Part shown: positions 1 to 64,000 of the stretch, in pieces
Position numbering within the stretch: position 1 is the first letter of the stretch
How the letters are laid out: every line of letters starts with the position of its first letter
Source: an uncultured Bacteroidales bacterium
GTDB lineage: Bacteria > Bacteroidota > Bacteroidia > Bacteroidales > WCHB1-69
Direction: 5' to 3'
DNA length: 64,000 nt
Assembly (NCBI GenBank): GCA_900315705.1
Contig: ONAB01000003.1
Location: 44,633-108,632 of the forward strand
Translations under genes and position numbers: made by a program
Notes under the pieces: model-generated
Seen by the model: the letters and a program-made list of their open reading frames with translations, nothing else
Told to the model about the DNA's origin: nothing
The model's database searches: none

Positions 1-1722
1 ATTGTCTTCCTCTTCAGCGGTCAGGAAAATAGGCTGCTCGTTGAACTGCACCTGGCCATTCACCACACGACGATACGGGGTGACGATGAAGCCGAGGTTG
101 TTGATCTTGGCGAACACACTCAAAGAGGAGATAAGGCCGATGTTCGGACCTTCAGGGGTCTCGATTGTACAGAGACGGCCGTAGTGGGTGTAGTGCACGT
201 CACGCACCTCGAAGCCGGCACGCTCACGCGACAGACCGCCAGGACCCAGGGCAGAGATTCTGCGCTTGTGCGTGATCTCCGACAAGGGGTTCGTCTGGTC
301 CATAAACTGGGAGAGCTGGTTGGTGCCGAAGAAAGAGTTCACCACGGACGAGAGCGTCTTGGAGTTGATCAGGTCCGTCGGAGCGAACATCTCGTGGTCG
401 CGCACGTTCATCTTCTCACGGATGGTGCGAGCCATACGGTTCAGGCCCAGACTGAATTGGTTATATAATTGCTCACCCACGGTACGCACACGACGGTTGC
501 TCAAGTGGTCGATATCGTCCACTTCTGTCTTGGCGTTGATCAACTCAATCAAATAGCTGATGATGGAGATGATATCCTCGTTGGTCAACACGCACGTGTC
601 CTTGGGGATGTTAAGGTTCAATTTCTTGTTGATACGGTAGCGGCCCACTTCACCGAGGTCGTAGCGCTTCTCGGAGAAGAAGAGTTTCTCCAGAGTGGCG
701 CGTGCGGTCTCCTCGTCGGGAGCTGCCGTGCTCTTGAGTTGCAGGTAGATGTACTCGATAGCCTCCTTGCCGGATTTGGTCGGGTCTTTCTGCAACGTGT
801 TGAAGATGATGGAGTAGTCCACCATCTTGTCATCTTTCTTGTGGAACAGCACCGTCTTGATGTTCGCATCAGCGATCATATTGATGTGCTGTTTCTCGAA
901 GATGGTCTCACGATTGATGATCACTTCGGTACGTTCGATGTTGGAGACCTCACCGGTCTCGTCATCGACGAAGTCCTCATACCATTTCTTCGTCACGTCA
1001 GCGGCAAACTTCTCGCCGATGAACTTCTTGAGGTTGGCCTTGGTAGCCTTCACCTCTTGGGTGATGTCAAAAATGGAGAGGATATCCTTGTCCGTCTCAT
1101 ATCCGATGGCGCGCAACAGGGTGGTCACCGGCAGTTTCTTCTTTCTGTCGATGTACGCGTACATCACGTTGTTGATGTCGGTGGTGAACTCCATCCAGGA
1201 ACCCTTGAAGGGGATAATGCGGGCGGAGTAGAGAGGGGTCCCGTTGGTGTGGTACGAGAAGCCGAAGAAGACGCCCGGGGAGCGGTGGAGTTGGGACACC
1301 ACGACGCGCTCAGCACCGTTGATGATGAAGGTGCCGCTGGGGGTCATATAAGGGATTTCGCCAAGATAGGCGTCCTCCGTGATGGTTTCGAAATCCTCGT
1401 GCTCCGTATCGTTGCAGGACAATCTCAATTTTGCCGTCAGGGGAACGTGATAGGTCAAACCTCTTTCGAGACACTCGTCCATCGTATAGCGGGGTGCGCC
1501 GATGGAGTAATCGAGAAACTCAAGGGTAAAAATGTTTCTGGCATCCGTGATGGGGAAATTTTCTTTGAAGGCCTGGTATAATCCCTCTTTCTTACGATCT
1601 TCCACATCCGTGTCGATCTGGAAGAAGTCCCGGAATGATTTCAGCTGTATGTCAAGGAAATCGGGGTATGGCACCGGGCGTGTGGATGCAAAACTGATTC
1701 TTTTGTTGTTGTGCGTTGCCAA
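1..1722 (-). CDS. rpoB: RNA polymerase beta subunit (N-terminal part)
   Basis: Beta subunit of RNA polymerase; 574 N-terminal codons are visible and the rest lies beyond the window edge. The rifampicin-region core [16 protein letters not shown] is at residues 473-488, followed by the conserved [10 protein letters not shown] segment. The start is TTG at 1722: the frame has a TAA 15 bases upstream and no ATG until about residue 80, and TTG gives the expected N-terminus [13 protein letters not shown]. It is the last visible gene of the secE-nusG-rplKAJL-rpoB operon, 132 bases after rplL, with a hairpin in that gap. Confidence 0.97.
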
Positions 1723-1795
1723 GGCAGTTGATTTTTAATTGATATGAAACGGTTTAGCGAAAGGTGCCCAATGATGGGCGATATATACAACAATA

Positions 1796-1832
1796 AGTAC
1801 AAGCACTTCCACCGTGGTGGAAGTGTTGTACT
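1796..1832 (-). promoter_or_regulatory. rplL-rpoB intergenic hairpin
   Basis: A near-perfect inverted repeat: arms beginning AGTACAA and CACTTCCACC pair with GGTGGAAGTG and TTGTACT, with one bulged base. No U-run follows, so it is not an obvious intrinsic terminator. In other bacteria the rplL-rpoB gap carries an attenuator or RNase processing site that sets the ratio of ribosomal protein to polymerase. The same role here is inference from position. Confidence 0.6.
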
Positions 1833-1854
1833 ATTGAGGGGATTATGAAGAAAT

Positions 1855-2232
1855 TTATTTAATCTCGACTTCGGCGCCAGCCTCTTCGAGGGACTTCTTC
1901 AGGGACTCAGCTTCGTCCTTGGAGATGCCTTCCTTCACAGCCTTGGGAGCACCGTCAACCAATTCCTTGGCTTCCTTGAGGCCGAGGCTGGTGAGTTCCT
2001 TCACGAGCTTGACGACTTGGAGTTTCTGAGCGCCGGCGGCTTTCAGGATCACGTCGAACTCAGTCTTCTCTTCAGCGGCGGCAGCGCCACCAGCGGCGGG
2101 ACCAGCGGCCACGGCAACTGCGGCGGCTGCGGGCTCAATGCCGTATTCGTCTTTCAAAATTTGAGCTAACTCGTTAACTTCTTTAACGGTCAAGTTCACT
2201 AATTGTTCTGCAAATGCTTTCAAATCTGCCAT
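1855..2232 (-). CDS. rplL: 50S ribosomal protein L7/L12
   Basis: L7/L12 stalk protein, 125 aa, the usual length. The N-terminal dimerisation segment ([22 protein letters not shown]) is followed by an Ala/Gly-rich hinge at about residues 35-55. The C-terminal factor-binding domain has the conserved KVIKLVRE-like helix (here [19 protein letters not shown]) and ends EAGAEVEIK. It lies 52 bases downstream of rplJ in the same operon and recruits translation GTPases to the ribosome. Confidence 0.97.
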
Positions 2233-2284
2233 AATTTTATTTTTTTAATGTTTTTACTAATTTGTTGTTTTTACTAAATTTGTT

Positions 2285-2806
2285 TTATTCGGCCTTTTCG
2301 GACAAAGTTTTGACAATGCCGGCCAATTTGCCACCACCCGACTGCAATGCGGAAACCACATTCTTGGCAGGGGATTGCAGCAAAGCGATGAGATCGCCAA
2401 TCAACTCCTCGCGGGACTTGATGTTGCACAGAGCTTCCAGCTGGTCGTCTCCCAAATAAACGGTCTCCTCAATGAACGCCGCCTTGATGAGGGGCTTCGC
2501 GTTCTTGGCGCGGAACTCCTTGATCAGCTTGGCGGGCACGTTGCCCGTGTTGCAGAGCATAATGGAGGTGGCACCGTTCAGGACGGGATAGAGCTCGGAA
2601 TAGTCTGACTCACACTGGTCCATCGCGCGTTTGAGCAGGGTGTTCTTCACCACTTTCAACTTCACATCGCGCTTGTTGCACAATCTGCGCAACTGGTTGA
2701 CTGTACTAACCGTGAAACCGGAAATATCGGTTACATAAACGTGGGAATAGTTAGTCAAGTCCTGTGCGATTTCTTCGATAATTTGACTTTTCTGTTCTTT
2801 TTTCAT
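2285..2806 (-). CDS. rplJ: 50S ribosomal protein L10
   Basis: L10, 173 aa, the stalk base that binds 23S rRNA and carries L7/L12 dimers. The N-terminal half shows the typical VYVTDISGFTVSTVNQLRRLCNK segment and the VKNTLLKRAM helix. It follows rplA by 20 bases, so there is no room for the long L10 leader found in some phyla. Confidence 0.96.
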   Translation of the reverse strand: MKKEQKSQIIEEIAQDLTNYSHVYVTDISGFTVSTVNQLRRLCNKRDVKLKVVKNTLLKRAMDQCESDYSELYPVLNGATSIMLCNTGNVPAKLIKEFRAKNAKPLIKAAFIEETVYLGDDQLEALCNIKSREELIGDLIALLQSPAKNVVSALQSGGGKLAGIVKTLSEKAE

Positions 2807-2826
2807 ACTACTAACTAGACTTTAGA

Positions 2827-3522
2827 TTATAATGTAACGGACTTCGGATCCACCTGTACGCCAGGGCTCATCGTTGTGGAAAGGTATATGCTCTTGATGT
2901 AGGTTCCCTTTGCGGAGGTCGGTTTCAGCTTGATGATGGTGCTCATCACCTCGCGTGCGTTGTCGGTCAGCTGGTCAACCGTGAAGCGGTTCTTGCCGAT
3001 GGAGGTGTGGATAATACCGTACTTGTCCACCTTGAAGTCAATCTTACCGCCCTTCACTTCCGTGACAGCCTTGCCGATTTCCATCGTCACCGTACCGGAC
3101 TTGGGGTTCGGCATCAAGCCGCGGGGACCCAAAATACGACCGAGGGCACCGATCTTCGGCATCACGCTCGGCATAGTGATGATGACGTCCACGTCGGTCC
3201 AACCTTGCTTGATCTTCTCAACGTATTCGTCCAATCCCACATAGTCGGCGCCGGCTGCCTTGGCTTCTTCCTCCTTGTCGGGAGTACAGAGGGCCAGCAC
3301 GCGGACCACCTTACCGGTTCCGTGGGGCAGCGTCACGATACCACGCACCATCTGATTGGCCTTACGAGGGTCAACGCCCAGACGGACGTCGATGTCGAAG
3401 GAGGCGTCAAACTTGGTGTAGGTAAGGTTCTTCACCACCTGCACTGCCTCTGGCAAAGCATATACTTTGTTCTTATCAAATTTAGCAAAAGCCTCTTTGC
3501 GTTTTTTTGATATTTTTGCCAT
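2827..3522 (-). CDS. rplA: 50S ribosomal protein L1
   Basis: L1, 231 aa, full length. It binds the L1 stalk of 23S rRNA and helps release deacylated tRNA. Visible family signatures are [21 protein letters not shown] near residue 50 and [15 protein letters not shown] near residue 135. It sits between rplK (23-base gap) and rplJ (20-base gap). In other bacteria L1 represses its own rplKA message; I did not identify an L1-binding mimic in the leader. Confidence 0.97.
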
Positions 3523-3545
3523 TGATTCTTTGGTTTTACTTGTTA

Positions 3546-3995
3546 TTAATTCTTTTCAAAGGGGTTTTGACCACCTTTCACCACAACACCCATACTGCGT
3601 GCCGTTCCGGCCACCATTGACATAGCGGACTCGAGGACGAAACAGTTCAGGTCGGGCATCTTCAGCTCCGCAATGCTGCGCACCTGGTCCCAAGTGATGG
3701 TGCCCACCTTGGAACGGTTGGGCTCTCCGGAACCTTTCTGCAACTTCGCGGCTTCCTTGATCTGCACGGCCACGGGTGGCGTCTTCGTGATAAAGTCGAA
3801 GGACTTGTCCTTGTAGACTGTGATCACAACGGGAATCACTTTGCCCGCAAGGTCTTGCGTTCTGGAATTGAACTGCTTGCAGAACTCCATGATGTTCACG
3901 CCCTTTGAACCCAAAGCGGGTCCTACTGGCGGTGACGGGTTGGCGGCACCTCCCTTGATTTGTAATTTGATTAATCCAACTACTTCTTTTGCCAT
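3546..3995 (-). CDS. rplK: 50S ribosomal protein L11
   Basis: L11, 149 aa. The N-terminal proline-rich segment ([26 protein letters not shown]) and the C-terminal RNA-binding domain with MGVVVKG near the end are both present. It forms the GTPase-associated centre with the L10/L12 stalk. It is co-transcribed with nusG upstream and rplA downstream. Confidence 0.97.
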
Positions 3996-4035
3996 TGTTT
4001 AATAATTAAAATTGTTGGTTTGTAACTTGCCGGAG

Positions 4036-4590
4036 CTATACTTTTTCAACTTGCATAAAACCCAGTTCCAACGGGGTCTTACGGCCGAAGATTTTCACCA
4101 TAATCTTCAGCTTCTTCTTCTCGGTGTCGATCTCTTCGATCACCCCCGTGAAGGTGTTGAAAGGTCCGTCAATAACTTTCACCTCCTCGCCTACCAGGTA
4201 AGGCTTCAACAAGGACTCGTCTTGCGACAAGAGCTCGTCGAACTTGCCCAACAAACGGGAGACTTCGTCGGGACGAAGCGGTTTGGGCTGCTCGTTCTTG
4301 TGCTTGCAACCCACAAAACCCAACACCCCGGGAACGTCCAGCAATGTCGTGAAAACCTCGCCCGTCATCGCCGCCTCTACGAAAATGTAGCTCGGATAAT
4401 AACTGCGCTCTTTCACAACCTTCTTGCCGCTCTTCGTGGTGTGGTAAACCTTCTCGGTCGGAATCAACACATTCGTCACATAATCGGTCAGATGCGAAAG
4501 CTCAACCTCGGTCTCGATGTTCTGCTTCACCTTCTTCTCCGTGCCCGTGACGGACTTGATCACATACCACTTGCGTTCAATCTCAGACAT
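4036..4590 (-). CDS. nusG: Transcription termination/antitermination factor NusG
   Basis: NusG, 184 aa. The N-terminal NGN domain (WYVIKSVTGTEKKVKQNIE) is followed by a C-terminal KOW domain with GEEVKVIDGPFNTFTGVIEEI at about residues 130-150. It binds elongating RNA polymerase and links it to Rho or ribosomal protein S10. It lies between secE and rplK with 40-base gaps on both sides, the conserved bacterial order. Confidence 0.96.
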   Translation of the reverse strand: MSEIERKWYVIKSVTGTEKKVKQNIETEVELSHLTDYVTNVLIPTEKVYHTTKSGKKVVKERSYYPSYIFVEAAMTGEVFTTLLDVPGVLGFVGCKHKNEQPKPLRPDEVSRLLGKFDELLSQDESLLKPYLVGEEVKVIDGPFNTFTGVIEEIDTEKKKLKIMVKIFGRKTPLELGFMQVEKV

Positions 4591-4630
4591 AACCGTTATT
4601 TTCGATATAACTCCAACGTTTAAAAGAAAA

Positions 4631-4819
4631 CTAAACAGCCGGGAACATCAATTCCATTCCCAGATTGAAAATAGCATCCATCAAAAACACGATTAACGCG
4701 ATTATAAGGGAAGCAATGGACACTACCACAACACTATTTCCAAGTTCCTGCATAGTGGGCCAGCTCGTCTTGTGAACCAACTCATCATACATCTCTTTAA
4801 AATAATTCACTATTTTCAT
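4631..4819 (-). CDS. secE: Preprotein translocase subunit SecE
   Basis: SecE, 62 aa, the short single-span form. An amphipathic N-terminal helix (YFKEMYDELVHKTSWPTMQEL) precedes one hydrophobic segment at about residues 28-53. It clamps SecY in the inner-membrane translocon. It is first in the ribosomal/polymerase operon. In many Bacteroidota tuf and tRNA-Trp lie just upstream; here trmB does, so synteny is broken at this point. Confidence 0.95.
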   Translation of the reverse strand: MKIVNYFKEMYDELVHKTSWPTMQELGNSVVVVSIASLIIALIVFLMDAIFNLGMELMFPAV

Positions 4820-5004
4820 TTTCTTTCTATTTTTTATTTTTCGATATTTTTAGAGACATTTCGTCTTTTTTTTGCAAAAACCCAACCCCACTACCAACGT
4901 GCTCTTGTTGATAAAACCAAATTTCAACCTGTTGTAAACCAGTTGTTTACCACAAATCAAAACCCATCACCACAATCACTTCTGCCGATTTTCCAACAAG
5001 TTGG

Positions 5005-5034
5005 CAAATATAGAAAATTTTTTATTCCATCCAA
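5005..5034 (-). promoter_or_regulatory. Promoter of the secE-rpoB operon
   Basis: On the minus strand a -7 box TATATTTG (5005-5012) matches TAnnTTTG exactly, with TTG (5032-5034) 19 bases upstream, the Bacteroidota primary-sigma arrangement. The predicted start is near 4998, giving a leader of about 180 bases. Palindromes CAACAAGTTG (4994-5003) and CAACAGGTTG (5032-5041) sit on the start site and the -33 box, and a third, CAACCTGTTG, is at 4925-4934. These could be operators. Confidence 0.7.
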
Positions 5035-5036
5035 CA

Positions 5037-5062
5037 GGTTGATAAACTTTTTTTTATCAACA
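5037..5062 (-). terminator. Hairpin just downstream of trmB
   Basis: Nine-base arms GTTGATAAA and TTTATCAAC face each other across a short A/T loop, 6 bases past the trmB stop. There is no clean U-run after the 3' arm, so termination is possible but weak. The arms also contain TTATCAAC, one base from a DnaA box. Confidence 0.35.
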
Positions 5063-5067
5063 CTTTT

Positions 5068-5730
5068 TCAGATTTTCACACTCACATACGATATCCTCTT
5101 CCCCTCCGACAACCACATCTTCTCATAGAAGGTTTGCACCTCTTTCAGGATGGCGTCGCAAGGCTCCCCGTACACGTCGTCCACCTTCGACAACACCGGC
5201 CACCCCTGCTGCGGGGCGGTCTCCAACACATACTCATACAACTCCCGGCTGTCAGTCTTCAGATGGAGCACTCCCCCACCCTCGCGCATCACCTCGCGGT
5301 AATAGCCGACAAAACGCGGCGACACCAGCCGCCGACGCTCGTGCTTCAGCTGAGGGTCCGGGAAAGTGACCCATATCTCGTCCACCTCGCCCGGCGCGAA
5401 ATAGTACCCTATCCGGTCAATCGTGATGCGCAAAAAAGCCACATTGCCCATTTCCATCTCCAGCGCATCCTTGCAGCCGCGCCACAGACGGGCACCCTTG
5501 CGGTCGATGCCGATATAGTTGCGGTCGGGCTGGCGCTGCGCCATCGCAATCGTATATTCCCCCTTGCCACAACCCAACTCCAAAACGATGGGATTGTCGT
5601 TATGGAAATAATCCTCGCGCCAGCGCCCCTTCAATGGGAACTCCACGCCCGCACAATCGTACTTCGAACGCTGGAACAAGTTGCCGAAGGTCTCGTTCTC
5701 GGCAAAACGCTGTAACTTATGTTTAGCCAT
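5068..5730 (-). CDS. trmB: tRNA (guanine-N7)-methyltransferase
   Basis: TrmB, 220 aa, methylates G46 in the variable loop of tRNAs using SAM. The SAM-binding loop LELGCGKGEYT is near residue 52, and the family signature WVTFPDPQLKHERRRL is near residues 120-135. The start ATG shares its A with the stop of the upstream ABC exporter gene (TAATG), indicating translational coupling. Confidence 0.93.
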   Translation of the reverse strand: MAKHKLQRFAENETFGNLFQRSKYDCAGVEFPLKGRWREDYFHNDNPIVLELGCGKGEYTIAMAQRQPDRNYIGIDRKGARLWRGCKDALEMEMGNVAFLRITIDRIGYYFAPGEVDEIWVTFPDPQLKHERRRLVSPRFVGYYREVMREGGGVLHLKTDSRELYEYVLETAPQQGWPVLSKVDDVYGEPCDAILKEVQTFYEKMWLSEGKRISYVSVKI

Positions 5731-7523
5731 TAATGTAGATTTTGAATTTGAATGTAATGATAATAGGTCCCTTCCAGCTTCATCAGTTCCTCGTGCGTGC
5801 CGCGCTCCACGACACGACCGCCCGAGAGCACCACTATGTCATCAGCCCGCTGTATAGTGGAGAGACGGTGCGCAATCACGATCACCGTCCGGTTGCGCAT
5901 TGCCTCGTCAAGGGCCTGCTGCACCTGATGCTCCGACTCAGTGTCCATAGCCGAAGTGGCCTCGTCCAGAATCAGAATGGGCGTGTTGCGCAAAACCGCA
6001 CGGGCAATGCTTATACGTTGGCGCTGCCCCCCCGACAGGTTAAGACCACGGTCGCTCAAGCGATGCTGCAAACCGTCTTCCAGACTGTTCACGAAGTCAT
6101 CGATATGGGCGACGCGAACCGCCCTCATCACCTCCTCCTCAGTGGCTGGAAAGCCCAAGGTGATATTGTCGAACAGCGTGGCATTGAACAACACCACATC
6201 CTGTGACACCAGAGCGAACAAGGATCGGTACTGAGCTATGTCATAACGGCGAATGTCAACGCCATCCAACTCTACAGATCCAGATGTGGGATCATAGAAT
6301 CGCTCCAGCAAGTCCACCAGCGTGGTCTTCCCGGACCCCGAAGGACCCACCAATGCGACCATCTTGCCTTTACCAATCTGGAAATTAACGTCGGAAAGGA
6401 CCTCCGCATCGGCATAAGCAAAACTCAAATCCCGAATAGTAAGGGCGTCCTTAAAGGAGTCCACTGCGACAGGATGTTCAGGCTGAAGGATAACCTCGTC
6501 AGCCTCCAGTACCTCATTCAATCTGTCTAATGCTGCCTGCCCACGCTTGTAGTTGGAAAAGGCGGTTGAAAAATTACCGATAGGAGATATCAACTGCGGG
6601 AAGATGGCCACATAGGTAATGAAAAGCTCGGGAGAAAAAGAGGAACCCGGTGACAAAACCATTGTCCCACCAACCACCAAGACCACCATCACAATACAGA
6701 CACCGAGAAACTCACTCAACGGCGAAGCCAAATCGACACGCCGGAAAATACGAGTCTGTGTGTCCGAATACTTGTCATTGAATTTCTGGAACTGTTCCTC
6801 AGCCTTCCGCTGCGCGTTAAAGCCTTTTATAATACGCAATCCCGAAATAGTCTCTTCCACTTGAGAAATCAAGACCCCCATACGCTGCTTGGAGTTTTTG
6901 TTCTCCCTTCTGAGCACTGAGGAAATCTTGGCAATGGCAAGAAACGGCAAAGGCAAAATCAAGAAGACGTATAGCGTTAACCGAGGATTGATGTAAATGA
7001 GGAAAGCCAGGAACAGCAGAATAGTGATGGGCTCAGTAATGAAATGGCGCAGTGCGTTGAGTATGGTGAATTCAACCTCTTGCGTGTCACCCACTGCCCT
7101 CGACACCACATCGCCTCTCTGTTTAGAAGAGAAAAAGCTTAAAGGCAGCGTCAGTATTTTATAGTACATCTTGTTGCGCAAGCGGTAAAGCAAATCACTG
7201 CGTAAAGTGGCCATAAACCACTGCGTCAAATAGGCAAAAAGTGACTTCAGGAAATAGAGCAAAATGGCAAGCGCAATCAGCAGGGTGATGGAAGTGGAGA
7301 GATTGGTGAAGTCGAGGTAAACATCCAGCCGCGATACCACATACGACGAAACAGGGCTCAGATTAGAGAGCTGTCCTGTAAAGAGCAGTTTGCAGAAAGG
7401 TTCTATCAAAAGATAAACACAGAAAGTCAGCAGGACGGAAAGAGCGTTGAAGAGAAAAACCAACAACAGACTTCCGGCATACTGCCTTACCAATTGCGAA
7501 AGGAATGACTTTCTGTTTGACAT
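5730..7523 (-). CDS. ABC exporter, MsbA/lipid A-type, fused permease-ATPase
   Basis: A 597-aa half-transporter that works as a homodimer in the inner membrane. The N-terminal type-1 exporter domain has about six membrane segments (first near residues 15-40). The ATPase has Walker A GPSGSGKTT near residue 390, signature LSGGQRQR near 494 and Walker B ILILDEATSAMD near 517. This architecture fits MsbA-like lipid flippases, which are common single-copy genes in Bacteroidota, but the substrate cannot be read from sequence. Its stop overlaps the trmB start by one base. Confidence 0.85.
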   Translation of the reverse strand: MSNRKSFLSQLVRQYAGSLLLVFLFNALSVLLTFCVYLLIEPFCKLLFTGQLSNLSPVSSYVVSRLDVYLDFTNLSTSITLLIALAILLYFLKSLFAYLTQWFMATLRSDLLYRLRNKMYYKILTLPLSFFSSKQRGDVVSRAVGDTQEVEFTILNALRHFITEPITILLFLAFLIYINPRLTLYVFLILPLPFLAIAKISSVLRRENKNSKQRMGVLISQVEETISGLRIIKGFNAQRKAEEQFQKFNDKYSDTQTRIFRRVDLASPLSEFLGVCIVMVVLVVGGTMVLSPGSSFSPELFITYVAIFPQLISPIGNFSTAFSNYKRGQAALDRLNEVLEADEVILQPEHPVAVDSFKDALTIRDLSFAYADAEVLSDVNFQIGKGKMVALVGPSGSGKTTLVDLLERFYDPTSGSVELDGVDIRRYDIAQYRSLFALVSQDVVLFNATLFDNITLGFPATEEEVMRAVRVAHIDDFVNSLEDGLQHRLSDRGLNLSGGQRQRISIARAVLRNTPILILDEATSAMDTESEHQVQQALDEAMRNRTVIVIAHRLSTIQRADDIVVLSGGRVVERGTHEELMKLEGTYYHYIQIQNLH

Positions 7524-7548
7524 TATTTATATCTGTAAAAAAAGACAA

Positions 7549-7585
7549 TAAAAAAGGGAGTTGTGTTGTATCGCACAACTCCCTT
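7549..7585 (-). terminator. Rho-independent terminator of the giant gene
   Basis: A perfect 12-bp stem (AAGGGAGTTGTG with its complement; arms 7554-7565 and 7574-7585) and an 8-base loop, followed on the minus strand by a U-rich tail. It lies about 20 bases past the stop of the 3,472-aa gene and should isolate it from the exporter gene downstream. Confidence 0.85.
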
Positions 7586-7605
7586 GCATTGTATAGTCAA
7601 TCTAA

Positions 7606-10600
7606 TTACTTAGAGATGACAAGTTTCTTAGAGAGGGTCGTATTCTCACCCTTCACCTGGATGAAGTACACGCCAGGAGTGAGGTTGCGGACCTCGCGGC
7701 TGTAGATGTACTCGGAACCATCGAGAGTGACATTGTCCTTAGCGACAACCTGACCAGCAATGTTGACCACATTGATAGAGGTCTCACCGGTGACACCATT
7801 GATGCGAGCGTTGACAATGCTGTTGGTCGGGTTCGGATAGACGAACATAGAAGCATTGTTGGACTCAACGTCGTTGATGCCAGTAGTACCAGTGGTGATC
7901 AGAGAGAAGCCACCAGAAGAAACGGTGCTGCTACCAGTGACATTGATGTTGAAGACATCAGTTGCCAAAGTGTCATAGGAGGTTTCATTGAAGAACTCAG
8001 TACCACCTAAGGTAAGTGAAGCAGTAGAATCCAGATTGTAGTACATATAAGCATAGTCGTTATAGTAGGTATTCATCATAACGAGGTTATAATGAATCTC
8101 GTACTCACCAGGCTGCAAGAACTGGTTCACCGTTCTGTTGATAGGATTGTTAGTCAGATAGTGGAGGAAGAAGTAGTCATACTTTGAAGAGAGAGGAATG
8201 GTTGTATTACCAACACCCTTCGGGAAGTGGTTACTGGAAGCTGTCGTAGGATCGGACTGACCATAATTGAACTGGGAAACAAGATTCTTGACTGTAGTGC
8301 CATCAGGCATCAGCATATTATAGTTGTCCGTAATCACATATTGGGAGGTACCAGTACCGATAGCCTGAATATAATTACCAATACCTAACATCGGGACAAT
8401 AGTATCGTTGCGGAAGATATCGAATGTGACAAAGACACGTTTACCTTCAGGAATTCCACAAGGATTAGCAATCATCCAAGAGTAGTCGGTCTTAGAATCA
8501 GTGGTCTCAGCCGTAATGGTGTGAGTCTCAGTGCCAGTAGCGGACTTGAAGATGAAGCGAGGTCTGTCAGATGCCATAATCGAGACAACATCGTCAGCAG
8601 CGAAGACGTAATCATCGGTGGTGACATTGTCAGCCGTTACAGACGTACAGTTATTGCTGTCCACAACAGTCAGCGTGAAGGTGAAGATGGAGTCAGCAGT
8701 GAGGCCGAGCGGAGCGGCATTGAAGGTGTAATTCTTCGCGCTAGATACGACAGTACCAGCAGCATCGGTCCAAGTATAGGACTTATAGACATAGCTGGAA
8801 GTCTCCGTCATCGTAGCGCTGCCATCCAAGCAGATGTAAGCGTCGGAAGCGATAGCAGGAACAGGCAACGGGTAAACCGTCACAACAGTGTCAAGCGTAT
8901 CAGCACCGCAAGCGTTGGTAGCGATGAAGTACAACTTGGAACCATCCATAGCAGCAGTAGCGATTGTGGTCCAATCGTATGCAGTGGTTTCAGGAGCGAG
9001 GTTCCAAATAGTGTCAGTAGGCAGACCGTTAGTGTCAACCGTCATACCGGCAGGCTGCGTGAAGGCAACGCCTTCGCAAACGTCAAGCTTACCACCAGAG
9101 ATCGGAGAAGTGATTGTCGGTTTGTCATTGACTCTGATCACAGCCTGGATCGTCTTGGTACCGCAGGAAGGAACAGCCGTGCTGGTAGCCGTCAAATTGA
9201 TGGTGTCACCCTTGATATTCATATTCTCAGGAATACCATACAACTTGTTGGTAGTAGCATCGAATCCATAACCTGCAGGCAGAGTGCCGTCAACATCAAG
9301 AGTAGCATTCTCCACATTGAAGGCAATAGTGTCGATCGTGTCGAGACGGCAGACAACCTGATTCAGCAGAGCAGGATTGACAGCCGTAAGTTTGACAGTG
9401 TCGTTCACAACAATCGTCACATTCATAGTCTTAGTATCGCAAGCAGGAGTCTTATCGCTCGTAGCGGTAACAGTCACCACGAATGTACCAGCAGCGATAG
9501 GAGAACCCTTGATAGTGTCATTAGCGAAGGTAAGACCATCAGGTAACGTGGAAGTAGTAACAATTGCATTCTCAGCATCGATGGCTATCGGAGTGATGGC
9601 ATCACCGAGGCAGATAGTATCCTTCTCAGGAGCAACAGCCAACTTAACAGTATCGTTAACAACAACCTCAATAGTTGCATTCTTAGCAAGACAAGCAACA
9701 GTTTGAGATGCCGGACTGGAAGCCGTAACTGTAATGTTATAGGTACCAAAGTTGGTCGGCAGAGCGTGGATAGTGTCATTGAGAGTGCTAGCAGTTGCGC
9801 CAAGAGCAGCATCAGCAGCGTAAGTAATCTCAGCATGCTCAACAGTCACGATGAAGTCCTTCGTCGGGTTGCCAAGGCAGACAGTGTCATACAACGGATC
9901 AACCGTGAGTTTAACAGTGTCGTTCACGATAATAACAGCATTCAGCTCTTTATTTCTGCAGTTAGGAGTATTCGTGCCATAAATCGTTATTCTGATTGTG
10001 TCGGCAGCTTCAGGAGTACCGGAAATCTTGTACGAAGTGCCGGAACCGGAAAGGGTAAGACCAGCAGGCAGCGTAGAAGTGGTAACAGTACCATTGGCAA
10101 TCGTGAGATTAATATCAGTCATAGCAGCGCCAAGACAGAACTCTTGGTTCAACGGGCTGGTAGTGGTGAGAGAAACAGTGTCATAAACCTCAATCTGGAC
10201 CGTAGCACTCTTATCACCACAGCCGTTAACATTAGCAGCGGTAATAGTAATTGTGAACGTGCCAGAGGCCTCAGGAGTACCCGTGATCTTACCATCAGCA
10301 GCAGAGAAAGCAAGACCAGTAGGAAGCGTAGAGGTAGTAACCGTAGCATTGGTAGAGGTGATGACAATGTCGGTGATAGCATCACCAAGACAAATGTTCT
10401 GAGTAAGCGGAGAGACAGTCAGAGTAGTGGTATCCTTAACCGTGATAGTGTCATTGATTGTCATAGAAGGACACGGAGAACCGACAACATTGGTGTTGGC
10501 AGTAATCGCAATTGCAATCGTACCAACAGCGGAAGGAGTACCAGTGATGGTCTGTGCAGCAGGATCAAAGGTCAAACCGGAAGTAGCCGGAGTGAACACA

Positions 10601-13600
10601 ACGTCACCAGCCACCATAGCCAAAGCATTCGTGGTAGTAATCGTTATCGTTTCAATGGGCTGACCAAAACAAATAGATTGTTTAGGTTTGTCGATAGCAA
10701 CATCAACAGTACCAACAACGAACACACCCATCGTGTCGAGCGTAAGGAAGGCAGGATCAGAACAGTCGTTCTTGGCAACGAAGCGGAAGGCATACTCACC
10801 AGCAGCGAGACCGGTGCCTGCAACCCATTCAGCCCAAGTGGTAGCGGTGACATCCTTGTACTCAATCTTGCACTCATTACCAGTGGTCGTGCCATGCCAG
10901 TTGACATTAGCTGCGGTAAGCGTAGGAACCGTAGGAGTAGAACCAGCGCAAATGGTATCGTTAGCCATTGTGGCAGCAGCAGCCAGCGTAGGAACGTTGG
11001 TAACAGTGAGACGCATAGGATCTCTATAGAGAGTATCGCAACCATTAGCACAATAAGGATAAATGGCCATACCATTCATATCCTCACGAACAGGATTGTT
11101 GATATTGAACGGTGTACCAGCAGTAAGAGCGTTATTCTTATTGATAGTAGTACCAGCAGCCACAATACGCCAGCCGTGTTGAGTAGCATTCTCGTAAGTG
11201 AAGCCATCACCAGAAGCGAGGATGATCTCACCATCACAATAGCTAGGATCAAGAGTGATAACACCAGACAAAGTAGGATTAGCGGAAACAGTGATGTAGT
11301 AAACCATGAAACTGTCACAACCATTCACGGCAGTATAAATGTCAAGAATCTCATAAACTTCAGATCCAGAAACCGGAGCAACCACAGTAGTGTCACCACC
11401 AGCATAATAAGTATAGGTGTAAGTGCCACAAGCATCGATACGAACCGTGTCTCTGAAGATCGGTTTGGAGATAACATTGATAGCGTCAGTGGTGGAACAA
11501 CCATTGCTGTCGGTAACCGTCACGCAGAAAGACTTCGTCGTATTAGCAGCGATGTCGTATGCAGGAACAACAAACTCAGCAGCCGTTGTGTTGACACCAT
11601 TAGTCCAGACGTGAGAAACAAGACCTGTAGGAACAACACCAATAGTGATAGCCTCATTCTCGCAGTTGAAGAAGTTGTTCGGGTCGCGAGTGGTCCAAGC
11701 GGAACCATTCACCACGAAGTGGACAACAGGCAGAGAGTCAACGCAGACATACAGAGTCTGGATAGCCTTACAACCAGTGAGAACGCTAGTGACTTCAACA
11801 GTGTACGTACAGCAGTGAACCATATCAGTAAGAATATCACAAGTATCAGCAGTGGAAAGAATCACACCTGCAGGACAATCATTATACCACACATAAGTGA
11901 AGACAGTATCATCAGCCAACTTGGGCGTAACAATAGCTTCGAGAGTGCCCTCTGCATTCTTACAAATACGGGCAGGACCATTGATAACAACGTCAGGAGC
12001 CTGATTATTGTCAAGACGGATAACAGCGGTACCAGGATAAGTACAATCAGTGAACGTGTCCTTAACCACAACAGCGTAGGAGCCAGCATCCAAACCAGTG
12101 AAAACATTGGTAGCAACATAAGTAGCACCACCGTCAATAGAATAGAGATAACTGGTAGGATTAGGATTAGCATTTACAATGTTGTTGATGGTAATCGTAC
12201 CATTGTAGAGCGTGGAGTAGCAGAACTGGTTCGGAGTCGTGTCGATATCATAGGTAAGATCATAAGGAATGTGAGGAACATTAATGAATCTACCCGGCAG
12301 AGAATCGTACACACAGTTGTTAACAGTATCTCTGATGATGACAGTGTAATCGCCAACAGCAACACCAGTGAAGACATTGTCTGTCTGATAGGTAGCACCA
12401 CCATCGATAGAGTATGACAAAATAGCGGAAGCTGCAGAAGAATGAGCCGTAACGGTAATAGTACCGAGAGCAAGACCAGCCTTACAGCTATAGTCAGGAG
12501 TAGAAACAACGGAGTCAATCGTAACCGGCGTCGGGATGAACGGCACAAAGACCGTATCGTGTTGGATACAACCCGTGGTGGTGTCGGTGATGGTAACGGC
12601 ATAATGACCGTCCATCAAGGTGTACTTCGTATAGTCAATGGGCTCGAAGTGGTCAACATCGTAACCATAGTGGGTATGATCGAGATAGGTGAACACATAT
12701 TGATACTGAGTGCCCTGAGGTTTGTTGATACGGATTTGACCGTTACCCGGTTTCGTGAGCGTCCAGACACAAGTGCTGTTAGGAACGATCGTGAAGTCCA
12801 TCGGGAAGAATGCGCTGTCAAGCACCGTAACATTTTGAGGAGTGGTAGCGCAATGATAGTTAGTCATAGCATACACGGAGTAGGTACCATTGTCGAGACC
12901 GGTAATGGTAGAACCAACTTCAACACCATTCACGAAATAGGTGAAGGAGGAGTAGTTGACATTGGTAGCAGTGTCAAGGCCAATGATTGCACCATTCTTC
13001 ATAGAATCGCAATGGAAGTTAGCCGTGGAAGTGTAGACAATAGAAGGATAAGTAAAGTCAGTAGCAACAGTGGTATCCTTCTGATAAGTACACTGGGTAG
13101 CTGCATTGTACACATAAACAGTGTAGTTGCCAGTATTCAAGTTGGTGAAGGAAGGCATCGTGTCACCAGCTGCATTCACAAGCGTGTAGAGAGCAGCTGC
13201 GGAGGTGACGGTGATGGTACCCGTACCGATGGTGTCATTACAATCGAGGTCAGGAGTGATGGCCAGGGTGAACGGGAAGACAGGCTTGCGCATTTCAATC
13301 ACAACGGTGGTGTCGCGATAACAATGCGTAGTATTGTCAAATTTTCTAACAGTATAAGAACCTTCAGTCAACTTGTTATAGTCGGCAGCAGCGATCTCAT
13401 TGCCGAGAGTATCCGTAACCGTGTAGGTGAAACCAGCAACAGGCGTGATAGCAATAGAACCGTTAGCAACAGTGCAGTTGGTGCGATGGTTGGCAACAAC
13501 CTCATTGTTGGCAAAAACAGGAGCGGCAGAACTGTCGGGAACAACGATGGTATCATTAATCTCACAACGAGTGATAGGATTGTAGATATTCAAGGTATAG

Positions 13601-16600
13601 GAACCAGCAGGCAACAAGTCGAAGCTACGGAAGCTGTTGTTACCACGCCAGGTAATACCATTGAGCGTGTATTCATACTTGGGATCGGTCATATTCAATC
13701 TGACAACACCATTGTTTGTACCACAAGTAGTATTCGGGGTAATCGTCATAGAAGGAACCGGAGGAGTGATGCGGGCATCGTTGATGACAACCGGACCTGC
13801 GGTATAATGACAGTTGAAGTTTGTGGTCACCTCAACATAGTAGGTGTCTTGATACAGATAGTTGAACCAGAGGTCGCTCTCAAGGGTGTGGTCATAGACG
13901 TGGGTCTCGTTACCGCAAGTATCGAGAGAACCATCATCAAGGGTATTGACATGCATAGCCACGTGATAGGTGTAACCGTCAACAGGATAAACAACGTCAA
14001 CAGTACCGTGCCAAGGAGCCGTACAATAATCATTGTGCGTGTAAGGAGCAACGGTAAGGACAGAATCAAGGTAAGAAGCCGGGAGAACGGTGTCGCGAAC
14101 GACATTGGCAACTGCAATAGCAGCGGTCTCACAACCATGGATGGTGTGGAGGTCGTAAGCATAAGTGCCATGGGCAACCGTGTCGGCAGTGGTGTAAGGC
14201 AGAGCGTGCCATTCAGTCTCACCGTTCAGACGGATGCTGTCAATTTCACCGTTCACAACAGTAATGGTGATGGAACCATTGGCGTGAGCGTTATCGCAAT
14301 AATTGTTCGGAGTGGTAGTGACCAAAACGTCAGCGGCAACAGGCTTGTGATAGACAACGAGGTCGATATCGTCAGTAGCCTGGCAACCCATAGCATCGGT
14401 AACGACAACCACATTGTGACGGTTAGCAGTTTCAGTAGGATTCACATCCAGCGTGTTGGCAGTGGTAGTGTTATTCCAAACCACAGTGTAAGGAGCAACA
14501 CCGTCAAGGGTGGTAACGCTCAAAGTGGTGGAGTAAGGATAGCAGCTGCTGTCAACAGTAGCGGAAATAGTAGTGGAGATACGCGGCTCGGGGAAGCAAA
14601 CTCTGATGGTATCATAAGCGGCAGGACCACACTTAGGAGTAACAGTGATGATGACATCCGTATTCACACCAATGAGGGAACCGGGAGCAGGGTTTTGAGA
14701 CACAACAGTGCTATCCATATTCCAACAATCATCAGAAACAGTGGTAGCATTATACAGAGGTCTGTAGTCCGGAATGCTGATCTTACAGTTCGGGGCATTG
14801 ATAGCGATAGTGTCCGTAGGCATATTCACGCTCAAAACCGGAGCGTTTCTGTCAATAGCATGGATGGAGTACTGGGCTTGAGTGATACAACCCATAGTGT
14901 TGGTGACCGTAGCAGTAGCCGTATAAACACGGTCACAAATATTCTCGTTCACAGCGATGAAGGAGAAGGAATTGGTGGAGGTGTAGTCGATAGCCTCACC
15001 AGACCAAACATAAGTCAGAGTATGATCATAAGAATACGGGAGGTTGTCGGTAGCCTGTGCTTCGAGCAGGTAGTGACCGAAGGTCGGGCAAACCTCATAA
15101 GGAGCGGCGTGAGGATAATCGTCATTGTTACGATCCTCAACAATGTTCACAGTAGGAACAGGGAAGAAGTGGATAGCATTGGACGTATCAGAAGCCACAC
15201 AGCCGTATTTATCGGTAACCGTCATAATGAACTGGGAAGAGGTATAGTAAGAACCACCAACCAGAGCATAAACATTAATAATGGTAGGATCTGCAGTGTA
15301 GATAATACCAGACTCTTCGGGTTTCGGATCCTGTGACCACTCATATTGATAAGGGCTGAAACCGTTGTAAATCATCAGAGTGTCGAAGGTGACGGTAACG
15401 GTGTCATAGTTACAAACCTCATAGTCAGGAGTGAGGGTGGCACCGTGTGCGATGTTGATAGCGGCAGGTTTGAAGAGGAGAGCCACAACCGTTCTGGCGG
15501 AAGTGTTACCGCACTCGTCGGTGATGGTAGCCTCGATGGTCACCATATCCGTGTTAGCGAAAATGTCAAGGTTGCCGTCAGCGACCACATTGGTGCTGCC
15601 CATATAGAAATGAATGTTGCTGTCAGCGACAGAAGCGTTACAACCAGTGGTGAAAGTATGGCTGGCCTTCAAAGCAGCAAGGAGAACGCTGCGGGCAGGA
15701 AGATTAGCCTTACAATCGTTGTTCAAAGGACGAACAGGAAGCAGGGTGTCAGGAGCACCAACGATGACCGGGGTCTGATCATTGACAATCGTGACAGTCT
15801 GGGTAAGGACGTTAGACTGGTTGCCGCACTCGTCGGTAACATAATAACTACGGGTGACAACAGTCGTACAAGGAGCTTGGGTGGTGTTGACCGTAGCGCT
15901 GTAATGAATTTTATTCACATTGCTACAATAGTCATTCGTAACCTTAATAATAGAGGTAGAACCCGTGGCGCTCACATTGGCCATCGTATAAGGAGTGGTC
16001 CATGCAGCAGCGGTGGTGTCACAACCGGAAATTCTGACATTAGCGGAAGAAGCGTTTCTCCAAGCAATAGTCAGAGGTTGATGGTCAAGACCAGTCACCG
16101 TGAAGGTACGGATGATGGTAGCATGACAACCGTGGCTGGAAGTAGCCGTGGCTTCGACAACATAAGTGTCAGTCTGATCGCAACCAGGAGCAGTGATGGT
16201 GATGTTGGCCGTGTTGGTGTTCATATTCACACCATTCTTCTTCCAGACATAAGACCAAGTGACGTTGGTACCGACACCCGTCGTAGCATTCGTATTGGTC
16301 ACTTTCACATTGCTGTGCAGCGTGTTGGTGGAATGCGGACAAGGAGTAAGGACGGTATCCTCAGGATTGTAAGCCAACACAGGAGTAGCCCAGAACTGGA
16401 AGGTAACAGTCACACCATTGTCAGAATAGGTGCCCGTAGAAGGAGCGTAAGAGAAAGCCGTCAACTTCACTGTCTTGTTAACGTTGTTTTGGTAGATGTC
16501 GTGAAGGTTAACGGTGTAGGAATTGGTCGTAGCCACAGGGGTGCCGGTAGCAGTGGTACCCGTGAACCAATGAATCTCTTGAGCGCAGTTGTTGATAGTC

Positions 16601-18024
16601 GTATTGTTCAGCTTGGCTTTGATCACCTGAATGGAGCTCGGGGTGATTTCCTCATTACAATATGTATATTGTGCGGAGGTGTTGTCAAGAACCGGAGGTA
16701 TGATCGGGAGCACCGTCACAGTGAACGTGTCGGTGTAACCAGTACAGGAAATGTCAACACCAGGGATAGTATCATAAGTGTTCACCTGATACACATAATA
16801 AGTAGTAGTACCCACAACTCCCACATTAGGCAGAGCGGGGGTAGTGGTGAAATCACCAGTATTACCCTTTCTCCAGTATCTCTGATAGCTCAACAAACCC
16901 GGAGCGTCGGTATGGACAGCGGGAGCGAGGGATTCAATGTTGGCAACGGTAAGGGGCTCGTTTCTGCAAATGATAGTGTCGTGTGCAACGATGTCAGGAG
17001 TGATGCGAGTTTGGAAGTCGAGCAAATCGATAGAATCTACTTGCCAGTGGCCGCAGGTATAAGTGCCGAAAAGCACATTGTACATACCGGTCTGGGAGTA
17101 CATAGCTTGAGGAGAACCATACAGATACTGATCGCGTTCGCAAATAACTTTCTGGGAATTGGTGTTCACAAGGTAGTGGATAGAGTCTTGGGCCAGAAGG
17201 GCGCCGCAGCAGCTCTGGTGACCGCCGATGACACCGTCTTGGGCGTCACTGCTCCAGATATTGAACTCAGAACCATTGGTACGCTCGCGCAGACCAACGA
17301 CTAAAGAGTAGTTACCAACTTGTTTCCAACGGAGACCGATGCGGGTCTCAGCATTAGCGAAGAAATCCAGGTAGAAGAAATCGAGATGATAAGCGTGGGC
17401 CAGATTGACGTGGCCTTGAGCGGAGAAACCATAGTCGGCATAAGGATAGGTCGCGTCAACAACCATAGAACCGGGATAACCGCCGACGCAGTTGTTCGCC
17501 ACTTGGTGACAAACACCATTACCATAAACCGGACCGCCTAACCAGCGGTTGTGGGCCGGGGTGGCATTTATGTCATCCGTGTTGGCGAGTTGGGTGAATT
17601 TGGTGTAGATGAACACATCCACGTAATCGGACAAATCAGCATCCTGTATGAGCTGACCATTGTTGTACAACTTCCATTCCAGAGACACTTTCGTGTTGCC
17701 GGGGAGATTGCACGTGTTGTCAAATCTCACACGATACCAGTCCGTACGGTCACCGATGATCTGGTTGGTGGAACCGTTGGTCACGCTGATGTGGTTGACC
17801 GCATCAACACGGGACATCGTGTTGTAGAGCACGAGAGGATTCCCGTGGCCCGGAAGAAGTGCTGAATCGCCAGGAGTGATCCCCAAGTTGGAGATGTCCT
17901 GAACAGTGTCTGGCTGCATGTTCTCCAACCAGAAACAGCAATTCGTTGTCACCTGTGACTTGGCAGTAAACCCTGCCAGAACAAGCAACATGCTTAAAAA
18001 GCAAATCGATAATAGTTTTTTCAT
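7606..18024 (-). CDS. Giant multi-domain secreted protein with T9SS type A sorting domain
   Basis: A 3,472-aa cell-surface or secreted protein. A signal peptide occupies residues 1-24 (cleavage after AKSQ). The first ~1,200 residues look like strings of Ig/PKD-like modules with paired cysteines. The middle (about 1,250-2,050) has short SprB-like repeats of the form C..GSI.I...G.YTV. About 2,430-2,970 holds six tandem ~85-aa putative-Ig units, each with a CLG-type cysteine and most with an ITGTP-like turn, joined by VNDTVKL-like linkers. The last ~85 residues form a Por-type CTD (VYPNPT ... LTPGVYFIQVKGE ... KLVISK), the signal for T9SS export. Adhesin or gliding-type function is inference. 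The gene avoids TTA, CTA and TCA codons. Confidence 0.9.
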   Translation of the reverse strand: MKKLLSICFLSMLLVLAGFTAKSQVTTNCCFWLENMQPDTVQDISNLGITPGDSALLPGHGNPLVLYNTMSRVDAVNHISVTNGSTNQIIGDRTDWYRVRFDNTCNLPGNTKVSLEWKLYNNGQLIQDADLSDYVDVFIYTKFTQLANTDDINATPAHNRWLGGPVYGNGVCHQVANNCVGGYPGSMVVDATYPYADYGFSAQGHVNLAHAYHLDFFYLDFFANAETRIGLRWKQVGNYSLVVGLRERTNGSEFNIWSSDAQDGVIGGHQSCCGALLAQDSIHYLVNTNSQKVICERDQYLYGSPQAMYSQTGMYNVLFGTYTCGHWQVDSIDLLDFQTRITPDIVAHDTIICRNEPLTVANIESLAPAVHTDAPGLLSYQRYWRKGNTGDFTTTPALPNVGVVGTTTYYVYQVNTYDTIPGVDISCTGYTDTFTVTVLPIIPPVLDNTSAQYTYCNEEITPSSIQVIKAKLNNTTINNCAQEIHWFTGTTATGTPVATTNSYTVNLHDIYQNNVNKTVKLTAFSYAPSTGTYSDNGVTVTFQFWATPVLAYNPEDTVLTPCPHSTNTLHSNVKVTNTNATTGVGTNVTWSYVWKKNGVNMNTNTANITITAPGCDQTDTYVVEATATSSHGCHATIIRTFTVTGLDHQPLTIAWRNASSANVRISGCDTTAAAWTTPYTMANVSATGSTSIIKVTNDYCSNVNKIHYSATVNTTQAPCTTVVTRSYYVTDECGNQSNVLTQTVTIVNDQTPVIVGAPDTLLPVRPLNNDCKANLPARSVLLAALKASHTFTTGCNASVADSNIHFYMGSTNVVADGNLDIFANTDMVTIEATITDECGNTSARTVVALLFKPAAINIAHGATLTPDYEVCNYDTVTVTFDTLMIYNGFSPYQYEWSQDPKPEESGIIYTADPTIINVYALVGGSYYTSSQFIMTVTDKYGCVASDTSNAIHFFPVPTVNIVEDRNNDDYPHAAPYEVCPTFGHYLLEAQATDNLPYSYDHTLTYVWSGEAIDYTSTNSFSFIAVNENICDRVYTATATVTNTMGCITQAQYSIHAIDRNAPVLSVNMPTDTIAINAPNCKISIPDYRPLYNATTVSDDCWNMDSTVVSQNPAPGSLIGVNTDVIITVTPKCGPAAYDTIRVCFPEPRISTTISATVDSSCYPYSTTLSVTTLDGVAPYTVVWNNTTTANTLDVNPTETANRHNVVVVTDAMGCQATDDIDLVVYHKPVAADVLVTTTPNNYCDNAHANGSITITVVNGEIDSIRLNGETEWHALPYTTADTVAHGTYAYDLHTIHGCETAAIAVANVVRDTVLPASYLDSVLTVAPYTHNDYCTAPWHGTVDVVYPVDGYTYHVAMHVNTLDDGSLDTCGNETHVYDHTLESDLWFNYLYQDTYYVEVTTNFNCHYTAGPVVINDARITPPVPSMTITPNTTCGTNNGVVRLNMTDPKYEYTLNGITWRGNNSFRSFDLLPAGSYTLNIYNPITRCEINDTIVVPDSSAAPVFANNEVVANHRTNCTVANGSIAITPVAGFTYTVTDTLGNEIAAADYNKLTEGSYTVRKFDNTTHCYRDTTVVIEMRKPVFPFTLAITPDLDCNDTIGTGTITVTSAAALYTLVNAAGDTMPSFTNLNTGNYTVYVYNAATQCTYQKDTTVATDFTYPSIVYTSTANFHCDSMKNGAIIGLDTATNVNYSSFTYFVNGVEVGSTITGLDNGTYSVYAMTNYHCATTPQNVTVLDSAFFPMDFTIVPNSTCVWTLTKPGNGQIRINKPQGTQYQYVFTYLDHTHYGYDVDHFEPIDYTKYTLMDGHYAVTITDTTTGCIQHDTVFVPFIPTPVTIDSVVSTPDYSCKAGLALGTITVTAHSSAASAILSYSIDGGATYQTDNVFTGVAVGDYTVIIRDTVNNCVYDSLPGRFINVPHIPYDLTYDIDTTPNQFCYSTLYNGTITINNIVNANPNPTSYLYSIDGGATYVATNVFTGLDAGSYAVVVKDTFTDCTYPGTAVIRLDNNQAPDVVINGPARICKNAEGTLEAIVTPKLADDTVFTYVWYNDCPAGVILSTADTCDILTDMVHCCTYTVEVTSVLTGCKAIQTLYVCVDSLPVVHFVVNGSAWTTRDPNNFFNCENEAITIGVVPTGLVSHVWTNGVNTTAAEFVVPAYDIAANTTKSFCVTVTDSNGCSTTDAINVISKPIFRDTVRIDACGTYTYTYYAGGDTTVVAPVSGSEVYEILDIYTAVNGCDSFMVYYITVSANPTLSGVITLDPSYCDGEIILASGDGFTYENATQHGWRIVAAGTTINKNNALTAGTPFNINNPVREDMNGMAIYPYCANGCDTLYRDPMRLTVTNVPTLAAAATMANDTICAGSTPTVPTLTAANVNWHGTTTGNECKIEYKDVTATTWAEWVAGTGLAAGEYAFRFVAKNDCSDPAFLTLDTMGVFVVGTVDVAIDKPKQSICFGQPIETITITTTNALAMVAGDVVFTPATSGLTFDPAAQTITGTPSAVGTIAIAITANTNVVGSPCPSMTINDTITVKDTTTLTVSPLTQNICLGDAITDIVITSTNATVTTSTLPTGLAFSAADGKITGTPEASGTFTITITAANVNGCGDKSATVQIEVYDTVSLTTTSPLNQEFCLGAAMTDINLTIANGTVTTSTLPAGLTLSGSGTSYKISGTPEAADTIRITIYGTNTPNCRNKELNAVIIVNDTVKLTVDPLYDTVCLGNPTKDFIVTVEHAEITYAADAALGATASTLNDTIHALPTNFGTYNITVTASSPASQTVACLAKNATIEVVVNDTVKLAVAPEKDTICLGDAITPIAIDAENAIVTTSTLPDGLTFANDTIKGSPIAAGTFVVTVTATSDKTPACDTKTMNVTIVVNDTVKLTAVNPALLNQVVCRLDTIDTIAFNVENATLDVDGTLPAGYGFDATTNKLYGIPENMNIKGDTINLTATSTAVPSCGTKTIQAVIRVNDKPTITSPISGGKLDVCEGVAFTQPAGMTVDTNGLPTDTIWNLAPETTAYDWTTIATAAMDGSKLYFIATNACGADTLDTVVTVYPLPVPAIASDAYICLDGSATMTETSSYVYKSYTWTDAAGTVVSSAKNYTFNAAPLGLTADSIFTFTLTVVDSNNCTSVTADNVTTDDYVFAADDVVSIMASDRPRFIFKSATGTETHTITAETTDSKTDYSWMIANPCGIPEGKRVFVTFDIFRNDTIVPMLGIGNYIQAIGTGTSQYVITDNYNMLMPDGTTVKNLVSQFNYGQSDPTTASSNHFPKGVGNTTIPLSSKYDYFFLHYLTNNPINRTVNQFLQPGEYEIHYNLVMMNTYYNDYAYMYYNLDSTASLTLGGTEFFNETSYDTLATDVFNINVTGSSTVSSGGFSLITTGTTGINDVESNNASMFVYPNPTNSIVNARINGVTGETSINVVNIAGQVVAKDNVTLDGSEYIYSREVRNLTPGVYFIQVKGENTTLSKKLVISK

Positions 18025-18130
18025 ACTGTTACTTTTAAATTGTTATTGATTATATTATTTCTTTTTTTCTCTTATCAGTCTGTCTTAAAAGATTATACAC
18101 TATTATACATTTCACTAAAATTTCAACTTG

Positions 18131-18138
18131 CAAAAATA
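18131..18138 (-). promoter_or_regulatory. Promoter -7 element of the giant gene
   Basis: TATTTTTG on the minus strand matches TAnnTTTG and lies 107 bases before the giant gene's ATG. No clear TTG is seen about 20 bases upstream, so the call rests on the -7 box. Confidence 0.45.
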
Positions 18139-18396
18139 CATTTTTTTTTTACACTTTACCCTTTCCCATCATTTTTTTTATTTTTTTTTCTGGGGAAGGT
18201 CGCAAATTGAAGCTTTTTTTAGTGGTTTCCACTCTTTATATTTACCTAATTTTATTTATATATGCCTATTTATCAATTATTTACATTAAATTTCCTCTTG
18301 ACAATTTATCAACAAGGGTGTTTGAATTTTTATACTATCCCGCCAAAAATAAGTTACAAAAAAAACTCCTCCCCCCCCAACAACACCCCCATAGTA
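18139..18396. other. AT-rich spacer with a C8 tract
   Basis: Non-coding. It contains several T-runs, a run of eight C residues near 18371-18378 and a cytosine-rich stretch to 18390. I see no gene, tRNA or convincing structure here beyond the flanking promoter and terminator. Confidence 0.5.
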
Positions 18397-18426
18397 CAAA
18401 AAAGTCCCGCCAAAATAGCGGAACTT
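18397..18426 (-). terminator. Rho-independent terminator after the porE-like gene
   Basis: On the minus strand a 9-bp stem (AAGTTCCGC with GCGGGACTT, one U-G pair) has a 7-base loop and is followed by at least six U. It lies about 90 bases past the porE-like stop. Confidence 0.8.
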
Positions 18427-18513
18427 ACTTCTATACATATATGTATATATATACAATTTGTCATTAGTCTCCGATCTCAAGTCTTAAATCTTAAGTCTCG
18501 AGTCCGAGCTCAG

Positions 18514-20448
18514 CTACCGCACAATCTTGAACTCCGTCCGGCGGTTAGCCGCCCTACCCTCCTCCGTGCCATTATCGGCTATGGGCTGGCGCTTGCCATA
18601 ACCGTGATAACTCAACCGTGCGCTGTCGATGCCGTGTTGGACGATATAGTCATATACTGCCTTGGCACGGTTCTGCGAAAGCCGGTCATTATACTCGTCA
18701 CTGCCCTGGTCATCCGTGTGGCCGCCAATCTCAATATTCACTTGGTTGTGTTGTAGGTAGTCCACCAACCGATCCAGTTCCTCAAACGACTCTGGCTTCA
18801 AGTCGCTGCGGTCAAAGTCAAAGAAGATGTTCTTCAACACCACAACCGTGCCCACTTCCGCTTGCTGCAATTGAATGTCCTTCAAGTAAGGCTGCAAAGA
18901 GGTGTAGGATTTCTCGACCTGGAAGTTCTCGGAATAGAAGGGGTAACCCTTCGCCGAAACGTTCAGCAAAACATTGCTGCCCGTCTGGATACAGGCCAGG
19001 TACTCGCCCGTCTGCACATCCGACTTGGCCGTGTACAACGGTTGACGCGTCATCAGGTCCACCATCTCAAGTGAAGCCTCCACCGGCAAACCCGTTTCCT
19101 TGTCGGTCACCCTTCCCTTCACATAAGTAACAGGGTTCGGACGAAGGTTGTCGTCCAAGACAAAACTATAAAGGTCCAATCCGCCATATCCTCCATCTTT
19201 GTCGGAGGCCATATAGGCCATTGTACCCGCAGCATTGATGAAGATATTGATCTCATCGGCGGCGGTATTGATGGGATAGCCCAGATTCTGGGGCTCACTC
19301 CAAGTGCCGTCCGGCTGAAGCGTGGAATAGTAGAGGTCATAGCCACCCATACCCACGCGACCATTGGAGGCAAAGTACAGGGTACGACCATCACTGTGAA
19401 TGAACGGAGCAGCATCATCACCGGGAGTGTTGATGACTGCACCCAGATTCTCCGGAGCCGTGAAGGCGCCTTCTGCCGTCATCGTGGTTTTCCAGATGTC
19501 CATTCCGCCAAAACCGCCGGGGCGCGCTGACACAAAATATATCGTCTTGCCGTCAGAAGCCATAGAGGGCTGCGACTCCCACTCACTGGTATTGACCGGT
19601 GCGCCAAAGTTACGGGGTCTCGACCACTTGTCACCAATCTTTTTGGACCAATACAGGTCGCAACGTCCCATACCATAGTCGGTGTTGCACATTGTATAGA
19701 GCAGATAGAAGCCATCGGGGGAGATGCACTGCGCCCCTTCGTTGTAACTGGTCCGAATGGGCGAGCCGAACGCCACGCGGGGTTGCCAATCCTGGGCTTC
19801 GCGCTTGGCATAGTACAAATCCTGTTCGGTAGCACAGAAGGCGCACACCGTCTTCTCATCCCTCGGGCGAGTGACGGTGAAAACCAGCGTCCCGTCGTCT
19901 GCCGTGATGGAAGCCAAGGATTCATCCCACTCCGAATTGACCTTGTCACCCAAATTGACCGGCTGGAAACGGACGGGGCTCGCCATTGCCTTGATGGCAA
20001 ACTGGCAATTGGCCATTCCTTTCTGGGCATCCGACAAGACATCCGTATATTGCAGGCCCTTTTGCATAAATTTCTCGTAACAACTTAACGCTTTTTCATA
20101 CTGTTGGCACTTCGCCCCTTCATTGGCGGCAATATAGTACAACAAAGGGTCCGGTTCCCCTATCAACTCAATGGCCTTGGTATAACACCGGAATGCCGAA
20201 TCCGACTTGAGCGTGAAATTATAGATGTCACCCATCATTATATAGATATCGGAATAGGAGGGATCTTTGGCTTTCGCCTGATTCAAGAGGACAAGAGCCT
20301 TGTCGAACTGCTGGCTGTTGATGAGTTGCTGGGCTTTGGCACACATTGAAGCGGCTTTGGAAGGCTTTTGCGCCATCAAAGATTGAGGTATTATCTGCCA
20401 CAAAGACAATAATAATATTATATATACTATTTTATAATATACTCTCAT
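18514..20448 (-). CDS. PorE-like T9SS envelope protein (TPR, PD40 propeller, regulatory domain, OmpA)
   Basis: 644 aa. A signal peptide (residues 1-27) is followed by TPR-like helices (about 30-140), a PD40/WD40-like propeller with repeated DG..(I/L)YF(V/A)S units (about 165-420), a carboxypeptidase-regulatory-like domain (VKGRVTDKETGLPVEA, about 435-520), and a C-terminal OmpA peptidoglycan-binding domain (FFDFDRSDLKPES ... GHTDDQGSDEYNDRLSQNRA ... NRRTEF). This domain order and length match PorE (PG1058) of Porphyromonas, which anchors the T9SS to peptidoglycan. Other OmpA/PD40 paralogues share it, so porE is likely, not proven. It starts one base after the mazG stop. Confidence 0.75.
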   Translation of the reverse strand: MRVYYKIVYIILLLSLWQIIPQSLMAQKPSKAASMCAKAQQLINSQQFDKALVLLNQAKAKDPSYSDIYIMMGDIYNFTLKSDSAFRCYTKAIELIGEPDPLLYYIAANEGAKCQQYEKALSCYEKFMQKGLQYTDVLSDAQKGMANCQFAIKAMASPVRFQPVNLGDKVNSEWDESLASITADDGTLVFTVTRPRDEKTVCAFCATEQDLYYAKREAQDWQPRVAFGSPIRTSYNEGAQCISPDGFYLLYTMCNTDYGMGRCDLYWSKKIGDKWSRPRNFGAPVNTSEWESQPSMASDGKTIYFVSARPGGFGGMDIWKTTMTAEGAFTAPENLGAVINTPGDDAAPFIHSDGRTLYFASNGRVGMGGYDLYYSTLQPDGTWSEPQNLGYPINTAADEINIFINAAGTMAYMASDKDGGYGGLDLYSFVLDDNLRPNPVTYVKGRVTDKETGLPVEASLEMVDLMTRQPLYTAKSDVQTGEYLACIQTGSNVLLNVSAKGYPFYSENFQVEKSYTSLQPYLKDIQLQQAEVGTVVVLKNIFFDFDRSDLKPESFEELDRLVDYLQHNQVNIEIGGHTDDQGSDEYNDRLSQNRAKAVYDYIVQHGIDSARLSYHGYGKRQPIADNGTEEGRAANRRTEFKIVR

Positions 20449-20449
20449 T

Positions 20450-21217
20450 CTATTCGGATTGTTTGGATTGTTGCCAGTATTCTTCCATTTGTTCCAAAGA
20501 CATATCGGTCAATTTGACTCCTTGTTCCTTAGCTTTATCTTCTATATATTGAAAACGACGTATGAACTTCCGGTTGGTCTTTTCCAAAGCGTCATCGGGA
20601 TTGATATGCAAGAATCTGGCATAATTGATCAATGCAAACAGCACATCCCCGAATTCATCCTCCATTTTGTCAGATTGTTTCTCCACTTCCGTCCTGAATT
20701 CTGCCATCTCCTCTTCCACTTTTTCCCAAACTTCATCCTTATTGTGCCAATCGAAGCCAACGCCATTGGCTTTTTCCTGAATTCTATAGGCTTTGACCAA
20801 TGACGGGGCACTTTTAGGAACGCCGCCGAGTACCGATCTATTGCCCTCTTTCTGTAATTTTATTTTTTCCCAATTTTCGTGAACTTGCTGTGCATCCTGT
20901 GCCTGGGCCTCCCCATATATGTGGGGGTGCCGACGTATCAACTTGTCGCAGAGCTGATTGAGCACATCGGTAATGTCAAAAAGTTTCTCTTCAGAAGCGA
21001 TTTTTGCATAGAAAACCAGATGAAGCATCAAGTCGCCCAACTCCTTGCACATATCTTTGTAATCCTTGTCCACGATAGCTTCGGAGAGTTCATAGGTCTC
21101 CTCGATGGTCAAGCATCGCAAGGTGTCAAAAGTTTGCACGCTATCCCACGGACATTTGGCGCGCAACTCATCCATAATATCCAGCAACCGCTGGAAAGCA
21201 GCTAATCTAACATCCAT
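20450..21217 (-). CDS. mazG: Nucleoside triphosphate pyrophosphohydrolase MazG
   Basis: MazG, 255 aa, hydrolyses NTPs to NMP and pyrophosphate. It has two MazG repeats: the first with CPWDSVQTFDTLRCLTIEETYE (residues 22-43) and KELGDLMLHLVFYA, the second with EVWEKVEEEMAEF and EDEFGDVLFALINYARF. The acidic EExxE and ExxD residues that bind magnesium are present in both. It follows proS by 34 bases and precedes the porE-like gene by one base, so the three look co-transcribed. Confidence 0.93.
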   Translation of the reverse strand: MDVRLAAFQRLLDIMDELRAKCPWDSVQTFDTLRCLTIEETYELSEAIVDKDYKDMCKELGDLMLHLVFYAKIASEEKLFDITDVLNQLCDKLIRRHPHIYGEAQAQDAQQVHENWEKIKLQKEGNRSVLGGVPKSAPSLVKAYRIQEKANGVGFDWHNKDEVWEKVEEEMAEFRTEVEKQSDKMEDEFGDVLFALINYARFLHINPDDALEKTNRKFIRRFQYIEDKAKEQGVKLTDMSLEQMEEYWQQSKQSE

Positions 21218-21251
21218 ATTTTCAAAATATTATACAACAAGAAAGCCTGTC

Positions 21252-22727
21252 TTAGTAGGCGCGGGCAAACAGCACGCGCTGCTTGGAAGGCTTGCCTGTA
21301 AGGATGCACTTGCCATCCTCCAGAGGATTGTTGAAAGGAATGCAACGGATCGTAGCCTTGGTCAGTTCCTTGATCTTGTCTTCGGTCTCCGGAGTGCCAT
21401 CCCAATGGGCATACACAAAACCAGGCTTGTTGTCAAGCAGATCCACAAACTCTTCCCAAGTATCAGCCTTGCGGGTGTTTTCCTTTTGGAAATTGAGGGC
21501 TTTCTCAAAGAGATTCTTCTGTATATCCTTGAGCAACTGTTGAATATGTTCCAACAAACCGTCGAAGGAGACCGTTTCCTTCTGGAGCGTGTCGCGGCGT
21601 GCAACTTCTGCCTCGTTGTTTTCCAAGTCACGGGGCCCGATGGCGATGCGCACGGGCACACCTTTCAGTTCATACTCATTGAACTTCCAGCCGGAACGCT
21701 TGGTGTCATCATTGTCGAATTTGACGGAAATGTTCGCTTCCTTGAGTTTTTGCAACAGCGGCTGTACTTTGTCGGCAATTGCCTGGCGTTGCTCTTCACT
21801 CTTGTAAATCGGAACTATAACAACCTGAATAGGAGCAAGATTCGGCGGAAGCACCAGACCGTTGTCATCGGAATGCGTCATAATCAAGGCACCAATCAAA
21901 CGGGTGGAAACGCCCCAAGAGGTAGCCCAGACATACTGTTCTTTGTTTTCTTTATCCAGATATTTCACATCGAATGCCTTGGCAAAATTCTGACCAAGGA
22001 AGTGGGATGTGCCAGCCTGCAGGGCCTTGCCGTCCTGCATCAAAGCCTCGATACAATAGGTGTCAAGAGCACCGCCAAAGCGTTCATTGGGGGATTTTAC
22101 GCCCTTTACGACAGGAATTGCCATAAAATTCTCCACAAAATCGGCATAAACGTGCAACATACGCTCGGTTTCTTCCACAGCCTCCTCGCGAGTGGCGTGG
22201 GCGGTATGGCCCTCTTGCCACAAGAACTCGGCCGTGCGCAGGAAAAGACGGGTGCGCATTTCCCAACGGACCACATTGGCCCACTGGTTGCACAAGATAG
22301 GCAGGTCGCGATACGAGTGAATCCAATTCTTATAGGTATCCCAGATAATGGTCTCCGAAGTGGGGCGGACAATCAGTTCTTCCTCCAACTTGGCTTCCGG
22401 ATCCACCACAACGCCAGTGCCTTCGGGATTATTCTTGAGACGATAATGCGTCACCACGGCGCACTCCTTGGCGAAGCCCTTCACGTGGCTGGCCTCACGG
22501 CTGAAGAATGATTTCGGAATGAATATCGGGAAATAGGCGTTCACGTGCCCAGTATCCTTGAACATCTTGTCCAAAGTGGCTTGCATCTTTTCCCAGATGG
22601 CATAGCCATAAGGTTTGATAACCATACAACCTCTAACGGAGGAGTTCTCAGCCAGATCGGCTTGTTTCACAATGTCATTATACCATTGCGAGTAATTTTC
22701 TGCTCTTGTACAAAAATTTTTAGCCAT
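21252..22727 (-). CDS. proS: Prolyl-tRNA synthetase, type 3 (archaeal/eukaryal-like)
   Basis: ProRS, 491 aa, charges tRNA-Pro. It lacks the large editing insertion of the bacterial type. Class II motif 2 ([20 protein letters not shown]) and motif 3 ([19 protein letters not shown]) are intact, followed by an anticodon-binding domain. This compact form is usual in Bacteroidota. The start ATG at 22727 gives the expected N-terminus [20 protein letters not shown]. It heads the proS-mazG-porE-like gene set. Confidence 0.95.
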
Positions 22728-22760
22728 TGATATTTTTTCTATGTTGAATTAACTTTTTCG

Positions 22761-22768
22761 TATTTTTG
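22761..22768 (+). promoter_or_regulatory. Promoter -7 element of the Ser-rich lipoprotein gene
   Basis: TATTTTTG matches TAnnTTTG, giving a leader of about 50 bases that includes a strong ribosome binding site. Confidence 0.5.
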
Positions 22769-22787
22769 CCGTCTATTAAACTGTTTG

Positions 22788-22795
22788 CAAAAGTA
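22788..22795 (-). promoter_or_regulatory. Promoter -7 element of proS operon
   Basis: TACTTTTG on the minus strand matches TAnnTTTG, about 60 bases before the proS ATG. No good TTG box is seen. It is divergent from, and close to, the plus-strand element at 22761. Confidence 0.4.
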
Positions 22796-22811
22796 CGAAA
22801 TTTAAAGACAT

Positions 22812-22818
22812 AAGGAGG
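22812..22818 (+). promoter_or_regulatory. Strong Shine-Dalgarno AAGGAGG
   Basis: AAGGAGG lies 5 bases before the ATG at 22824. Such sequences are rare in Bacteroidota, and I do not see an equally strong one before most genes in this window, so it suggests high-level translation of this lipoprotein. Confidence 0.6.
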
Positions 22819-22823
22819 ATACT

Positions 22824-24602
22824 ATGAAAAAACTATTTTCAATTGCTTTATTGTCAGCAGCTTGTCTGCTAACAGCCTGTTCAACGGGCTCTTATGCCTA
22901 TTATGATGATGTCTACACTACGTCTCAGGACCAGCAGTACAAGGCTCCTGTGGCGCAAAAATCCACTACAACAAAAGCCAATCAAGCAAGCGACAATGTC
23001 ATACAACCCGATTCCATTATATATGAATATGACGAGAACGGCACGCTGATTGACACCAAAACCTACTATCCTGGCATCAGCGAGCCGCTCATCGAGTATG
23101 CTGAGACTAGCGCTGCCCAGCCGGCCACGTCCACGGGCAACACCTACATCACCAACAACTATTACGATGAGGACGATTACTATGATTATTATTACACCTC
23201 CCGCATCCGCCGTTTCCACCGCGACCTCTACTGCGGATGGGGGTATTATGATCCCTTCTACACCAATCTCTATTGGTATGATTACAACCCATATAACTGG
23301 GGTGTAAGCATTTATATGGGTTATAACTGGTGGTGGCCTAGCTATGCATACCGTCCATATTATTATGGTTACGGCTGGTATGACTACGGCTTCACATACG
23401 GTTGGGGATGGGCTTATCATCATCCTTACCATCACCACTATTGGGATTACGGTCACGGATGGTGGCATCACAACCACTGGATGGCCGCCAACTACTATCA
23501 CAACAACTATGACCACAACAACACGTTTTATTACGGGCATCGCAACAACGTAGGTCCCTCTCTGGGTAACAGCAGCCTTGGCCGCGGCGACCGTCCGAGA
23601 GACTATGACCATCCGGGCGACTACGGCAACAGCGACAACAGCAACCGCTACTCCGTAGTAACCTCATCTCCAGCCAGTTTCAACCAAGAGTACAGCGCTT
23701 TGTCCGCCCGCTATTCCGTATCGGGAGGCAACACAGGCAATGCTGGCAACAGCACTACCGTCTCGCGTTCTTCCGCAGCCAAAACGCCCAGCACCTCTTT
23801 GGACAAGCCGGAGCGCCCGACCACTGTCACGCCCGCAACAAACGACAGCAGAACTGAGAGCCGTCCGGCCACGACTACGACTGTAACAACCCCGGCCACC
23901 AACAACCGTCCGGCAACACCCGCTACCCCGGCTACCAACAACCGTCAGGTTACGCCGGCCACCACACCCAGCACTAACAGTCGTCCCTCCGCAACCACGA
24001 CTCCTACCACTAACAATCGTCCTGTCACAACGACCTCATCGCCGGCTCGCACCTCCAGTTCCGCCACTACCACGCCGAGCTCCAAGCCTAACAATACGAC
24101 CACGGTGACACGTGTTGTCACGCGTCCGTCCTCTTCCACGAACTCCAACGCAAGAACCTCAACTCCAAGCAGTTCCAACACCCCGTCTTCTTACTCAAGA
24201 CCTGCTTCATCCGGTTCTTCACAACCCTCCAGGCCAAGTTCTTCCTACAGCCGTCCCAGCTCTTCGAGTTCCTCCTCAAGACCTAGTTCCTCGAGCTCGT
24301 CGCAACCGCGTTCCAACTCTTCCTACTCGAGCCCAAGCTCCTCCAGCTCTTCTTACTCGAGACCGAGTTCCTCCAGTTCCTCGTATTCCAGACCTAGTTC
24401 TTCGAGCTATTCGCGTCCCAGTTCATCCTCATCCTCTTCCAGCAGATCCAGTTATTCTGGCTCTTCATCCAGCAGCCGCTCGAGCTATTCAGGATCCTCC
24501 TCTTCGAGCAGATCCAGCTATTCGGGTTCCTCCCATAGCAGCTCCAGCAGCTCATCACGCAGCGGAAGCTCCTCTTCCGGAAGTTACGGTGGCAGACGAT
24601 AA
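22824..24602 (+). CDS. Lipoprotein with Tyr/Trp-rich core and long Ser/Thr/Pro tail
   Basis: 592 aa, function not recognised. A lipoprotein signal ends in the lipobox LTAC (Cys near residue 19). Residues ~100-230 are very rich in Tyr, Trp, His and Gly. From ~310 to the end the chain is low complexity: NNRPxTP-type Thr/Pro units, then RPSSSSS blocks and three RSSYSGSSSSS repeats ending in GSYGGRR. The tail is probably disordered and could be glycosylated or cell-wall spanning (inference). Its SD is unusually strong. It precedes the barrel-protein gene by 35 bases and may be co-transcribed with it. Confidence 0.75.
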   Translation: MKKLFSIALLSAACLLTACSTGSYAYYDDVYTTSQDQQYKAPVAQKSTTTKANQASDNVIQPDSIIYEYDENGTLIDTKTYYPGISEPLIEYAETSAAQPATSTGNTYITNNYYDEDDYYDYYYTSRIRRFHRDLYCGWGYYDPFYTNLYWYDYNPYNWGVSIYMGYNWWWPSYAYRPYYYGYGWYDYGFTYGWGWAYHHPYHHHYWDYGHGWWHHNHWMAANYYHNNYDHNNTFYYGHRNNVGPSLGNSSLGRGDRPRDYDHPGDYGNSDNSNRYSVVTSSPASFNQEYSALSARYSVSGGNTGNAGNSTTVSRSSAAKTPSTSLDKPERPTTVTPATNDSRTESRPATTTTVTTPATNNRPATPATPATNNRQVTPATTPSTNSRPSATTTPTTNNRPVTTTSSPARTSSSATTTPSSKPNNTTTVTRVVTRPSSSTNSNARTSTPSSSNTPSSYSRPASSGSSQPSRPSSSYSRPSSSSSSSRPSSSSSSQPRSNSSYSSPSSSSSSYSRPSSSSSSYSRPSSSSYSRPSSSSSSSSRSSYSGSSSSSRSSYSGSSSSSRSSYSGSSHSSSSSSSRSGSSSSGSYGGRR

Positions 24603-24637
24603 AACATCATTTTTAACAAAAAGCATTGGATAAGAAA

Positions 24638-26089
24638 ATGAAAAAATATTGGATTTTACTGTTATGTTTCGGCTTTTTCGCCTCCTCTTTTGCCCAAGGC
24701 GACTACGAAGCATTCCGTTTTTCCCAGATTGACTATATGGGCACCGCACGCTATTTGGGCGCCGGTGGCACATTCGGCACCGTGGGCGGCGACTTCTCCG
24801 GCTTAAGCACCAATCCTGCCGCCATAGGATTGTACAAACGCCACGAGGTTTCCTTCACCCCGATGATGCTCTCCTTTTTCAAAGACAACACCACCTACTA
24901 CGGGACCAGCAATTTCACGCAAAACCCGAAATACACTGTGCCGCAATGCGGTCTTGTAATTGCCACTTCCATTGACAATTCCAACTGGAAAGCCTGGCAA
25001 TTCGGCTTCGGCTACAACCGGATTATGGACTATAACAACACCTTCCGTGCAGATGGAACCCCAGACGCATCCTTCATCAGTCCCATCTTGGCCAATGCCA
25101 ATGGCATCAATTACAACCAGTTGACCGCCGATGCTATGCTGGCGTGGAATACCTGGCTGATTGACACACTCAGAGGCCAAACCGACCGCTACTTCTCGCC
25201 GTTCAACGACGCCAACCTCAACCAAACCGCTATTGTCAAGCAGTCCGGCGCAATTGACGAAATGAGTTTCACCTTCGGTGGCAACTACAACGACAAACTC
25301 TATCTTGGCATCTCTTTGGCCATTCCCTTCCTGGACTACACGGAGCAGACCGTCTTGACGGAATCGCCCGCCGACGCAGATGATTTAATGGGTATCACCT
25401 CCTACAAAGTGCGCACCACCCAGCGCGACCGTGGCGCAGGCATCAACGCCAAAATAGGTGTTATCTATCAACCCATCAATTTCTTAAGACTGAGCGCAGG
25501 CATTCAGACGCCCACCTATTTCTGGAAAATCAGAGACTACTACAATAGAGAGATGACCTCATACTGGAACATTCCCGGCATCTCTGACAACCAGCATCAC
25601 GAATACACATACAGCTACCAATTCGCCCTTTCCACACCTTTCCGCTTCAATGTAGGTACCGCTTTCCTGATTAACAAACGTGGGTTCATCTCTGCAGAAT
25701 ACGAATTTAATGATTATAGAATGGCCACGCTCTACGCCAACGACTACAACTTCTCTGATGAAAACAATATGATCCGGGAGAAATACGGCATTTGTCACTC
25801 TGTCCGTGTGGGCGGCGAGGTGAACTTGACACCCAAGTTCGCGCTCCGTGCTGGTTATAACTTCAAGTCATCGCCATATCTCAACAGCAGCGAATGGTCT
25901 GAGGGGTTCAACGGCAGCGCGCACTACGGTTCCATCGGGTTCGGATACCGCAACAAGTTCCTGTTCGTGGATTTGGCCTATATCCTCAAGTTCTCCAAAG
26001 ACAACTACACCCTTTACCAACCCACCGCACCTGTACAAATCAAGAACACGACGCACAGGGTGGCCGCTACCATCGGATTCAAGTTCTAA
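24638..26089 (+). CDS. Outer-membrane beta-barrel protein, OmpP1/FadL-like
   Basis: 483 aa from the ATG at 24638; an in-frame TTG at 24626 would add four residues. A signal peptide ends at SSFAQ, followed by the family's N-terminal motif AFRFSQIDYMGTARYLGAGG and LSTNPAAIGLYK, then alternating beta-barrel strands and a C-terminal aromatic strand (AATIGFKF). FadL-type barrels import hydrophobic compounds; the substrate here is unknown. The next two genes follow at 9- and 6-base gaps, so the three form an operon. Confidence 0.8.
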   Translation: MKKYWILLLCFGFFASSFAQGDYEAFRFSQIDYMGTARYLGAGGTFGTVGGDFSGLSTNPAAIGLYKRHEVSFTPMMLSFFKDNTTYYGTSNFTQNPKYTVPQCGLVIATSIDNSNWKAWQFGFGYNRIMDYNNTFRADGTPDASFISPILANANGINYNQLTADAMLAWNTWLIDTLRGQTDRYFSPFNDANLNQTAIVKQSGAIDEMSFTFGGNYNDKLYLGISLAIPFLDYTEQTVLTESPADADDLMGITSYKVRTTQRDRGAGINAKIGVIYQPINFLRLSAGIQTPTYFWKIRDYYNREMTSYWNIPGISDNQHHEYTYSYQFALSTPFRFNVGTAFLINKRGFISAEYEFNDYRMATLYANDYNFSDENNMIREKYGICHSVRVGGEVNLTPKFALRAGYNFKSSPYLNSSEWSEGFNGSAHYGSIGFGYRNKFLFVDLAYILKFSKDNYTLYQPTAPVQIKNTTHRVAATIGFKF

Positions 26090-26098
26090 CCTGAGGAA

Positions 26099-26893
26099 AT
26101 GAGGAGATTCATCCTTATACTGCTAACCATAGTCGCTCTTGGCTTTTCATACGCCCAAGAGCGACCTTCTTATATACTGCCGCCTTGCGACAACTTCACC
26201 GTTGACCTACACGGCAACCTCTATCTATGGAAAGATGCAGTATTGGAGAAGCACTCCGAAACCGGAAAAGTATTGGCCCAATACTCCAACCCCTCCTTGG
26301 GCACCATCCGCTCCGTGGATGCCAGCATTCCCTCCAAAATCCTTGTTTTCCATCAAGAATCCGGAACGCTGGTTTTATTGGACAACACTCTTTCGCCAGC
26401 AGGGAACGCTCTATCCTTGTTCGATCACAATCTCTACTCCATCACATTGGCAGCATTTGCAGGCACCAACCGCATCGCTTTGTTCGATGACGCCGCGCAA
26501 CAACTGCTGCTCACCGATTTGGACCTGAACATTGTCAACTCCACCCCTATCGATGCGGGGTCCGACTTTCATCCTGCCTTGATAGATGTGTCTCTCGACA
26601 AGAACATCCTATTGTCAGACTCTCTTTTGGGCATCCTTTTATTCGACAAATTCGGCTCTTTTGAAAGGAAACTCCCCTTAACAGGCGTGAAATCCTTACA
26701 AATGCAAGGCGAGCATCTATATTACCTGCAAGAAGGCAACCTATACAATTACGACCTGTCGGCTTTGGACATCATCCTCGTCGCGAACGGGCTCTCTGAT
26801 GTCAAGGCATTCCGGCGCACCAATTCCACATTATACCTTCTCAATGACAAAGGGGCCCTGATTCAGCGACCCGTGTTGAGATCAAGAAGATAA
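26099..26893 (+). CDS. Secreted propeller-like protein of unknown function
   Basis: 264 aa with a signal peptide (MRRFILILLTIVALGFSYAQ). The mature chain repeats short hydrophobic-strand units (LYLWKDAVLEKHSETGKVLAQY; ILVFHQESGTLVLLD; IALFDDAAQQLLLTDLDLN), which suggests a small beta-propeller. No catalytic motif is visible. It is the middle gene of a three-gene operon between a FadL-like barrel and a periplasmic amidotransferase-like protein, so an accessory role to the barrel is a reasonable guess only. Confidence 0.65.
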   Translation: MRRFILILLTIVALGFSYAQERPSYILPPCDNFTVDLHGNLYLWKDAVLEKHSETGKVLAQYSNPSLGTIRSVDASIPSKILVFHQESGTLVLLDNTLSPAGNALSLFDHNLYSITLAAFAGTNRIALFDDAAQQLLLTDLDLNIVNSTPIDAGSDFHPALIDVSLDKNILLSDSLLGILLFDKFGSFERKLPLTGVKSLQMQGEHLYYLQEGNLYNYDLSALDIILVANGLSDVKAFRRTNSTLYLLNDKGALIQRPVLRSRR

Positions 26894-26899
26894 AACAAG

Positions 26900-28168
26900 A
26901 TGAAAAGACTGAAAACATATTTGACCATTGTGTTGATGGCATTTTGCAGCATCACGGCAAACGCCACTTACCTCTTGATTCCTATGGATATGGAGCAGGA
27001 GAACCATCTGAAGGCTTACGGCATCGCTTATTTTGCTGTGGCGCACCAAGTGGATATGAGCTGGCTGCTCAATTACCGTGGGGGCAGTTTTATGTGCGCC
27101 TACAACTCCTCCATTGAGGACGAGTGTGTCATCCGAGGAGTCTCTTATCAGGTAATCGCAGACATTCAGGCGCAAGGTATCTTGGCAGAGGTGTCGGCCA
27201 CAGAGAACAATATGAATGAGATTCGACTGACCAAGGAGCCGAAAATCGCGGTATATTCGCCGAAAAACAAGCTTCCCTGGGACGATGCCGTCACCTTGGT
27301 GCTGACCTACGCCGAAATTCCCTACACTGTTTTATACGATGATGAAGTCATCAAAGGGGAACTGCCCAAATACGACTGGCTGCACCTTCACCACGAGGAT
27401 TTCACCGGCCAATACGGGAAATTCTGGGCTAACTACCGGAACGCCGCCTGGTATCAGGAGGATGTCAAGGAGCAAGAGGAGCGTGCCGCGCAACTGGGGT
27501 ACGCCAAGGTCTCCCAGATGAAACTGGCCGTGGCCAAAGGCATCCGCGACTTTGTGGCGGGCGGCGGGTATCTGTTTGCGATGTGTTCCGGTCCCGACAG
27601 CTACGACATCGCGCTGGCGGCCGAGGGCGTGGACATCTGTGATGTGATGTTCGACGGCGACCCGATGGACCCGCAGGCCCAAAGCAAGCTCAACTATGAC
27701 AATTGCTTCGCCTTCACCAACTTCAAGATTGAGACCAACCCGTATGTGTATGAGGTTTCCGACATCGATGTTAACCCCACGCTGCATATGACCAACAAAA
27801 GCAACGATTTTTTCACGTTGTTTGAGTTTTCTGCCAAATGGGACCCTGTTCCGACAATGCTGTGCCAGAATCATCTCTCGGTAATACCCGGTTTTATGGG
27901 ACAAACGACAGCTTTCCGCAAGGAGTTAATCAAACCCACGGTAACGATAATGGGTGAGTCGGCGCAATTCAACGAGGCGCGCTACATCCACGGGGAATAC
28001 GGGAAAGGAACGTGGACCTTCTATTCCGGGCACGATCCAGAGGACTACCAGCATCTCATCAACGATCCTCCCACCGACCTGAATCTCTTCCCGAATTCGG
28101 CGGGTTATCGGCTCATTCTGAACAACGTATTGTTCCCGGCAGCCAAGAAACAGCAGCAGAAAACCTAA
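26900..28168 (+). CDS. Periplasmic protein with glutamine-amidotransferase-like fold
   Basis: 422 aa with a signal peptide ending near ANA. Homologues in Bacteroidales are, as far as I recall, often labelled asparagine synthetase B, but I see no N-terminal nucleophile cysteine or ATP-pyrophosphatase motif here. Instead GGGYLFAMCSGPDSYD (about 218-233) resembles the nucleophile elbow of class I amidotransferase/DJ-1-like domains, and FYSGHDPEDY near the end could supply a histidine. Its substrate is unknown. It is last in the barrel/propeller operon and overlaps the convergent udk gene by 4 bases. Confidence 0.6.
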   Translation: MKRLKTYLTIVLMAFCSITANATYLLIPMDMEQENHLKAYGIAYFAVAHQVDMSWLLNYRGGSFMCAYNSSIEDECVIRGVSYQVIADIQAQGILAEVSATENNMNEIRLTKEPKIAVYSPKNKLPWDDAVTLVLTYAEIPYTVLYDDEVIKGELPKYDWLHLHHEDFTGQYGKFWANYRNAAWYQEDVKEQEERAAQLGYAKVSQMKLAVAKGIRDFVAGGGYLFAMCSGPDSYDIALAAEGVDICDVMFDGDPMDPQAQSKLNYDNCFAFTNFKIETNPYVYEVSDIDVNPTLHMTNKSNDFFTLFEFSAKWDPVPTMLCQNHLSVIPGFMGQTTAFRKELIKPTVTIMGESAQFNEARYIHGEYGKGTWTFYSGHDPEDYQHLINDPPTDLNLFPNSAGYRLILNNVLFPAAKKQQQKT

Positions 28169-28779
28169 ACAATCCCCAAGGTTTGTTTGATTTTGGAGGT
28201 CAGAATATCGATACCCTTTTCGTTATGGCCTCCAACAGGAATAATGATATCGGCCATCCGCTTTGATGGCTCGATGAACAACTCGTGCATCGGTTTGACG
28301 AACTGTTGGTAATGCACGATGGACTTGTCGAGGCCGCGTCCGCGTTCAATGACGTCGCGCTGGATAATGCGAATCAGGCGCTCGTCGGCATCTGTATCGA
28401 CAAATACTTTCAAGTCGAGTGTTTGGCAGAGCGACAAATCCGCGAATATCAGAATACCTTCAATGATCAGCACGTCGCAGGGTTGGACGGGGATAGTTTC
28501 CCGGCTTCTCCCGCAAGTGACATAGGAATAGATCGGCATCTCCACAGGATTGCCCATTTTCAGTTGATTGATATGTTCAATCAGCAGCGGCCATTCAATG
28601 GCAGAGGGATGGTCGAAATTGATTTTCTCCTTCTCTTCCTGAGGCAGGTTGCCATTATCCTTATAGTAGGCATCCTGACTGAGCACGCTGACGCGCTCTT
28701 TAGGGAGGCTTTGAATGATTTTTTTCACCACGGAGGTCTTTCCTGAGCCGGATCCACCGGCAATGCCAATGACTAACAT
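28165..28779 (-). CDS. udk: Uridine kinase
   Basis: 204 aa, phosphorylates uridine and cytidine with ATP or GTP for pyrimidine salvage. The P-loop GGSGSGKTS is at residues 8-16, followed by the uridine-kinase signatures NFDHPSAIEW and VDTDADERLIRIIQRD. It is a single gene, convergent with the amidotransferase-like gene, and has its own promoter. Confidence 0.94.
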   Translation of the reverse strand: MLVIGIAGGSGSGKTSVVKKIIQSLPKERVSVLSQDAYYKDNGNLPQEEKEKINFDHPSAIEWPLLIEHINQLKMGNPVEMPIYSYVTCGRSRETIPVQPCDVLIIEGILIFADLSLCQTLDLKVFVDTDADERLIRIIQRDVIERGRGLDKSIVHYQQFVKPMHELFIEPSKRMADIIIPVGGHNEKGIDILTSKIKQTLGIV

Positions 28780-28805
28780 ATATATAGTATAATATTAATG
28801 GTCCG

Positions 28806-28813
28806 CAAAAATA
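28806..28813 (-). promoter_or_regulatory. Promoter -7 element of udk
   Basis: TATTTTTG on the minus strand, predicted start near 28799, about 20 bases before the udk ATG. Confidence 0.5.
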
Positions 28814-28880
28814 CACAAAAGAATTGGATTGTGGGCATAGTTTTTATAAAAGAAAGAAACGGGAGTTTGGGAGCGGGCAA

Positions 28881-28908
28881 AAAAAAATCACGCGACTTGC
28901 GTGATTTT
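28881..28908 (-). terminator. Terminator of tRNA-Gln
   Basis: A perfect 10-bp stem (AAAATCACGC with GCGTGATTTT, 5-base loop) followed by a U-run on the minus strand, starting 6 bases after the tRNA 3' end. Confidence 0.85.
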
Positions 28909-28913
28909 GGAAG

Positions 28914-28984
28914 TTGCCCCGATAGGACTCGAACCCATACAAACAGAACCAGAATCTGCTGTGCTACCATTACACCACAGGGCA
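28914..28984 (-). tRNA. tRNA-Gln, anticodon CUG
   Basis: Folds as a full cloverleaf on the minus strand. The acceptor stem TGCCCTG pairs with CGGGGCA (one G-U), the D stem is GTG/CAC, the anticodon loop TTCTGGT gives anticodon CTG, and the T arm is ATGGG-TTCGAGT-CCTAT. The discriminator is A, and CCA is not encoded. It reads CAG codons for glutamine. It has its own promoter and terminator. Confidence 0.95.
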
Positions 28985-29035
28985 AAAGTTTGAGCGCGCA
29001 AAAATAATAAAATTTTTGAAACGCGCTCAAACTTT
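28985..29035. repeat. 14-bp perfect inverted repeat around the tRNA-Gln promoter
   Basis: AAAGTTTGAGCGCG (28985-28998) and its exact complement (29022-29035) are separated by 23 AT-rich bases. The -7 box of the tRNA promoter, TATTTTTG on the minus strand (28999-29006), lies in the spacer. The repeat sits between the stop of the Ser/Thr-rich gene and the first tRNA base, so it may terminate that gene or act as an operator. Confidence 0.75.
28999..29006 (-). promoter_or_regulatory. Promoter -7 element of tRNA-Gln
   Basis: TATTTTTG on the minus strand, 15 bases before the tRNA 5' end and enclosed by the 14-bp inverted repeat. Confidence 0.5.
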
Positions 29036-29048
29036 AGAAAATTTTTTT

Positions 29049-30209
29049 TCAAGCTACAAAGAGCACCTCGTACCAGAGATATCCGTCCAACACAACTTCC
29101 TTATAGTAAACGTTATCCACCTTGTAGTACACTCTTCCTTCGAGTACGATGGTCTGGTAGTTGCTGGGCAATTCTGCCACCAAAGCTCCGACCGGGGGTG
29201 CCACAACGACGTAGTCATTACGTCTCGGCAGGAAGAAAGTGCCATCATCATAGTAGTAAGTGACATTTCTGTAAACAACCACCACGGGTCTCCAGGTGTG
29301 GAAAATGGAGTGCGCGATGACGGCGCCAAGCGGGGGTCTGCAGATCACATAGTAGCCGTTGAGCATCGTGCAGAAGACACTGTTGTAGTAGTAGTAAGGG
29401 ATGCCTCCATAGTACACCGGACGGATGTGGTGAGGGACACTCATATGGCCGCCGAAGTTGTGGTGATTGGGGTGCATAAACGGGTTGTGGTTGTAGTGAC
29501 CCAATCTTTTGTTGTCATCATACCCCTGCGGAACCGGCTGAGGCTGTGCTACACCCTGACCGTTGTATCCTCTCTTGGCTTCTGCAGAACTGTTGGTGGC
29601 CGTGCTGGCAACTCCAGCGCTTTGACGGGCAGACGTGGACGTAGAGCTTGCAGGCGTTGCGGTGGTCGTTCTGCTCACCGTAGAGGATGAGGAGGTCGGC
29701 TTAGCCGCAGAAGAAGTCGCCGAAGTGGCCGGTCTGCTAGCAGAGGAACTGGAAGTAGCCGGTCTGCTGGTGGCAGCGCTGTTGGAAGAGGGCTGGTTCG
29801 TATTCACGCGGCCGGCACTCGTGCTGGTGCTGGTGGCGGGCTTGGCCACTGTGGATGTTGACGTACGGGACGTATTCACAGAGGAACCGGAAGCCGTGGA
29901 AGGACGAGAAGTGGTCGTCGTGGAAGGGCGTGACGTGCTGGTCGTGGAGGGACGAGAAGTGGTCGTCGCGGAGGGACGAGCCTGACCCGTCGAAGTAGGA
30001 CGATCCAAAGACGTCTGAGCTCTTTGATAGTTAGTGTTGGCTTTACTCATCTGAGTATCACCTTTTCTTTCCTGGCGGGCTGCCGTGGTTTGGGATTTGC
30101 CAGCCGAGGAAGAGGAGTTGGTTCTTGAGACCGGTGCTTGTCCCATCACATCTACTGCTGAAAGTGCCAGCAAGCTGATGATGCCTAAGGAAATGACTAA
30201 CTTTTTCAT
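29049..30209 (-). CDS. Exported Ser/Thr-rich protein with DUF6515-like C-terminus
   Basis: 386 aa from the ATG at 30209, which places the signal peptide (MKKLVISLGIISLLALSAVDVMGQ) at the N-terminus; an upstream start at 30236 would add nine residues. Residues ~55-215 are Ser/Thr/Ala/Pro low complexity with RPSTTTTS-type repeats. The C-terminal ~130 residues are ordered: a YYYNSVFCTML segment, then NVTYYYDDGTFFLPRRNDYVVVAPPVGA and VLEGRVYYKVDNVYYKEVV, a pattern I associate with DUF6515. Function unknown. Its disordered part resembles the tail of the lipoprotein at 22824. Confidence 0.7.
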   Translation of the reverse strand: MKKLVISLGIISLLALSAVDVMGQAPVSRTNSSSSAGKSQTTAARQERKGDTQMSKANTNYQRAQTSLDRPTSTGQARPSATTTSRPSTTSTSRPSTTTTSRPSTASGSSVNTSRTSTSTVAKPATSTSTSAGRVNTNQPSSNSAATSRPATSSSSASRPATSATSSAAKPTSSSSTVSRTTTATPASSTSTSARQSAGVASTATNSSAEAKRGYNGQGVAQPQPVPQGYDDNKRLGHYNHNPFMHPNHHNFGGHMSVPHHIRPVYYGGIPYYYYNSVFCTMLNGYYVICRPPLGAVIAHSIFHTWRPVVVVYRNVTYYYDDGTFFLPRRNDYVVVAPPVGALVAELPSNYQTIVLEGRVYYKVDNVYYKEVVLDGYLWYEVLFVA

Positions 30210-30275
30210 TGCTGTAGTTTTTAATTGGTTAAACAACGCTCATTAAGACGTTAAAAAAACCTAAACGTTTAAGAA

Positions 30276-32363
30276 CTACCGGGAGACCACCATTTTTTTC
30301 TCGTAGATCAAATTATCATTCTGACAAACAACTATATATATACCATTGTTCAAAGAAGAGACATCCATCTCGCAGGATTCCTGGTCTCCAAAAGTTCTCT
30401 GAAGAAGCATTCTGCCAGCCATATCATAGACTCTTACCAGCGTTTCACCGGAAGTTTGGGGCATCTGCAAATGCACCTTGTCCTTAACAGGATTAGGGAA
30501 CAACTGCACCTGGCCGGGGATTCTTTCCGCTATGGAACTCTCACCGTGAGCGCGCCAATTAAGTTTGAACCCGTCTCCGGACAGATAGTTGTCGGAATGG
30601 AAAGTGACGTGCACTTTACGGGAAGGGATTGTAAAATCTTCTGGAATCTCACTACCAGAAACCTCTTTGACCAATTCCGAGGGATTGACTCCTATGTTGA
30701 AGAAATAGAGTTTGTCTTCGGGGCTTATATCCAAGGAATCGAAGGAGAACGTGATGGCAGTCACATCCTGGATATTCAGCACCCAAGTGCATTCCATATT
30801 CGGGGCATACTGGAGCGAACCGCTTCCGTCCACAATTGTTCCAGTATCCTCCACGTGCAATCCAGAGTTGCAAATCTGAATATTTCTATGGAAGTCATAG
30901 CTCAGCCGCCATCCGGAAGCCGTAACCGAATCATCAGAGACAAACACAATCAGCAGGCTATCGGTATTAAAATTATAGGTAGTAACCTCCGGTTTTGAGC
31001 CGGAGAGAGAGAGCAGCAAGCTATCGTTTTTGTCATAGATAGACAATGAATCCTGGCCTTCTTGGGTGTCGAATGCTTGAATATTAATGGTAACGAAGTT
31101 CGCATTCTCGGCGGCAATCAAGTAGGAGCAGTTGGAATTATTGGCATAGTCCAGATTTCCGCTTCCGTCCTCAAGGGTGCCCGACTCGGCGTGGATTTCG
31201 CGAGTGGTGCAGTAATAGGGATACTGGGTTTCAGGGGGATACAAGCCGAAGATGGCCGACTGGCCGCTGCCATAGCCATTTACAGGGTTGGACCCGCTAG
31301 AACGGACGGTATAGTAGCCGTTGGAGGTACCACCCCAGCCGAAATTGAAGTGCATCAGGTTATCGCTATTATAGCCATCACATACAAAGGCGTGACCGCC
31401 TTCGTTGGAATAGCCAGAATAATAGACGGGCCGGCCGACATTGAGATCGTTTTTCAGTTTCTGGATCCACTGGGTGCTGGAGTAGTTGTGTTTGGACTGG
31501 TAGTTGCAGCCGGTTTTATATCCAAAATAGGTGACCATAGCATTGGGAACATCGGAGGAATAGGCGCCTGAGCCATCAGCCGCATAATGCATATCAACCG
31601 AGGTTGCGCAATGGAAGATGAGTTTGGCAACCTCATTGTTGTAATGGTTCAATTGGTCTTCCATTGCCTCGTAGCAATAGCGTTGCTGGCCGAAATTCAC
31701 ATAGAAATTGCCATAATCCGTATAGTTGGTGTGAGAACCGGAGCCTTGGGTAGGATAACGGTAATAATAGAGAATCATTGCCATTGCGACCGCCACACAG
31801 CCGTTGGGGGTGCGGGAATTATAGCCGCCCGGGGATTCGTAATCAATGGGAGAGTATGCATTATAGTATTTATTCTGATTCCAACGGGCAGTGATAAGCG
31901 GAGAAACCACCTCAACTGTTTCATCGTTAACGCCCCTATCTCTTAACGCATTCCATTGCGCTGCGACATCGGGAGCTGCCTGCTGTTCACTTTCCCTGAC
32001 GGCACGAATGTCGTTTTGGTATTCTTCCAGGAGGAAAAGGGCGCCGGGAGCGGCAGTGGCATAATCGAAATTGCCGTCAAAGGAGTAAGCTAAGACGGGC
32101 TCCACGGCATCATCGCCTGCAAGCACCAGAAAGCCGTGGTCAAAATTCAAGATTGCCAGCAAAGGATGCTGGGAATCACCCAAATATTGCACATCTTTCA
32201 AAGCAGAATTCATCGCCGCAGGACATAAGGTGGCGGCCTTTTGTCGGAAAGCGACCTCTCCATATTGAGACAAGTGTCTCTTTTCCACCGGATTGGCAAA
32301 TGCCAAAACATTTGCAATCAAAAGTATCAGCAAGAAACTGAACGTTTTACAAGTTTTTATCAT
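30276..32363 (-). CDS. C10-family cysteine protease with CUB-like domains and T9SS sorting domain
   Basis: 695 aa from the ATG at 32363, chosen because it begins the signal peptide (residues 1-23). A propeptide (~25-155) precedes a streptopain-like C10 catalytic domain with nucleophile Cys189 (NGCVAVAMAM), His324 (GGHAFVCDGY) and Trp343 (FNFGWGG). Two CUB-like beta domains follow (CSYLIAAENANFVTINIQ and CTWVLNIQDVTAITFSF), then a Por-type CTD (LFPNPVKDKVHL ... LNNGIYIVVCQ ... KKMVVSR). This is the architecture of secreted T9SS proteases related to interpain and PrtT. It probably degrades host or dietary protein outside the cell. Confidence 0.9.
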   Translation of the reverse strand: MIKTCKTFSFLLILLIANVLAFANPVEKRHLSQYGEVAFRQKAATLCPAAMNSALKDVQYLGDSQHPLLAILNFDHGFLVLAGDDAVEPVLAYSFDGNFDYATAAPGALFLLEEYQNDIRAVRESEQQAAPDVAAQWNALRDRGVNDETVEVVSPLITARWNQNKYYNAYSPIDYESPGGYNSRTPNGCVAVAMAMILYYYRYPTQGSGSHTNYTDYGNFYVNFGQQRYCYEAMEDQLNHYNNEVAKLIFHCATSVDMHYAADGSGAYSSDVPNAMVTYFGYKTGCNYQSKHNYSSTQWIQKLKNDLNVGRPVYYSGYSNEGGHAFVCDGYNSDNLMHFNFGWGGTSNGYYTVRSSGSNPVNGYGSGQSAIFGLYPPETQYPYYCTTREIHAESGTLEDGSGNLDYANNSNCSYLIAAENANFVTINIQAFDTQEGQDSLSIYDKNDSLLLSLSGSKPEVTTYNFNTDSLLIVFVSDDSVTASGWRLSYDFHRNIQICNSGLHVEDTGTIVDGSGSLQYAPNMECTWVLNIQDVTAITFSFDSLDISPEDKLYFFNIGVNPSELVKEVSGSEIPEDFTIPSRKVHVTFHSDNYLSGDGFKLNWRAHGESSIAERIPGQVQLFPNPVKDKVHLQMPQTSGETLVRVYDMAGRMLLQRTFGDQESCEMDVSSLNNGIYIVVCQNDNLIYEKKMVVSR

Positions 32364-32383
32364 ACCTCTAAAAAATAAGGTGG

Positions 32384-32391
32384 CAAAGATA
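32384..32391 (-). promoter_or_regulatory. Promoter -7 element of the C10 protease gene
   Basis: TATCTTTG on the minus strand, 20 bases before the ATG at 32363. Confidence 0.5.
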
Positions 32392-32453
32392 AAAAAAATA
32401 AGGGCACTTGGCGCATCCTTATTCCCGTAATAAAAATCCAAATCAAGAGGGAA

Positions 32454-32885
32454 TCAAAGCAATGGATCCATATCCACATCATCCCTTTCAGCGGGCGAGA
32501 GATTCCCGATGCTTCGCTGAATGGAGGAGATCAACGAGCCAATCATCTTGGTCAATTCCATCAATTGATTGCGAGAATACTCATAATTCTCAGGAGTAAA
32601 CACGTCCAGGCGACGGGCCAGCTCAGTATAGACGACGCACTCTCTCACCGAACTTTTCGCGAGTTTCATATAATAGAGGAACTGCGATTTGTTACGGGAG
32701 GAGCCCTCCGCGGTCTGCAAGGCAATGGCATTGGCCGAACTCAGGAATGAGTCGCGGGACGAAGGTGCGAACTCGCCAGCGGCGAAAGCCAGTGTTTTGT
32801 GAAGCCAGACCGCATATTCCAAGGCTTTGGCATAGATTCTAAGATCTTCAAATCTGAAAAAACCGACATTGTTTTCAAGTTCCAT
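32454..32885 (-). CDS. Four-helix-bundle protein (23S rRNA intervening-sequence family)
   Basis: 143 aa. The conserved start of the family is visible (FRFEDLRIYAKALEYAVWLHKTL), followed by IALQTAEGSSRNKSQFLYYMKLAKSSVRE, typical of the TIGR02436/S23 four-helix-bundle family. Despite the old name, such proteins are widespread in Bacteroidota outside rRNA genes and their role is unknown; no rRNA lies nearby here. It is transcribed alone, opposite to the rarA-porP fusion. Confidence 0.82.
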   Translation of the reverse strand: MELENNVGFFRFEDLRIYAKALEYAVWLHKTLAFAAGEFAPSSRDSFLSSANAIALQTAEGSSRNKSQFLYYMKLAKSSVRECVVYTELARRLDVFTPENYEYSRNQLMELTKMIGSLISSIQRSIGNLSPAERDDVDMDPLL

Positions 32886-32916
32886 AATAACAGTTTTTTA
32901 TTAAGTTTTCAAAGCA

Positions 32917-32924
32917 CAAAGATA
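32917..32924 (-). promoter_or_regulatory. Promoter -7 element of the four-helix-bundle gene
   Basis: TATCTTTG on the minus strand, about 32 bases before the ATG at 32885. Confidence 0.45.
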
Positions 32925-33005
32925 CAATAATTTTCGACACAGACTATAGGGCTTGGATTTTTTTTTGCATTGAAAACAGAGAAATCTGCATTGGCAATAA
33001 TTTTG

Positions 33006-33013
33006 TATTTTTG
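33006..33013 (+). promoter_or_regulatory. Promoter -7 element of the rarA-porP operon
   Basis: TATTTTTG 20 bases before the rarA ATG. The leader would be only about 13 bases. Confidence 0.5.
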
Positions 33014-33032
33014 CCCTCACATTTTCGACCTT

Positions 33033-35312
33033 ATGCAAAAACCGTTGGCAGAGATATTGCGGCCTCACACCTTGGATTCCTACGTCGGTCAGGAGCACCT
33101 GATGGGCAAGGGAGCCGTATTGCGCACTGCCATCGAGAGCCACAACATCCAGTCGATGATATTCTGGGGTCCTCCCGGCGTGGGCAAGACCACCCTGGCG
33201 TTGCTCATCGCCGAGCAGACCGACTCTGACTTCTTCCTGCTGAGCGCCATCAACAGCGGGGTGAAGGACATCCGCGACGTCATCGAGAAAGCAAAGAAGT
33301 CGGAGCGGCGCGCGCTGCTATTCATCGACGAGATCCACCGTTTCTCCAAATCCCAGCAGGACTCCCTGTTAGGGGCGGTGGAGCAAGGCGTGGTGACGCT
33401 GATTGGCGCCACGACGGAGAACCCCTCCTTCGAGGTCATCTCCCCCCTACTCTCCCGTTGCCAGGTTTATGTACTGAAAAATCTATCACGGGAGAATCTG
33501 GAGCAGATTCTGAAGACAGCGACCGAGTATCAGGAAAAGCACCTTGGCTGCAAAATCGACCTGCAAGATACTGAGGCCTTGCTGCGCATTTCCGGCGGCG
33601 ACGCCCGCAAACTAATCAACGCCATAGAGTTGGTGACTTGGATGATCAAGCCTGTGGACGGCGTCATCACCATTACCCGCGAGGATGTGATGCAGGTCAT
33701 CCAGCAGAACCTGGCCCTTTATGACAAAAAGGGGGAGCAGCATTACGACATCATCTCGGCATTCATCAAGTCGATGCGGGGCAGCGACCCCAACGCGGCG
33801 GTCTATTGGATGGCGCGGATGCTGATTGCCGGGGAAGACCCGTTGTTCATCGCTCGCCGGATGGTTATCTTGGCCTCCGAGGACATCGGCAACGCCAACC
33901 CGAATGCGTTATTGTTGGCCAACAACTGTTTCCAGGCGGTGAATGTGATTGGGATGCCCGAAGCGCGTATCCCTTTGACGCAAACGGCCGTGTATTTGGC
34001 TTCATCCCCCAAAAGCAATGCTGCGATAATGGCCATCGACACGGCATACGCCATCATCAAGCAGACCGGCGACCTGCCCGTACCGTTGCACATCCGCAAC
34101 GCGCCCACGAAACTGATGAAGGAACTGGGCTATCACAAGGGGTACCAATATGCGCACGATTTCGAGCACAACTTTGTGGAGCAAGAATTTATGCCCGACA
34201 AATTGAGCGGGGTCAAGATATACGAGCCGCAGGACAACCCGCGCGAAAACGAGTTGCGGAAATATCTGCGCCGTTGTTGGAACGAGAAATACAAATATGT
34301 GATGCTGTTGTTGGTGGCATTGTCTTGTTTTTTTTTCTCTGCACGGGGACAGAACTACCATTTCTCGCAGTTCTATGACCAGCCACTCACACTCAATCCC
34401 TCGTTGACGGCCGCCTACGACGGACTGTTCAGGGCTGCGACCGCATATCGGACGCAATGGCACTCGGTGACGGTGCCGTTCCAGACCATTGGCGTGGGCG
34501 TGGACGGGGCCGTGTACCGCAACAACCGACGGCAGGAGTTGCTGGGAATCGGGGGCTCCTTCACGGCAGACAAGGCTGGAGATTTGCACTACACCTCGCT
34601 GCAGGCATTCATCACCGCATCATACATTAAATATATAGGGCGTCACGGGAAGAACAAGATAGGCATCGGAATGTACGGAGGGCTGTTGCACAACGCCATA
34701 GACTACAGTGGGGCACGATGGGACGAGCAGTTCATTCACGGAGTTTACGACCCTTCGGTGCCCGGCAGCGAGCAATTTGCCATAACCAAGCAATTTTTTT
34801 TTGACATCGGGGCCGGGGCGTTCTGGAGTTTCACGCCCAACAAAAACAACGTCTTCCAGGTGGGTGTCAGCGCCGCGCACCTCAACCGGCCGAAAGAGAC
34901 CTTTGGCAATGACCTCACCCAACTGCCCATCAAGTATAACGTCCATTTTCTGTCGCGCATCGGGCTCAACTCCAATCTGGCGTTAGAGCCGTTGTTTTAC
35001 GGCAGTTGGCAACGCAAGTTCAGCGAGTACACCTTCGGCACCAACATTGAGTATTTCCAACGGAAGAACAGCTACACTACTGTCTTCTCGGTTGGCGGCG
35101 GCCTCTTCTACCGCTGGAACGACGCCATCGTGATGAACGTCTTCTTCAACTTGCAGAACGTGCGGTTGGGGGTCGGCTACGACATCAACGTCTCGAAGTT
35201 TGTGGCAGCCACGCACGCCCGCGGCGGTATGGAGCTGACCTTGTCGTACATTTTCAAGAAAAAAACCATAAAACGAATCGGCAAGGAGCCTTGCCCATAC
35301 GACTTGATGTAA
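33033..35312 (+). CDS. rarA: RarA (MgsA) ATPase fused in frame to a PorP/SprF T9SS protein
   Basis: A single open frame of 759 residues. Residues 1-422 are RarA, an AAA+ ATPase acting at stalled replication forks: Walker A GPPGVGKTT, Walker B LLFIDEIHRFSKSQQD, and the natural C-terminus (RKYLRRCWNEKYKY). Where a stop is expected (TAT at 34296) the frame runs on through GTG to ATG at 34302, which begins a perfect signal peptide (MLLLVALSCFFFSARGQ) and a 336-aa PorP/SprF barrel (NYHFSQFYDQPLTLNPSLTAAYDG). The ATG at 33033 is used because it matches the RarA N-terminus. Either the rarA stop was lost, with PorP translated by re-initiation, or the sequence has an error. Confidence 0.8.
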   Translation: MQKPLAEILRPHTLDSYVGQEHLMGKGAVLRTAIESHNIQSMIFWGPPGVGKTTLALLIAEQTDSDFFLLSAINSGVKDIRDVIEKAKKSERRALLFIDEIHRFSKSQQDSLLGAVEQGVVTLIGATTENPSFEVISPLLSRCQVYVLKNLSRENLEQILKTATEYQEKHLGCKIDLQDTEALLRISGGDARKLINAIELVTWMIKPVDGVITITREDVMQVIQQNLALYDKKGEQHYDIISAFIKSMRGSDPNAAVYWMARMLIAGEDPLFIARRMVILASEDIGNANPNALLLANNCFQAVNVIGMPEARIPLTQTAVYLASSPKSNAAIMAIDTAYAIIKQTGDLPVPLHIRNAPTKLMKELGYHKGYQYAHDFEHNFVEQEFMPDKLSGVKIYEPQDNPRENELRKYLRRCWNEKYKYVMLLLVALSCFFFSARGQNYHFSQFYDQPLTLNPSLTAAYDGLFRAATAYRTQWHSVTVPFQTIGVGVDGAVYRNNRRQELLGIGGSFTADKAGDLHYTSLQAFITASYIKYIGRHGKNKIGIGMYGGLLHNAIDYSGARWDEQFIHGVYDPSVPGSEQFAITKQFFFDIGAGAFWSFTPNKNNVFQVGVSAAHLNRPKETFGNDLTQLPIKYNVHFLSRIGLNSNLALEPLFYGSWQRKFSEYTFGTNIEYFQRKNSYTTVFSVGGGLFYRWNDAIVMNVFFNLQNVRLGVGYDINVSKFVAATHARGGMELTLSYIFKKKTIKRIGKEPCPYDLM
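34302..35312 (+). CDS. PorP/SprF family T9SS outer-membrane protein (internal start of the fused frame)
   Basis: 336 aa if translated from the internal ATG. Its signal peptide, cleaved after ARGQ, would not work buried behind 422 residues of RarA, so independent initiation is the likely way it is made. The family motif HFSQFYDQPLTLNPSLTA follows, then barrel strands ending in GGMELTLSYIF. PorP/SprF proteins associate with the T9SS to hold cargo such as SprB at the surface. The PD40/OmpA-like partner gene follows after 3 bases, the arrangement typical of SprF-type loci. Confidence 0.78.
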   Translation: MLLLVALSCFFFSARGQNYHFSQFYDQPLTLNPSLTAAYDGLFRAATAYRTQWHSVTVPFQTIGVGVDGAVYRNNRRQELLGIGGSFTADKAGDLHYTSLQAFITASYIKYIGRHGKNKIGIGMYGGLLHNAIDYSGARWDEQFIHGVYDPSVPGSEQFAITKQFFFDIGAGAFWSFTPNKNNVFQVGVSAAHLNRPKETFGNDLTQLPIKYNVHFLSRIGLNSNLALEPLFYGSWQRKFSEYTFGTNIEYFQRKNSYTTVFSVGGGLFYRWNDAIVMNVFFNLQNVRLGVGYDINVSKFVAATHARGGMELTLSYIFKKKTIKRIGKEPCPYDLM

Positions 35313-35315
35313 ACT

Positions 35316-36923
35316 ATGGGGGCAAGAACATCCAATATCATCCTTTTGTTGCTTTGCTGCTTTTCGGCTTTTGCCCAGGTGGGCAAGATGACCGAGCAAG
35401 AGCGTGAGCAACAGCGACGGTTCATCCGTCAGGACACCCTGCCCGTAGTGGTGGAGGCCTTGCCCGACGAGGTGAACACCCATTTCTCCGAATATTGCGG
35501 GCAGTTGTTGTCCGACTCCACCTTTTTGTTCACCTCTATGCGTGCCAACGTAGACGAAGACATCGAGCATCTTTTTGAGACCAGTTGGTATTGTGACATT
35601 TACGAATCCAGGCTTTTGCCTAACGGCGATTATGCCCCGGCAGAGGCGCTACCCGCCATCATCAACACATTCAAGACATTCAACAGCAACTTCTGTTTCA
35701 ACGAAAAACGCGATTTGCTGATATATTCGCGGTGCACGCGCAATATGTATGGTGAGTTGCGATGCACGCTCTGGCAAAGCCAGCGCAAAGGACAATCGTG
35801 GAGCAAACCCAAGAAACTCCCCTCCACCATCAATGCGGAGGGCGCCACCACGCTGCATCCCCATATTGTGGATGGTGACGACCACGACGTGCTCTATTTT
35901 GTTTCTGACCGAAAACAGGGTGTCGGCGGGTTGGACATCTGGTACTCCATTCACAAGGACGGGCATTTTCAGGCGCCTGTCAACGTGGGCGGCAGCATCA
36001 ACAGCGAGGGAAATGAAGTGACGCCTTTTTACGACAGGCAAAAAGGAGTGCTGTATTTCAGCTCTGATGAGCATCTGGGCATCGGGGATTACGACATCTT
36101 CTACTGTCCGGGCGCCTTGAACCGTTGGGGCGAAGTGTCCAATATGGGTGTTCCCTTCAATTCCGGATACAACGATTTCTACTTCAACCTCAACGCGGAC
36201 GGAAAAAGCGGGTATTTGTCCTCCAACCGACCCCACGATGGGATGGACGATGCAGACACTTGCTGCAACGACCTCTTCCAGTTCCATTGGATGCTGCCCA
36301 TTGATACAATGGCAACTCCGCCTGTGGACACCCCCGACATACACGAGAAAATAGCCTCCACACTGCCCATCATCCTCTATTTCCAAAACGACCAACCCGA
36401 CCCGCGCTCGGTTTCCGACACCACCGTCACCGAGTATCCGGACCTGTATGCGCAATATATGAGCGACAACGCCCTTTATGTGCGGGAAACGGGGCGCGGA
36501 CTTACCGATGCAGAGCGCAAAACGGCCGAGCAGGAGATGAGAAAGTTCCTGCGCGACTCCGTGGCCACGGGCTACGAGCGGTTGCAAAAGTTGACACAAT
36601 ATTTGCACGAAGCCCTCGCAGCAGGCGAAGCGGTGGAAATCACCATCAGCGGCTATGCCAGTCCGCTGCACAACAGCGACTACAACCGGCACCTCTCCTC
36701 ACGCCGCATCTACAGTTTGCTCAATTATCTGCGCAAAACTGAAAACGGGTTCTTCATTCCCTATTTGGATAAAAAAAAGTCCGGGCTTATCATTCATCTT
36801 GACCCGCAGGGCGCAGTGCAGCGCAGTTTCGCAACCCAGGAGACGCGGGAAACCGTGTATGGTGTGCAGGCCGCCAAAGACCGGAAAATCATCATCACCG
36901 GCGGAACGACAAACAAACAGTAA
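35316..36923 (+). CDS. PD40-propeller protein with OmpA-like C-terminus, PorP partner
   Basis: 535 aa with a signal peptide (residues ~1-20). The central region has PD40-type repeats (VLYFVSDRKQGVGGLDIWYS; VLYFSSDEHLGIGDYDIFY; SGYLSSNRPHDGMDD). The C-terminal ~150 residues contain ISGYASPLHNSDYNRHLSSRR, an OmpA-domain-like helix that could bind peptidoglycan, though the family's usual GHTD is replaced by SGYAS. It lies 3 bases after the PorP frame. Such pairs recur beside T9SS-dependent surface proteins; exact role unknown. Confidence 0.75.
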   Translation: MGARTSNIILLLLCCFSAFAQVGKMTEQEREQQRRFIRQDTLPVVVEALPDEVNTHFSEYCGQLLSDSTFLFTSMRANVDEDIEHLFETSWYCDIYESRLLPNGDYAPAEALPAIINTFKTFNSNFCFNEKRDLLIYSRCTRNMYGELRCTLWQSQRKGQSWSKPKKLPSTINAEGATTLHPHIVDGDDHDVLYFVSDRKQGVGGLDIWYSIHKDGHFQAPVNVGGSINSEGNEVTPFYDRQKGVLYFSSDEHLGIGDYDIFYCPGALNRWGEVSNMGVPFNSGYNDFYFNLNADGKSGYLSSNRPHDGMDDADTCCNDLFQFHWMLPIDTMATPPVDTPDIHEKIASTLPIILYFQNDQPDPRSVSDTTVTEYPDLYAQYMSDNALYVRETGRGLTDAERKTAEQEMRKFLRDSVATGYERLQKLTQYLHEALAAGEAVEITISGYASPLHNSDYNRHLSSRRIYSLLNYLRKTENGFFIPYLDKKKSGLIIHLDPQGAVQRSFATQETRETVYGVQAAKDRKIIITGGTTNKQ

Positions 36924-36938
36924 AACCATTCGCATCGT

Positions 36939-37400
36939 ATGATCAAAATACTTTTCATCTGCCACGGCAACATCTGCCGCAGTCCAATGGCCGAATTTGT
37001 TATGAAGAAAATGGTGGAGGAGGCTGGAGTCTCCCATCTCTTTGAGATCGCCTCCGCGGCAACCTCCACGGAAGAGATCGGCAATCCCGTATATCCGCCT
37101 GCCCGCCGGAAGCTGGCCGAGCACGGCATCGGCTGCGATGGCAAGACCGCCCGCCAGATTACGCGGGGCGATTATCGCCATTTTGACCACATCATTGCGA
37201 TGGACCGCAACAACCTCCGCAACTTGCGACGCGTTATTGGAGAGGACCTTGACGGGAAAATTTCGCTGATGATGGACTACACCGACCGTCCCGGCGACGT
37301 GGCCGACCCGTGGTACACCGGGGACTTTGACGCCACTTGGAGAGATGTGGAAGAGGGTTGTCAGGGGCTACTGCGACAGCTTCTTGGGAAACAGGGTTGA
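36939..37400 (+). CDS. Low-molecular-weight protein tyrosine phosphatase
   Basis: 153 aa. The P-loop CHGNICRS gives nucleophile Cys8, Arg14 and Ser15, and the general acid Asp is in the DPWYTGDF motif near residue 120. It removes phosphate from tyrosine residues; relatives often control capsule synthesis kinases, but no kinase gene is adjacent. It sits 15 bases after the PD40/OmpA-like gene, so it may belong to that operon. Confidence 0.9.
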   Translation: MIKILFICHGNICRSPMAEFVMKKMVEEAGVSHLFEIASAATSTEEIGNPVYPPARRKLAEHGIGCDGKTARQITRGDYRHFDHIIAMDRNNLRNLRRVIGEDLDGKISLMMDYTDRPGDVADPWYTGDFDATWRDVEEGCQGLLRQLLGKQG

Positions 37401-37450
37401 CAAGTGGATTTTTTCAGTGAGGGGCAGTCCAAAAATTCATTTTTTTTGAG

Positions 37451-37458
37451 TATGTTTG
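37451..37458 (+). promoter_or_regulatory. Promoter -7 element of purL
   Basis: TATGTTTG matches TAnnTTTG, 26 bases before the purL ATG. Confidence 0.45.
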
Positions 37459-37484
37459 CACCCCGTAACAGAAACCATCTAACT

Positions 37485-40400
37485 ATGCGCAACGCTCGTA
37501 TTTTCGTAGAAAAAAAACCGGGTTTCGATGTCGAAGCCGTCAGTCTGAAAGAGACACTCAACCATAATTTCAATCTCAACATCCGCCACCTGCGCCAGCT
37601 GGTCGTTTACGATATATTCAACGTGGACGATATTTTGCTGGAGCGCGCCAAGGTTGGCGTATTGTCGGAGCCTGTGGTGGACAACCTGCTCGAGGAGTTC
37701 CCTCTGGAGGGGCTGACCTATCTGGCAGTGGAGTATCTGCCCGGACAGTTCGACCAACGTGCCGACAGCGCGATGCAGTGTCTCTCTTTGCTTGATCCCA
37801 AGACGGAAGTGGTCATCAAGAGTGCCAAACTCTATGTTTTCGATGCCGACCTCACGCCCGAGCAGTTCGCGCATATCAAAAAATATTGCATCAACGAGGT
37901 AGAGGCTCGCGAGAAGGATATGGGCAAGCTGGAGCTGACCGAGAATCCCGAGGTGCAGGAAGTGCCCATCGTGGAAGGGTTCACCCAATGGAGCAAAGAG
38001 CAGCTGGAGGCGTTCCGCGTCGCCCAGGGGCTGGCAATGTCATTGGAAGACATCGCCTTCATTCAAGAATATTTCAAGAATGATGAGCATCGTGACCCGA
38101 CCGACACGGAAATCAAGTTGTTGGACACCTACTGGAGTGACCACTGCCGCCACACCACCTTCGAAACCGAGTTGACGAAGATCACCTTCACGCCCTGCGG
38201 ACTACAGCATCAGTTGCAGGCTGCATACGAGCAATATCTTTCTATGCGGAAAGAGCTGTATGGCGACCGGGAAAAACCGCAGACCTTGATGGATATGGCA
38301 TCCATCAACGGCAAATACGAGCGCAAAGCAGGCCATCTGGACGATATGGAAGTTTCCGAAGAAAACAACGCCTGCAGCATCTATATCAATGTCGATGTGG
38401 ATGGCAAGATTGAGCCGTGGTTGCTGATGTACAAGAATGAAACGCACAACCATCCCACGGAAATCGAGCCTTTTGGCGGAGCTGCCACTTGTGTGGGCGG
38501 TGCCATCCGCGACCCGTTGAGCGGGCGCAGCTACGTCTATCAGGCCCTGCGCGTCACGGGCGCGGGCGACATCAACGCCCCGATGAGCGCCACTTTGGAG
38601 GGCAAACTGCCGCAGTCGGTCATTTCCAAGAACGCAGCGGCCGGCTACTCCTCCTACGGCAACCAAATCGGCCTGGCCACCACACACGTGCGTGAAATCT
38701 ATCACGACGACTACAAGGCCAAGCGTCTGGAAATCGGCGCTGTGGTGGGTGCGGCCCCGGTGAGTCACGTGCGCCGCGAGTCGCCGCAATCTGGCGACAT
38801 CATCATTATGTTCGGCGGGCGCACCGGCCGCGACGGTATCGGAGGCGCCACCGGTGCTTCCAAAGAGCACAACGAGAAGTCGCTCGACACCTGCGCCGCC
38901 GAGGTGCAGAAGGGCAACGCGCCCGAGGAGCGCAAGATCCAGCATCTCTTCCGCCGTCCTGAGGTGACGCGACTGATCAAAAAGTCCAACGACTTCGGTG
39001 CGGGCGGTGTCAGCGTCGCCATCGGCGAGTTAGCCGACGGACTGGAGATAGACCTTGACTCTGTGAGAACCAAATACAAGGGCCTCAACGGCACGGAGGT
39101 GGCCATCAGCGAATCACAGGAGCGTATGAGCGCTGTGGTGGATCCCAAAGATGTGGAAGCCTTCTTCGAATACTGCCGTCAGGAGAACATCGAAGCCAAC
39201 ATCATCGCCAAAGTCACCGACACCAACCGGCTGACAATGAAGTGGCGCGGCAAGACCATCGTGGACCTCAGCCGCGACTTCATCAACACCAACGGTGTGC
39301 GGCAAAAGACGGAAGCTATCGTCAACGCCATTCCCGACAACGTGCTGGAGGGCCAACCCGTGGCGGGCGCAACGATGCAGGAGAAGATGCTCTCTATGCT
39401 CGCCAATCCCAACGTCGCCTCCCAGAAGGGGCTAATCGAGATGTTCGACGCCACCATCGGCGCGACCACGGTGCTGATGCCCTTCGGAGGCAAACGCCAG
39501 CTGACGGAGACGCAGGCCTCCGTACAGAAGCTGCCTGTCCTGCACGGGCATACCAACACGGCCAGCGTGATGGCCTTCGGGTACAATCCCTACATCGCCC
39601 TGCGCTCGCCGTTCCACGCCGCCGTGTTCGCCATCTTGGAATCGATGTCGAAGATTGTGGCCACGGGCGCCGACTACAAGGGAATCCGTTTCACCTTCCA
39701 GGAATATTTCGAGAAGATGGGCCACGAGCCGACCCGCTGGGGCAAGCCCTGCGCCGCGATGTTAGGCTGCGTCTGGATGCTCAAGCAGTTCGACTTGGCA
39801 GCGCTGGGCGGCAAGGACTCTATGAGCGGCACCTTCAAGAACCTGCACGTGCCGCCCACCTTCGTCTCCTTCGCCATCACGACGGAAAACGCCAAGAACA
39901 TCATCTCCCCCGAATTCAAAAAAGAGGGCCATTACCTCTATTTCATACAAAACAAGATTGAAAACAACCTGCCCGACATTCAGCAGACAAAGAAAATATT
40001 TGACTTTGTACACCAGAACACGCTGAACGGAAACATTGTGGCGGCGTTCACCCCGCAATACGGCGGCATTGCCGAGGCATTAGCCAAGATGAGCTTCGGC
40101 AACGACCTCGGATTCGACATCCGCACCGACCTCAACCTGTTCGACTACGCCTACGGCAGTTTCGTGGTGGAATCGACCGTGAAACTGGATGCCGATTTCG
40201 CCATTGAGTTGGGCAAAGTGTCCAAGGAGTTCATCATCAATGGGGAAAAGATCGACAAAGAGGCTTGTCTGAAGGTATGGCGTGGCGTCTATTTCAATCT
40301 CTACCCGGACCAGGCCGACAACGAAACCCGGTCCACGGGTGCGGAGTTCGCCGTCAACAGCCAGTGCGCCCCTGTGGCCAAGTGTCCGACACCGGTAGTC

Positions 40401-41198
40401 CGTCCGAAGGTCATACTGCCCGTATTCCCGGGCACCAACTGCGACTACGACACGGCCAAGGCGTTTGAGGACGCGGGTGCCGAGCCGCGCATCTTCGTCT
40501 TCAACAACCTCAACGAGACCGAGATCAACCGCTCCATCGACGAGTTGGCGGCGGCCATCGACGAGTCGCAGATAATGGCCTTGAGCGGCGGCTTCAGCTC
40601 CGGCGACGAGCCCGACGGCAGCGGCAAGTTCATCGCCACTGTCTTGAACAATGCGAAGATCAAAGCCGCCGTGAACGGACTTTTGGCGCGCAAGGGACTG
40701 GTGTTGGGCATCTGCAACGGCTTCCAGGCCTTGGTCAAGTCGGGATTGCTGCCCTACGGACGGTTGGGTGACATCACTCCGGACTCCCCGACATTGTACC
40801 GCAACAACATCAACCGCCACATCTCGCGCATCGTGCGCACGCGTGTGGGCACCGTGGCATCGCCGTGGCTCACCTCCTTCCAGGTGGGCGACGTTCACCA
40901 GATTGCCGTCAGCCACGGAGAGGGTAAGTTCGTGGTCAACGAGCAATTGGCCAAGGAACTGTTCGAGCACGGCCAGGTAGCCTTCCAATACTGCGATGAA
41001 AACGGCAATGTGAGTATGGATCCGGTTGACAATCCCAACGGCTCCTTCTACGCCATCGAGGGCATCGTCTCGCAAGACGGACTCATCCTCGGCAAGATGG
41101 GACACAGCGAGCGCAAGGGTGAGAATCTGTACAAGAACATCGACGGCAACAAGGAACAGGACATCTTCCAAAACGCCGTCAACTACTTCCGCCAATAG
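37485..41198 (+). CDS. purL: Phosphoribosylformylglycinamidine synthase, single-chain
   Basis: 1,237 aa from the ATG at 37485; an in-frame GTG at 37404 lies upstream of the promoter element and is rejected. The large form combines the N-terminal PurS-like domain, two AIRS-like ATP domains (NHPTEIEPFGGAATCVGGAIRD near 325; FGGRTGRDGIGGA near 455) and a C-terminal glutaminase with Cys1077 (LGICNGFQ). It converts FGAR to FGAM in purine synthesis. Its stop lies inside a CCAATAG repeat tract. Confidence 0.95.
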   Translation: MRNARIFVEKKPGFDVEAVSLKETLNHNFNLNIRHLRQLVVYDIFNVDDILLERAKVGVLSEPVVDNLLEEFPLEGLTYLAVEYLPGQFDQRADSAMQCLSLLDPKTEVVIKSAKLYVFDADLTPEQFAHIKKYCINEVEAREKDMGKLELTENPEVQEVPIVEGFTQWSKEQLEAFRVAQGLAMSLEDIAFIQEYFKNDEHRDPTDTEIKLLDTYWSDHCRHTTFETELTKITFTPCGLQHQLQAAYEQYLSMRKELYGDREKPQTLMDMASINGKYERKAGHLDDMEVSEENNACSIYINVDVDGKIEPWLLMYKNETHNHPTEIEPFGGAATCVGGAIRDPLSGRSYVYQALRVTGAGDINAPMSATLEGKLPQSVISKNAAAGYSSYGNQIGLATTHVREIYHDDYKAKRLEIGAVVGAAPVSHVRRESPQSGDIIIMFGGRTGRDGIGGATGASKEHNEKSLDTCAAEVQKGNAPEERKIQHLFRRPEVTRLIKKSNDFGAGGVSVAIGELADGLEIDLDSVRTKYKGLNGTEVAISESQERMSAVVDPKDVEAFFEYCRQENIEANIIAKVTDTNRLTMKWRGKTIVDLSRDFINTNGVRQKTEAIVNAIPDNVLEGQPVAGATMQEKMLSMLANPNVASQKGLIEMFDATIGATTVLMPFGGKRQLTETQASVQKLPVLHGHTNTASVMAFGYNPYIALRSPFHAAVFAILESMSKIVATGADYKGIRFTFQEYFEKMGHEPTRWGKPCAAMLGCVWMLKQFDLAALGGKDSMSGTFKNLHVPPTFVSFAITTENAKNIISPEFKKEGHYLYFIQNKIENNLPDIQQTKKIFDFVHQNTLNGNIVAAFTPQYGGIAEALAKMSFGNDLGFDIRTDLNLFDYAYGSFVVESTVKLDADFAIELGKVSKEFIINGEKIDKEACLKVWRGVYFNLYPDQADNETRSTGAEFAVNSQCAPVAKCPTPVVRPKVILPVFPGTNCDYDTAKAFEDAGAEPRIFVFNNLNETEINRSIDELAAAIDESQIMALSGGFSSGDEPDGSGKFIATVLNNAKIKAAVNGLLARKGLVLGICNGFQALVKSGLLPYGRLGDITPDSPTLYRNNINRHISRIVRTRVGTVASPWLTSFQVGDVHQIAVSHGEGKFVVNEQLAKELFEHGQVAFQYCDENGNVSMDPVDNPNGSFYAIEGIVSQDGLILGKMGHSERKGENLYKNIDGNKEQDIFQNAVNYFRQ

Positions 41199-41260
41199 CC
41201 AACCACCAAAAACCAAAATCCAATAGCCAACAGCCAATAGCCAATAGCTAATAGCCAAAT
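41192..41260. repeat. Short tandem CCAATAGC-type repeats
   Basis: Several near-identical units (CCAATAGCC, CAATAGCCAACAG, CTAATAGCC) run from the purL stop to just before the next gene. The purL TAG is part of the first unit. Such tracts are frequent between Bacteroidota genes and expand by slippage. Confidence 0.7.
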
Positions 41261-41273
41261 TCAACGACGCCTT

Positions 41274-41930
41274 ATGGAAAAAACAGAGCTCACGGTTGCC
41301 GACATCCACGCCGCCGCCCAGCCTTCGGAGGCTTTCTCTCTGATCTTGAAAGAGAAGGAGGGCGAGCGTTATGTGCCCGTCATCATCGGGATGAGCGAGG
41401 CGCGTGCCATCTTGGTGGAATTGAACCAGTCGCCCACCCACCGGCCGCTGACGCACGAGTTGTTTGTCTCCTTGGCCGACCATTACGGCAGTCTGTTGGT
41501 GGAGGTCAACATAGTGCACTACGAAAACGGCGTCTATTTTGCCGATATGGTGATGATTGGCAGCGACAACAAGGTCTTCCATTTGGACGCACGCCCGTCG
41601 GATGCCATCGCGTTGGCGTTGAAATTCAACGCCCCCTTCTTTATGGACACCGCCATCTTCGAAGCCAACTGTATGGTGGACAAAAAGCGCGAGGAGGAAG
41701 ATGAAGAGGGGGATGATGATAATCTTTTCAGCGAATACAATGAGTTGGCGGACGCGCTTGAAGAAGCGGGTGGCGAGCCTTTGCCGGAGGCCTTCATCGA
41801 CTCCAAGTTGAAAGAGATGAGCGAAGAAGAGCTCCAATCCTTATTGGACGGGGCGGTGGAGAGCGAGGATTTCGAGTTGGCGGAAAAGATTCGGCAGGAG
41901 CTGGAGCGGCGTGGTTCTCATCCCCGTTAG
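41274..41930 (+). CDS. Bifunctional-nuclease-domain protein with UVR motif
   Basis: 218 aa. Residues ~1-135 form a DUF151/bifunctional nuclease domain (FSLILKEKEGERYVPVIIGMSEARAI ... HLDARPSDAIALALKFNAP). An acidic linker (EEEDEEGDDD) follows, then a C-terminal UVR motif (LQSLLDGAVESEDFELAEKIRQELERR), which mediates protein contacts in UvrB/UvrC. Nuclease activity is known for plant and some bacterial relatives; the role here is unproven. The last codons and the stop come from the first REP-like hairpin. Confidence 0.85.
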   Translation: MEKTELTVADIHAAAQPSEAFSLILKEKEGERYVPVIIGMSEARAILVELNQSPTHRPLTHELFVSLADHYGSLLVEVNIVHYENGVYFADMVMIGSDNKVFHLDARPSDAIALALKFNAPFFMDTAIFEANCMVDKKREEEDEEGDDDNLFSEYNELADALEEAGGEPLPEAFIDSKLKEMSEEELQSLLDGAVESEDFELAEKIRQELERRGSHPR

Positions 41931-42099
41931 GGGATTCATATCTGTAGCCAAGGAACGATCCCGACCTGCCACAACCCCGTTAGGGGTTACATATCAATAT
42001 GTTACAATCCAATAAATGTTTTTAATGAATCCCCTATCGGGGATTTCGGAACTCGCGTGGGCACCCGTTTTCTACAGAGATGTGTCCCCTAACGGGGAC
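41922..42099. repeat. Four REP-like hairpins at ~55-base spacing
   Basis: CCCC-N4-GGGG stems at 41922-41933, 41973-41988, 42028-42045 and 42084-42099, with loops GTTA, GTTA, TATC and TAAC. Cores are 53, 56 and 55 bases apart. The first two and the last read in opposite orientations: CATATCTGTAG follows the first, and its near-complement precedes the last. A fifth copy is at 52697. They resemble dispersed REP elements of Bacteroidota. Confidence 0.75.
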
Positions 42100-42105
42100 G
42101 GGCGG

Positions 42106-42185
42106 AAGGTGCTGCCGCCACACATATCGCGTACGTGGAGACCAAGGCGGGAATCAGCGATGTGAAGTTTGTGGTGGTATCTTGA
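42106..42185 (+). pseudogene. Orphan T9SS CTD fragment 1
   Basis: Reads AYVETKAGISDVKFVVVS then stop, the terminal strand of a Por-type CTD without the rest of the gene. Bases 42127-42176 are identical to 43059-43108. It lies directly after the REP cluster and overlaps the 3' end of the ORF6N gene on the other strand. Confidence 0.7.
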
Positions 42186-42789
42186 ATCCTATCGGGTTTT
42201 CCGGTTCCGTCTTCTTCTCGCGCAGCTGGTCAAGTGCATCGTTAATGACCTCAATTTGCAAGGCGACCTCGCTGTTGAATTGCGACTGTAGCTGGTTGAT
42301 GTCGTTCTGGTCGTGCAAAATCTCCTCAACGTGCGCGTTCAGTTGGTCAACTTTGTGGGAGAGCTGCTCGATTTTCAGGTCGTATGAGAGCATTGAAGAA
42401 AGTGCCTGCCGCATTGCAATGAACGCACGCGTTACCATCACACTCATCTGTACAGCACTTGGACTCCGAAGCACGGAGGCGAGCATCACCGCCCCGTGTT
42501 CAGTGAAGGCGTATGGGGTCGCTTTCTTTGGTCTCTTCTCAGGGTATGTCATCACAAATTGTGATGACATACTATATTTTTTCAAAAGAGCATTCCATTC
42601 TTCTTCGGTTAGTTTGAACATAAAATCCTGAGGAAAGCGGTCTATATTTCGCTTTACTGCTTGGTTCAAAGATCGGGTTTCCACTCCGTAAATGGCTGCC
42701 AAATCGTAATCTAACATAACTTTGACATCTCTTATGTCGTAGATGATGTCTTGGATGGAGTTGCCTGAGGGTAGAATATTGTCTTTCAT
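42154..42789 (-). CDS. ORF6N domain protein
   Basis: 211 aa from the ATG at 42789; a TTG at 42819 falls in the promoter. The N-terminal ORF6N domain is clear (IQDIIYDIRDVKVMLDYDLAAIYGVETRSLNQAVKRNIDRFPQDFMFKLT and YAFTEHGAVMLASVLRS). A C-terminal ~65-residue predicted coiled coil (LSHKVDQLNAHVEEILHDQNDINQL) follows. ORF6N proteins are DNA-binding and common in phages and genomic islands. The last codons (PPQTSHR) are antisense to a T9SS CTD fragment, so the original C-terminus may have been replaced. Confidence 0.88.
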   Translation of the reverse strand: MKDNILPSGNSIQDIIYDIRDVKVMLDYDLAAIYGVETRSLNQAVKRNIDRFPQDFMFKLTEEEWNALLKKYSMSSQFVMTYPEKRPKKATPYAFTEHGAVMLASVLRSPSAVQMSVMVTRAFIAMRQALSSMLSYDLKIEQLSHKVDQLNAHVEEILHDQNDINQLQSQFNSEVALQIEVINDALDQLREKKTEPENPIGFKIPPQTSHR

Positions 42790-42816
42790 CTTTAATTCAT
42801 TATTATTTTTTATCTG

Positions 42817-42824
42817 CAAAATTA
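42817..42824 (-). promoter_or_regulatory. Promoter -7 element of the ORF6N gene
   Basis: TAATTTTG on the minus strand, 28 bases before the ATG. Confidence 0.4.
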
Positions 42825-42994
42825 CAAAATCAAAACAAACAAATCAAGAGCAAATGCTATTTAATTCGTTAAAAATCAAAATGATAAAAATGACATTTTT
42901 CAATATAAAAGTTGCCGTTTTTGTAAAGAAAGTTGCAAATTGCAGAAAATGCACAAGACCTCACTTGTCCACGACACTGGTGTGCCATCTGTAA

Positions 42995-43120
42995 TTTTGG
43001 AAGATTTTGGACGTATGGGTGCATTTTCTGTTCGCCCCATACCCTACCGGCACCTACCTCGCGTACGTGGAGACCAAGGCGGGAATCAGCGATGTGAAGT
43101 TTGTGGTGTGGAAGAATTAA
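42995..43120 (+). pseudogene. Orphan T9SS CTD fragment 2
   Basis: The open stretch ends APYPTGTYLAYVETKAGISD then VKFVVWKN and stop, the last 30 residues of a type A CTD. No upstream cargo gene is attached: the frame is closed at 42992. The stop is followed by GAATGAAG, like the tails of the other CTD ends. It contains the second copy of the 50-base repeat that flanks the ORF6N gene. Confidence 0.75.
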
Positions 43121-43159
43121 GAATGAAGAAAAATGAAACGATGAAAAACGAAGGATGCC

Positions 43160-43190
43160 TTGGAGGAGAATGGAATAAAATGTATTTTTG
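43160..43190 (+). promoter_or_regulatory. Near-consensus promoter of the candidate small RNA
   Basis: TTG (43160-43162), 20-base spacer, then TATTTTTG (43183-43190). Box sequences and spacing both fit the Bacteroidota consensus, and the predicted start is near 43197. Confidence 0.6.
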
Positions 43191-43196
43191 CCGTGT

Positions 43197-43284
43197 TGAT
43201 AAAGGGAGTGTCTTTATCGTAAAATTGCCAATGCGTGCAGTCCTGGCAATTCCAAGAAACAGCCCGATTTATTCGGGCTTTTTT
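43197..43284 (+). ncRNA. Candidate ~88-nt structured small RNA
   Basis: Between a near-consensus promoter and an intrinsic terminator lie three perfect hairpins: GATAAAG/CTTTATC (43198-43218), AATTGCCA/TGGCAATT (43223-43251) and AGCCCGA/TCGGGCT (43261-43279), the last followed by six T. I do not recognise the family. It lies 200 bases upstream of the T9SS cargo gene and could instead be a leader attenuator for it. Confidence 0.5.
43261..43284 (+). terminator. Rho-independent terminator of the candidate small RNA
   Basis: 7-bp GC-rich stem AGCCCGA/TCGGGCT, 5-base loop and six T. Confidence 0.8.
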
Positions 43285-43461
43285 CTTAGGTCGAAGGCTG
43301 TCGGCAAAAATGGCCACTTTCCCTTTGCTTTTCCAAGATCCCCCTTCCCAACCCGCGCAATCCTTGGAGAAAAAAATCATTTTCCGTGCAACATTTTTCC
43401 GGCGAATTCGTCTTGTAATATGGATAATGTTTAAAATCGCGAATATGACAAACCGTCTTTA

Positions 43462-43470
43462 CCCCCCCCC
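43462..43470 (+). repeat. Poly-C tract upstream of the T9SS cargo gene
   Basis: Nine C residues between an upstream ATG (43445) and the GTG start (43486). With nine C the upstream ATG frame stops at 43487; one added C would join it to the cargo frame. Confidence 0.6.
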
Positions 43471-43485
43471 TATTTTACTAATACA

Positions 43486-45552
43486 GTGAGGTTTACAACA
43501 TTTTTACTATCAGCCCTATTTTTCCTTCTTGCCAGCACATCCGCTTCCGCCCAAGGCGAGTGGAAATGGGCGCATTATTGGAGCGGTGGCGACGGGTCAT
43601 ACTCCAACTATTACAACAAGATTACAAATATTGCTTTTGATGACGATGGCAATATGTACGTGTATGGGTCAATGGGAGGGTATGCGGAGTTTGACGGATC
43701 GGCTATTCGTTTTACCTCAAGCGCACAAGTACTTAATCGAAATAACCGCACAATTCTTTTGACCAAGTTCGACACTACCGGCAATATGCTTTGGTACAAA
43801 GTCGTAAAAAACAGCAGCGATATGACAGCTCCCAAATGGATGGAGGTTAGGAATGGTCATGTTTTTATATCAGGAAATACCGAGCTGGAGTATGTGGATT
43901 GGAATTGGAACAATGTTTGGCTGTACTACTTGGACACACTGATACGGGGTGCCGATGTCCACGAAATTCCTGTTGAAAACAGGAGACCTCCTTTCCAAAC
44001 TGGCCGCTGGACCTTTTTCACCACCTTAGATTTAGACGGGAACGTCCTGGACCATCATTTTGTCGAATCTTTTTCCAGACAATGGATTCATCAAGGTAAT
44101 GAGCTTATCAGACATCAAGATCAGTTGTCTACGGGATTTGCCCCGACACCTGTGCATAAAGACAACCAAGGTAACATTTACGTTTACACACCGATACAAT
44201 ACCAAGGTGTTGAAAGTGATTCCCTAACCTTGGTTGTTGACGGAGACTCCAATAAAACATTCAACCTGTTCCTTCCAGGAAATGCAGATCCGGACAATCA
44301 TTTGTCTTATATAAACAATGCTGCGTTATATAAATTTTCTCCCTCCGGAGAATTGTTATCATACAAACTGTTGGTAGATCATACTGACGGTATGGGTTCT
44401 GTATATCAATTCAATGGGGATAGCGTCAACAAATACTTTACAGTTTTTTTACAGGGTATGACATTTGATGAGGAAGACAATATGTATTTAAGTGGATTTG
44501 TCCGATTACAAGAGTATGTGGATGAAGGAGGGGTACTTCACGGAAGCGAACTTCACAATTACCCAGTACATATATGGTGGGACAACACTCATTATTCCAC
44601 GATACAAGATGCTTCATCCACTCTTTATTGCAATTTTGTCATCAAATACAACACTAATGGAGATATACTGTGGGATAATCAAATTTATACAAGAGGCTAC
44701 AACTACGACTATGCCAATGCCGTATGGAATGGTTGTTCTTACCTTGACAATTCCCTATATATTCTAGGGACTGGTAATTACAGATTAAGCGGGGGGGCTC
44801 TTGTGTATTTCGACACGGAAGAGGATTCTTTACAGCGTTTTCAAGGTTCCCCATCGGATATCGGTTTTTTTGTCCGGTATAATGCGACGACAGGAGAATA
44901 TGTTAACCACGGGATTGTTCCTGCCACACAATCTTTTTCAGGGCAGCTTCCTGCCGTGATAAACAATCGAATTATCGCATATTCAAGTGTGGATTATCAG
45001 CATAGATTCATCAACGAATGGTGTACAAATGGCGTATATATCAAAACAGACACGATTTTTTCCTCACAAGGATTAGGACCAACATCTCTTATAGTGAATG
45101 AGAATGGATATTTACTGGTGTCTATGACAGCAACCTCGCCTGTGACTTTTGACGATAACATATCCGTTAATTGTTCCTCAACACATTCGAGCGCTGTTTT
45201 CGCCTTGTACCACGACCCGGAGTTTGCCACGCCATTTGTTTCCGACGACTCGGTGGGCATTGAGGATTACCTTGACAGGCGCGAAAGCGACATCTATATC
45301 TCTCCTAACCCCACGAGCGGTCCGACCTTTGTGTGCGGCTATATGTACGGTTACACGGGCATCGAACTATATGACCTACAAGGGCATAAAATCGCGGATC
45401 TGGTAGGGACGATGTGCACATCGTCCCTACAACCGGTGCCCTCGTCATCTCTCCCCGCATTCGACCTCTCCCCGTACCCCGCCGGCACCTACCTCGTGAA
45501 AATCAACTTCAACCGGGGCGTGAGCGTGACGCGGAAGGTGGTGAAGAATTAA
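43486..45552 (+). CDS. T9SS-secreted protein with SBBP-like repeats and type A sorting domain
   Basis: 688 aa. The start is GTG: MRFTTFLLSALFFLLASTSA then SAQ is a clear signal peptide and no in-frame ATG precedes it. The body carries repeats such as ITNIAFDDDGNMYVYGSMGG and MTFDEEDNMYLSGFV, typical of SBBP/beta-propeller surface proteins. The C-terminal CTD (IYISPNPTSGPTFV ... GIELYDLQGHKIADL ... LSPYPAGTYLVKINFNRGVS) is interrupted in frame by a 28-base perfect palindrome that adds roughly 20 residues. It ends VVKN followed by TTAAGAA repeats. Function beyond surface exposure is unknown. Confidence 0.85.
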   Translation: MRFTTFLLSALFFLLASTSASAQGEWKWAHYWSGGDGSYSNYYNKITNIAFDDDGNMYVYGSMGGYAEFDGSAIRFTSSAQVLNRNNRTILLTKFDTTGNMLWYKVVKNSSDMTAPKWMEVRNGHVFISGNTELEYVDWNWNNVWLYYLDTLIRGADVHEIPVENRRPPFQTGRWTFFTTLDLDGNVLDHHFVESFSRQWIHQGNELIRHQDQLSTGFAPTPVHKDNQGNIYVYTPIQYQGVESDSLTLVVDGDSNKTFNLFLPGNADPDNHLSYINNAALYKFSPSGELLSYKLLVDHTDGMGSVYQFNGDSVNKYFTVFLQGMTFDEEDNMYLSGFVRLQEYVDEGGVLHGSELHNYPVHIWWDNTHYSTIQDASSTLYCNFVIKYNTNGDILWDNQIYTRGYNYDYANAVWNGCSYLDNSLYILGTGNYRLSGGALVYFDTEEDSLQRFQGSPSDIGFFVRYNATTGEYVNHGIVPATQSFSGQLPAVINNRIIAYSSVDYQHRFINEWCTNGVYIKTDTIFSSQGLGPTSLIVNENGYLLVSMTATSPVTFDDNISVNCSSTHSSAVFALYHDPEFATPFVSDDSVGIEDYLDRRESDIYISPNPTSGPTFVCGYMYGYTGIELYDLQGHKIADLVGTMCTSSLQPVPSSSLPAFDLSPYPAGTYLVKINFNRGVSVTRKVVKN
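45403..45430. repeat. 28-bp perfect palindrome inside the CTD coding sequence
   Basis: Starts GTAGGGACGATG and ends with its exact complement. It lies between the DLQGHKIADL and FDLSPYPAGTYL parts of the CTD and is translated as part of VGTMCTSSLQ. It looks like a dispersed repeat inserted in frame. Confidence 0.8.
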
Positions 45553-45582
45553 GAATTAAGAATTAAGAATTAAAAATGAAGA
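45548..45582. repeat. TTAAGAA tandem repeat after the CTD stop
   Basis: Four units of AATTAAG-type sequence begin at the stop codon of the T9SS gene. The same tail follows the CTD fragment at 46188 and, shorter, the one at 43118. Confidence 0.7.
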
Positions 45583-45594
45583 AGGACGAATGTA

Positions 45595-45628
45595 GAATAA
45601 AGGGCAACCGAGAGGGCGTCCTTTATTC
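45595..45628. terminator. Possible bidirectional terminator
   Basis: A perfect 9-bp stem GAATAAAGG/CCTTTATTC with a 16-base loop lies between two convergent genes (T9SS cargo and higA). There are no long T-runs. Confidence 0.4.
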
Positions 45629-45646
45629 GACTTATGAGGGACAATA

Positions 45647-45985
45647 CTAAAGGATTGATGCCACCTTGTTGACAAGATGTGGCTCGCGTCGGGTGCGCTG
45701 CTGCTCTTCCACCTCTCGCTGGGCAATGACAAGGCAGTCGTGCTCGTAGCCGTACTGCAGGCGCATCCAGAAATCGTATGGTATGCCCAATTCCTTCTCC
45801 AATGCCATCGCCACTGCGGTGGTGAAACTGCGCTTGCCCTTGATCAGTTCGTTCAGATGGCTTGGCTGGATGCCTATAGCCTTGGCCAGATCCTTTTGCT
45901 TGATGCCGCGCTCTTTCAGTTCCTCGGCAAGGGTTTCCCCGGGATGGACCGCCCGGAAACCTGTGATTCTGCTATCGTTGTCCAT
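45647..45985 (-). CDS. higA: HigA-family antitoxin, orphaned
   Basis: 112 aa. The HigA start motif HPGETLAEELKERGIKQKDLAKAI and HTH (IGIQPSHLNELIKGKRSFT) are followed by the family's LEKELGIPYDFWMRLQYGYE. It would repress its operon and neutralise HigB. The toxin gene that should precede it is reduced to 25 codons ending inside the higA start. The module is bracketed by two copies of a T9SS CTD 3' end. Confidence 0.9.
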   Translation of the reverse strand: MDNDSRITGFRAVHPGETLAEELKERGIKQKDLAKAIGIQPSHLNELIKGKRSFTTAVAMALEKELGIPYDFWMRLQYGYEHDCLVIAQREVEEQQRTRREPHLVNKVASIL

Positions 45986-46049
45986 ACCTCTTGCTTTTAT
46001 GAGTAATTATAAGTTTTTCTAATTCAACATCTTCGAATGATACGTTCAT
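45972..46049 (-). pseudogene. HigB toxin N-terminal remnant
   Basis: ATG at 46049 opens a 25-codon frame, MNVSFEDVELEKLIITHKSK followed by RYGQR and stop. It matches the usual HigB/RelE start (strand, LExL, then KSKRY) but is cut off at the point where the higA ATG begins. About 70 toxin residues are missing. Confidence 0.65.
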
Positions 46050-46064
46050 CGTTCCAACAATTTG

Positions 46065-46072
46065 CAAAGATA
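46065..46072 (-). promoter_or_regulatory. Promoter -7 element of the higBA remnant
   Basis: TATCTTTG on the minus strand, 16 bases before the higB remnant ATG, so higA is probably still transcribed. Confidence 0.5.
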
Positions 46073-46115
46073 ATAAAAATTCTGAATTTTGGGAATTTTA
46101 AAAAAAAGAATTTTT

Positions 46116-46190
46116 AATGCGGACACTTATTTCATGATAATCAACTTCGACCGCGGCGTGAGCGTGGTGAGGAAGGTAATTAAGAATTAA
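46116..46190 (+). pseudogene. Orphan T9SS CTD fragment 3
   Basis: Reads DTYFMIINFDRGVSVVRKVI then KN and stop, followed by AATTAAG repeats. It closely matches the end of the 43486 gene (GTYLVKINFNRGVSVTRKVVKN) in protein and DNA. No cargo gene is attached. With that gene's own end it brackets the higA module as an imperfect direct repeat. Confidence 0.75.
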
Positions 46191-46227
46191 GAATTAAGAA
46201 TGAAGAAATAAGGACTATGGATCACTC

Positions 46228-46539
46228 TTATGCAAAAACTTTTTGCATAATGGGGCGGTTCAATGCCCGCTCCAACTTGCATAACGTTTCCAAAGTAAGA
46301 TTCTCCTCGCCCTTTAACAGTTTAGAAACATATTGTGGGGAACAGCCAACAATTTCCGCCAACTGCTTTTGGGACATATTCAACTCTTCCAAAGACAGGG
46401 CAACTACGATGGCGATTTTCCGCGAATAGCGGAGCCAGTCGCGGTTTGCCCTTCGCCATTCGGCTTTCTCTCGCCATTTTGAGGACTCAGACGAAGAATG
46501 CTCTTCCAAAAACTCTATTTGTTCTGCTGCGGTTTTCAT
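46228..46539 (-). CDS. XRE-family antitoxin-like regulator
   Basis: 103 aa. The C-terminal half is a clear XRE HTH (LSLEELNMSQKQLAEIVGCSPQYVSKLLKGEENLTLETLCKLERALN), preceded by an N-terminal helix that may contact a toxin. It overlaps the upstream gene by 4 bases (ATGA). Its partner looks broken, so it may now act only as an autorepressor. Confidence 0.82.
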   Translation of the reverse strand: MKTAAEQIEFLEEHSSSESSKWREKAEWRRANRDWLRYSRKIAIVVALSLEELNMSQKQLAEIVGCSPQYVSKLLKGEENLTLETLCKLERALNRPIMQKVFA

Positions 46540-46799
46540 TTTATTATGCTTTTTTCTTTAATGAAATCTGTAAAACTATCGTCATCAATCACATTATTGG
46601 CGACAAGGTACTGGCGCACTTTCTCCATCTTCACCAGTTCTTTAAGCGTATGCTCCCGTTCCTGCATCGTACGAGTCAGTTTTATCGCGCCACCAGTGAC
46701 AACATATATGCCCGGATTCAGTTTTATGGCATAGATTCGCAACCAACTGGCATGTTTTGGGCGGTCCTTTAATCGAGCCTTTTCTCTTCCCAATTTCAT
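46536..46799 (-). CDS. C-terminal part of a Bacteroidota TA-type toxin partner
   Basis: 87 aa. The segment WLRIYAIKLNPGIYVVTGGAIKLTRTMQERE is the hallmark C-terminal half of a ~180-aa protein family that I recall being paired with XRE regulators in Bacteroidota. The N-terminal ~90 residues are absent; the matching start lies just upstream as a separate 30-codon frame. The pair therefore looks like one gene with an internal deletion. Whether this piece is still functional is unknown. Confidence 0.6.
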   Translation of the reverse strand: MKLGREKARLKDRPKHASWLRIYAIKLNPGIYVVTGGAIKLTRTMQEREHTLKELVKMEKVRQYLVANNVIDDDSFTDFIKEKSIIK

Positions 46800-46888
46800 A
46801 AAACCCGGTCCAACTCGTTCAATTCCTCATCAGCATAATGTACGGCCCATAAACGTCCGTCTTGTTTAATGTCTTCAAACGTCATCAT
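46796..46888 (-). pseudogene. N-terminal fragment of the same toxin gene
   Basis: A 30-codon frame, MMTFEDIKQDGRLWAVHYAD then EELNELDRVL and stop. The stop TGA overlaps the ATG of the next frame. The DGRLWAVHYADEELNEL pattern is the expected beginning of the family whose end is encoded at 46536-46799. Confidence 0.55.
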
Positions 46889-46909
46889 AATATTTGTTTT
46901 TTATCGCCG

Positions 46910-46917
46910 CAAAGATA
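46910..46917 (-). promoter_or_regulatory. Promoter -7 element of the second toxin/antitoxin unit
   Basis: TATCTTTG on the minus strand, 22 bases before the first ATG. Confidence 0.5.
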
Positions 46918-47052
46918 CACTTTTTTTTGAATAATCAACCTGCAAGTTGATTATTGTGATTTGAAAGGATGTCAATTATCATCAAGAATACGATAACACT
47001 TTCTCTTATTTGGCAACAAATGGATGCTTCCTTTTTAAACAGGACGCAGAAT

Positions 47053-48153
47053 CTACAACAATCTGGCAATCACAATGGCACTCGCGAAGGCGAAGAAGAG
47101 ATTATAGCCACCGCAAAGGCCGTCCACATCGATCATCTCGCCGGCAGCACAAAGGCCCGGGAAACGCTTCAATGCAAAATGCTCATCCACTTCGCCGAGG
47201 TCTATGCCTCCGTGGCACACCTGGGCAAATTCCAATCCGTAAGGTTCCACTATCTCCCATTTCATTTTTTTAACATCAAAAGGATGCTGCTCATACCAGG
47301 CGTTCAGTTTGGGATGCAAAATGCCCTTCAGCGAGCCGAAGTTCCTTTTATACTGCTCAATATCCACCTCAGCATCGGGAAGCAGGTTGAGCTCCACCTC
47401 ACAATTCCGTTTGTCGGCCAAACGGCTGTAATAGGCAGATAGGTTGAGGATGACGATGCCGGAAATACCGTCATCTTTAAAGGTCACTTCCCCTTTCTCC
47501 TTATGAATCAACTCATTATTATGATACAAGGCCGCATCCACCTTCACGCGGCAGCCCGAGAGCCGGCGGGGATATCGGGCCAGTTTGAAGCCCACCAAGG
47601 AGGGCTCCAGCGGGCGGGTTCTCAAGTTAAAGTCTGTTAAAAAGGCATTATGGCGTTCTTGGCGCGCCTGTGGCAAGCTGGCCGGCGAGCCCGTGGCGAG
47701 CACCACCGCGTCGAAGGGAACGGGATAGTCGTTGATATGCCATTGCGAGCCCTGGCGGGAGATTTTCCGCACCTCGTATTCCAATTCCGTATGGAGATTC
47801 GGCGTATCGGGCGACCAAAGGACATCGACCACGGTTTGGGAAAATTGCGTGACGGGATATACCCTACCCTCCTCATCGGCGGTGAGCAGCAGCCCCATCG
47901 CCTCGAAAGTCCTCCATAATTTCTCAGGACCGACCTTATTCAGCAGGGAGCGTATAAAATCGGGGTGATTATAGCATTCCGGGGTGACGTTTTGGTTGAA
48001 GAGGTTGGCGCGACCGCCACCGGAGGCGCGCACCTTGAAGCCCACCTTGGACGACTGCTCGAAAAGGCAGGTTTGCATATCGGTCCTGTCCGCCAACAGC
48101 TTGGCGAGGAGAAGCCCGGAGGCTCCAGCACCGACGATGGCTATGCGTTTCAT
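47053..48153 (-). CDS. HI0933-family flavoprotein (NAD(P)/FAD-dependent oxidoreductase)
   Basis: 366 aa. The N-terminal FAD motif GAGASGLLLAKLLAD (residues 8-22) and the family signature KVRASGGGRANLFNQN are present, as is the C-terminal GFPGLCAAGEMIDVDGLCGGYN-like motif. Relatives of unknown physiological substrate (YhiN/BaiN type) are widespread. Last gene of a gmk-suhB-flavoprotein operon; its start overlaps the suhB stop by 4 bases. Confidence 0.85.
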   Translation of the reverse strand: MKRIAIVGAGASGLLLAKLLADRTDMQTCLFEQSSKVGFKVRASGGGRANLFNQNVTPECYNHPDFIRSLLNKVGPEKLWRTFEAMGLLLTADEEGRVYPVTQFSQTVVDVLWSPDTPNLHTELEYEVRKISRQGSQWHINDYPVPFDAVVLATGSPASLPQARQERHNAFLTDFNLRTRPLEPSLVGFKLARYPRRLSGCRVKVDAALYHNNELIHKEKGEVTFKDDGISGIVILNLSAYYSRLADKRNCEVELNLLPDAEVDIEQYKRNFGSLKGILHPKLNAWYEQHPFDVKKMKWEIVEPYGLEFAQVCHGGIDLGEVDEHFALKRFPGLCAAGEMIDVDGLCGGYNLFFAFASAIVIARLL

Positions 48154-48953
48154 TCCGCGTCCTCTTTTAAAAAACGGTGCAACGATTTTTGCAATTCCGG
48201 GAACAGCTTGGGACCGGAGACCACAATCTCGCCGCCGAAGAGCCAGTTGTCGCCGCCGGAGAAGTCGGAGACGAGGGCACCCGCTTGCTGACAGATGAAC
48301 GTGCCGGCGGCCACGTCGTAGGGTTTCATCCCATACTCGAAATAGCCGTCACAGCGCCCGCAGGCCACATAGACGAGGTCGGTGGCGGCGGAACCCAGGC
48401 GGCGCAGTCCGTGTGTGTGCTGCATCGACCACTCCATATAGCGCATAAAGGGCTTCAGGATGGAGAAATCGGAGTACGGGAAGCCCGTCGCGAGCAACGA
48501 AGCGTCAAGGTTCGGACAATTGGTGACGTGTATGGGCATACCGTTCATATAGGCCTTGCCGCCCTTGTAGGCATAGAAGCATTCGTCGCGGCCTATTTCG
48601 TACACCACGCCTATCACTATCTCTTCGTCCTCGCGCAGCGCGATGCTGATGGCCGTGGGGGGCAGGCCGTGGATGAAATTGGTGGTGCCGTCAAGCGGAT
48701 CCACAATCCAGTTGTAGTGCTCGGCCAGCACGGTTTCCGTCTTCTCCTCGGCAATAAAGCCAGCCTCAGGCACCAGTTCCTTCAGACGGGCCACAATGGT
48801 CTTTTCCGACTGTTTGTCAAACTGCGTCACATAGTCGTGCACGCCCTTGGCCTCCATATTGACGGTGTCCAACCGCTGACGCTCGCTCCAGAGCCAGACA
48901 CCCACTTTCCGGGCCAACGGGCAAACCTGTTCACATATATTCTGATAATCCAT
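48150..48953 (-). CDS. suhB: Inositol monophosphatase family protein
   Basis: 267 aa. Metal-binding motifs are intact: EE at 69-70, DPLDGTTNF at 85-93 and YDVAAG near 212. It dephosphorylates inositol-1-phosphate or similar sugar phosphates; SuhB-type relatives also influence transcription in some bacteria. It is the middle gene of the gmk-suhB-flavoprotein operon, 5 bases after gmk. Confidence 0.85.
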   Translation of the reverse strand: MDYQNICEQVCPLARKVGVWLWSERQRLDTVNMEAKGVHDYVTQFDKQSEKTIVARLKELVPEAGFIAEEKTETVLAEHYNWIVDPLDGTTNFIHGLPPTAISIALREDEEIVIGVVYEIGRDECFYAYKGGKAYMNGMPIHVTNCPNLDASLLATGFPYSDFSILKPFMRYMEWSMQHTHGLRRLGSAATDLVYVACGRCDGYFEYGMKPYDVAAGTFICQQAGALVSDFSGGDNWLFGGEIVVSGPKLFPELQKSLHRFLKEDAE

Positions 48954-48958
48954 AATCC

Positions 48959-49528
48959 TTATTTTTTTTCCAGAAAATCCCGCACCAGGTCAATCATCTC
49001 CTGCTGGGCGGTCTTCAAATCGTCGTTCAACACAATCTTGTCGAACTGTCGTGCGAAGGAGAGCTCGTATTCCGCTTTGGCCAACCGTTTTTTCAGCGAT
49101 GCGTCGTTCTCAGTGCCGCGGTTTTTCAGCCGGTTTTCAAGTTCCTCCATTGTCGGGGGCTCAATGAATACCGAAAGGGCCTCGTCGCCGTAGAACTTCT
49201 TGATATTGAGGCCGCCGAGCACATCTACATCGAAGATAACAGCCTGCCCGTTGCTCCAGATGCGTTCCACCTCGCTTTTGAGGGAGCCGTAGAACTGGTC
49301 GGCATAGACCTCCTGCCATTCCAGGAACTCGTCGTTGGCAAGGCGCTCCTTGAATTGCTCGGGGGTGAGAAAATAGTAGTCTTTCCCGTCAATCTCATAA
49401 TCCCGCTTGGGGCGGGTGGTGGCAGAAATGGAGAACTTGAGGGCAGGCACTTGTTCCAGGAGGTGTCGGACGATGGAGGTTTTGCCAGCGCCGGAGGGGG
49501 CGGATACGATGATGACTTTTCCTTTCAT
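48959..49528 (-). CDS. gmk: Guanylate kinase
   Basis: 189 aa from the ATG at 49528, chosen because it starts the family N-terminus MKGKVIIVSAPSGAGKTS; an upstream start at 49588 would cross the promoter. It phosphorylates GMP to GDP. The P-loop is at ~9-18, and the GMP-binding segment TTRPKRDYEIDGKDYYFLT follows. First gene of the operon with suhB and the flavoprotein. Confidence 0.94.
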   Translation of the reverse strand: MKGKVIIVSAPSGAGKTSIVRHLLEQVPALKFSISATTRPKRDYEIDGKDYYFLTPEQFKERLANDEFLEWQEVYADQFYGSLKSEVERIWSNGQAVIFDVDVLGGLNIKKFYGDEALSVFIEPPTMEELENRLKNRGTENDASLKKRLAKAEYELSFARQFDKIVLNDDLKTAQQEMIDLVRDFLEKK

Positions 49529-49548
49529 ACCGGTGTTTTTTAGGGCTG

Positions 49549-49556
49549 CAAAGATA
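49549..49556 (-). promoter_or_regulatory. Promoter -7 element of gmk operon
   Basis: TATCTTTG on the minus strand, 21 bases before the gmk ATG. Confidence 0.5.
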
Positions 49557-49569
49557 CTCCTTTTTTTGC

Positions 49570-49577
49570 TATTTTTG
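49570..49577 (+). promoter_or_regulatory. Promoter -7 element of the thioesterase gene
   Basis: TATTTTTG on the plus strand, 22 bases before the ATG at 49599. It is divergent from, and only 13 bases away from, the gmk -7 element, so the two promoters must share upstream sequence. Confidence 0.5.
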
Positions 49578-49598
49578 CCGCCCTTCAAGAAATAGAGT

Positions 49599-50354
49599 AT
49601 GCAACAACGAGAGAATACCTTTCACGACCATTTTGAAATCACCTCCTATATGGTGGACGAGAAGCAGCGTCTGTCGCCCGTATTCATTTTTTATCTGATG
49701 CAGGACATTGCGGTGCGGCACTGTGCCATTACCGGGGCAAGTTGGGAGTTTATGCACGAGCACCAGCTGTTCTGGGCCCTTTCGCGCACCGAAGTGGAGA
49801 TTGTCAGACGCCCTAATTGGCACGAGCAGATAGAGGTGACCACTTGGGAGAAGAAGCCCAACTACCTCATCCAACCGCGTGACCATCAGATAGACACTTT
49901 GGACGGGGAGACTCTAGTGAGGAGCACCTCCAACTGGGTACTGCTAGACGCCGAGGGCAAGCCCCATACTCTGGAGGGATTCGAGCATCTGCTGCATCCC
50001 CAATTGGACCTGCACGCCATCGAAAGGCCTGCCGCCCGCCTGCGCGAGAGCGCTGTCTCCGACGAGCAGCAACCTCTCTTCAAGCCCGTGCTCTTCTCCC
50101 ATCTCGATATGAACCACCACGTCAACAACGCCTCCTACGTGCTTTGGGCCATCGATGATTTTGACAAGGAGTTTCTCCGCTCGCACGAGCTCACCTCCCT
50201 CTCGCTGAATTTCATACAGCAGATGCGCGGCGACGACAGCTATGGCATCTACCGCAAGGAAATCGCCCCCGGCCAATTCCTCAGTTCCATTGTTTCGATG
50301 AATGAAAAGGTGGAGGTGTGCCGAGTTCGCACTACTTGGAAAGAAGAAGAGTAA
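49599..50354 (+). CDS. Acyl-ACP thioesterase (FatA/FatB family)
   Basis: 251 aa, two tandem hot-dog folds. The first has YLMQDIAVRHCAITGASWEF and LFWALSRTEVEI. The second has DMNHHVNNASYVLWAID near 169, containing the conserved Asn and His of the plant-type active site. It releases free fatty acids from acyl-ACP. It is transcribed alone and is convergent with thiD. Confidence 0.88.
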   Translation: MQQRENTFHDHFEITSYMVDEKQRLSPVFIFYLMQDIAVRHCAITGASWEFMHEHQLFWALSRTEVEIVRRPNWHEQIEVTTWEKKPNYLIQPRDHQIDTLDGETLVRSTSNWVLLDAEGKPHTLEGFEHLLHPQLDLHAIERPAARLRESAVSDEQQPLFKPVLFSHLDMNHHVNNASYVLWAIDDFDKEFLRSHELTSLSLNFIQQMRGDDSYGIYRKEIAPGQFLSSIVSMNEKVEVCRVRTTWKEEE

Positions 50355-50362
50355 AGAGGCGT

Positions 50363-51163
50363 TTAGCGCAGCGTGTGCAGATGCCACACAGGGCCGTGGC
50401 CGTGGCCTATTTCCATATCGGCACCTTGCCGGATGGCTTCCGTAAGATAGGTTTTAGCCGACTGCACGGCCGATTCAAGAGTTTCGCCCTTGCCCAGGAA
50501 TGTGGCAATGGCCGACGACAGGGTACAGCCTGTGCCGTGAAGATTCCCCGTCTCTATTTTCGCATCAGAGAACCGCGACAAGTGTCCGTCGGCGAAGAGC
50601 ACATCGCACATCTCACCGCCCTCCAGATGACCGCCCTTCACCAGCACATTGGTATGATGTTTCAGGGCCAATTCTTCTGCGGCCTTTTCCATCTCGGATG
50701 TCTCTTTCACTGGCCTGTCCACCAACAAGCTCACCTCGTGCAGATTGGGGGTTATCAGCGTGCTGAGCGGGAAGAGCTCCTGCTTGATGATGTCCACGGT
50801 CTCCTCGGCCATCAGGCGGCAACCGGAGGTGGAGACCATCACGGGGTCATAGACCACAAGGCGCGGTTGATGGCGGTGCAGGCCGTCGGCAATGGCCCGC
50901 ACGATGTCGGGGTCATTGACCATCCCGATTTTCACGGCATCCACGCGCAGGTCGGTCATCACCGCGTCGATTTGGGCGGTGACCATTTCGGGCGTCACAG
51001 GCATCACGCCCTGCACGCCGGTGGTATTCTGGGCTGTGATGGCCGTGATGACGGAGGCCGCGTATGCGCCTAATGCGGAGATGGTTTTGATGTCGGCCTG
51101 GATGCCGGCACCACCGGAGCAATCAGAGCCGGCGATGGTGAGAATGATGGCAAGTTTCTTCAT
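50363..51163 (-). CDS. thiD: Hydroxymethylpyrimidine/phosphomethylpyrimidine kinase
   Basis: 266 aa from the ATG at 51163, which gives the family start [26 protein letters not shown]; longer readings run back through tenI. It phosphorylates HMP and HMP-P for thiamine synthesis. The ribokinase-fold signature [14 protein letters not shown] and the DPVMVS motif are present. Last gene of thiF-tenI-thiD. Confidence 0.94.
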
Positions 51164-51170
51164 TTTTCTG

Positions 51171-51767
51171 CTATTTGGATTGGATAATTTGCAATAATTG
51201 ATGGAAATGAGGTATAAACTCGGTCCCTTTGCGGTTCCACACGTCGCCCAACAGGGCCACGCCTCCGAACCCGAAGAACTTGACCTCGGGAATGTTGTCG
51301 GCACAGATGCCGCCGAGGGCCACGACCTTTTCGTCGATGAGACCGCGCGACCGGGCATCTTGCAGCTGTTCGGTAGTGAAGTGCGCACCGTAGCCCTCTT
51401 TGGAGATGCTGTCGTAAATGGGACTCAAGAAAACATAGTCGCATACGTTTTTCCACTCCTCCACCTCCTGCAGCGAGTGGCACGAGCGGCTGATATGACC
51501 GTGAAATCCCTCCGGAGCCACTGGATTGCGCGCATTGAGATGGATGCCCTTCAAGCCGTATTTCTTCACCAGTCCAAAATGCTCGTGCAGAACAATGCGG
51601 TTCCTGAAAGGTTCGGACACAGATTGCAACAGATGCTCCACCTCATCTATGGAAGAGTGGGGTTTGCGAAGGTGCAGAATCTCCAAGCCCGCCTCAAACA
51701 ATGCATTGACGGAGGCGGCTTCATCGGCAAGGAATGCCGGAGATGTGATCACAATCAATCTCATCAT
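51171..51767 (-). CDS. Thiamine-phosphate synthase/TenI-like protein
   Basis: 198 aa, a ThiE/TenI-type TIM barrel ([52 protein letters not shown]). A second, more canonical ThiE is encoded at 58396 in the riboswitch operon, so this copy is better explained as TenI, the thiazole tautomerase, or a divergent synthase. It lies between thiF and thiD. Confidence 0.75.
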
Positions 51768-51781
51768 ACTAGAATCAGGTG

Positions 51782-52486
51782 TTAAAAATCGTAAATAGCC
51801 GACTCCATCGTGCGCAGGTCGATGGTCCAGAGTTTGCCAATTAAGGGTTCGCCTATGCCAGTGATGAGTTTGATGGCTTCGGTGGCTGCCACGCTGCCCA
51901 CGATGGCGGGTGTGGTACCGAGCACGCCCTTGTCGCGGATGTCGGTGGGTTGCACCACAGAGTCCTCGGGATATAGCATCCGATACGAGCGAGGATTGTC
52001 GCCGGCGCTGAACACGGACACTTGCCCCTCAAAGCCCTTGATGGCGCCAAAGACATAGGGTTTGCCGGCGGCGAGGCAGGCATCGTTCAGCAGGTAGCGG
52101 GTGGCGAAGTTGTCGCAGCCATCCAGCACCAGATCGTAGCGTGCCACGATGTCGGCCACATTGTCTTGAGTGAGGCGGAACGGGCAGGTTTCAATCTTCA
52201 CGTCGCTGTTGAGCGCGTGCAGGCGGCGGGTGGCACACTCGGCCTTGGAAAGGCCCACCTCCTCTTCGGTGTAGAGAATCTGCCGTTGCAGGTTGCTGAT
52301 GCTCACCAAATCGTTGTCCACGAGGCCCAAAGTGCCCACACCCGCGGCGGTGAGATAGATGGAGGCAGGAGAGCCCAAGCCTCCCACGCCCACCACGAGC
52401 ACCTTGGCGTTCATCAGTTTCTGTTGGCCTGATTCGCCCAGTTCGGGCAGCACAGTTTGTCGAAGGTATCTTTCGGACTTTTCCAT
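51782..52486 (-). CDS. thiF: ThiF/MoeB-family adenylyltransferase
   Basis: 234 aa. The E1-like nucleotide motif VGVGGLGSPASIYLTAAGVG and the Arg finger NLQRQILY are present, so it should adenylate the ThiS C-terminus. The CxxC zinc pairs and the catalytic cysteine of E. coli MoeB/ThiF are missing: the segment reads SYRMLYPEDSVVQPTDIRDK, and the protein ends before the second pair. Its context with tenI and thiD supports ThiF. HesA/MoeB is the alternative. Confidence 0.82.
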   Translation of the reverse strand: MEKSERYLRQTVLPELGESGQQKLMNAKVLVVGVGGLGSPASIYLTAAGVGTLGLVDNDLVSISNLQRQILYTEEEVGLSKAECATRRLHALNSDVKIETCPFRLTQDNVADIVARYDLVLDGCDNFATRYLLNDACLAAGKPYVFGAIKGFEGQVSVFSAGDNPRSYRMLYPEDSVVQPTDIRDKGVLGTTPAIVGSVAATEAIKLITGIGEPLIGKLWTIDLRTMESAIYDF

Positions 52487-52593
52487 TTGTAATCAGTTGA
52501 CAGTTTGCAATAATAATTCTGTGTTCTCCAAGCGTTTCCACCGCTATAGAGAGGTGAGAAATTCGGACAACACCACTCTCTCATACGAGGCGG

Positions 52594-52601
52594 CAAAGAT
52601 A
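52594..52601 (-). promoter_or_regulatory. Promoter -7 element of thiF-tenI-thiD
   Basis: TATCTTTG on the minus strand, giving a leader of about 100 bases. No TPP aptamer is seen in this leader. Confidence 0.45.
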
Positions 52602-52696
52602 ACATCTTTATCCATACGTTTCGACCACGCACCCAGTCTTCGCGAATCGGCTTCGGGGTGGTTGCGGTGAGAAAAATAAACATTTTCCTTGAGCAG

Positions 52697-52979
52697 CCCC
52701 GTTAGGGGCAAGAGCTCGGTAGCCAGGGGTTAAAGCGCGAGGAACGAGCGCGGCAACCCCTGGAAGGGGGACGGTGCGCGGGAAAAATCGCGGCGCGGGA
52801 GAACCATGAGACGAGGTTGTGCGTTGTTCGCCGCGAAAAGGGAGTGGTGTTCGACGAGCCTGCGTGAGGGATTGAAACGGAAATGATTTTGGCAAGAATG
52901 AGTGTCATTGCCAATCGGAGATTCCGCCATCTCCTATCGTCGGCGGCGGAATGGTGGTGGGTTCTAAGCCAAAATCATT
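52697..52979. repeat. Composite repeat in the thiF-53125 gap
   Basis: Three parts. A REP-like CCCCGTTAGGGG (52697-52708) is followed by GGTAGCCA. A hairpin has arms CCAGGGGTT (52723-52731) and AACCCCTGG (52755-52763) around AGGAACGA, a motif also found after the REP copy at 41922. A 12-bp inverted repeat AATGATTTTGGC (52882-52893; 52968-52979) encloses an ATTCCGCC/GGCGGAAT stem. No coding potential is evident. The rest of 52487-53124 shows only the two promoters. Confidence 0.65.
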
Positions 52980-53094
52980 GTAGTGGAAAGCCCGCCGCCG
53001 CGCCGGCACGCCCAAATAAAAAAAAGATGCAGAAGCCCTGATTTATGCCATCCGGTATAAAATTCTCTAAAGCGGTGACAAAGAGAAATTTTTG

Positions 53095-53102
53095 TATTTT
53101 TG
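53095..53102 (+). promoter_or_regulatory. Promoter -7 element of the 53125 gene
   Basis: TATTTTTG, 22 bases before the ATG at 53125. Confidence 0.5.
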
Positions 53103-53124
53103 CTTTTATAAATCAACAGGTTCT

Positions 53125-54006
53125 ATGAAAGAAATCTCCACCATAGTTTTCCTGGCAGTTTGCGCCTGCCTCCCGGCGTTTTCCCAAAACACCGAATATT
53201 CGCGGAGCGGCAAAGATGGCGTTTGGTTTGAGGTGCGGAACGACACCGCGAACCCGTGCCGCTATACCGAAGACAACAAAATCTACCAAGCCAACAGGAA
53301 GTTCACTTTCGAGTTCCACTATTTCGACCCGCAGGGCAAAGAACGCTATATGCAGTACGAACGTATTCCAAAACAGGGATATGAACTTACGGAAACCGGC
53401 GACACCAACACATATACCTATTATAAGGCGGATTTCTCCTTTTCTGATGTCTTCAACCCTAAAGATTCTTGCATCAATCGTTATTTATTAAAAGTTGCTT
53501 GCTCGGGTCGTGGATTCAGAAAAGATTATGACCAAACCGTGGAGGAGTTTTACTTTCTCTTGGATGATCAGAGATCAAAGTTGCCATTATCTATGTCCGG
53601 CATCGTGGAGAATGAACGGAATTTGTGGATGCATCCCAATAGAGATTGTCTGTTTCGAATACTCGAGCTCAATCCCTTCCCGTACATCCAATATCCCATC
53701 AAAAAGGGAAATACTTGGAAATGGCGGCTCTCTATCGGCAGCCAGTGGGGTGACGAGCGCTGGAAAACCTGGACGGGCGGTATCGTCAACAAGTACAAAT
53801 ACAGGATCACCGACACGGATTGCGAGGTCGTCACGTCTTTGGGCACGCTTTCGTGCGTGAAGGTGGAGGCCGTCGCCAAGAGCCGCATCGGAAATACCTA
53901 CCTCACAGCTTATTACAACGACACCTATGGTTTTGTGAAGATGGACAACACCAACATTGACGGATCAAGGATTGTCATTGATTTGATGGGGGTGAATTTT
54001 CAATAG
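53125..54006 (+). CDS. Exported protein of unknown function
   Basis: 293 aa from the ATG at 53125, which starts a signal peptide (MKEISTIVFLAVCACLPAFSQ); the upstream TTG lies at the promoter. The mature chain is beta-rich, with YIQYPIKKGNTWKWRLSIGSQWGDERWK, then CEVVTSLGTLSCVKVEAVAKSRIGN and LTAYYNDTYGFVKMDN, a pattern reminiscent of DUF3108-like periplasmic domains. No active site is recognised. Monocistronic by appearance. Confidence 0.6.
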   Translation: MKEISTIVFLAVCACLPAFSQNTEYSRSGKDGVWFEVRNDTANPCRYTEDNKIYQANRKFTFEFHYFDPQGKERYMQYERIPKQGYELTETGDTNTYTYYKADFSFSDVFNPKDSCINRYLLKVACSGRGFRKDYDQTVEEFYFLLDDQRSKLPLSMSGIVENERNLWMHPNRDCLFRILELNPFPYIQYPIKKGNTWKWRLSIGSQWGDERWKTWTGGIVNKYKYRITDTDCEVVTSLGTLSCVKVEAVAKSRIGNTYLTAYYNDTYGFVKMDNTNIDGSRIVIDLMGVNFQ

Positions 54007-54116
54007 TCGCTGTTTCGGAGGCTTGTGGCGAAGAGAGGGTTCAGGGTGATTGCGGTGAAAAAAAACTCCCACCTACTGCAACCTTTTGACATTTTCGCAT
54101 CATATAGATAAAGTTG

Positions 54117-54124
54117 TATCTTTG
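54117..54124 (+). promoter_or_regulatory. Promoter -7 element of the lipocalin-like gene
   Basis: TATCTTTG, giving a leader of about 90 bases. The leader contains a 7-bp hairpin CTTGATG/CATCAAG (about 54142-54170). Confidence 0.5.
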
Positions 54125-54220
54125 CAGCGTTATTTGCCTATCTTGATGTTTGCCGGACTTCGCATCAAGGTCGGAGACACCGTAAAAAAGTAGAAAAAAC
54201 AGAAGTCCCCTTTTGTCATT

Positions 54221-54700
54221 ATGAAAAGAACAACCTTCATTTGTATGATGATACTCGGCATCGTCGCCTTGACTGCCTGCAAACCCAGAAACGTGAAACC
54301 CGACTCCGAGAAACTGATTGTCGGCAAATGGGAGATGAAGACCTGTTATCACTGGTATCACGACCTTACCGACGAAAATTTATCCTCTGAAGAGTCGTTC
54401 ACCCTGCCCGACGCCAATTATATCGGCTATGACGCCATCGAGTTCGATGCCGACAAAACCTCCCGGTGGCATAGAAGCGACCTTTATGTCCAGCAAGGAA
54501 TGTATGACGACCCTTACGCAACATTCAACTGGCAAATTGTCGATGACACGTTAATTATCGCTTCAGAGTCGAAATATGCGATCAAAGAACTCGACAAAAA
54601 CAATCTTGTCATCGAGGAATATGCCAACAACGGAGGTGAAGAGTATGGCCATCACCACTGGGAGCAAATACACCGCTACACCCTCAAACGCGCCCAATAG
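54221..54700 (+). CDS. Lipocalin-like lipoprotein
   Basis: 159 aa. A lipoprotein signal ends with LTAC (Cys20). The mature part begins LIVGKWEMKTCYHWY and continues with short strands (AIEFDADKTSRWHRSD; FNWQIVDDTLIIAS; KNNLVIEEY; HRYTLKRAQ), the pattern of lipocalin-like domains common in Bacteroidota. Ligand unknown. It is convergent with thiH, 15 bases apart. Confidence 0.7.
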   Translation: MKRTTFICMMILGIVALTACKPRNVKPDSEKLIVGKWEMKTCYHWYHDLTDENLSSEESFTLPDANYIGYDAIEFDADKTSRWHRSDLYVQQGMYDDPYATFNWQIVDDTLIIASESKYAIKELDKNNLVIEEYANNGGEEYGHHHWEQIHRYTLKRAQ

Positions 54701-54715
54701 CAAGCGTGCAGATAT

Positions 54716-55843
54716 CTATTTCCCTATCAAGTCGAACGACGCATCCCAATCTTTCCACACCGGTTCCACCCCCATTTTCCTCAGGGCGGCCTCCACATCC
54801 GCAGCGGCACGCTCGTCGGTGACGTGGAACTGCTCCAACTGCTGGGGATAGCTGTAATAGCCGCCGGGGTCAGTCTTGCTTCCGGCACTCATCGTGGTAA
54901 CCCCGAGACCCGCCATATTGTCGCGGATATAGGCTGGCTCGCGGGTGGAGAAGGAGATGTCCACGTCGTGGTCGAAGATGCGCATCGCGAAGGTCAGTTG
55001 CGCCAGCTCTTTGTCGGTCATCACCACATTGGGCTGGAAACCGCCGTTCTCGGAGGGACACATCCTCGGGAAGTTGACGCTGTATTTGGTGCGCCAGTAG
55101 TGCTTCTGGAGATAGCGCAGATGATAGGCCAGCATCGTGAGGTCAGTGCGCCATTCCTTTTCGAGGCCGATAAGCACGCCCATCCCGATGGAATGGACAC
55201 CCGCCTGCCCCATCCGGTCGAAGCCGTTCACGCGCCACTCGAAATCAGCCTTCATTCCGCGCGGATGGTAGATGTTGTAATTGGCCTTGTGGTAAGTCTC
55301 CTGGAAACAGATCACACCGTTCAGCCCGTGCTCGGTCAAGGCCTTGTACTCCTCGGCTTTGAGCGGCATCACTTCAATTTTGAGGTTGCTGAAATAGGGC
55401 TTGGCAATGTCAAGGGCCTTGGCGATGTAGTCCACGCCGGCCTTGGCAGGGTTCTCGCCCGTCACCAGCAGCAGGTTCTCAAACGGTCCCAGCTTCTTGA
55501 TGGCCTTGTACTCGTTCTCCATCTCCTCAAACGTGAGGATGGTGCGCTTCATCGGGTTGCTGACGTGGAAGCCGCAATAGACGCAGGAGTTGGTGCAGGA
55601 GTTGGTGAGGTAGAGCGGTATGAACAAGGAGATGGTTTTGCCAAAACGCTCCTCGGTATATTTCTTGCTCAGGCGGGCCATCGGCTCCAGGAAGGGCGCG
55701 GCCGCCGGGGAAATGAGGGCCATAAAGTCATCCACGTCGCAGTGCTCTTTGCCCAACGCGCGCATCACATCGTACTCCGTCTTGGCGAGGATGGCTTCCG
55801 AGGTCTGTTCCCAAGATATTTGTTCTAATTCTTCGGAAAACAT
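54716..55843 (-). CDS. thiH: 2-iminoacetate synthase
   Basis: 375 aa, radical SAM enzyme that cleaves tyrosine to dehydroglycine for the thiazole ring. The Cys83-xxx-Cys87-xx-Cys90 cluster motif (CTNSCVYCGF) is intact. Last gene of thiS-thiE-thiG-thiC-thiH, 5 bases after thiC. Use of ThiH rather than glycine oxidase ThiO fits an anaerobic lifestyle. Confidence 0.95.
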   Translation of the reverse strand: MFSEELEQISWEQTSEAILAKTEYDVMRALGKEHCDVDDFMALISPAAAPFLEPMARLSKKYTEERFGKTISLFIPLYLTNSCTNSCVYCGFHVSNPMKRTILTFEEMENEYKAIKKLGPFENLLLVTGENPAKAGVDYIAKALDIAKPYFSNLKIEVMPLKAEEYKALTEHGLNGVICFQETYHKANYNIYHPRGMKADFEWRVNGFDRMGQAGVHSIGMGVLIGLEKEWRTDLTMLAYHLRYLQKHYWRTKYSVNFPRMCPSENGGFQPNVVMTDKELAQLTFAMRIFDHDVDISFSTREPAYIRDNMAGLGVTTMSAGSKTDPGGYYSYPQQLEQFHVTDERAAADVEAALRKMGVEPVWKDWDASFDLIGK

Positions 55844-55848
55844 AGGGA

Positions 55849-57579
<1,731 letters not shown>

Positions 57580-58353
57580 TTAATTGAGGAATGAGGTCAA
57601 GGGCGAGCTGGCTTCGGCCTCGAAGTTGTTGCTCACGACACCCAATCCGGCTTCGTATGCGCGGCGACCGGCGATGACGGCCTCCTTGAAGGCGACGGCC
57701 ATTTCCAGAGGGTTGCCAGCCACGGCAATGGCCGTGTTCACCAAGCAGGCGTCAGCGCCCATCTCCATCGCCTCAGCGGCGTGGCTCGGGGCCCCGATGC
57801 CAGCATCCACCACCACCGGGATGGTGGCCTGCTCGATGATGATGCGCAGGAAATCGCGGGTTTGCAAGCCCTTGTTGGTGCCGATGGGGGCGCCAAGGGG
57901 CATCACCGTGGCAGCACCCGCCTCCTCCAGATGTTTGCAGAGGGTGGGATCAGCCTGACAGTAAGGCAGCACCACGAAGCCCATCTTCACCAGCTGCTCG
58001 GTGGCTTTCAACGTCTCCACAGAGTCGGGCAGCAGATAGCGGGGGTCGGGATGGATTTCCAGTTTGAGCCAGTTGGTGCCGAACGCCTCGCGCGCCATCT
58101 GGGCGGCAAAGACCGCCTCCTCGGCATCGCGCACGCCCGATGTGTTAGGCAACAATTGGATGTTGGGATGAACAATGTGCTTGAGCATATCATCCTCCTG
58201 ATCGCCCAGTTCGATGCGTTTCATCGCCACCGTCACCATCTCGGTGCCGGAAGCCAGGATGGATTGTTCCATCACTTCGTTGGATTTGAATTTGCCCGTG
58301 CCCAGAAAAAGGCGGGATTCAAATTCGCGTCCTGCAATAATCAGTTTTTTCAT
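57580..58353 (-). CDS. thiG: Thiazole synthase
   Basis: 257 aa, forms thiazole phosphate from DXP, ThiS-thiocarboxylate and dehydroglycine. The N-terminal [12 protein letters not shown], the Schiff-base lysine region [12 protein letters not shown] and the phosphate loop [20 protein letters not shown] are present. It lies between thiE (42 bases) and thiC (33 bases). Confidence 0.95.
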
Positions 58354-58395
58354 ATTCGTAGTTTTTTAATCTTTCTTTCAATAAAAACATAACAT

Positions 58396-59025
58396 TTACC
58401 TCATCGCCGTCACCACCTGCTCCATCATCGCCACAGGGTCGGGGGCGTGGAGAATCATACCGGACAGGGCAATACCCGTGACGCCGGTGCCCAGTATTTC
58501 GGGAATGTCAGGCAATGTGATGCCGCCGATAGCCACGATGGGCAAATCAATACCATTCTGCCGCATTTGGCGCACAATGTCGCGGTAGCCCTGCAGCCCA
58601 AGCACAGGGCTGAGGTTCTTTTTGGTTTCGGTGAAGCGGAAAGGACCGCAACCGATGTAGTCGGCGCCGGCCTGATGCAGGCGACGGATGTCATCGAAGG
58701 TGTTGGCAGTGCCGCCGATAATGAAATCGGAGCCCAAAATTTGGCGCGCCTCATCCACGGGCATATCGTTTTTGCCGAGATGGACCCCGTCGGCACCGAT
58801 TTTTTTCACCAACTCCACGTGGTCGTCAATGACAAAAATAGCGCCATAACGGCGGCAGAGCGTCTGTACGGGAAGCGCCATCGCCTCCACCTCGTCCAGC
58901 GGGGCATCTTTCATCCGCAGCTGAATCCAGCGACAACCGCCCTCCAGCGCCATCCGGGCACCGTCAAGGTAGTCATAACGCTCCGTGAAGTGCGTGATAA
59001 ACTGAAGTTTCACCTGATCATCCAT
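58396..59025 (-). CDS. thiE: Thiamine-phosphate synthase
   Basis: 209 aa from the ATG at 59025, one base after the thiS stop; a start at 59058 would overlap thiS. It joins HMP-PP and thiazole phosphate. TIM-barrel motifs IQLRMKDAPLDEV, FVIDDHVELVKKIGADGVHLGKNDMP, GGTANT, GCGPFRFTETKK and IVAIGGIT match ThiE. Confidence 0.92.
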   Translation of the reverse strand: MDDQVKLQFITHFTERYDYLDGARMALEGGCRWIQLRMKDAPLDEVEAMALPVQTLCRRYGAIFVIDDHVELVKKIGADGVHLGKNDMPVDEARQILGSDFIIGGTANTFDDIRRLHQAGADYIGCGPFRFTETKKNLSPVLGLQGYRDIVRQMRQNGIDLPIVAIGGITLPDIPEILGTGVTGIALSGMILHAPDPVAMMEQVVTAMR

Positions 59026-59026
59026 A

Positions 59027-59227
59027 TTAACCTCCGCAAACGGCCTTGATAACGACAATGTGAGTGCCCTCGGTCAGAAGAAAGGCATCCCAGTCGGTGC
59101 GAGGCACCAGTTTGTTGTCCGCGGCCACGGCAATGCCCTTGTCGGGAAGGGAGAGTTCTTGGGCCAACTGCTGGAGGGTTTGGGCCTCTGTGGAAATTTC
59201 CTTGTTGTTGAAAAACAGTTTCATCAT
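59027..59227 (-). CDS. thiS: Sulfur carrier protein ThiS
   Basis: 66 aa (65 from the second ATG), ubiquitin-fold sulfur carrier ending in the required Gly-Gly (VVIKAVCGG). ThiF adenylates this end so it can accept sulfur for ThiG. First gene after the TPP riboswitch. Confidence 0.94.
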   Translation of the reverse strand: MMKLFFNNKEISTEAQTLQQLAQELSLPDKGIAVAADNKLVPRTDWDAFLLTEGTHIVVIKAVCGG

Positions 59228-59250
59228 CTTTGTTTTTTATTAATACAAAG
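59228..59250 (-). promoter_or_regulatory. Start-proximal inverted repeat of thiS
   Basis: CTTTGT and ACAAAG (59228-59233 and 59245-59250) pair across 11 AT-rich bases and end directly at the thiS ATG. No U-run terminator lies between aptamer and gene, so control by hiding the translation start is the simplest model. Confidence 0.4.
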
Positions 59251-59287
59251 AGTGCCAACAAGTTACTGAATATCAGCAGAAGATCCT

Positions 59288-59357
59288 ACATCCCTACGGC
59301 AGTACTAACTGCATCAGGTTCAACGGGTCTAATCTCAGCCCCAGTGGGCACCCCTTT
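59288..59357 (-). promoter_or_regulatory. TPP riboswitch
   Basis: The minus strand carries the conserved TPP aptamer: GGGGTGCCC, then GGGGCTGAGATTAGACCCGT, TGAACCTGATGCAGTTAGTA and GCCGTAGGGAT. It lies about 60 bases before thiS and directly after the promoter. It should shut off the thi operon when thiamine pyrophosphate is abundant. Confidence 0.95.
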
Positions 59358-59368
59358 TAAATCGGCGG

Positions 59369-59376
59369 CAAAGATA
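59369..59376 (-). promoter_or_regulatory. Promoter -7 element of the thi operon
   Basis: TATCTTTG on the minus strand; transcription would start just ahead of the riboswitch. Confidence 0.5.
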
Positions 59377-59389
59377 AGATTTTTTTGTG

Positions 59390-59397
59390 TAATTTTG
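59390..59397 (+). promoter_or_regulatory. Promoter -7 element of the 59421 gene
   Basis: TAATTTTG, 23 bases before the ATG at 59421. Confidence 0.4.
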
Positions 59398-59420
59398 CGG
59401 CCTTAAAAAAAACAGAAAGT

Positions 59421-60038
59421 ATGTACCTGAACGAAGAACTTTTCATTGACTTTTTGAGTGTCAAAGAGATTCTCTGGACAGGTATCAATTTTGCCAAAGC
59501 CCATTTCACGCAAAAGGGCTTCAATTTCACCCAAGAGATTCTGCAGCATTATTTTCTGGACTGGAACAAGCTGATTATCAACGACCAGAAAAAGTACGAC
59601 ATCCGTATGAGTTTCCGCAAGCCGGTGATGTCGTACGACCTTTCGATGGTGACGAAAATCAACAAAGGGCTGAAGGCGGCCAATCTGGTGCGTTCGAACA
59701 TCGGCATCCGCGACGTGTTGTCGGACGACCAGGTGCGCGAATACATCGCCACTTTGGAGCTGCCCAAGAGCCAACGGTATGCCCTGATGATTTTGGTGGA
59801 GTCGTTCGACGAATCCACCAAGATGGCAGCCCTTTGGATGGTGGTGGTGCGGACGGAGGACAGCGAACCGGTGTTGTGCGAGAAGTTCCTCAAGTCGCCC
59901 AGCGGCATCGGCACCCGCAACTACTGGGCTCGTTCTTTCTACAACCTTCTGTTCGACATCAAGAGCCACTCCTTCCTACGGTGGGAGAATATGGTATTAA
60001 AGCCGGACAATGCTGCCGAGGAGGGGACAAATTCCTAG
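59421..60038 (+). CDS. Conserved cytoplasmic protein of unknown function
   Basis: 205 aa from the ATG at 59421 (MYLNEELFIDFLSVKEIL), preferred over the upstream start at 59385, which overlaps the promoter. No signal peptide or membrane span. Mixed alpha/beta, with LPKSQRYALMILVESFDESTKMAALWMVVVRTE near the centre. I do not recognise the family. It precedes the phosphohexomutase gene by 21 bases. Confidence 0.6.
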   Translation: MYLNEELFIDFLSVKEILWTGINFAKAHFTQKGFNFTQEILQHYFLDWNKLIINDQKKYDIRMSFRKPVMSYDLSMVTKINKGLKAANLVRSNIGIRDVLSDDQVREYIATLELPKSQRYALMILVESFDESTKMAALWMVVVRTEDSEPVLCEKFLKSPSGIGTRNYWARSFYNLLFDIKSHSFLRWENMVLKPDNAAEEGTNS

Positions 60039-60059
60039 CAATAACCAAAAAACAACAAT

Positions 60060-61406
60060 ATGGGAGCATTTAAAGCTTATGATTTCAGGGGAACATTTGG
60101 GAAAGATTTCGATTTGGACACCGTGTACAAGTTCGGTTTTTTCCTGCCTTCCCTGTTAAAGACTGACAAGGTGTTGGTGGGGCGTGATATGCGCGTCTCC
60201 ACACCGCAGATGTTCGAGGCCCTTTCGAACGGCATCACCGATGCCGGGGCCGATGTATATGATATGGGGCTCACCACGACCCCGATGGTCTATTATTTCA
60301 CGGCGCAGCATCACTTTGACGCCTCCGTGATGATTACTGCATCGCACAATCCCAAAGAGCACAACGGGATGAAGGTCTCGACGCACGATGCCCTGCCGGT
60401 CGGTTTCGACACCGGGCTCGGCGAGCTGGAGCGGCGCATCCGCGAGGAAAAGGTGACGCCCGCCCCGCAGAAGGGCCGCGTCATCCGCCACGATGTGAAA
60501 GCCGAGTACCTCCAGTTCCAATCCCGCTACCACAGCGACCTCTCCAACCTCAACATTGTGATGGACTGCAGCCACGGGATGGCCTCCATCCTCGTCAAGG
60601 ACATTTTCGGTGAGGCGCCCACCTACCTGTTCGACACGCTCGACGGCACATTTCCGAACCACGAAGCCAACCCGCTGGAGCCCAAAAACGTGGTGGCCTT
60701 GCAGGAGAAAGTGCGCGAAACCGGCGCCGACATTGGCGTCATCTTCGACGGTGACGCCGACCGCGTGATGTTCGTGGACGAGCACGGCGACTTCATCGCC
60801 CCCGACCTGATGATTGCCCTGCTGGGGCACTATTTCATCGAGGAGAAGGGCTACCAGGGCAAGGTGCTGCAAGACATCCGCACCTCCAAATCGGTGGCCG
60901 AGTACATCGAAAAAATGGGGCGCGAGGTGGAGATTTGGCGCGTGGGCCGGGCCTACGCCGCCCTCAAGCTGCGCGAAATCGACGGCGCCTTCGGCGGCGA
61001 GTTCGCCGGCCACTACTACTTCCGCGATTTCTTCTACTCCGACTCCGCGATGATTGCAGCCCAGGTGCTGCTCCACGTCTTCAGCCAGATGAAGGCCAAG
61101 GGACTTACCGTGTCGCAGGTCATCCGCAACGTGAAACAATACGCCAACTCCGGCGAAATCAACTTCACCATCCAGCGCAAACAGGAGGCGATGGAGGCTG
61201 TCAAGGATCATTTCTTGCAGCAGGAGACACCTGTAAAACTGCTGGACTTCGACGGCTACCGCGTCGAGTTCCAGGATTGGTGGTTCAACATCCGCCCCTC
61301 TAATACCGAACCCTACCTGCGCTTGCTGCTGGAGGCCCGCACCCAAGAGATGCTGGATGAAAAATTAAACACCATCCGGGAGATTCTCAAACCATATCAA
61401 AACTAG
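60060..61406 (+). CDS. Phosphomannomutase/phosphoglucomutase
   Basis: 448 aa. The phosphoserine loop is TASHNPKEHNG with Ser95, the metal loop DGDADR at 230-235, and the sugar-binding loop GEFAGHYYF near 315. It interconverts hexose 1- and 6-phosphates for polysaccharide precursors. Mannose versus glucose preference cannot be set by eye. It is followed by metH after 24 bases. Confidence 0.9.
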   Translation: MGAFKAYDFRGTFGKDFDLDTVYKFGFFLPSLLKTDKVLVGRDMRVSTPQMFEALSNGITDAGADVYDMGLTTTPMVYYFTAQHHFDASVMITASHNPKEHNGMKVSTHDALPVGFDTGLGELERRIREEKVTPAPQKGRVIRHDVKAEYLQFQSRYHSDLSNLNIVMDCSHGMASILVKDIFGEAPTYLFDTLDGTFPNHEANPLEPKNVVALQEKVRETGADIGVIFDGDADRVMFVDEHGDFIAPDLMIALLGHYFIEEKGYQGKVLQDIRTSKSVAEYIEKMGREVEIWRVGRAYAALKLREIDGAFGGEFAGHYYFRDFFYSDSAMIAAQVLLHVFSQMKAKGLTVSQVIRNVKQYANSGEINFTIQRKQEAMEAVKDHFLQQETPVKLLDFDGYRVEFQDWWFNIRPSNTEPYLRLLLEARTQEMLDEKLNTIREILKPYQN

Positions 61407-61430
61407 TCTTTTTTCATTTTTCACACAGAT

Positions 61431-63758
<2,328 letters not shown>

Positions 63759-63760
63759 GA

Positions 63761-64000
63761 TTATTTGTGCAGTTGGATCCGCATCACCGTCCCCTGGTTG
63801 ATGACGGAGGATTTCACAAAGAGTTTGCCTTTATGGTACTCGTTGATGATGCGGCGTGCCAAAGTGAGGCCAAGACCCCATCCGCGGTTTTTGGAGGTGT
63901 ATCCCGGCGAGAAGATGCGCTTCTGCAGTTTGGTGGGGATGCCTTTGCCCGTGTCGGCAATATCCACGAACACCCTGTTCTTCTCTTCCGTGATGTCAAT
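63761..64000 (-). CDS. Sensor histidine kinase, C-terminal ATPase end (partial)
   Basis: Eighty codons, cut by the window edge, on the opposite strand to metH. The visible part is the end of an HATPase domain: VFVDIADTGKGIPTKLQKR (G1 box), IFSPGYTSKNRGWGLGLTLA (F and G2 boxes) and a short tail. Sensor and phospho-acceptor parts lie outside the window. Confidence 0.85.
   Translation of the reverse strand: MDITEEKNRVFVDIADTGKGIPTKLQKRIFSPGYTSKNRGWGLGLTLARRIINEYHKGKLFVKSSVINQGTVMRIQLHK

Follow-up and report, generated by a model that had tools for sequence, protein, structure and literature searches.

Orphan sorting-signal ends of a type IX secretion cargo family flank candidate defence genes in gut Bacteroidales and may serve as a recombination joint

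Why does a small ORF6N gene lie between two identical copies of the end of a type IX secretion system (T9SS) sorting domain? The window, a stretch of 64,000 nucleotides from an uncultured Bacteroidales bacterium, raises this question at a site where the initial annotation had described a perfect 50-base direct repeat of coding sequence for the C-terminal sorting domain (CTD). The repeat is real: bases 42127-42176 equal 43059-43108 (50/50), and because the bordering bases are unlike on both sides (A/C before, G/T after), the exact perfect length is 50 nt. With 15 extra upstream bases the pair is 91% identical over 65 nt, and chance origin of the 50-nt match is out of question (about 1e-21 for 64 kb, estimated by hand). 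Both copies, as had been claimed, encode the last CTD strand (AYVETKAGISDVKFVV) with no cargo attached, in frames of 30 and 41 aa, and the final codons of the ORF6N gene are indeed antisense to the left copy, the gene end overlapping bases 42154-42176. The proposed search of the whole source genome, a draft of 2,995,600 bases (3.0 Mb) in 47 contigs that is 97.6% complete, recovered two full copies of the 50-mer, both at this site and flanking one ORF6N gene, along with a partial 21-nt copy on contig C18. With only two full copies in the genome, the 50-mer is not the generic dispersed repeat that had been considered as the alternative. The features of the island are as follows.

41919 to 42100, no strand assigned: REP-like palindromes of the CCCCGTTAGGGG type, left of the left CTD copy (inverted-repeat and match searches)
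42127 to 42176, plus strand: left 50-nt CTD end, an orphan of class A (repeat search, CTD-end comparison)
42154 to 42792, minus strand: ORF6N gene, last codons antisense to the left copy (Pfam PF10543, E 5.8e-32; PADLOC PDC-S05)
42794 to 43046, minus strand: region upstream of the ORF6N gene, common to DUF1016, RhuM and other genes (sequence comparison)
43059 to 43108, plus strand: right 50-nt CTD end, its orphan frame continuing to a stop at 43120 (repeat search, CTD-end comparison)
43486 to 45552, plus strand: T9SS cargo gene, 688 aa, with a class B CTD end at about 45469-45552 (PF18962, 22 bits; CTD-end profile, 52 bits)
45647 to 45985, minus strand: HigA-like HTH gene between CTD ends (PF01381)
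46120 to 46190, plus strand: orphan class B CTD end (repeat search, CTD-end profile)
46228 to 46799, minus strand: second HTH gene with an upstream 87-aa ORF, HigA/HigB-like (ORF list, Pfam scan)

A 34-position profile derived from 21 CTD ends matched the source genome 85 times; four of the 85 matches fall in frames shorter than 60 aa, three of these in the island (C20:86761, 87669 and 90757) and the fourth at C18:24228. The profile misses degenerate ends, and other searches turned up further orphans on C14 and C9 and a partial one at C18:16738 (L003), the last without any tested module gene nearby. The island also holds a second pair of ends, missed by the initial annotation: the CTD end of the cargo gene (45481-45552) and an orphan end at about 46119-46190 form a 93-nt repeat, 82% identical, that flanks the antisense HigA-like gene. 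The cargo gene itself carries a CTD at its C-terminus that scores 22 bits, below the 27-bit cut-off of PF18962, and its relatives in L106 and L219 score 28.1 and 33.5 bits, above it. Pfam assigns HTH_3 to the HigA-like gene and nothing to the 87-aa HigB-like ORF; HigA and HigB are names that we assume for the HTH genes and partner of the island. Beside the HigA-like gene, at 45985, about 235 bp of the partner gene are absent by comparison with a relative, G085, in which the partner is a 110-aa frame. The core genes bordering the island encode a bifunctional nuclease (PF02577) and an HI0933-like flavoprotein. In four genus members (G042, G023, G076 and G084) the homologs of these two are no more than about 100 bp apart, and the island is therefore an insertion zone.

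Several further elements were seen in and around the island. Simple repeats of the GAATTAAGAATTAAG type start right at the CTD stop codon (45552-45573 and 46190-46211), a position occupied in other species by GTTAGCAGTTAG repeats, and tandem 14-nt repeats (CCAATAGCCAACAG type) lie at 41191-41262, from the end of a purine-synthesis gene. The segment 41940-42180, which takes in palindromes and the left CTD end, is matched in whole or in part (CTD-only matches included) 6 times in the source genome, 22 times in G050, 13 times in G081 and 0 times in G085; the palindrome segment together with the left CTD end also stands after a cargo gene in G050 (L106 5475-5243). Elsewhere, a TPP riboswitch occupies 59274-59365 on the minus strand, and a search of the whole window against Rfam at the gathering threshold returned this riboswitch and one tRNA only.

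A Pfam scan of six reading frames between the two copies matched ORF6N alone and recognised no mobility gene, and among the inverted pairs sought (at least 20 nt and at least 9 nt) none had arms at both insert borders. The ORF6N protein of the window terminates in ...NPIGFKIPPQTSHR, and those of several relatives in ...NPIGFKLQ or ...NPIGFKVQRQE; judged against these ends, the window gene continues into the CTD copy.

We compared the locus with close relatives, all of them draft assemblies. The initial annotation had proposed to search relatives for an empty site at which one CTD copy is joined to an intact cargo gene. G050 has an empty site, in which the 50-mer occurs once, with one mismatch, and the ORF6N gene is absent; left of the copy 394/400 bases match the left flank of the window, and from the copy rightwards 258/260 match its right flank, with the alternative flanks at chance level (57/228 and 64/242). 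The single copy is still an orphan, however, with no cargo joined to it. At the HigA pair the counterpart of the second orphan end in G050 is joined to a cargo frame, one that extends past the stretch read, but this cargo is unlike that of the window. The difference between the window and G050 does not by itself separate gain of the module from loss, and the direction of the event in G050 is presumptive.

A second relative, G081, keeps the gene and differs in its ends. Its ORF6N core is identical to that of the window at 474/480 positions over 42337-42816 and the upstream region at 87-91% by bins, and the bins that hold the CTD ends agree at 65/79 positions on the left and 18/23 on the right. 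G081 thus carries different CTD ends on both sides of a conserved ORF6N gene; directly after the right one stands the flavoprotein gene. These comparisons bear on another explanation of the repeat, namely unequal crossing-over or an assembly error, with the 50-bp identity arising as a local duplication or a draft mis-join. The genomes are drafts, and the contigs of G050 and G081 break near this place. Against this, the window and G081 carry the order CTD end, ORF6N, CTD end separately and with different CTD ends, and the layout recurs in other genomes, and we consider such an origin highly improbable.

How widely the layout recurs was surveyed across the genus of gut Bacteroidales to which the source genome belongs. 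Orphan CTD ends stand beside small antisense genes of the types ORF6N, DUF1016/YhcG, NYN, HigA-like, RhuM and AAA/PDDEXK, and these genes with their orphan ends adjoin one T9SS cargo family. The order cargo, CTD end, antisense gene, CTD end, antisense gene is found whole or in part in G056, G083, G080, G102, G086 and on C36 of G050; G056 has cargo, NYN and HigA-like genes, and G083 has cargo, DUF1016 and then an AAA/PDDEXK_9 gene. In G085 a truncated cargo fragment is followed by the HigA-like pair, an orphan CTD end, a truncated DUF1016 gene and an ORF6N-type upstream region, and L204 holds two tandem ORF6N modules separated by a CTD end. The left and right CTD ends of some modules (L226, L224) belong to unlike classes and are therefore not simple duplicates. 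In two different genomes, and with like junctions, a truncated ORF6N gene is joined directly to a CTD end near its codon 40 (L194 4912-5000 and L198 4927-5014). A 315-nt query made of the upstream region and the CTD end found a full or partial match in 30/41 genus genomes, its copy numbers being lower bounds because 18 first-look candidates were scored per genome. The upstream region precedes DUF1016/YhcG, RhuM, ORF6N and other frames, some of them decayed, and on its far side there is often, though not always, a CTD end.

Many of the small genes resemble candidate defence genes. PADLOC gave strong candidate matches for four of the six antisense gene types; among 8 proteins scanned from several loci, it matched ORF6N and RhuM to PDC-S05, DUF1016 to PDC-S02, NYN to HEC-09 and a nucleotidyltransferase to PDC-S09, gave weaker matches for AbiEii and the HigA-like protein, and left the 110-aa partner frame of G085 unmatched. 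We accordingly refer to ORF6N, DUF1016, NYN, RhuM, AbiEii and the nucleotidyltransferase as candidate defence families, by label only, and the modules may act in defence.

Is the association a property of these gene families, or of CTD genes at large? We sampled loci by gene rather than by CTD. In a sample of 30 DUF1016 loci, a CTD end on the 3' side was present in 6/8 close loci (at least 75% identity, at least 199 of 348 residues covered), five of them detected by protein profile and L255 by nucleotides, versus 0/19 distant loci (at most 51% identity) by profile and nucleotides; these and the following counts are raw, uncorrected for relatedness, and not independent since many loci are kin by descent. 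One of three shorter close fragments (L276) had a 3' CTD end by nucleotides, and the nucleotide check also placed a CTD end on the 5' side in L242 and, as a weak match in the other orientation, on the 5' side of a distant locus, L282. HigA-like genes had a 3'-side CTD end in 4/10 close loci and 0/6 others.

For ORF6N, a first scan of 42 loci by protein profile found a 3' CTD end in two (L178, L180) and a weak 5' one in L194. A nucleotide scan of 32 of the 42 loci, leaving out L192 (where the match starts at a contig end), L206-L213 and L216, found an adjoining CTD end in 7/10 loci of at least 75% identity versus 0/22 others. Four of these seven positives are partly circular: L179, L180 and L204 were among the six loci used to build the class C nucleotide model, and L232 and L178 are one and the same stretch of contig. 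The adjacency in L204 was read by hand. The remaining three (L177, L194 and L198) are free of this circularity, L177 scoring 25 bits on each side. The idea that ORF6N is a CTD cassette gene in general was rejected, with 0/22 loci below 75% identity having a CTD end.

The converse control started from CTD loci. At the best 30 of 95 PF18962 matches in the source genome, tblastn with 12 module proteins over about 1.5 kb on either side found a module gene near 0/30, and 2/30 matched the island CTD-end models weakly (15.9 and 19.5 bits). A survey of the longest ORF downstream of CTD ends was dropped as a control, as it apparently picked spurious antisense ORFs. No match to the CTD-end models was found at 26 loci around the nuclease gene (L044-L069, 92,476 bases). 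Taken together, the gene-chosen samples and the CTD-locus controls tie the association to certain gene subfamilies and a single cargo family; across the sequences compared, it is no general trait of CTD genes.

Nine class B cargo genes share about 51% nucleotide identity before codon -140 (counted from the 3' end) and 54-59% in codons -50 to -31, and then 92-93% in codons -30 to -11. Identity rises stepwise at codon -30, and similarity is also high over codons -110 to -51 (69-92% in steps of ten codons); the shared end is long, and its last 26 codons resemble one another most. In class A, three genes are similar as far as about codon -100. Silent codons, meaning those that specify the same amino acid, were compared in 30 class B pairs (of 36) with bodies less than 60% identical. 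Agreement was 516/627 in the last 26 codons, 136/218 in codons -56 to -27, 768/1112 in codons -110 to -61 and 459/1109 before codon -140, against a baseline of 1077/2526 when 30 unrelated CTD genes of the source genome are compared at their ends. The ends are thus alike beyond protein conservation and codon bias. Since otherwise diverged cargo genes share 3' ends down to silent codons, these ends have probably been exchanged. The suggestion in the initial annotation that CTD ends act as points of cargo exchange holds to this extent, but what mainly varies at them is the small antisense gene, and exchange of whole cargo is unsupported.

The orphan ends are cut at a recurrent position. We listed 57 CTD-end matches: 15 lie in frames of more than 130 codons, 37 were examined as orphans, and five were left out (two in L179 that coincide with places in L231, and three weak ones of 19-27 bits in L231, L232 and L198). 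A cargo 3' end is matched by 34/37 orphans, and in 23/34 the match starts 64-92 nt before the stop, an interval of 29 nt, with 2 shorter and 9 longer. This start point recurs beside the shared upstream region, the HigA-like module, the palindromes and other contexts, some junctions being shared by descent. One could read the orphans as the remains of a decayed tandem cargo array in which mobile small genes replaced the cargo bodies and left role-less 3' stubs, the later similarity being ordinary gene conversion. Some orphans are indeed longer CTD remnants (164, 204 and 252 nt), the islands also contain cargo genes of the family, G085 has its truncated cargo fragment, and the cargo similarity reaches upstream of the ends. 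Decay does not readily account for stubs that mostly start within one 29-nt interval in several unrelated contexts, nor for the presence of particular gene subfamilies, rather than any gene, beside them. We hold this explanation to be possible, though unlikely.

The upstream region, of about 250 bp, ends near the start codon and is common to unrelated genes across the genus. In the window it contains a perfect 12-nt inverted repeat with arms at 42943-42954 and 43019-43030, and it terminates beside the CTD end in a weakly supported hairpin at about 43013-43042. Movement could be site-specific and driven in trans: a recombinase or an HUH-type transposase, encoded elsewhere, would recognise the hairpin, the CTD end or both and shift the modules as cassettes, the CTD end serving as their attachment site. 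The junctions on both CTD-end sides are nearly fixed in many loci, the window module has no recognised mobility gene of its own, and the hairpin beside the junction shows weak covariation (22/5000 permutations reach the observed pairing, a figure inflated by relatedness). Yet the hairpin is short, with 3-5 pairs, in 6/20 sequences, the left and right ends of some modules are unlike in class, and the integron integrase (TIGR02249) was above cut-off in 0/16 genomes; matches below cut-off occurred in 15/16, as they did in 14/14 control genomes. We regard such movement in trans as distinctly improbable; a trans-acting enzyme may have had a part in the initial fusion of modules and CTD end, which falls at almost one and the same codon.

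With the layout, one empty site, the repeated association with gene subfamilies and the 3' ends shared to silent codons before us, we lean, by a modest degree, towards the CTD end as a recurrent recombination joint for candidate defence modules beside cargo genes, probably through homologous recombination. The joint would consist of the last 64-92 nt of coding sequence in one T9SS cargo family, starting at about the [A/S]-G-T-Y codons and ending with the stop. Small antisense modules would lie between its copies, many of them made up of a single gene of candidate anti-phage or toxin-antitoxin type and the promoter region of that gene. Because CTD ends are the stretch common to otherwise different cargo loci and modules, homologous recombination, presumably of the RecA type, could delete, add and re-end at them. 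Recombination between two copies would delete a module, turning the window layout into that of G050; gain would be the reverse, Campbell-like; and recombination at the joint would swap the 3' end of a cargo gene with its sorting signal kept intact. At the level of sequence, the window and G050 pair fits such a joint exactly, and the altered CTD ends around the conserved ORF6N gene of G081 fit it too. Several observations tell against the joint: cargo similarity extends beyond it (codons -110 to -61, and in class A to about codon -100), the upstream region of G081 differs as well, some modules have left and right ends of unlike classes, HigA-like genes have a 3' CTD end in only 4/10 close loci, and the orphan at C18:16738 stands without any tested module gene.

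How does such an arrangement relate to known systems? The initial annotation had likened the locus to integrating elements and their attachment sites. The likeness holds in the empty site and in a layout that recurs with other genes, and it fails in the insert, where neither an integrase among the six frames scanned nor a bracketing pair of inverted repeats of at least 9 nt was recognised; the attachment-site idea holds as an analogy rather than as membership. An integrative element at a gene 3' end would bring a gene-end direct repeat at both borders and a one-copy empty site, both found here, and an integrase gene, for which the Pfam scan of six frames between the copies gave no match. Elements that integrate at gene 3' ends, such as e14 in icd, supply a replacement end. 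As with e14-type elements, 3'-end direct repeats flank the insert, the empty site has one copy and the host gene end works, but here no integrase is recognised, several different single genes are involved, and the site is a gene family rather than one locus. Integron cassette arrays consist of single-gene modules separated by a short repeated site. In contrast, the repeated element here is protein-coding, the genes carry their own upstream regions, and an integron integrase above cut-off is absent from the 16 genomes. We file the locus under neither integrons nor integrating elements because the integrase feature fails for both. Bracketing terminal inverted repeats of an insertion sequence or MITE were absent among pairs of at least 9 nt. 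Defence islands and the candidate single-gene systems of PADLOC (PDC-S02, PDC-S05, HEC-09) are comparable as candidate clusters that differ between close relatives, and PADLOC matches from several loci do give several neighbouring defence-family genes, of candidate function. In place of a border made by a phage, a tRNA or a core gene, the locus has one made by the CTD end of a T9SS cargo gene.

Two further parallels concern secreted proteins. In Rhs/CDI systems, as the passages on the Salmonella rhs orphan describe, promoterless 3' fragments of a secreted-protein gene adjoin the main gene, to which recombination through the shared sequence can give a new end (PMC3967940). The 3' gene fragments here, tested for the same properties, likewise lie near a main gene and share sequence with it; the fragments in those passages encode toxin tips with immunity genes, whereas ours encode the last sorting-signal strand only and the small gene is antisense and of candidate-defence type. 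Surface proteins of Porphyromonas gingivalis are T9SS-exported and diversified by recombination and gene conversion, which in the relevant parts of that account is an exchange of adhesin or catalytic domains within cargo, with no orphan CTD ends or defence modules (PMC5266723). A literature search by title, covering few subscription papers, found no published description of CTD ends bracketing defence genes, and among viral contigs none carried the three exact patterns taken from the joint and the upstream region.

The comparison of relatives suggests that candidate defence genes are gained, lost and exchanged at CTD-end hinges. A bolder proposal, which we consider rather improbable, is that the CTD end of 64-92 nt is a dedicated, reusable docking site for single defence genes, which would be lined up there into arrays by a recombinase acting in trans or by the recombination machinery of the cell. 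The site doubles as the end of the sorting signal, so the host cargo would keep working after each insertion, and the whole would amount to a cassette system with a joint made of coding sequence. The recombination joint that we favour would show, for one bacterial group, by what route single defence genes that carry no integrase of their own pass from genome to genome, and would link type IX secretion with phage defence. It also makes the prediction that new defence genes in gut Bacteroidales would be found between orphan CTD ends, and under it the homogenisation of CTD ends may be tested as a recombination process, and not as selection on the sorting signal.
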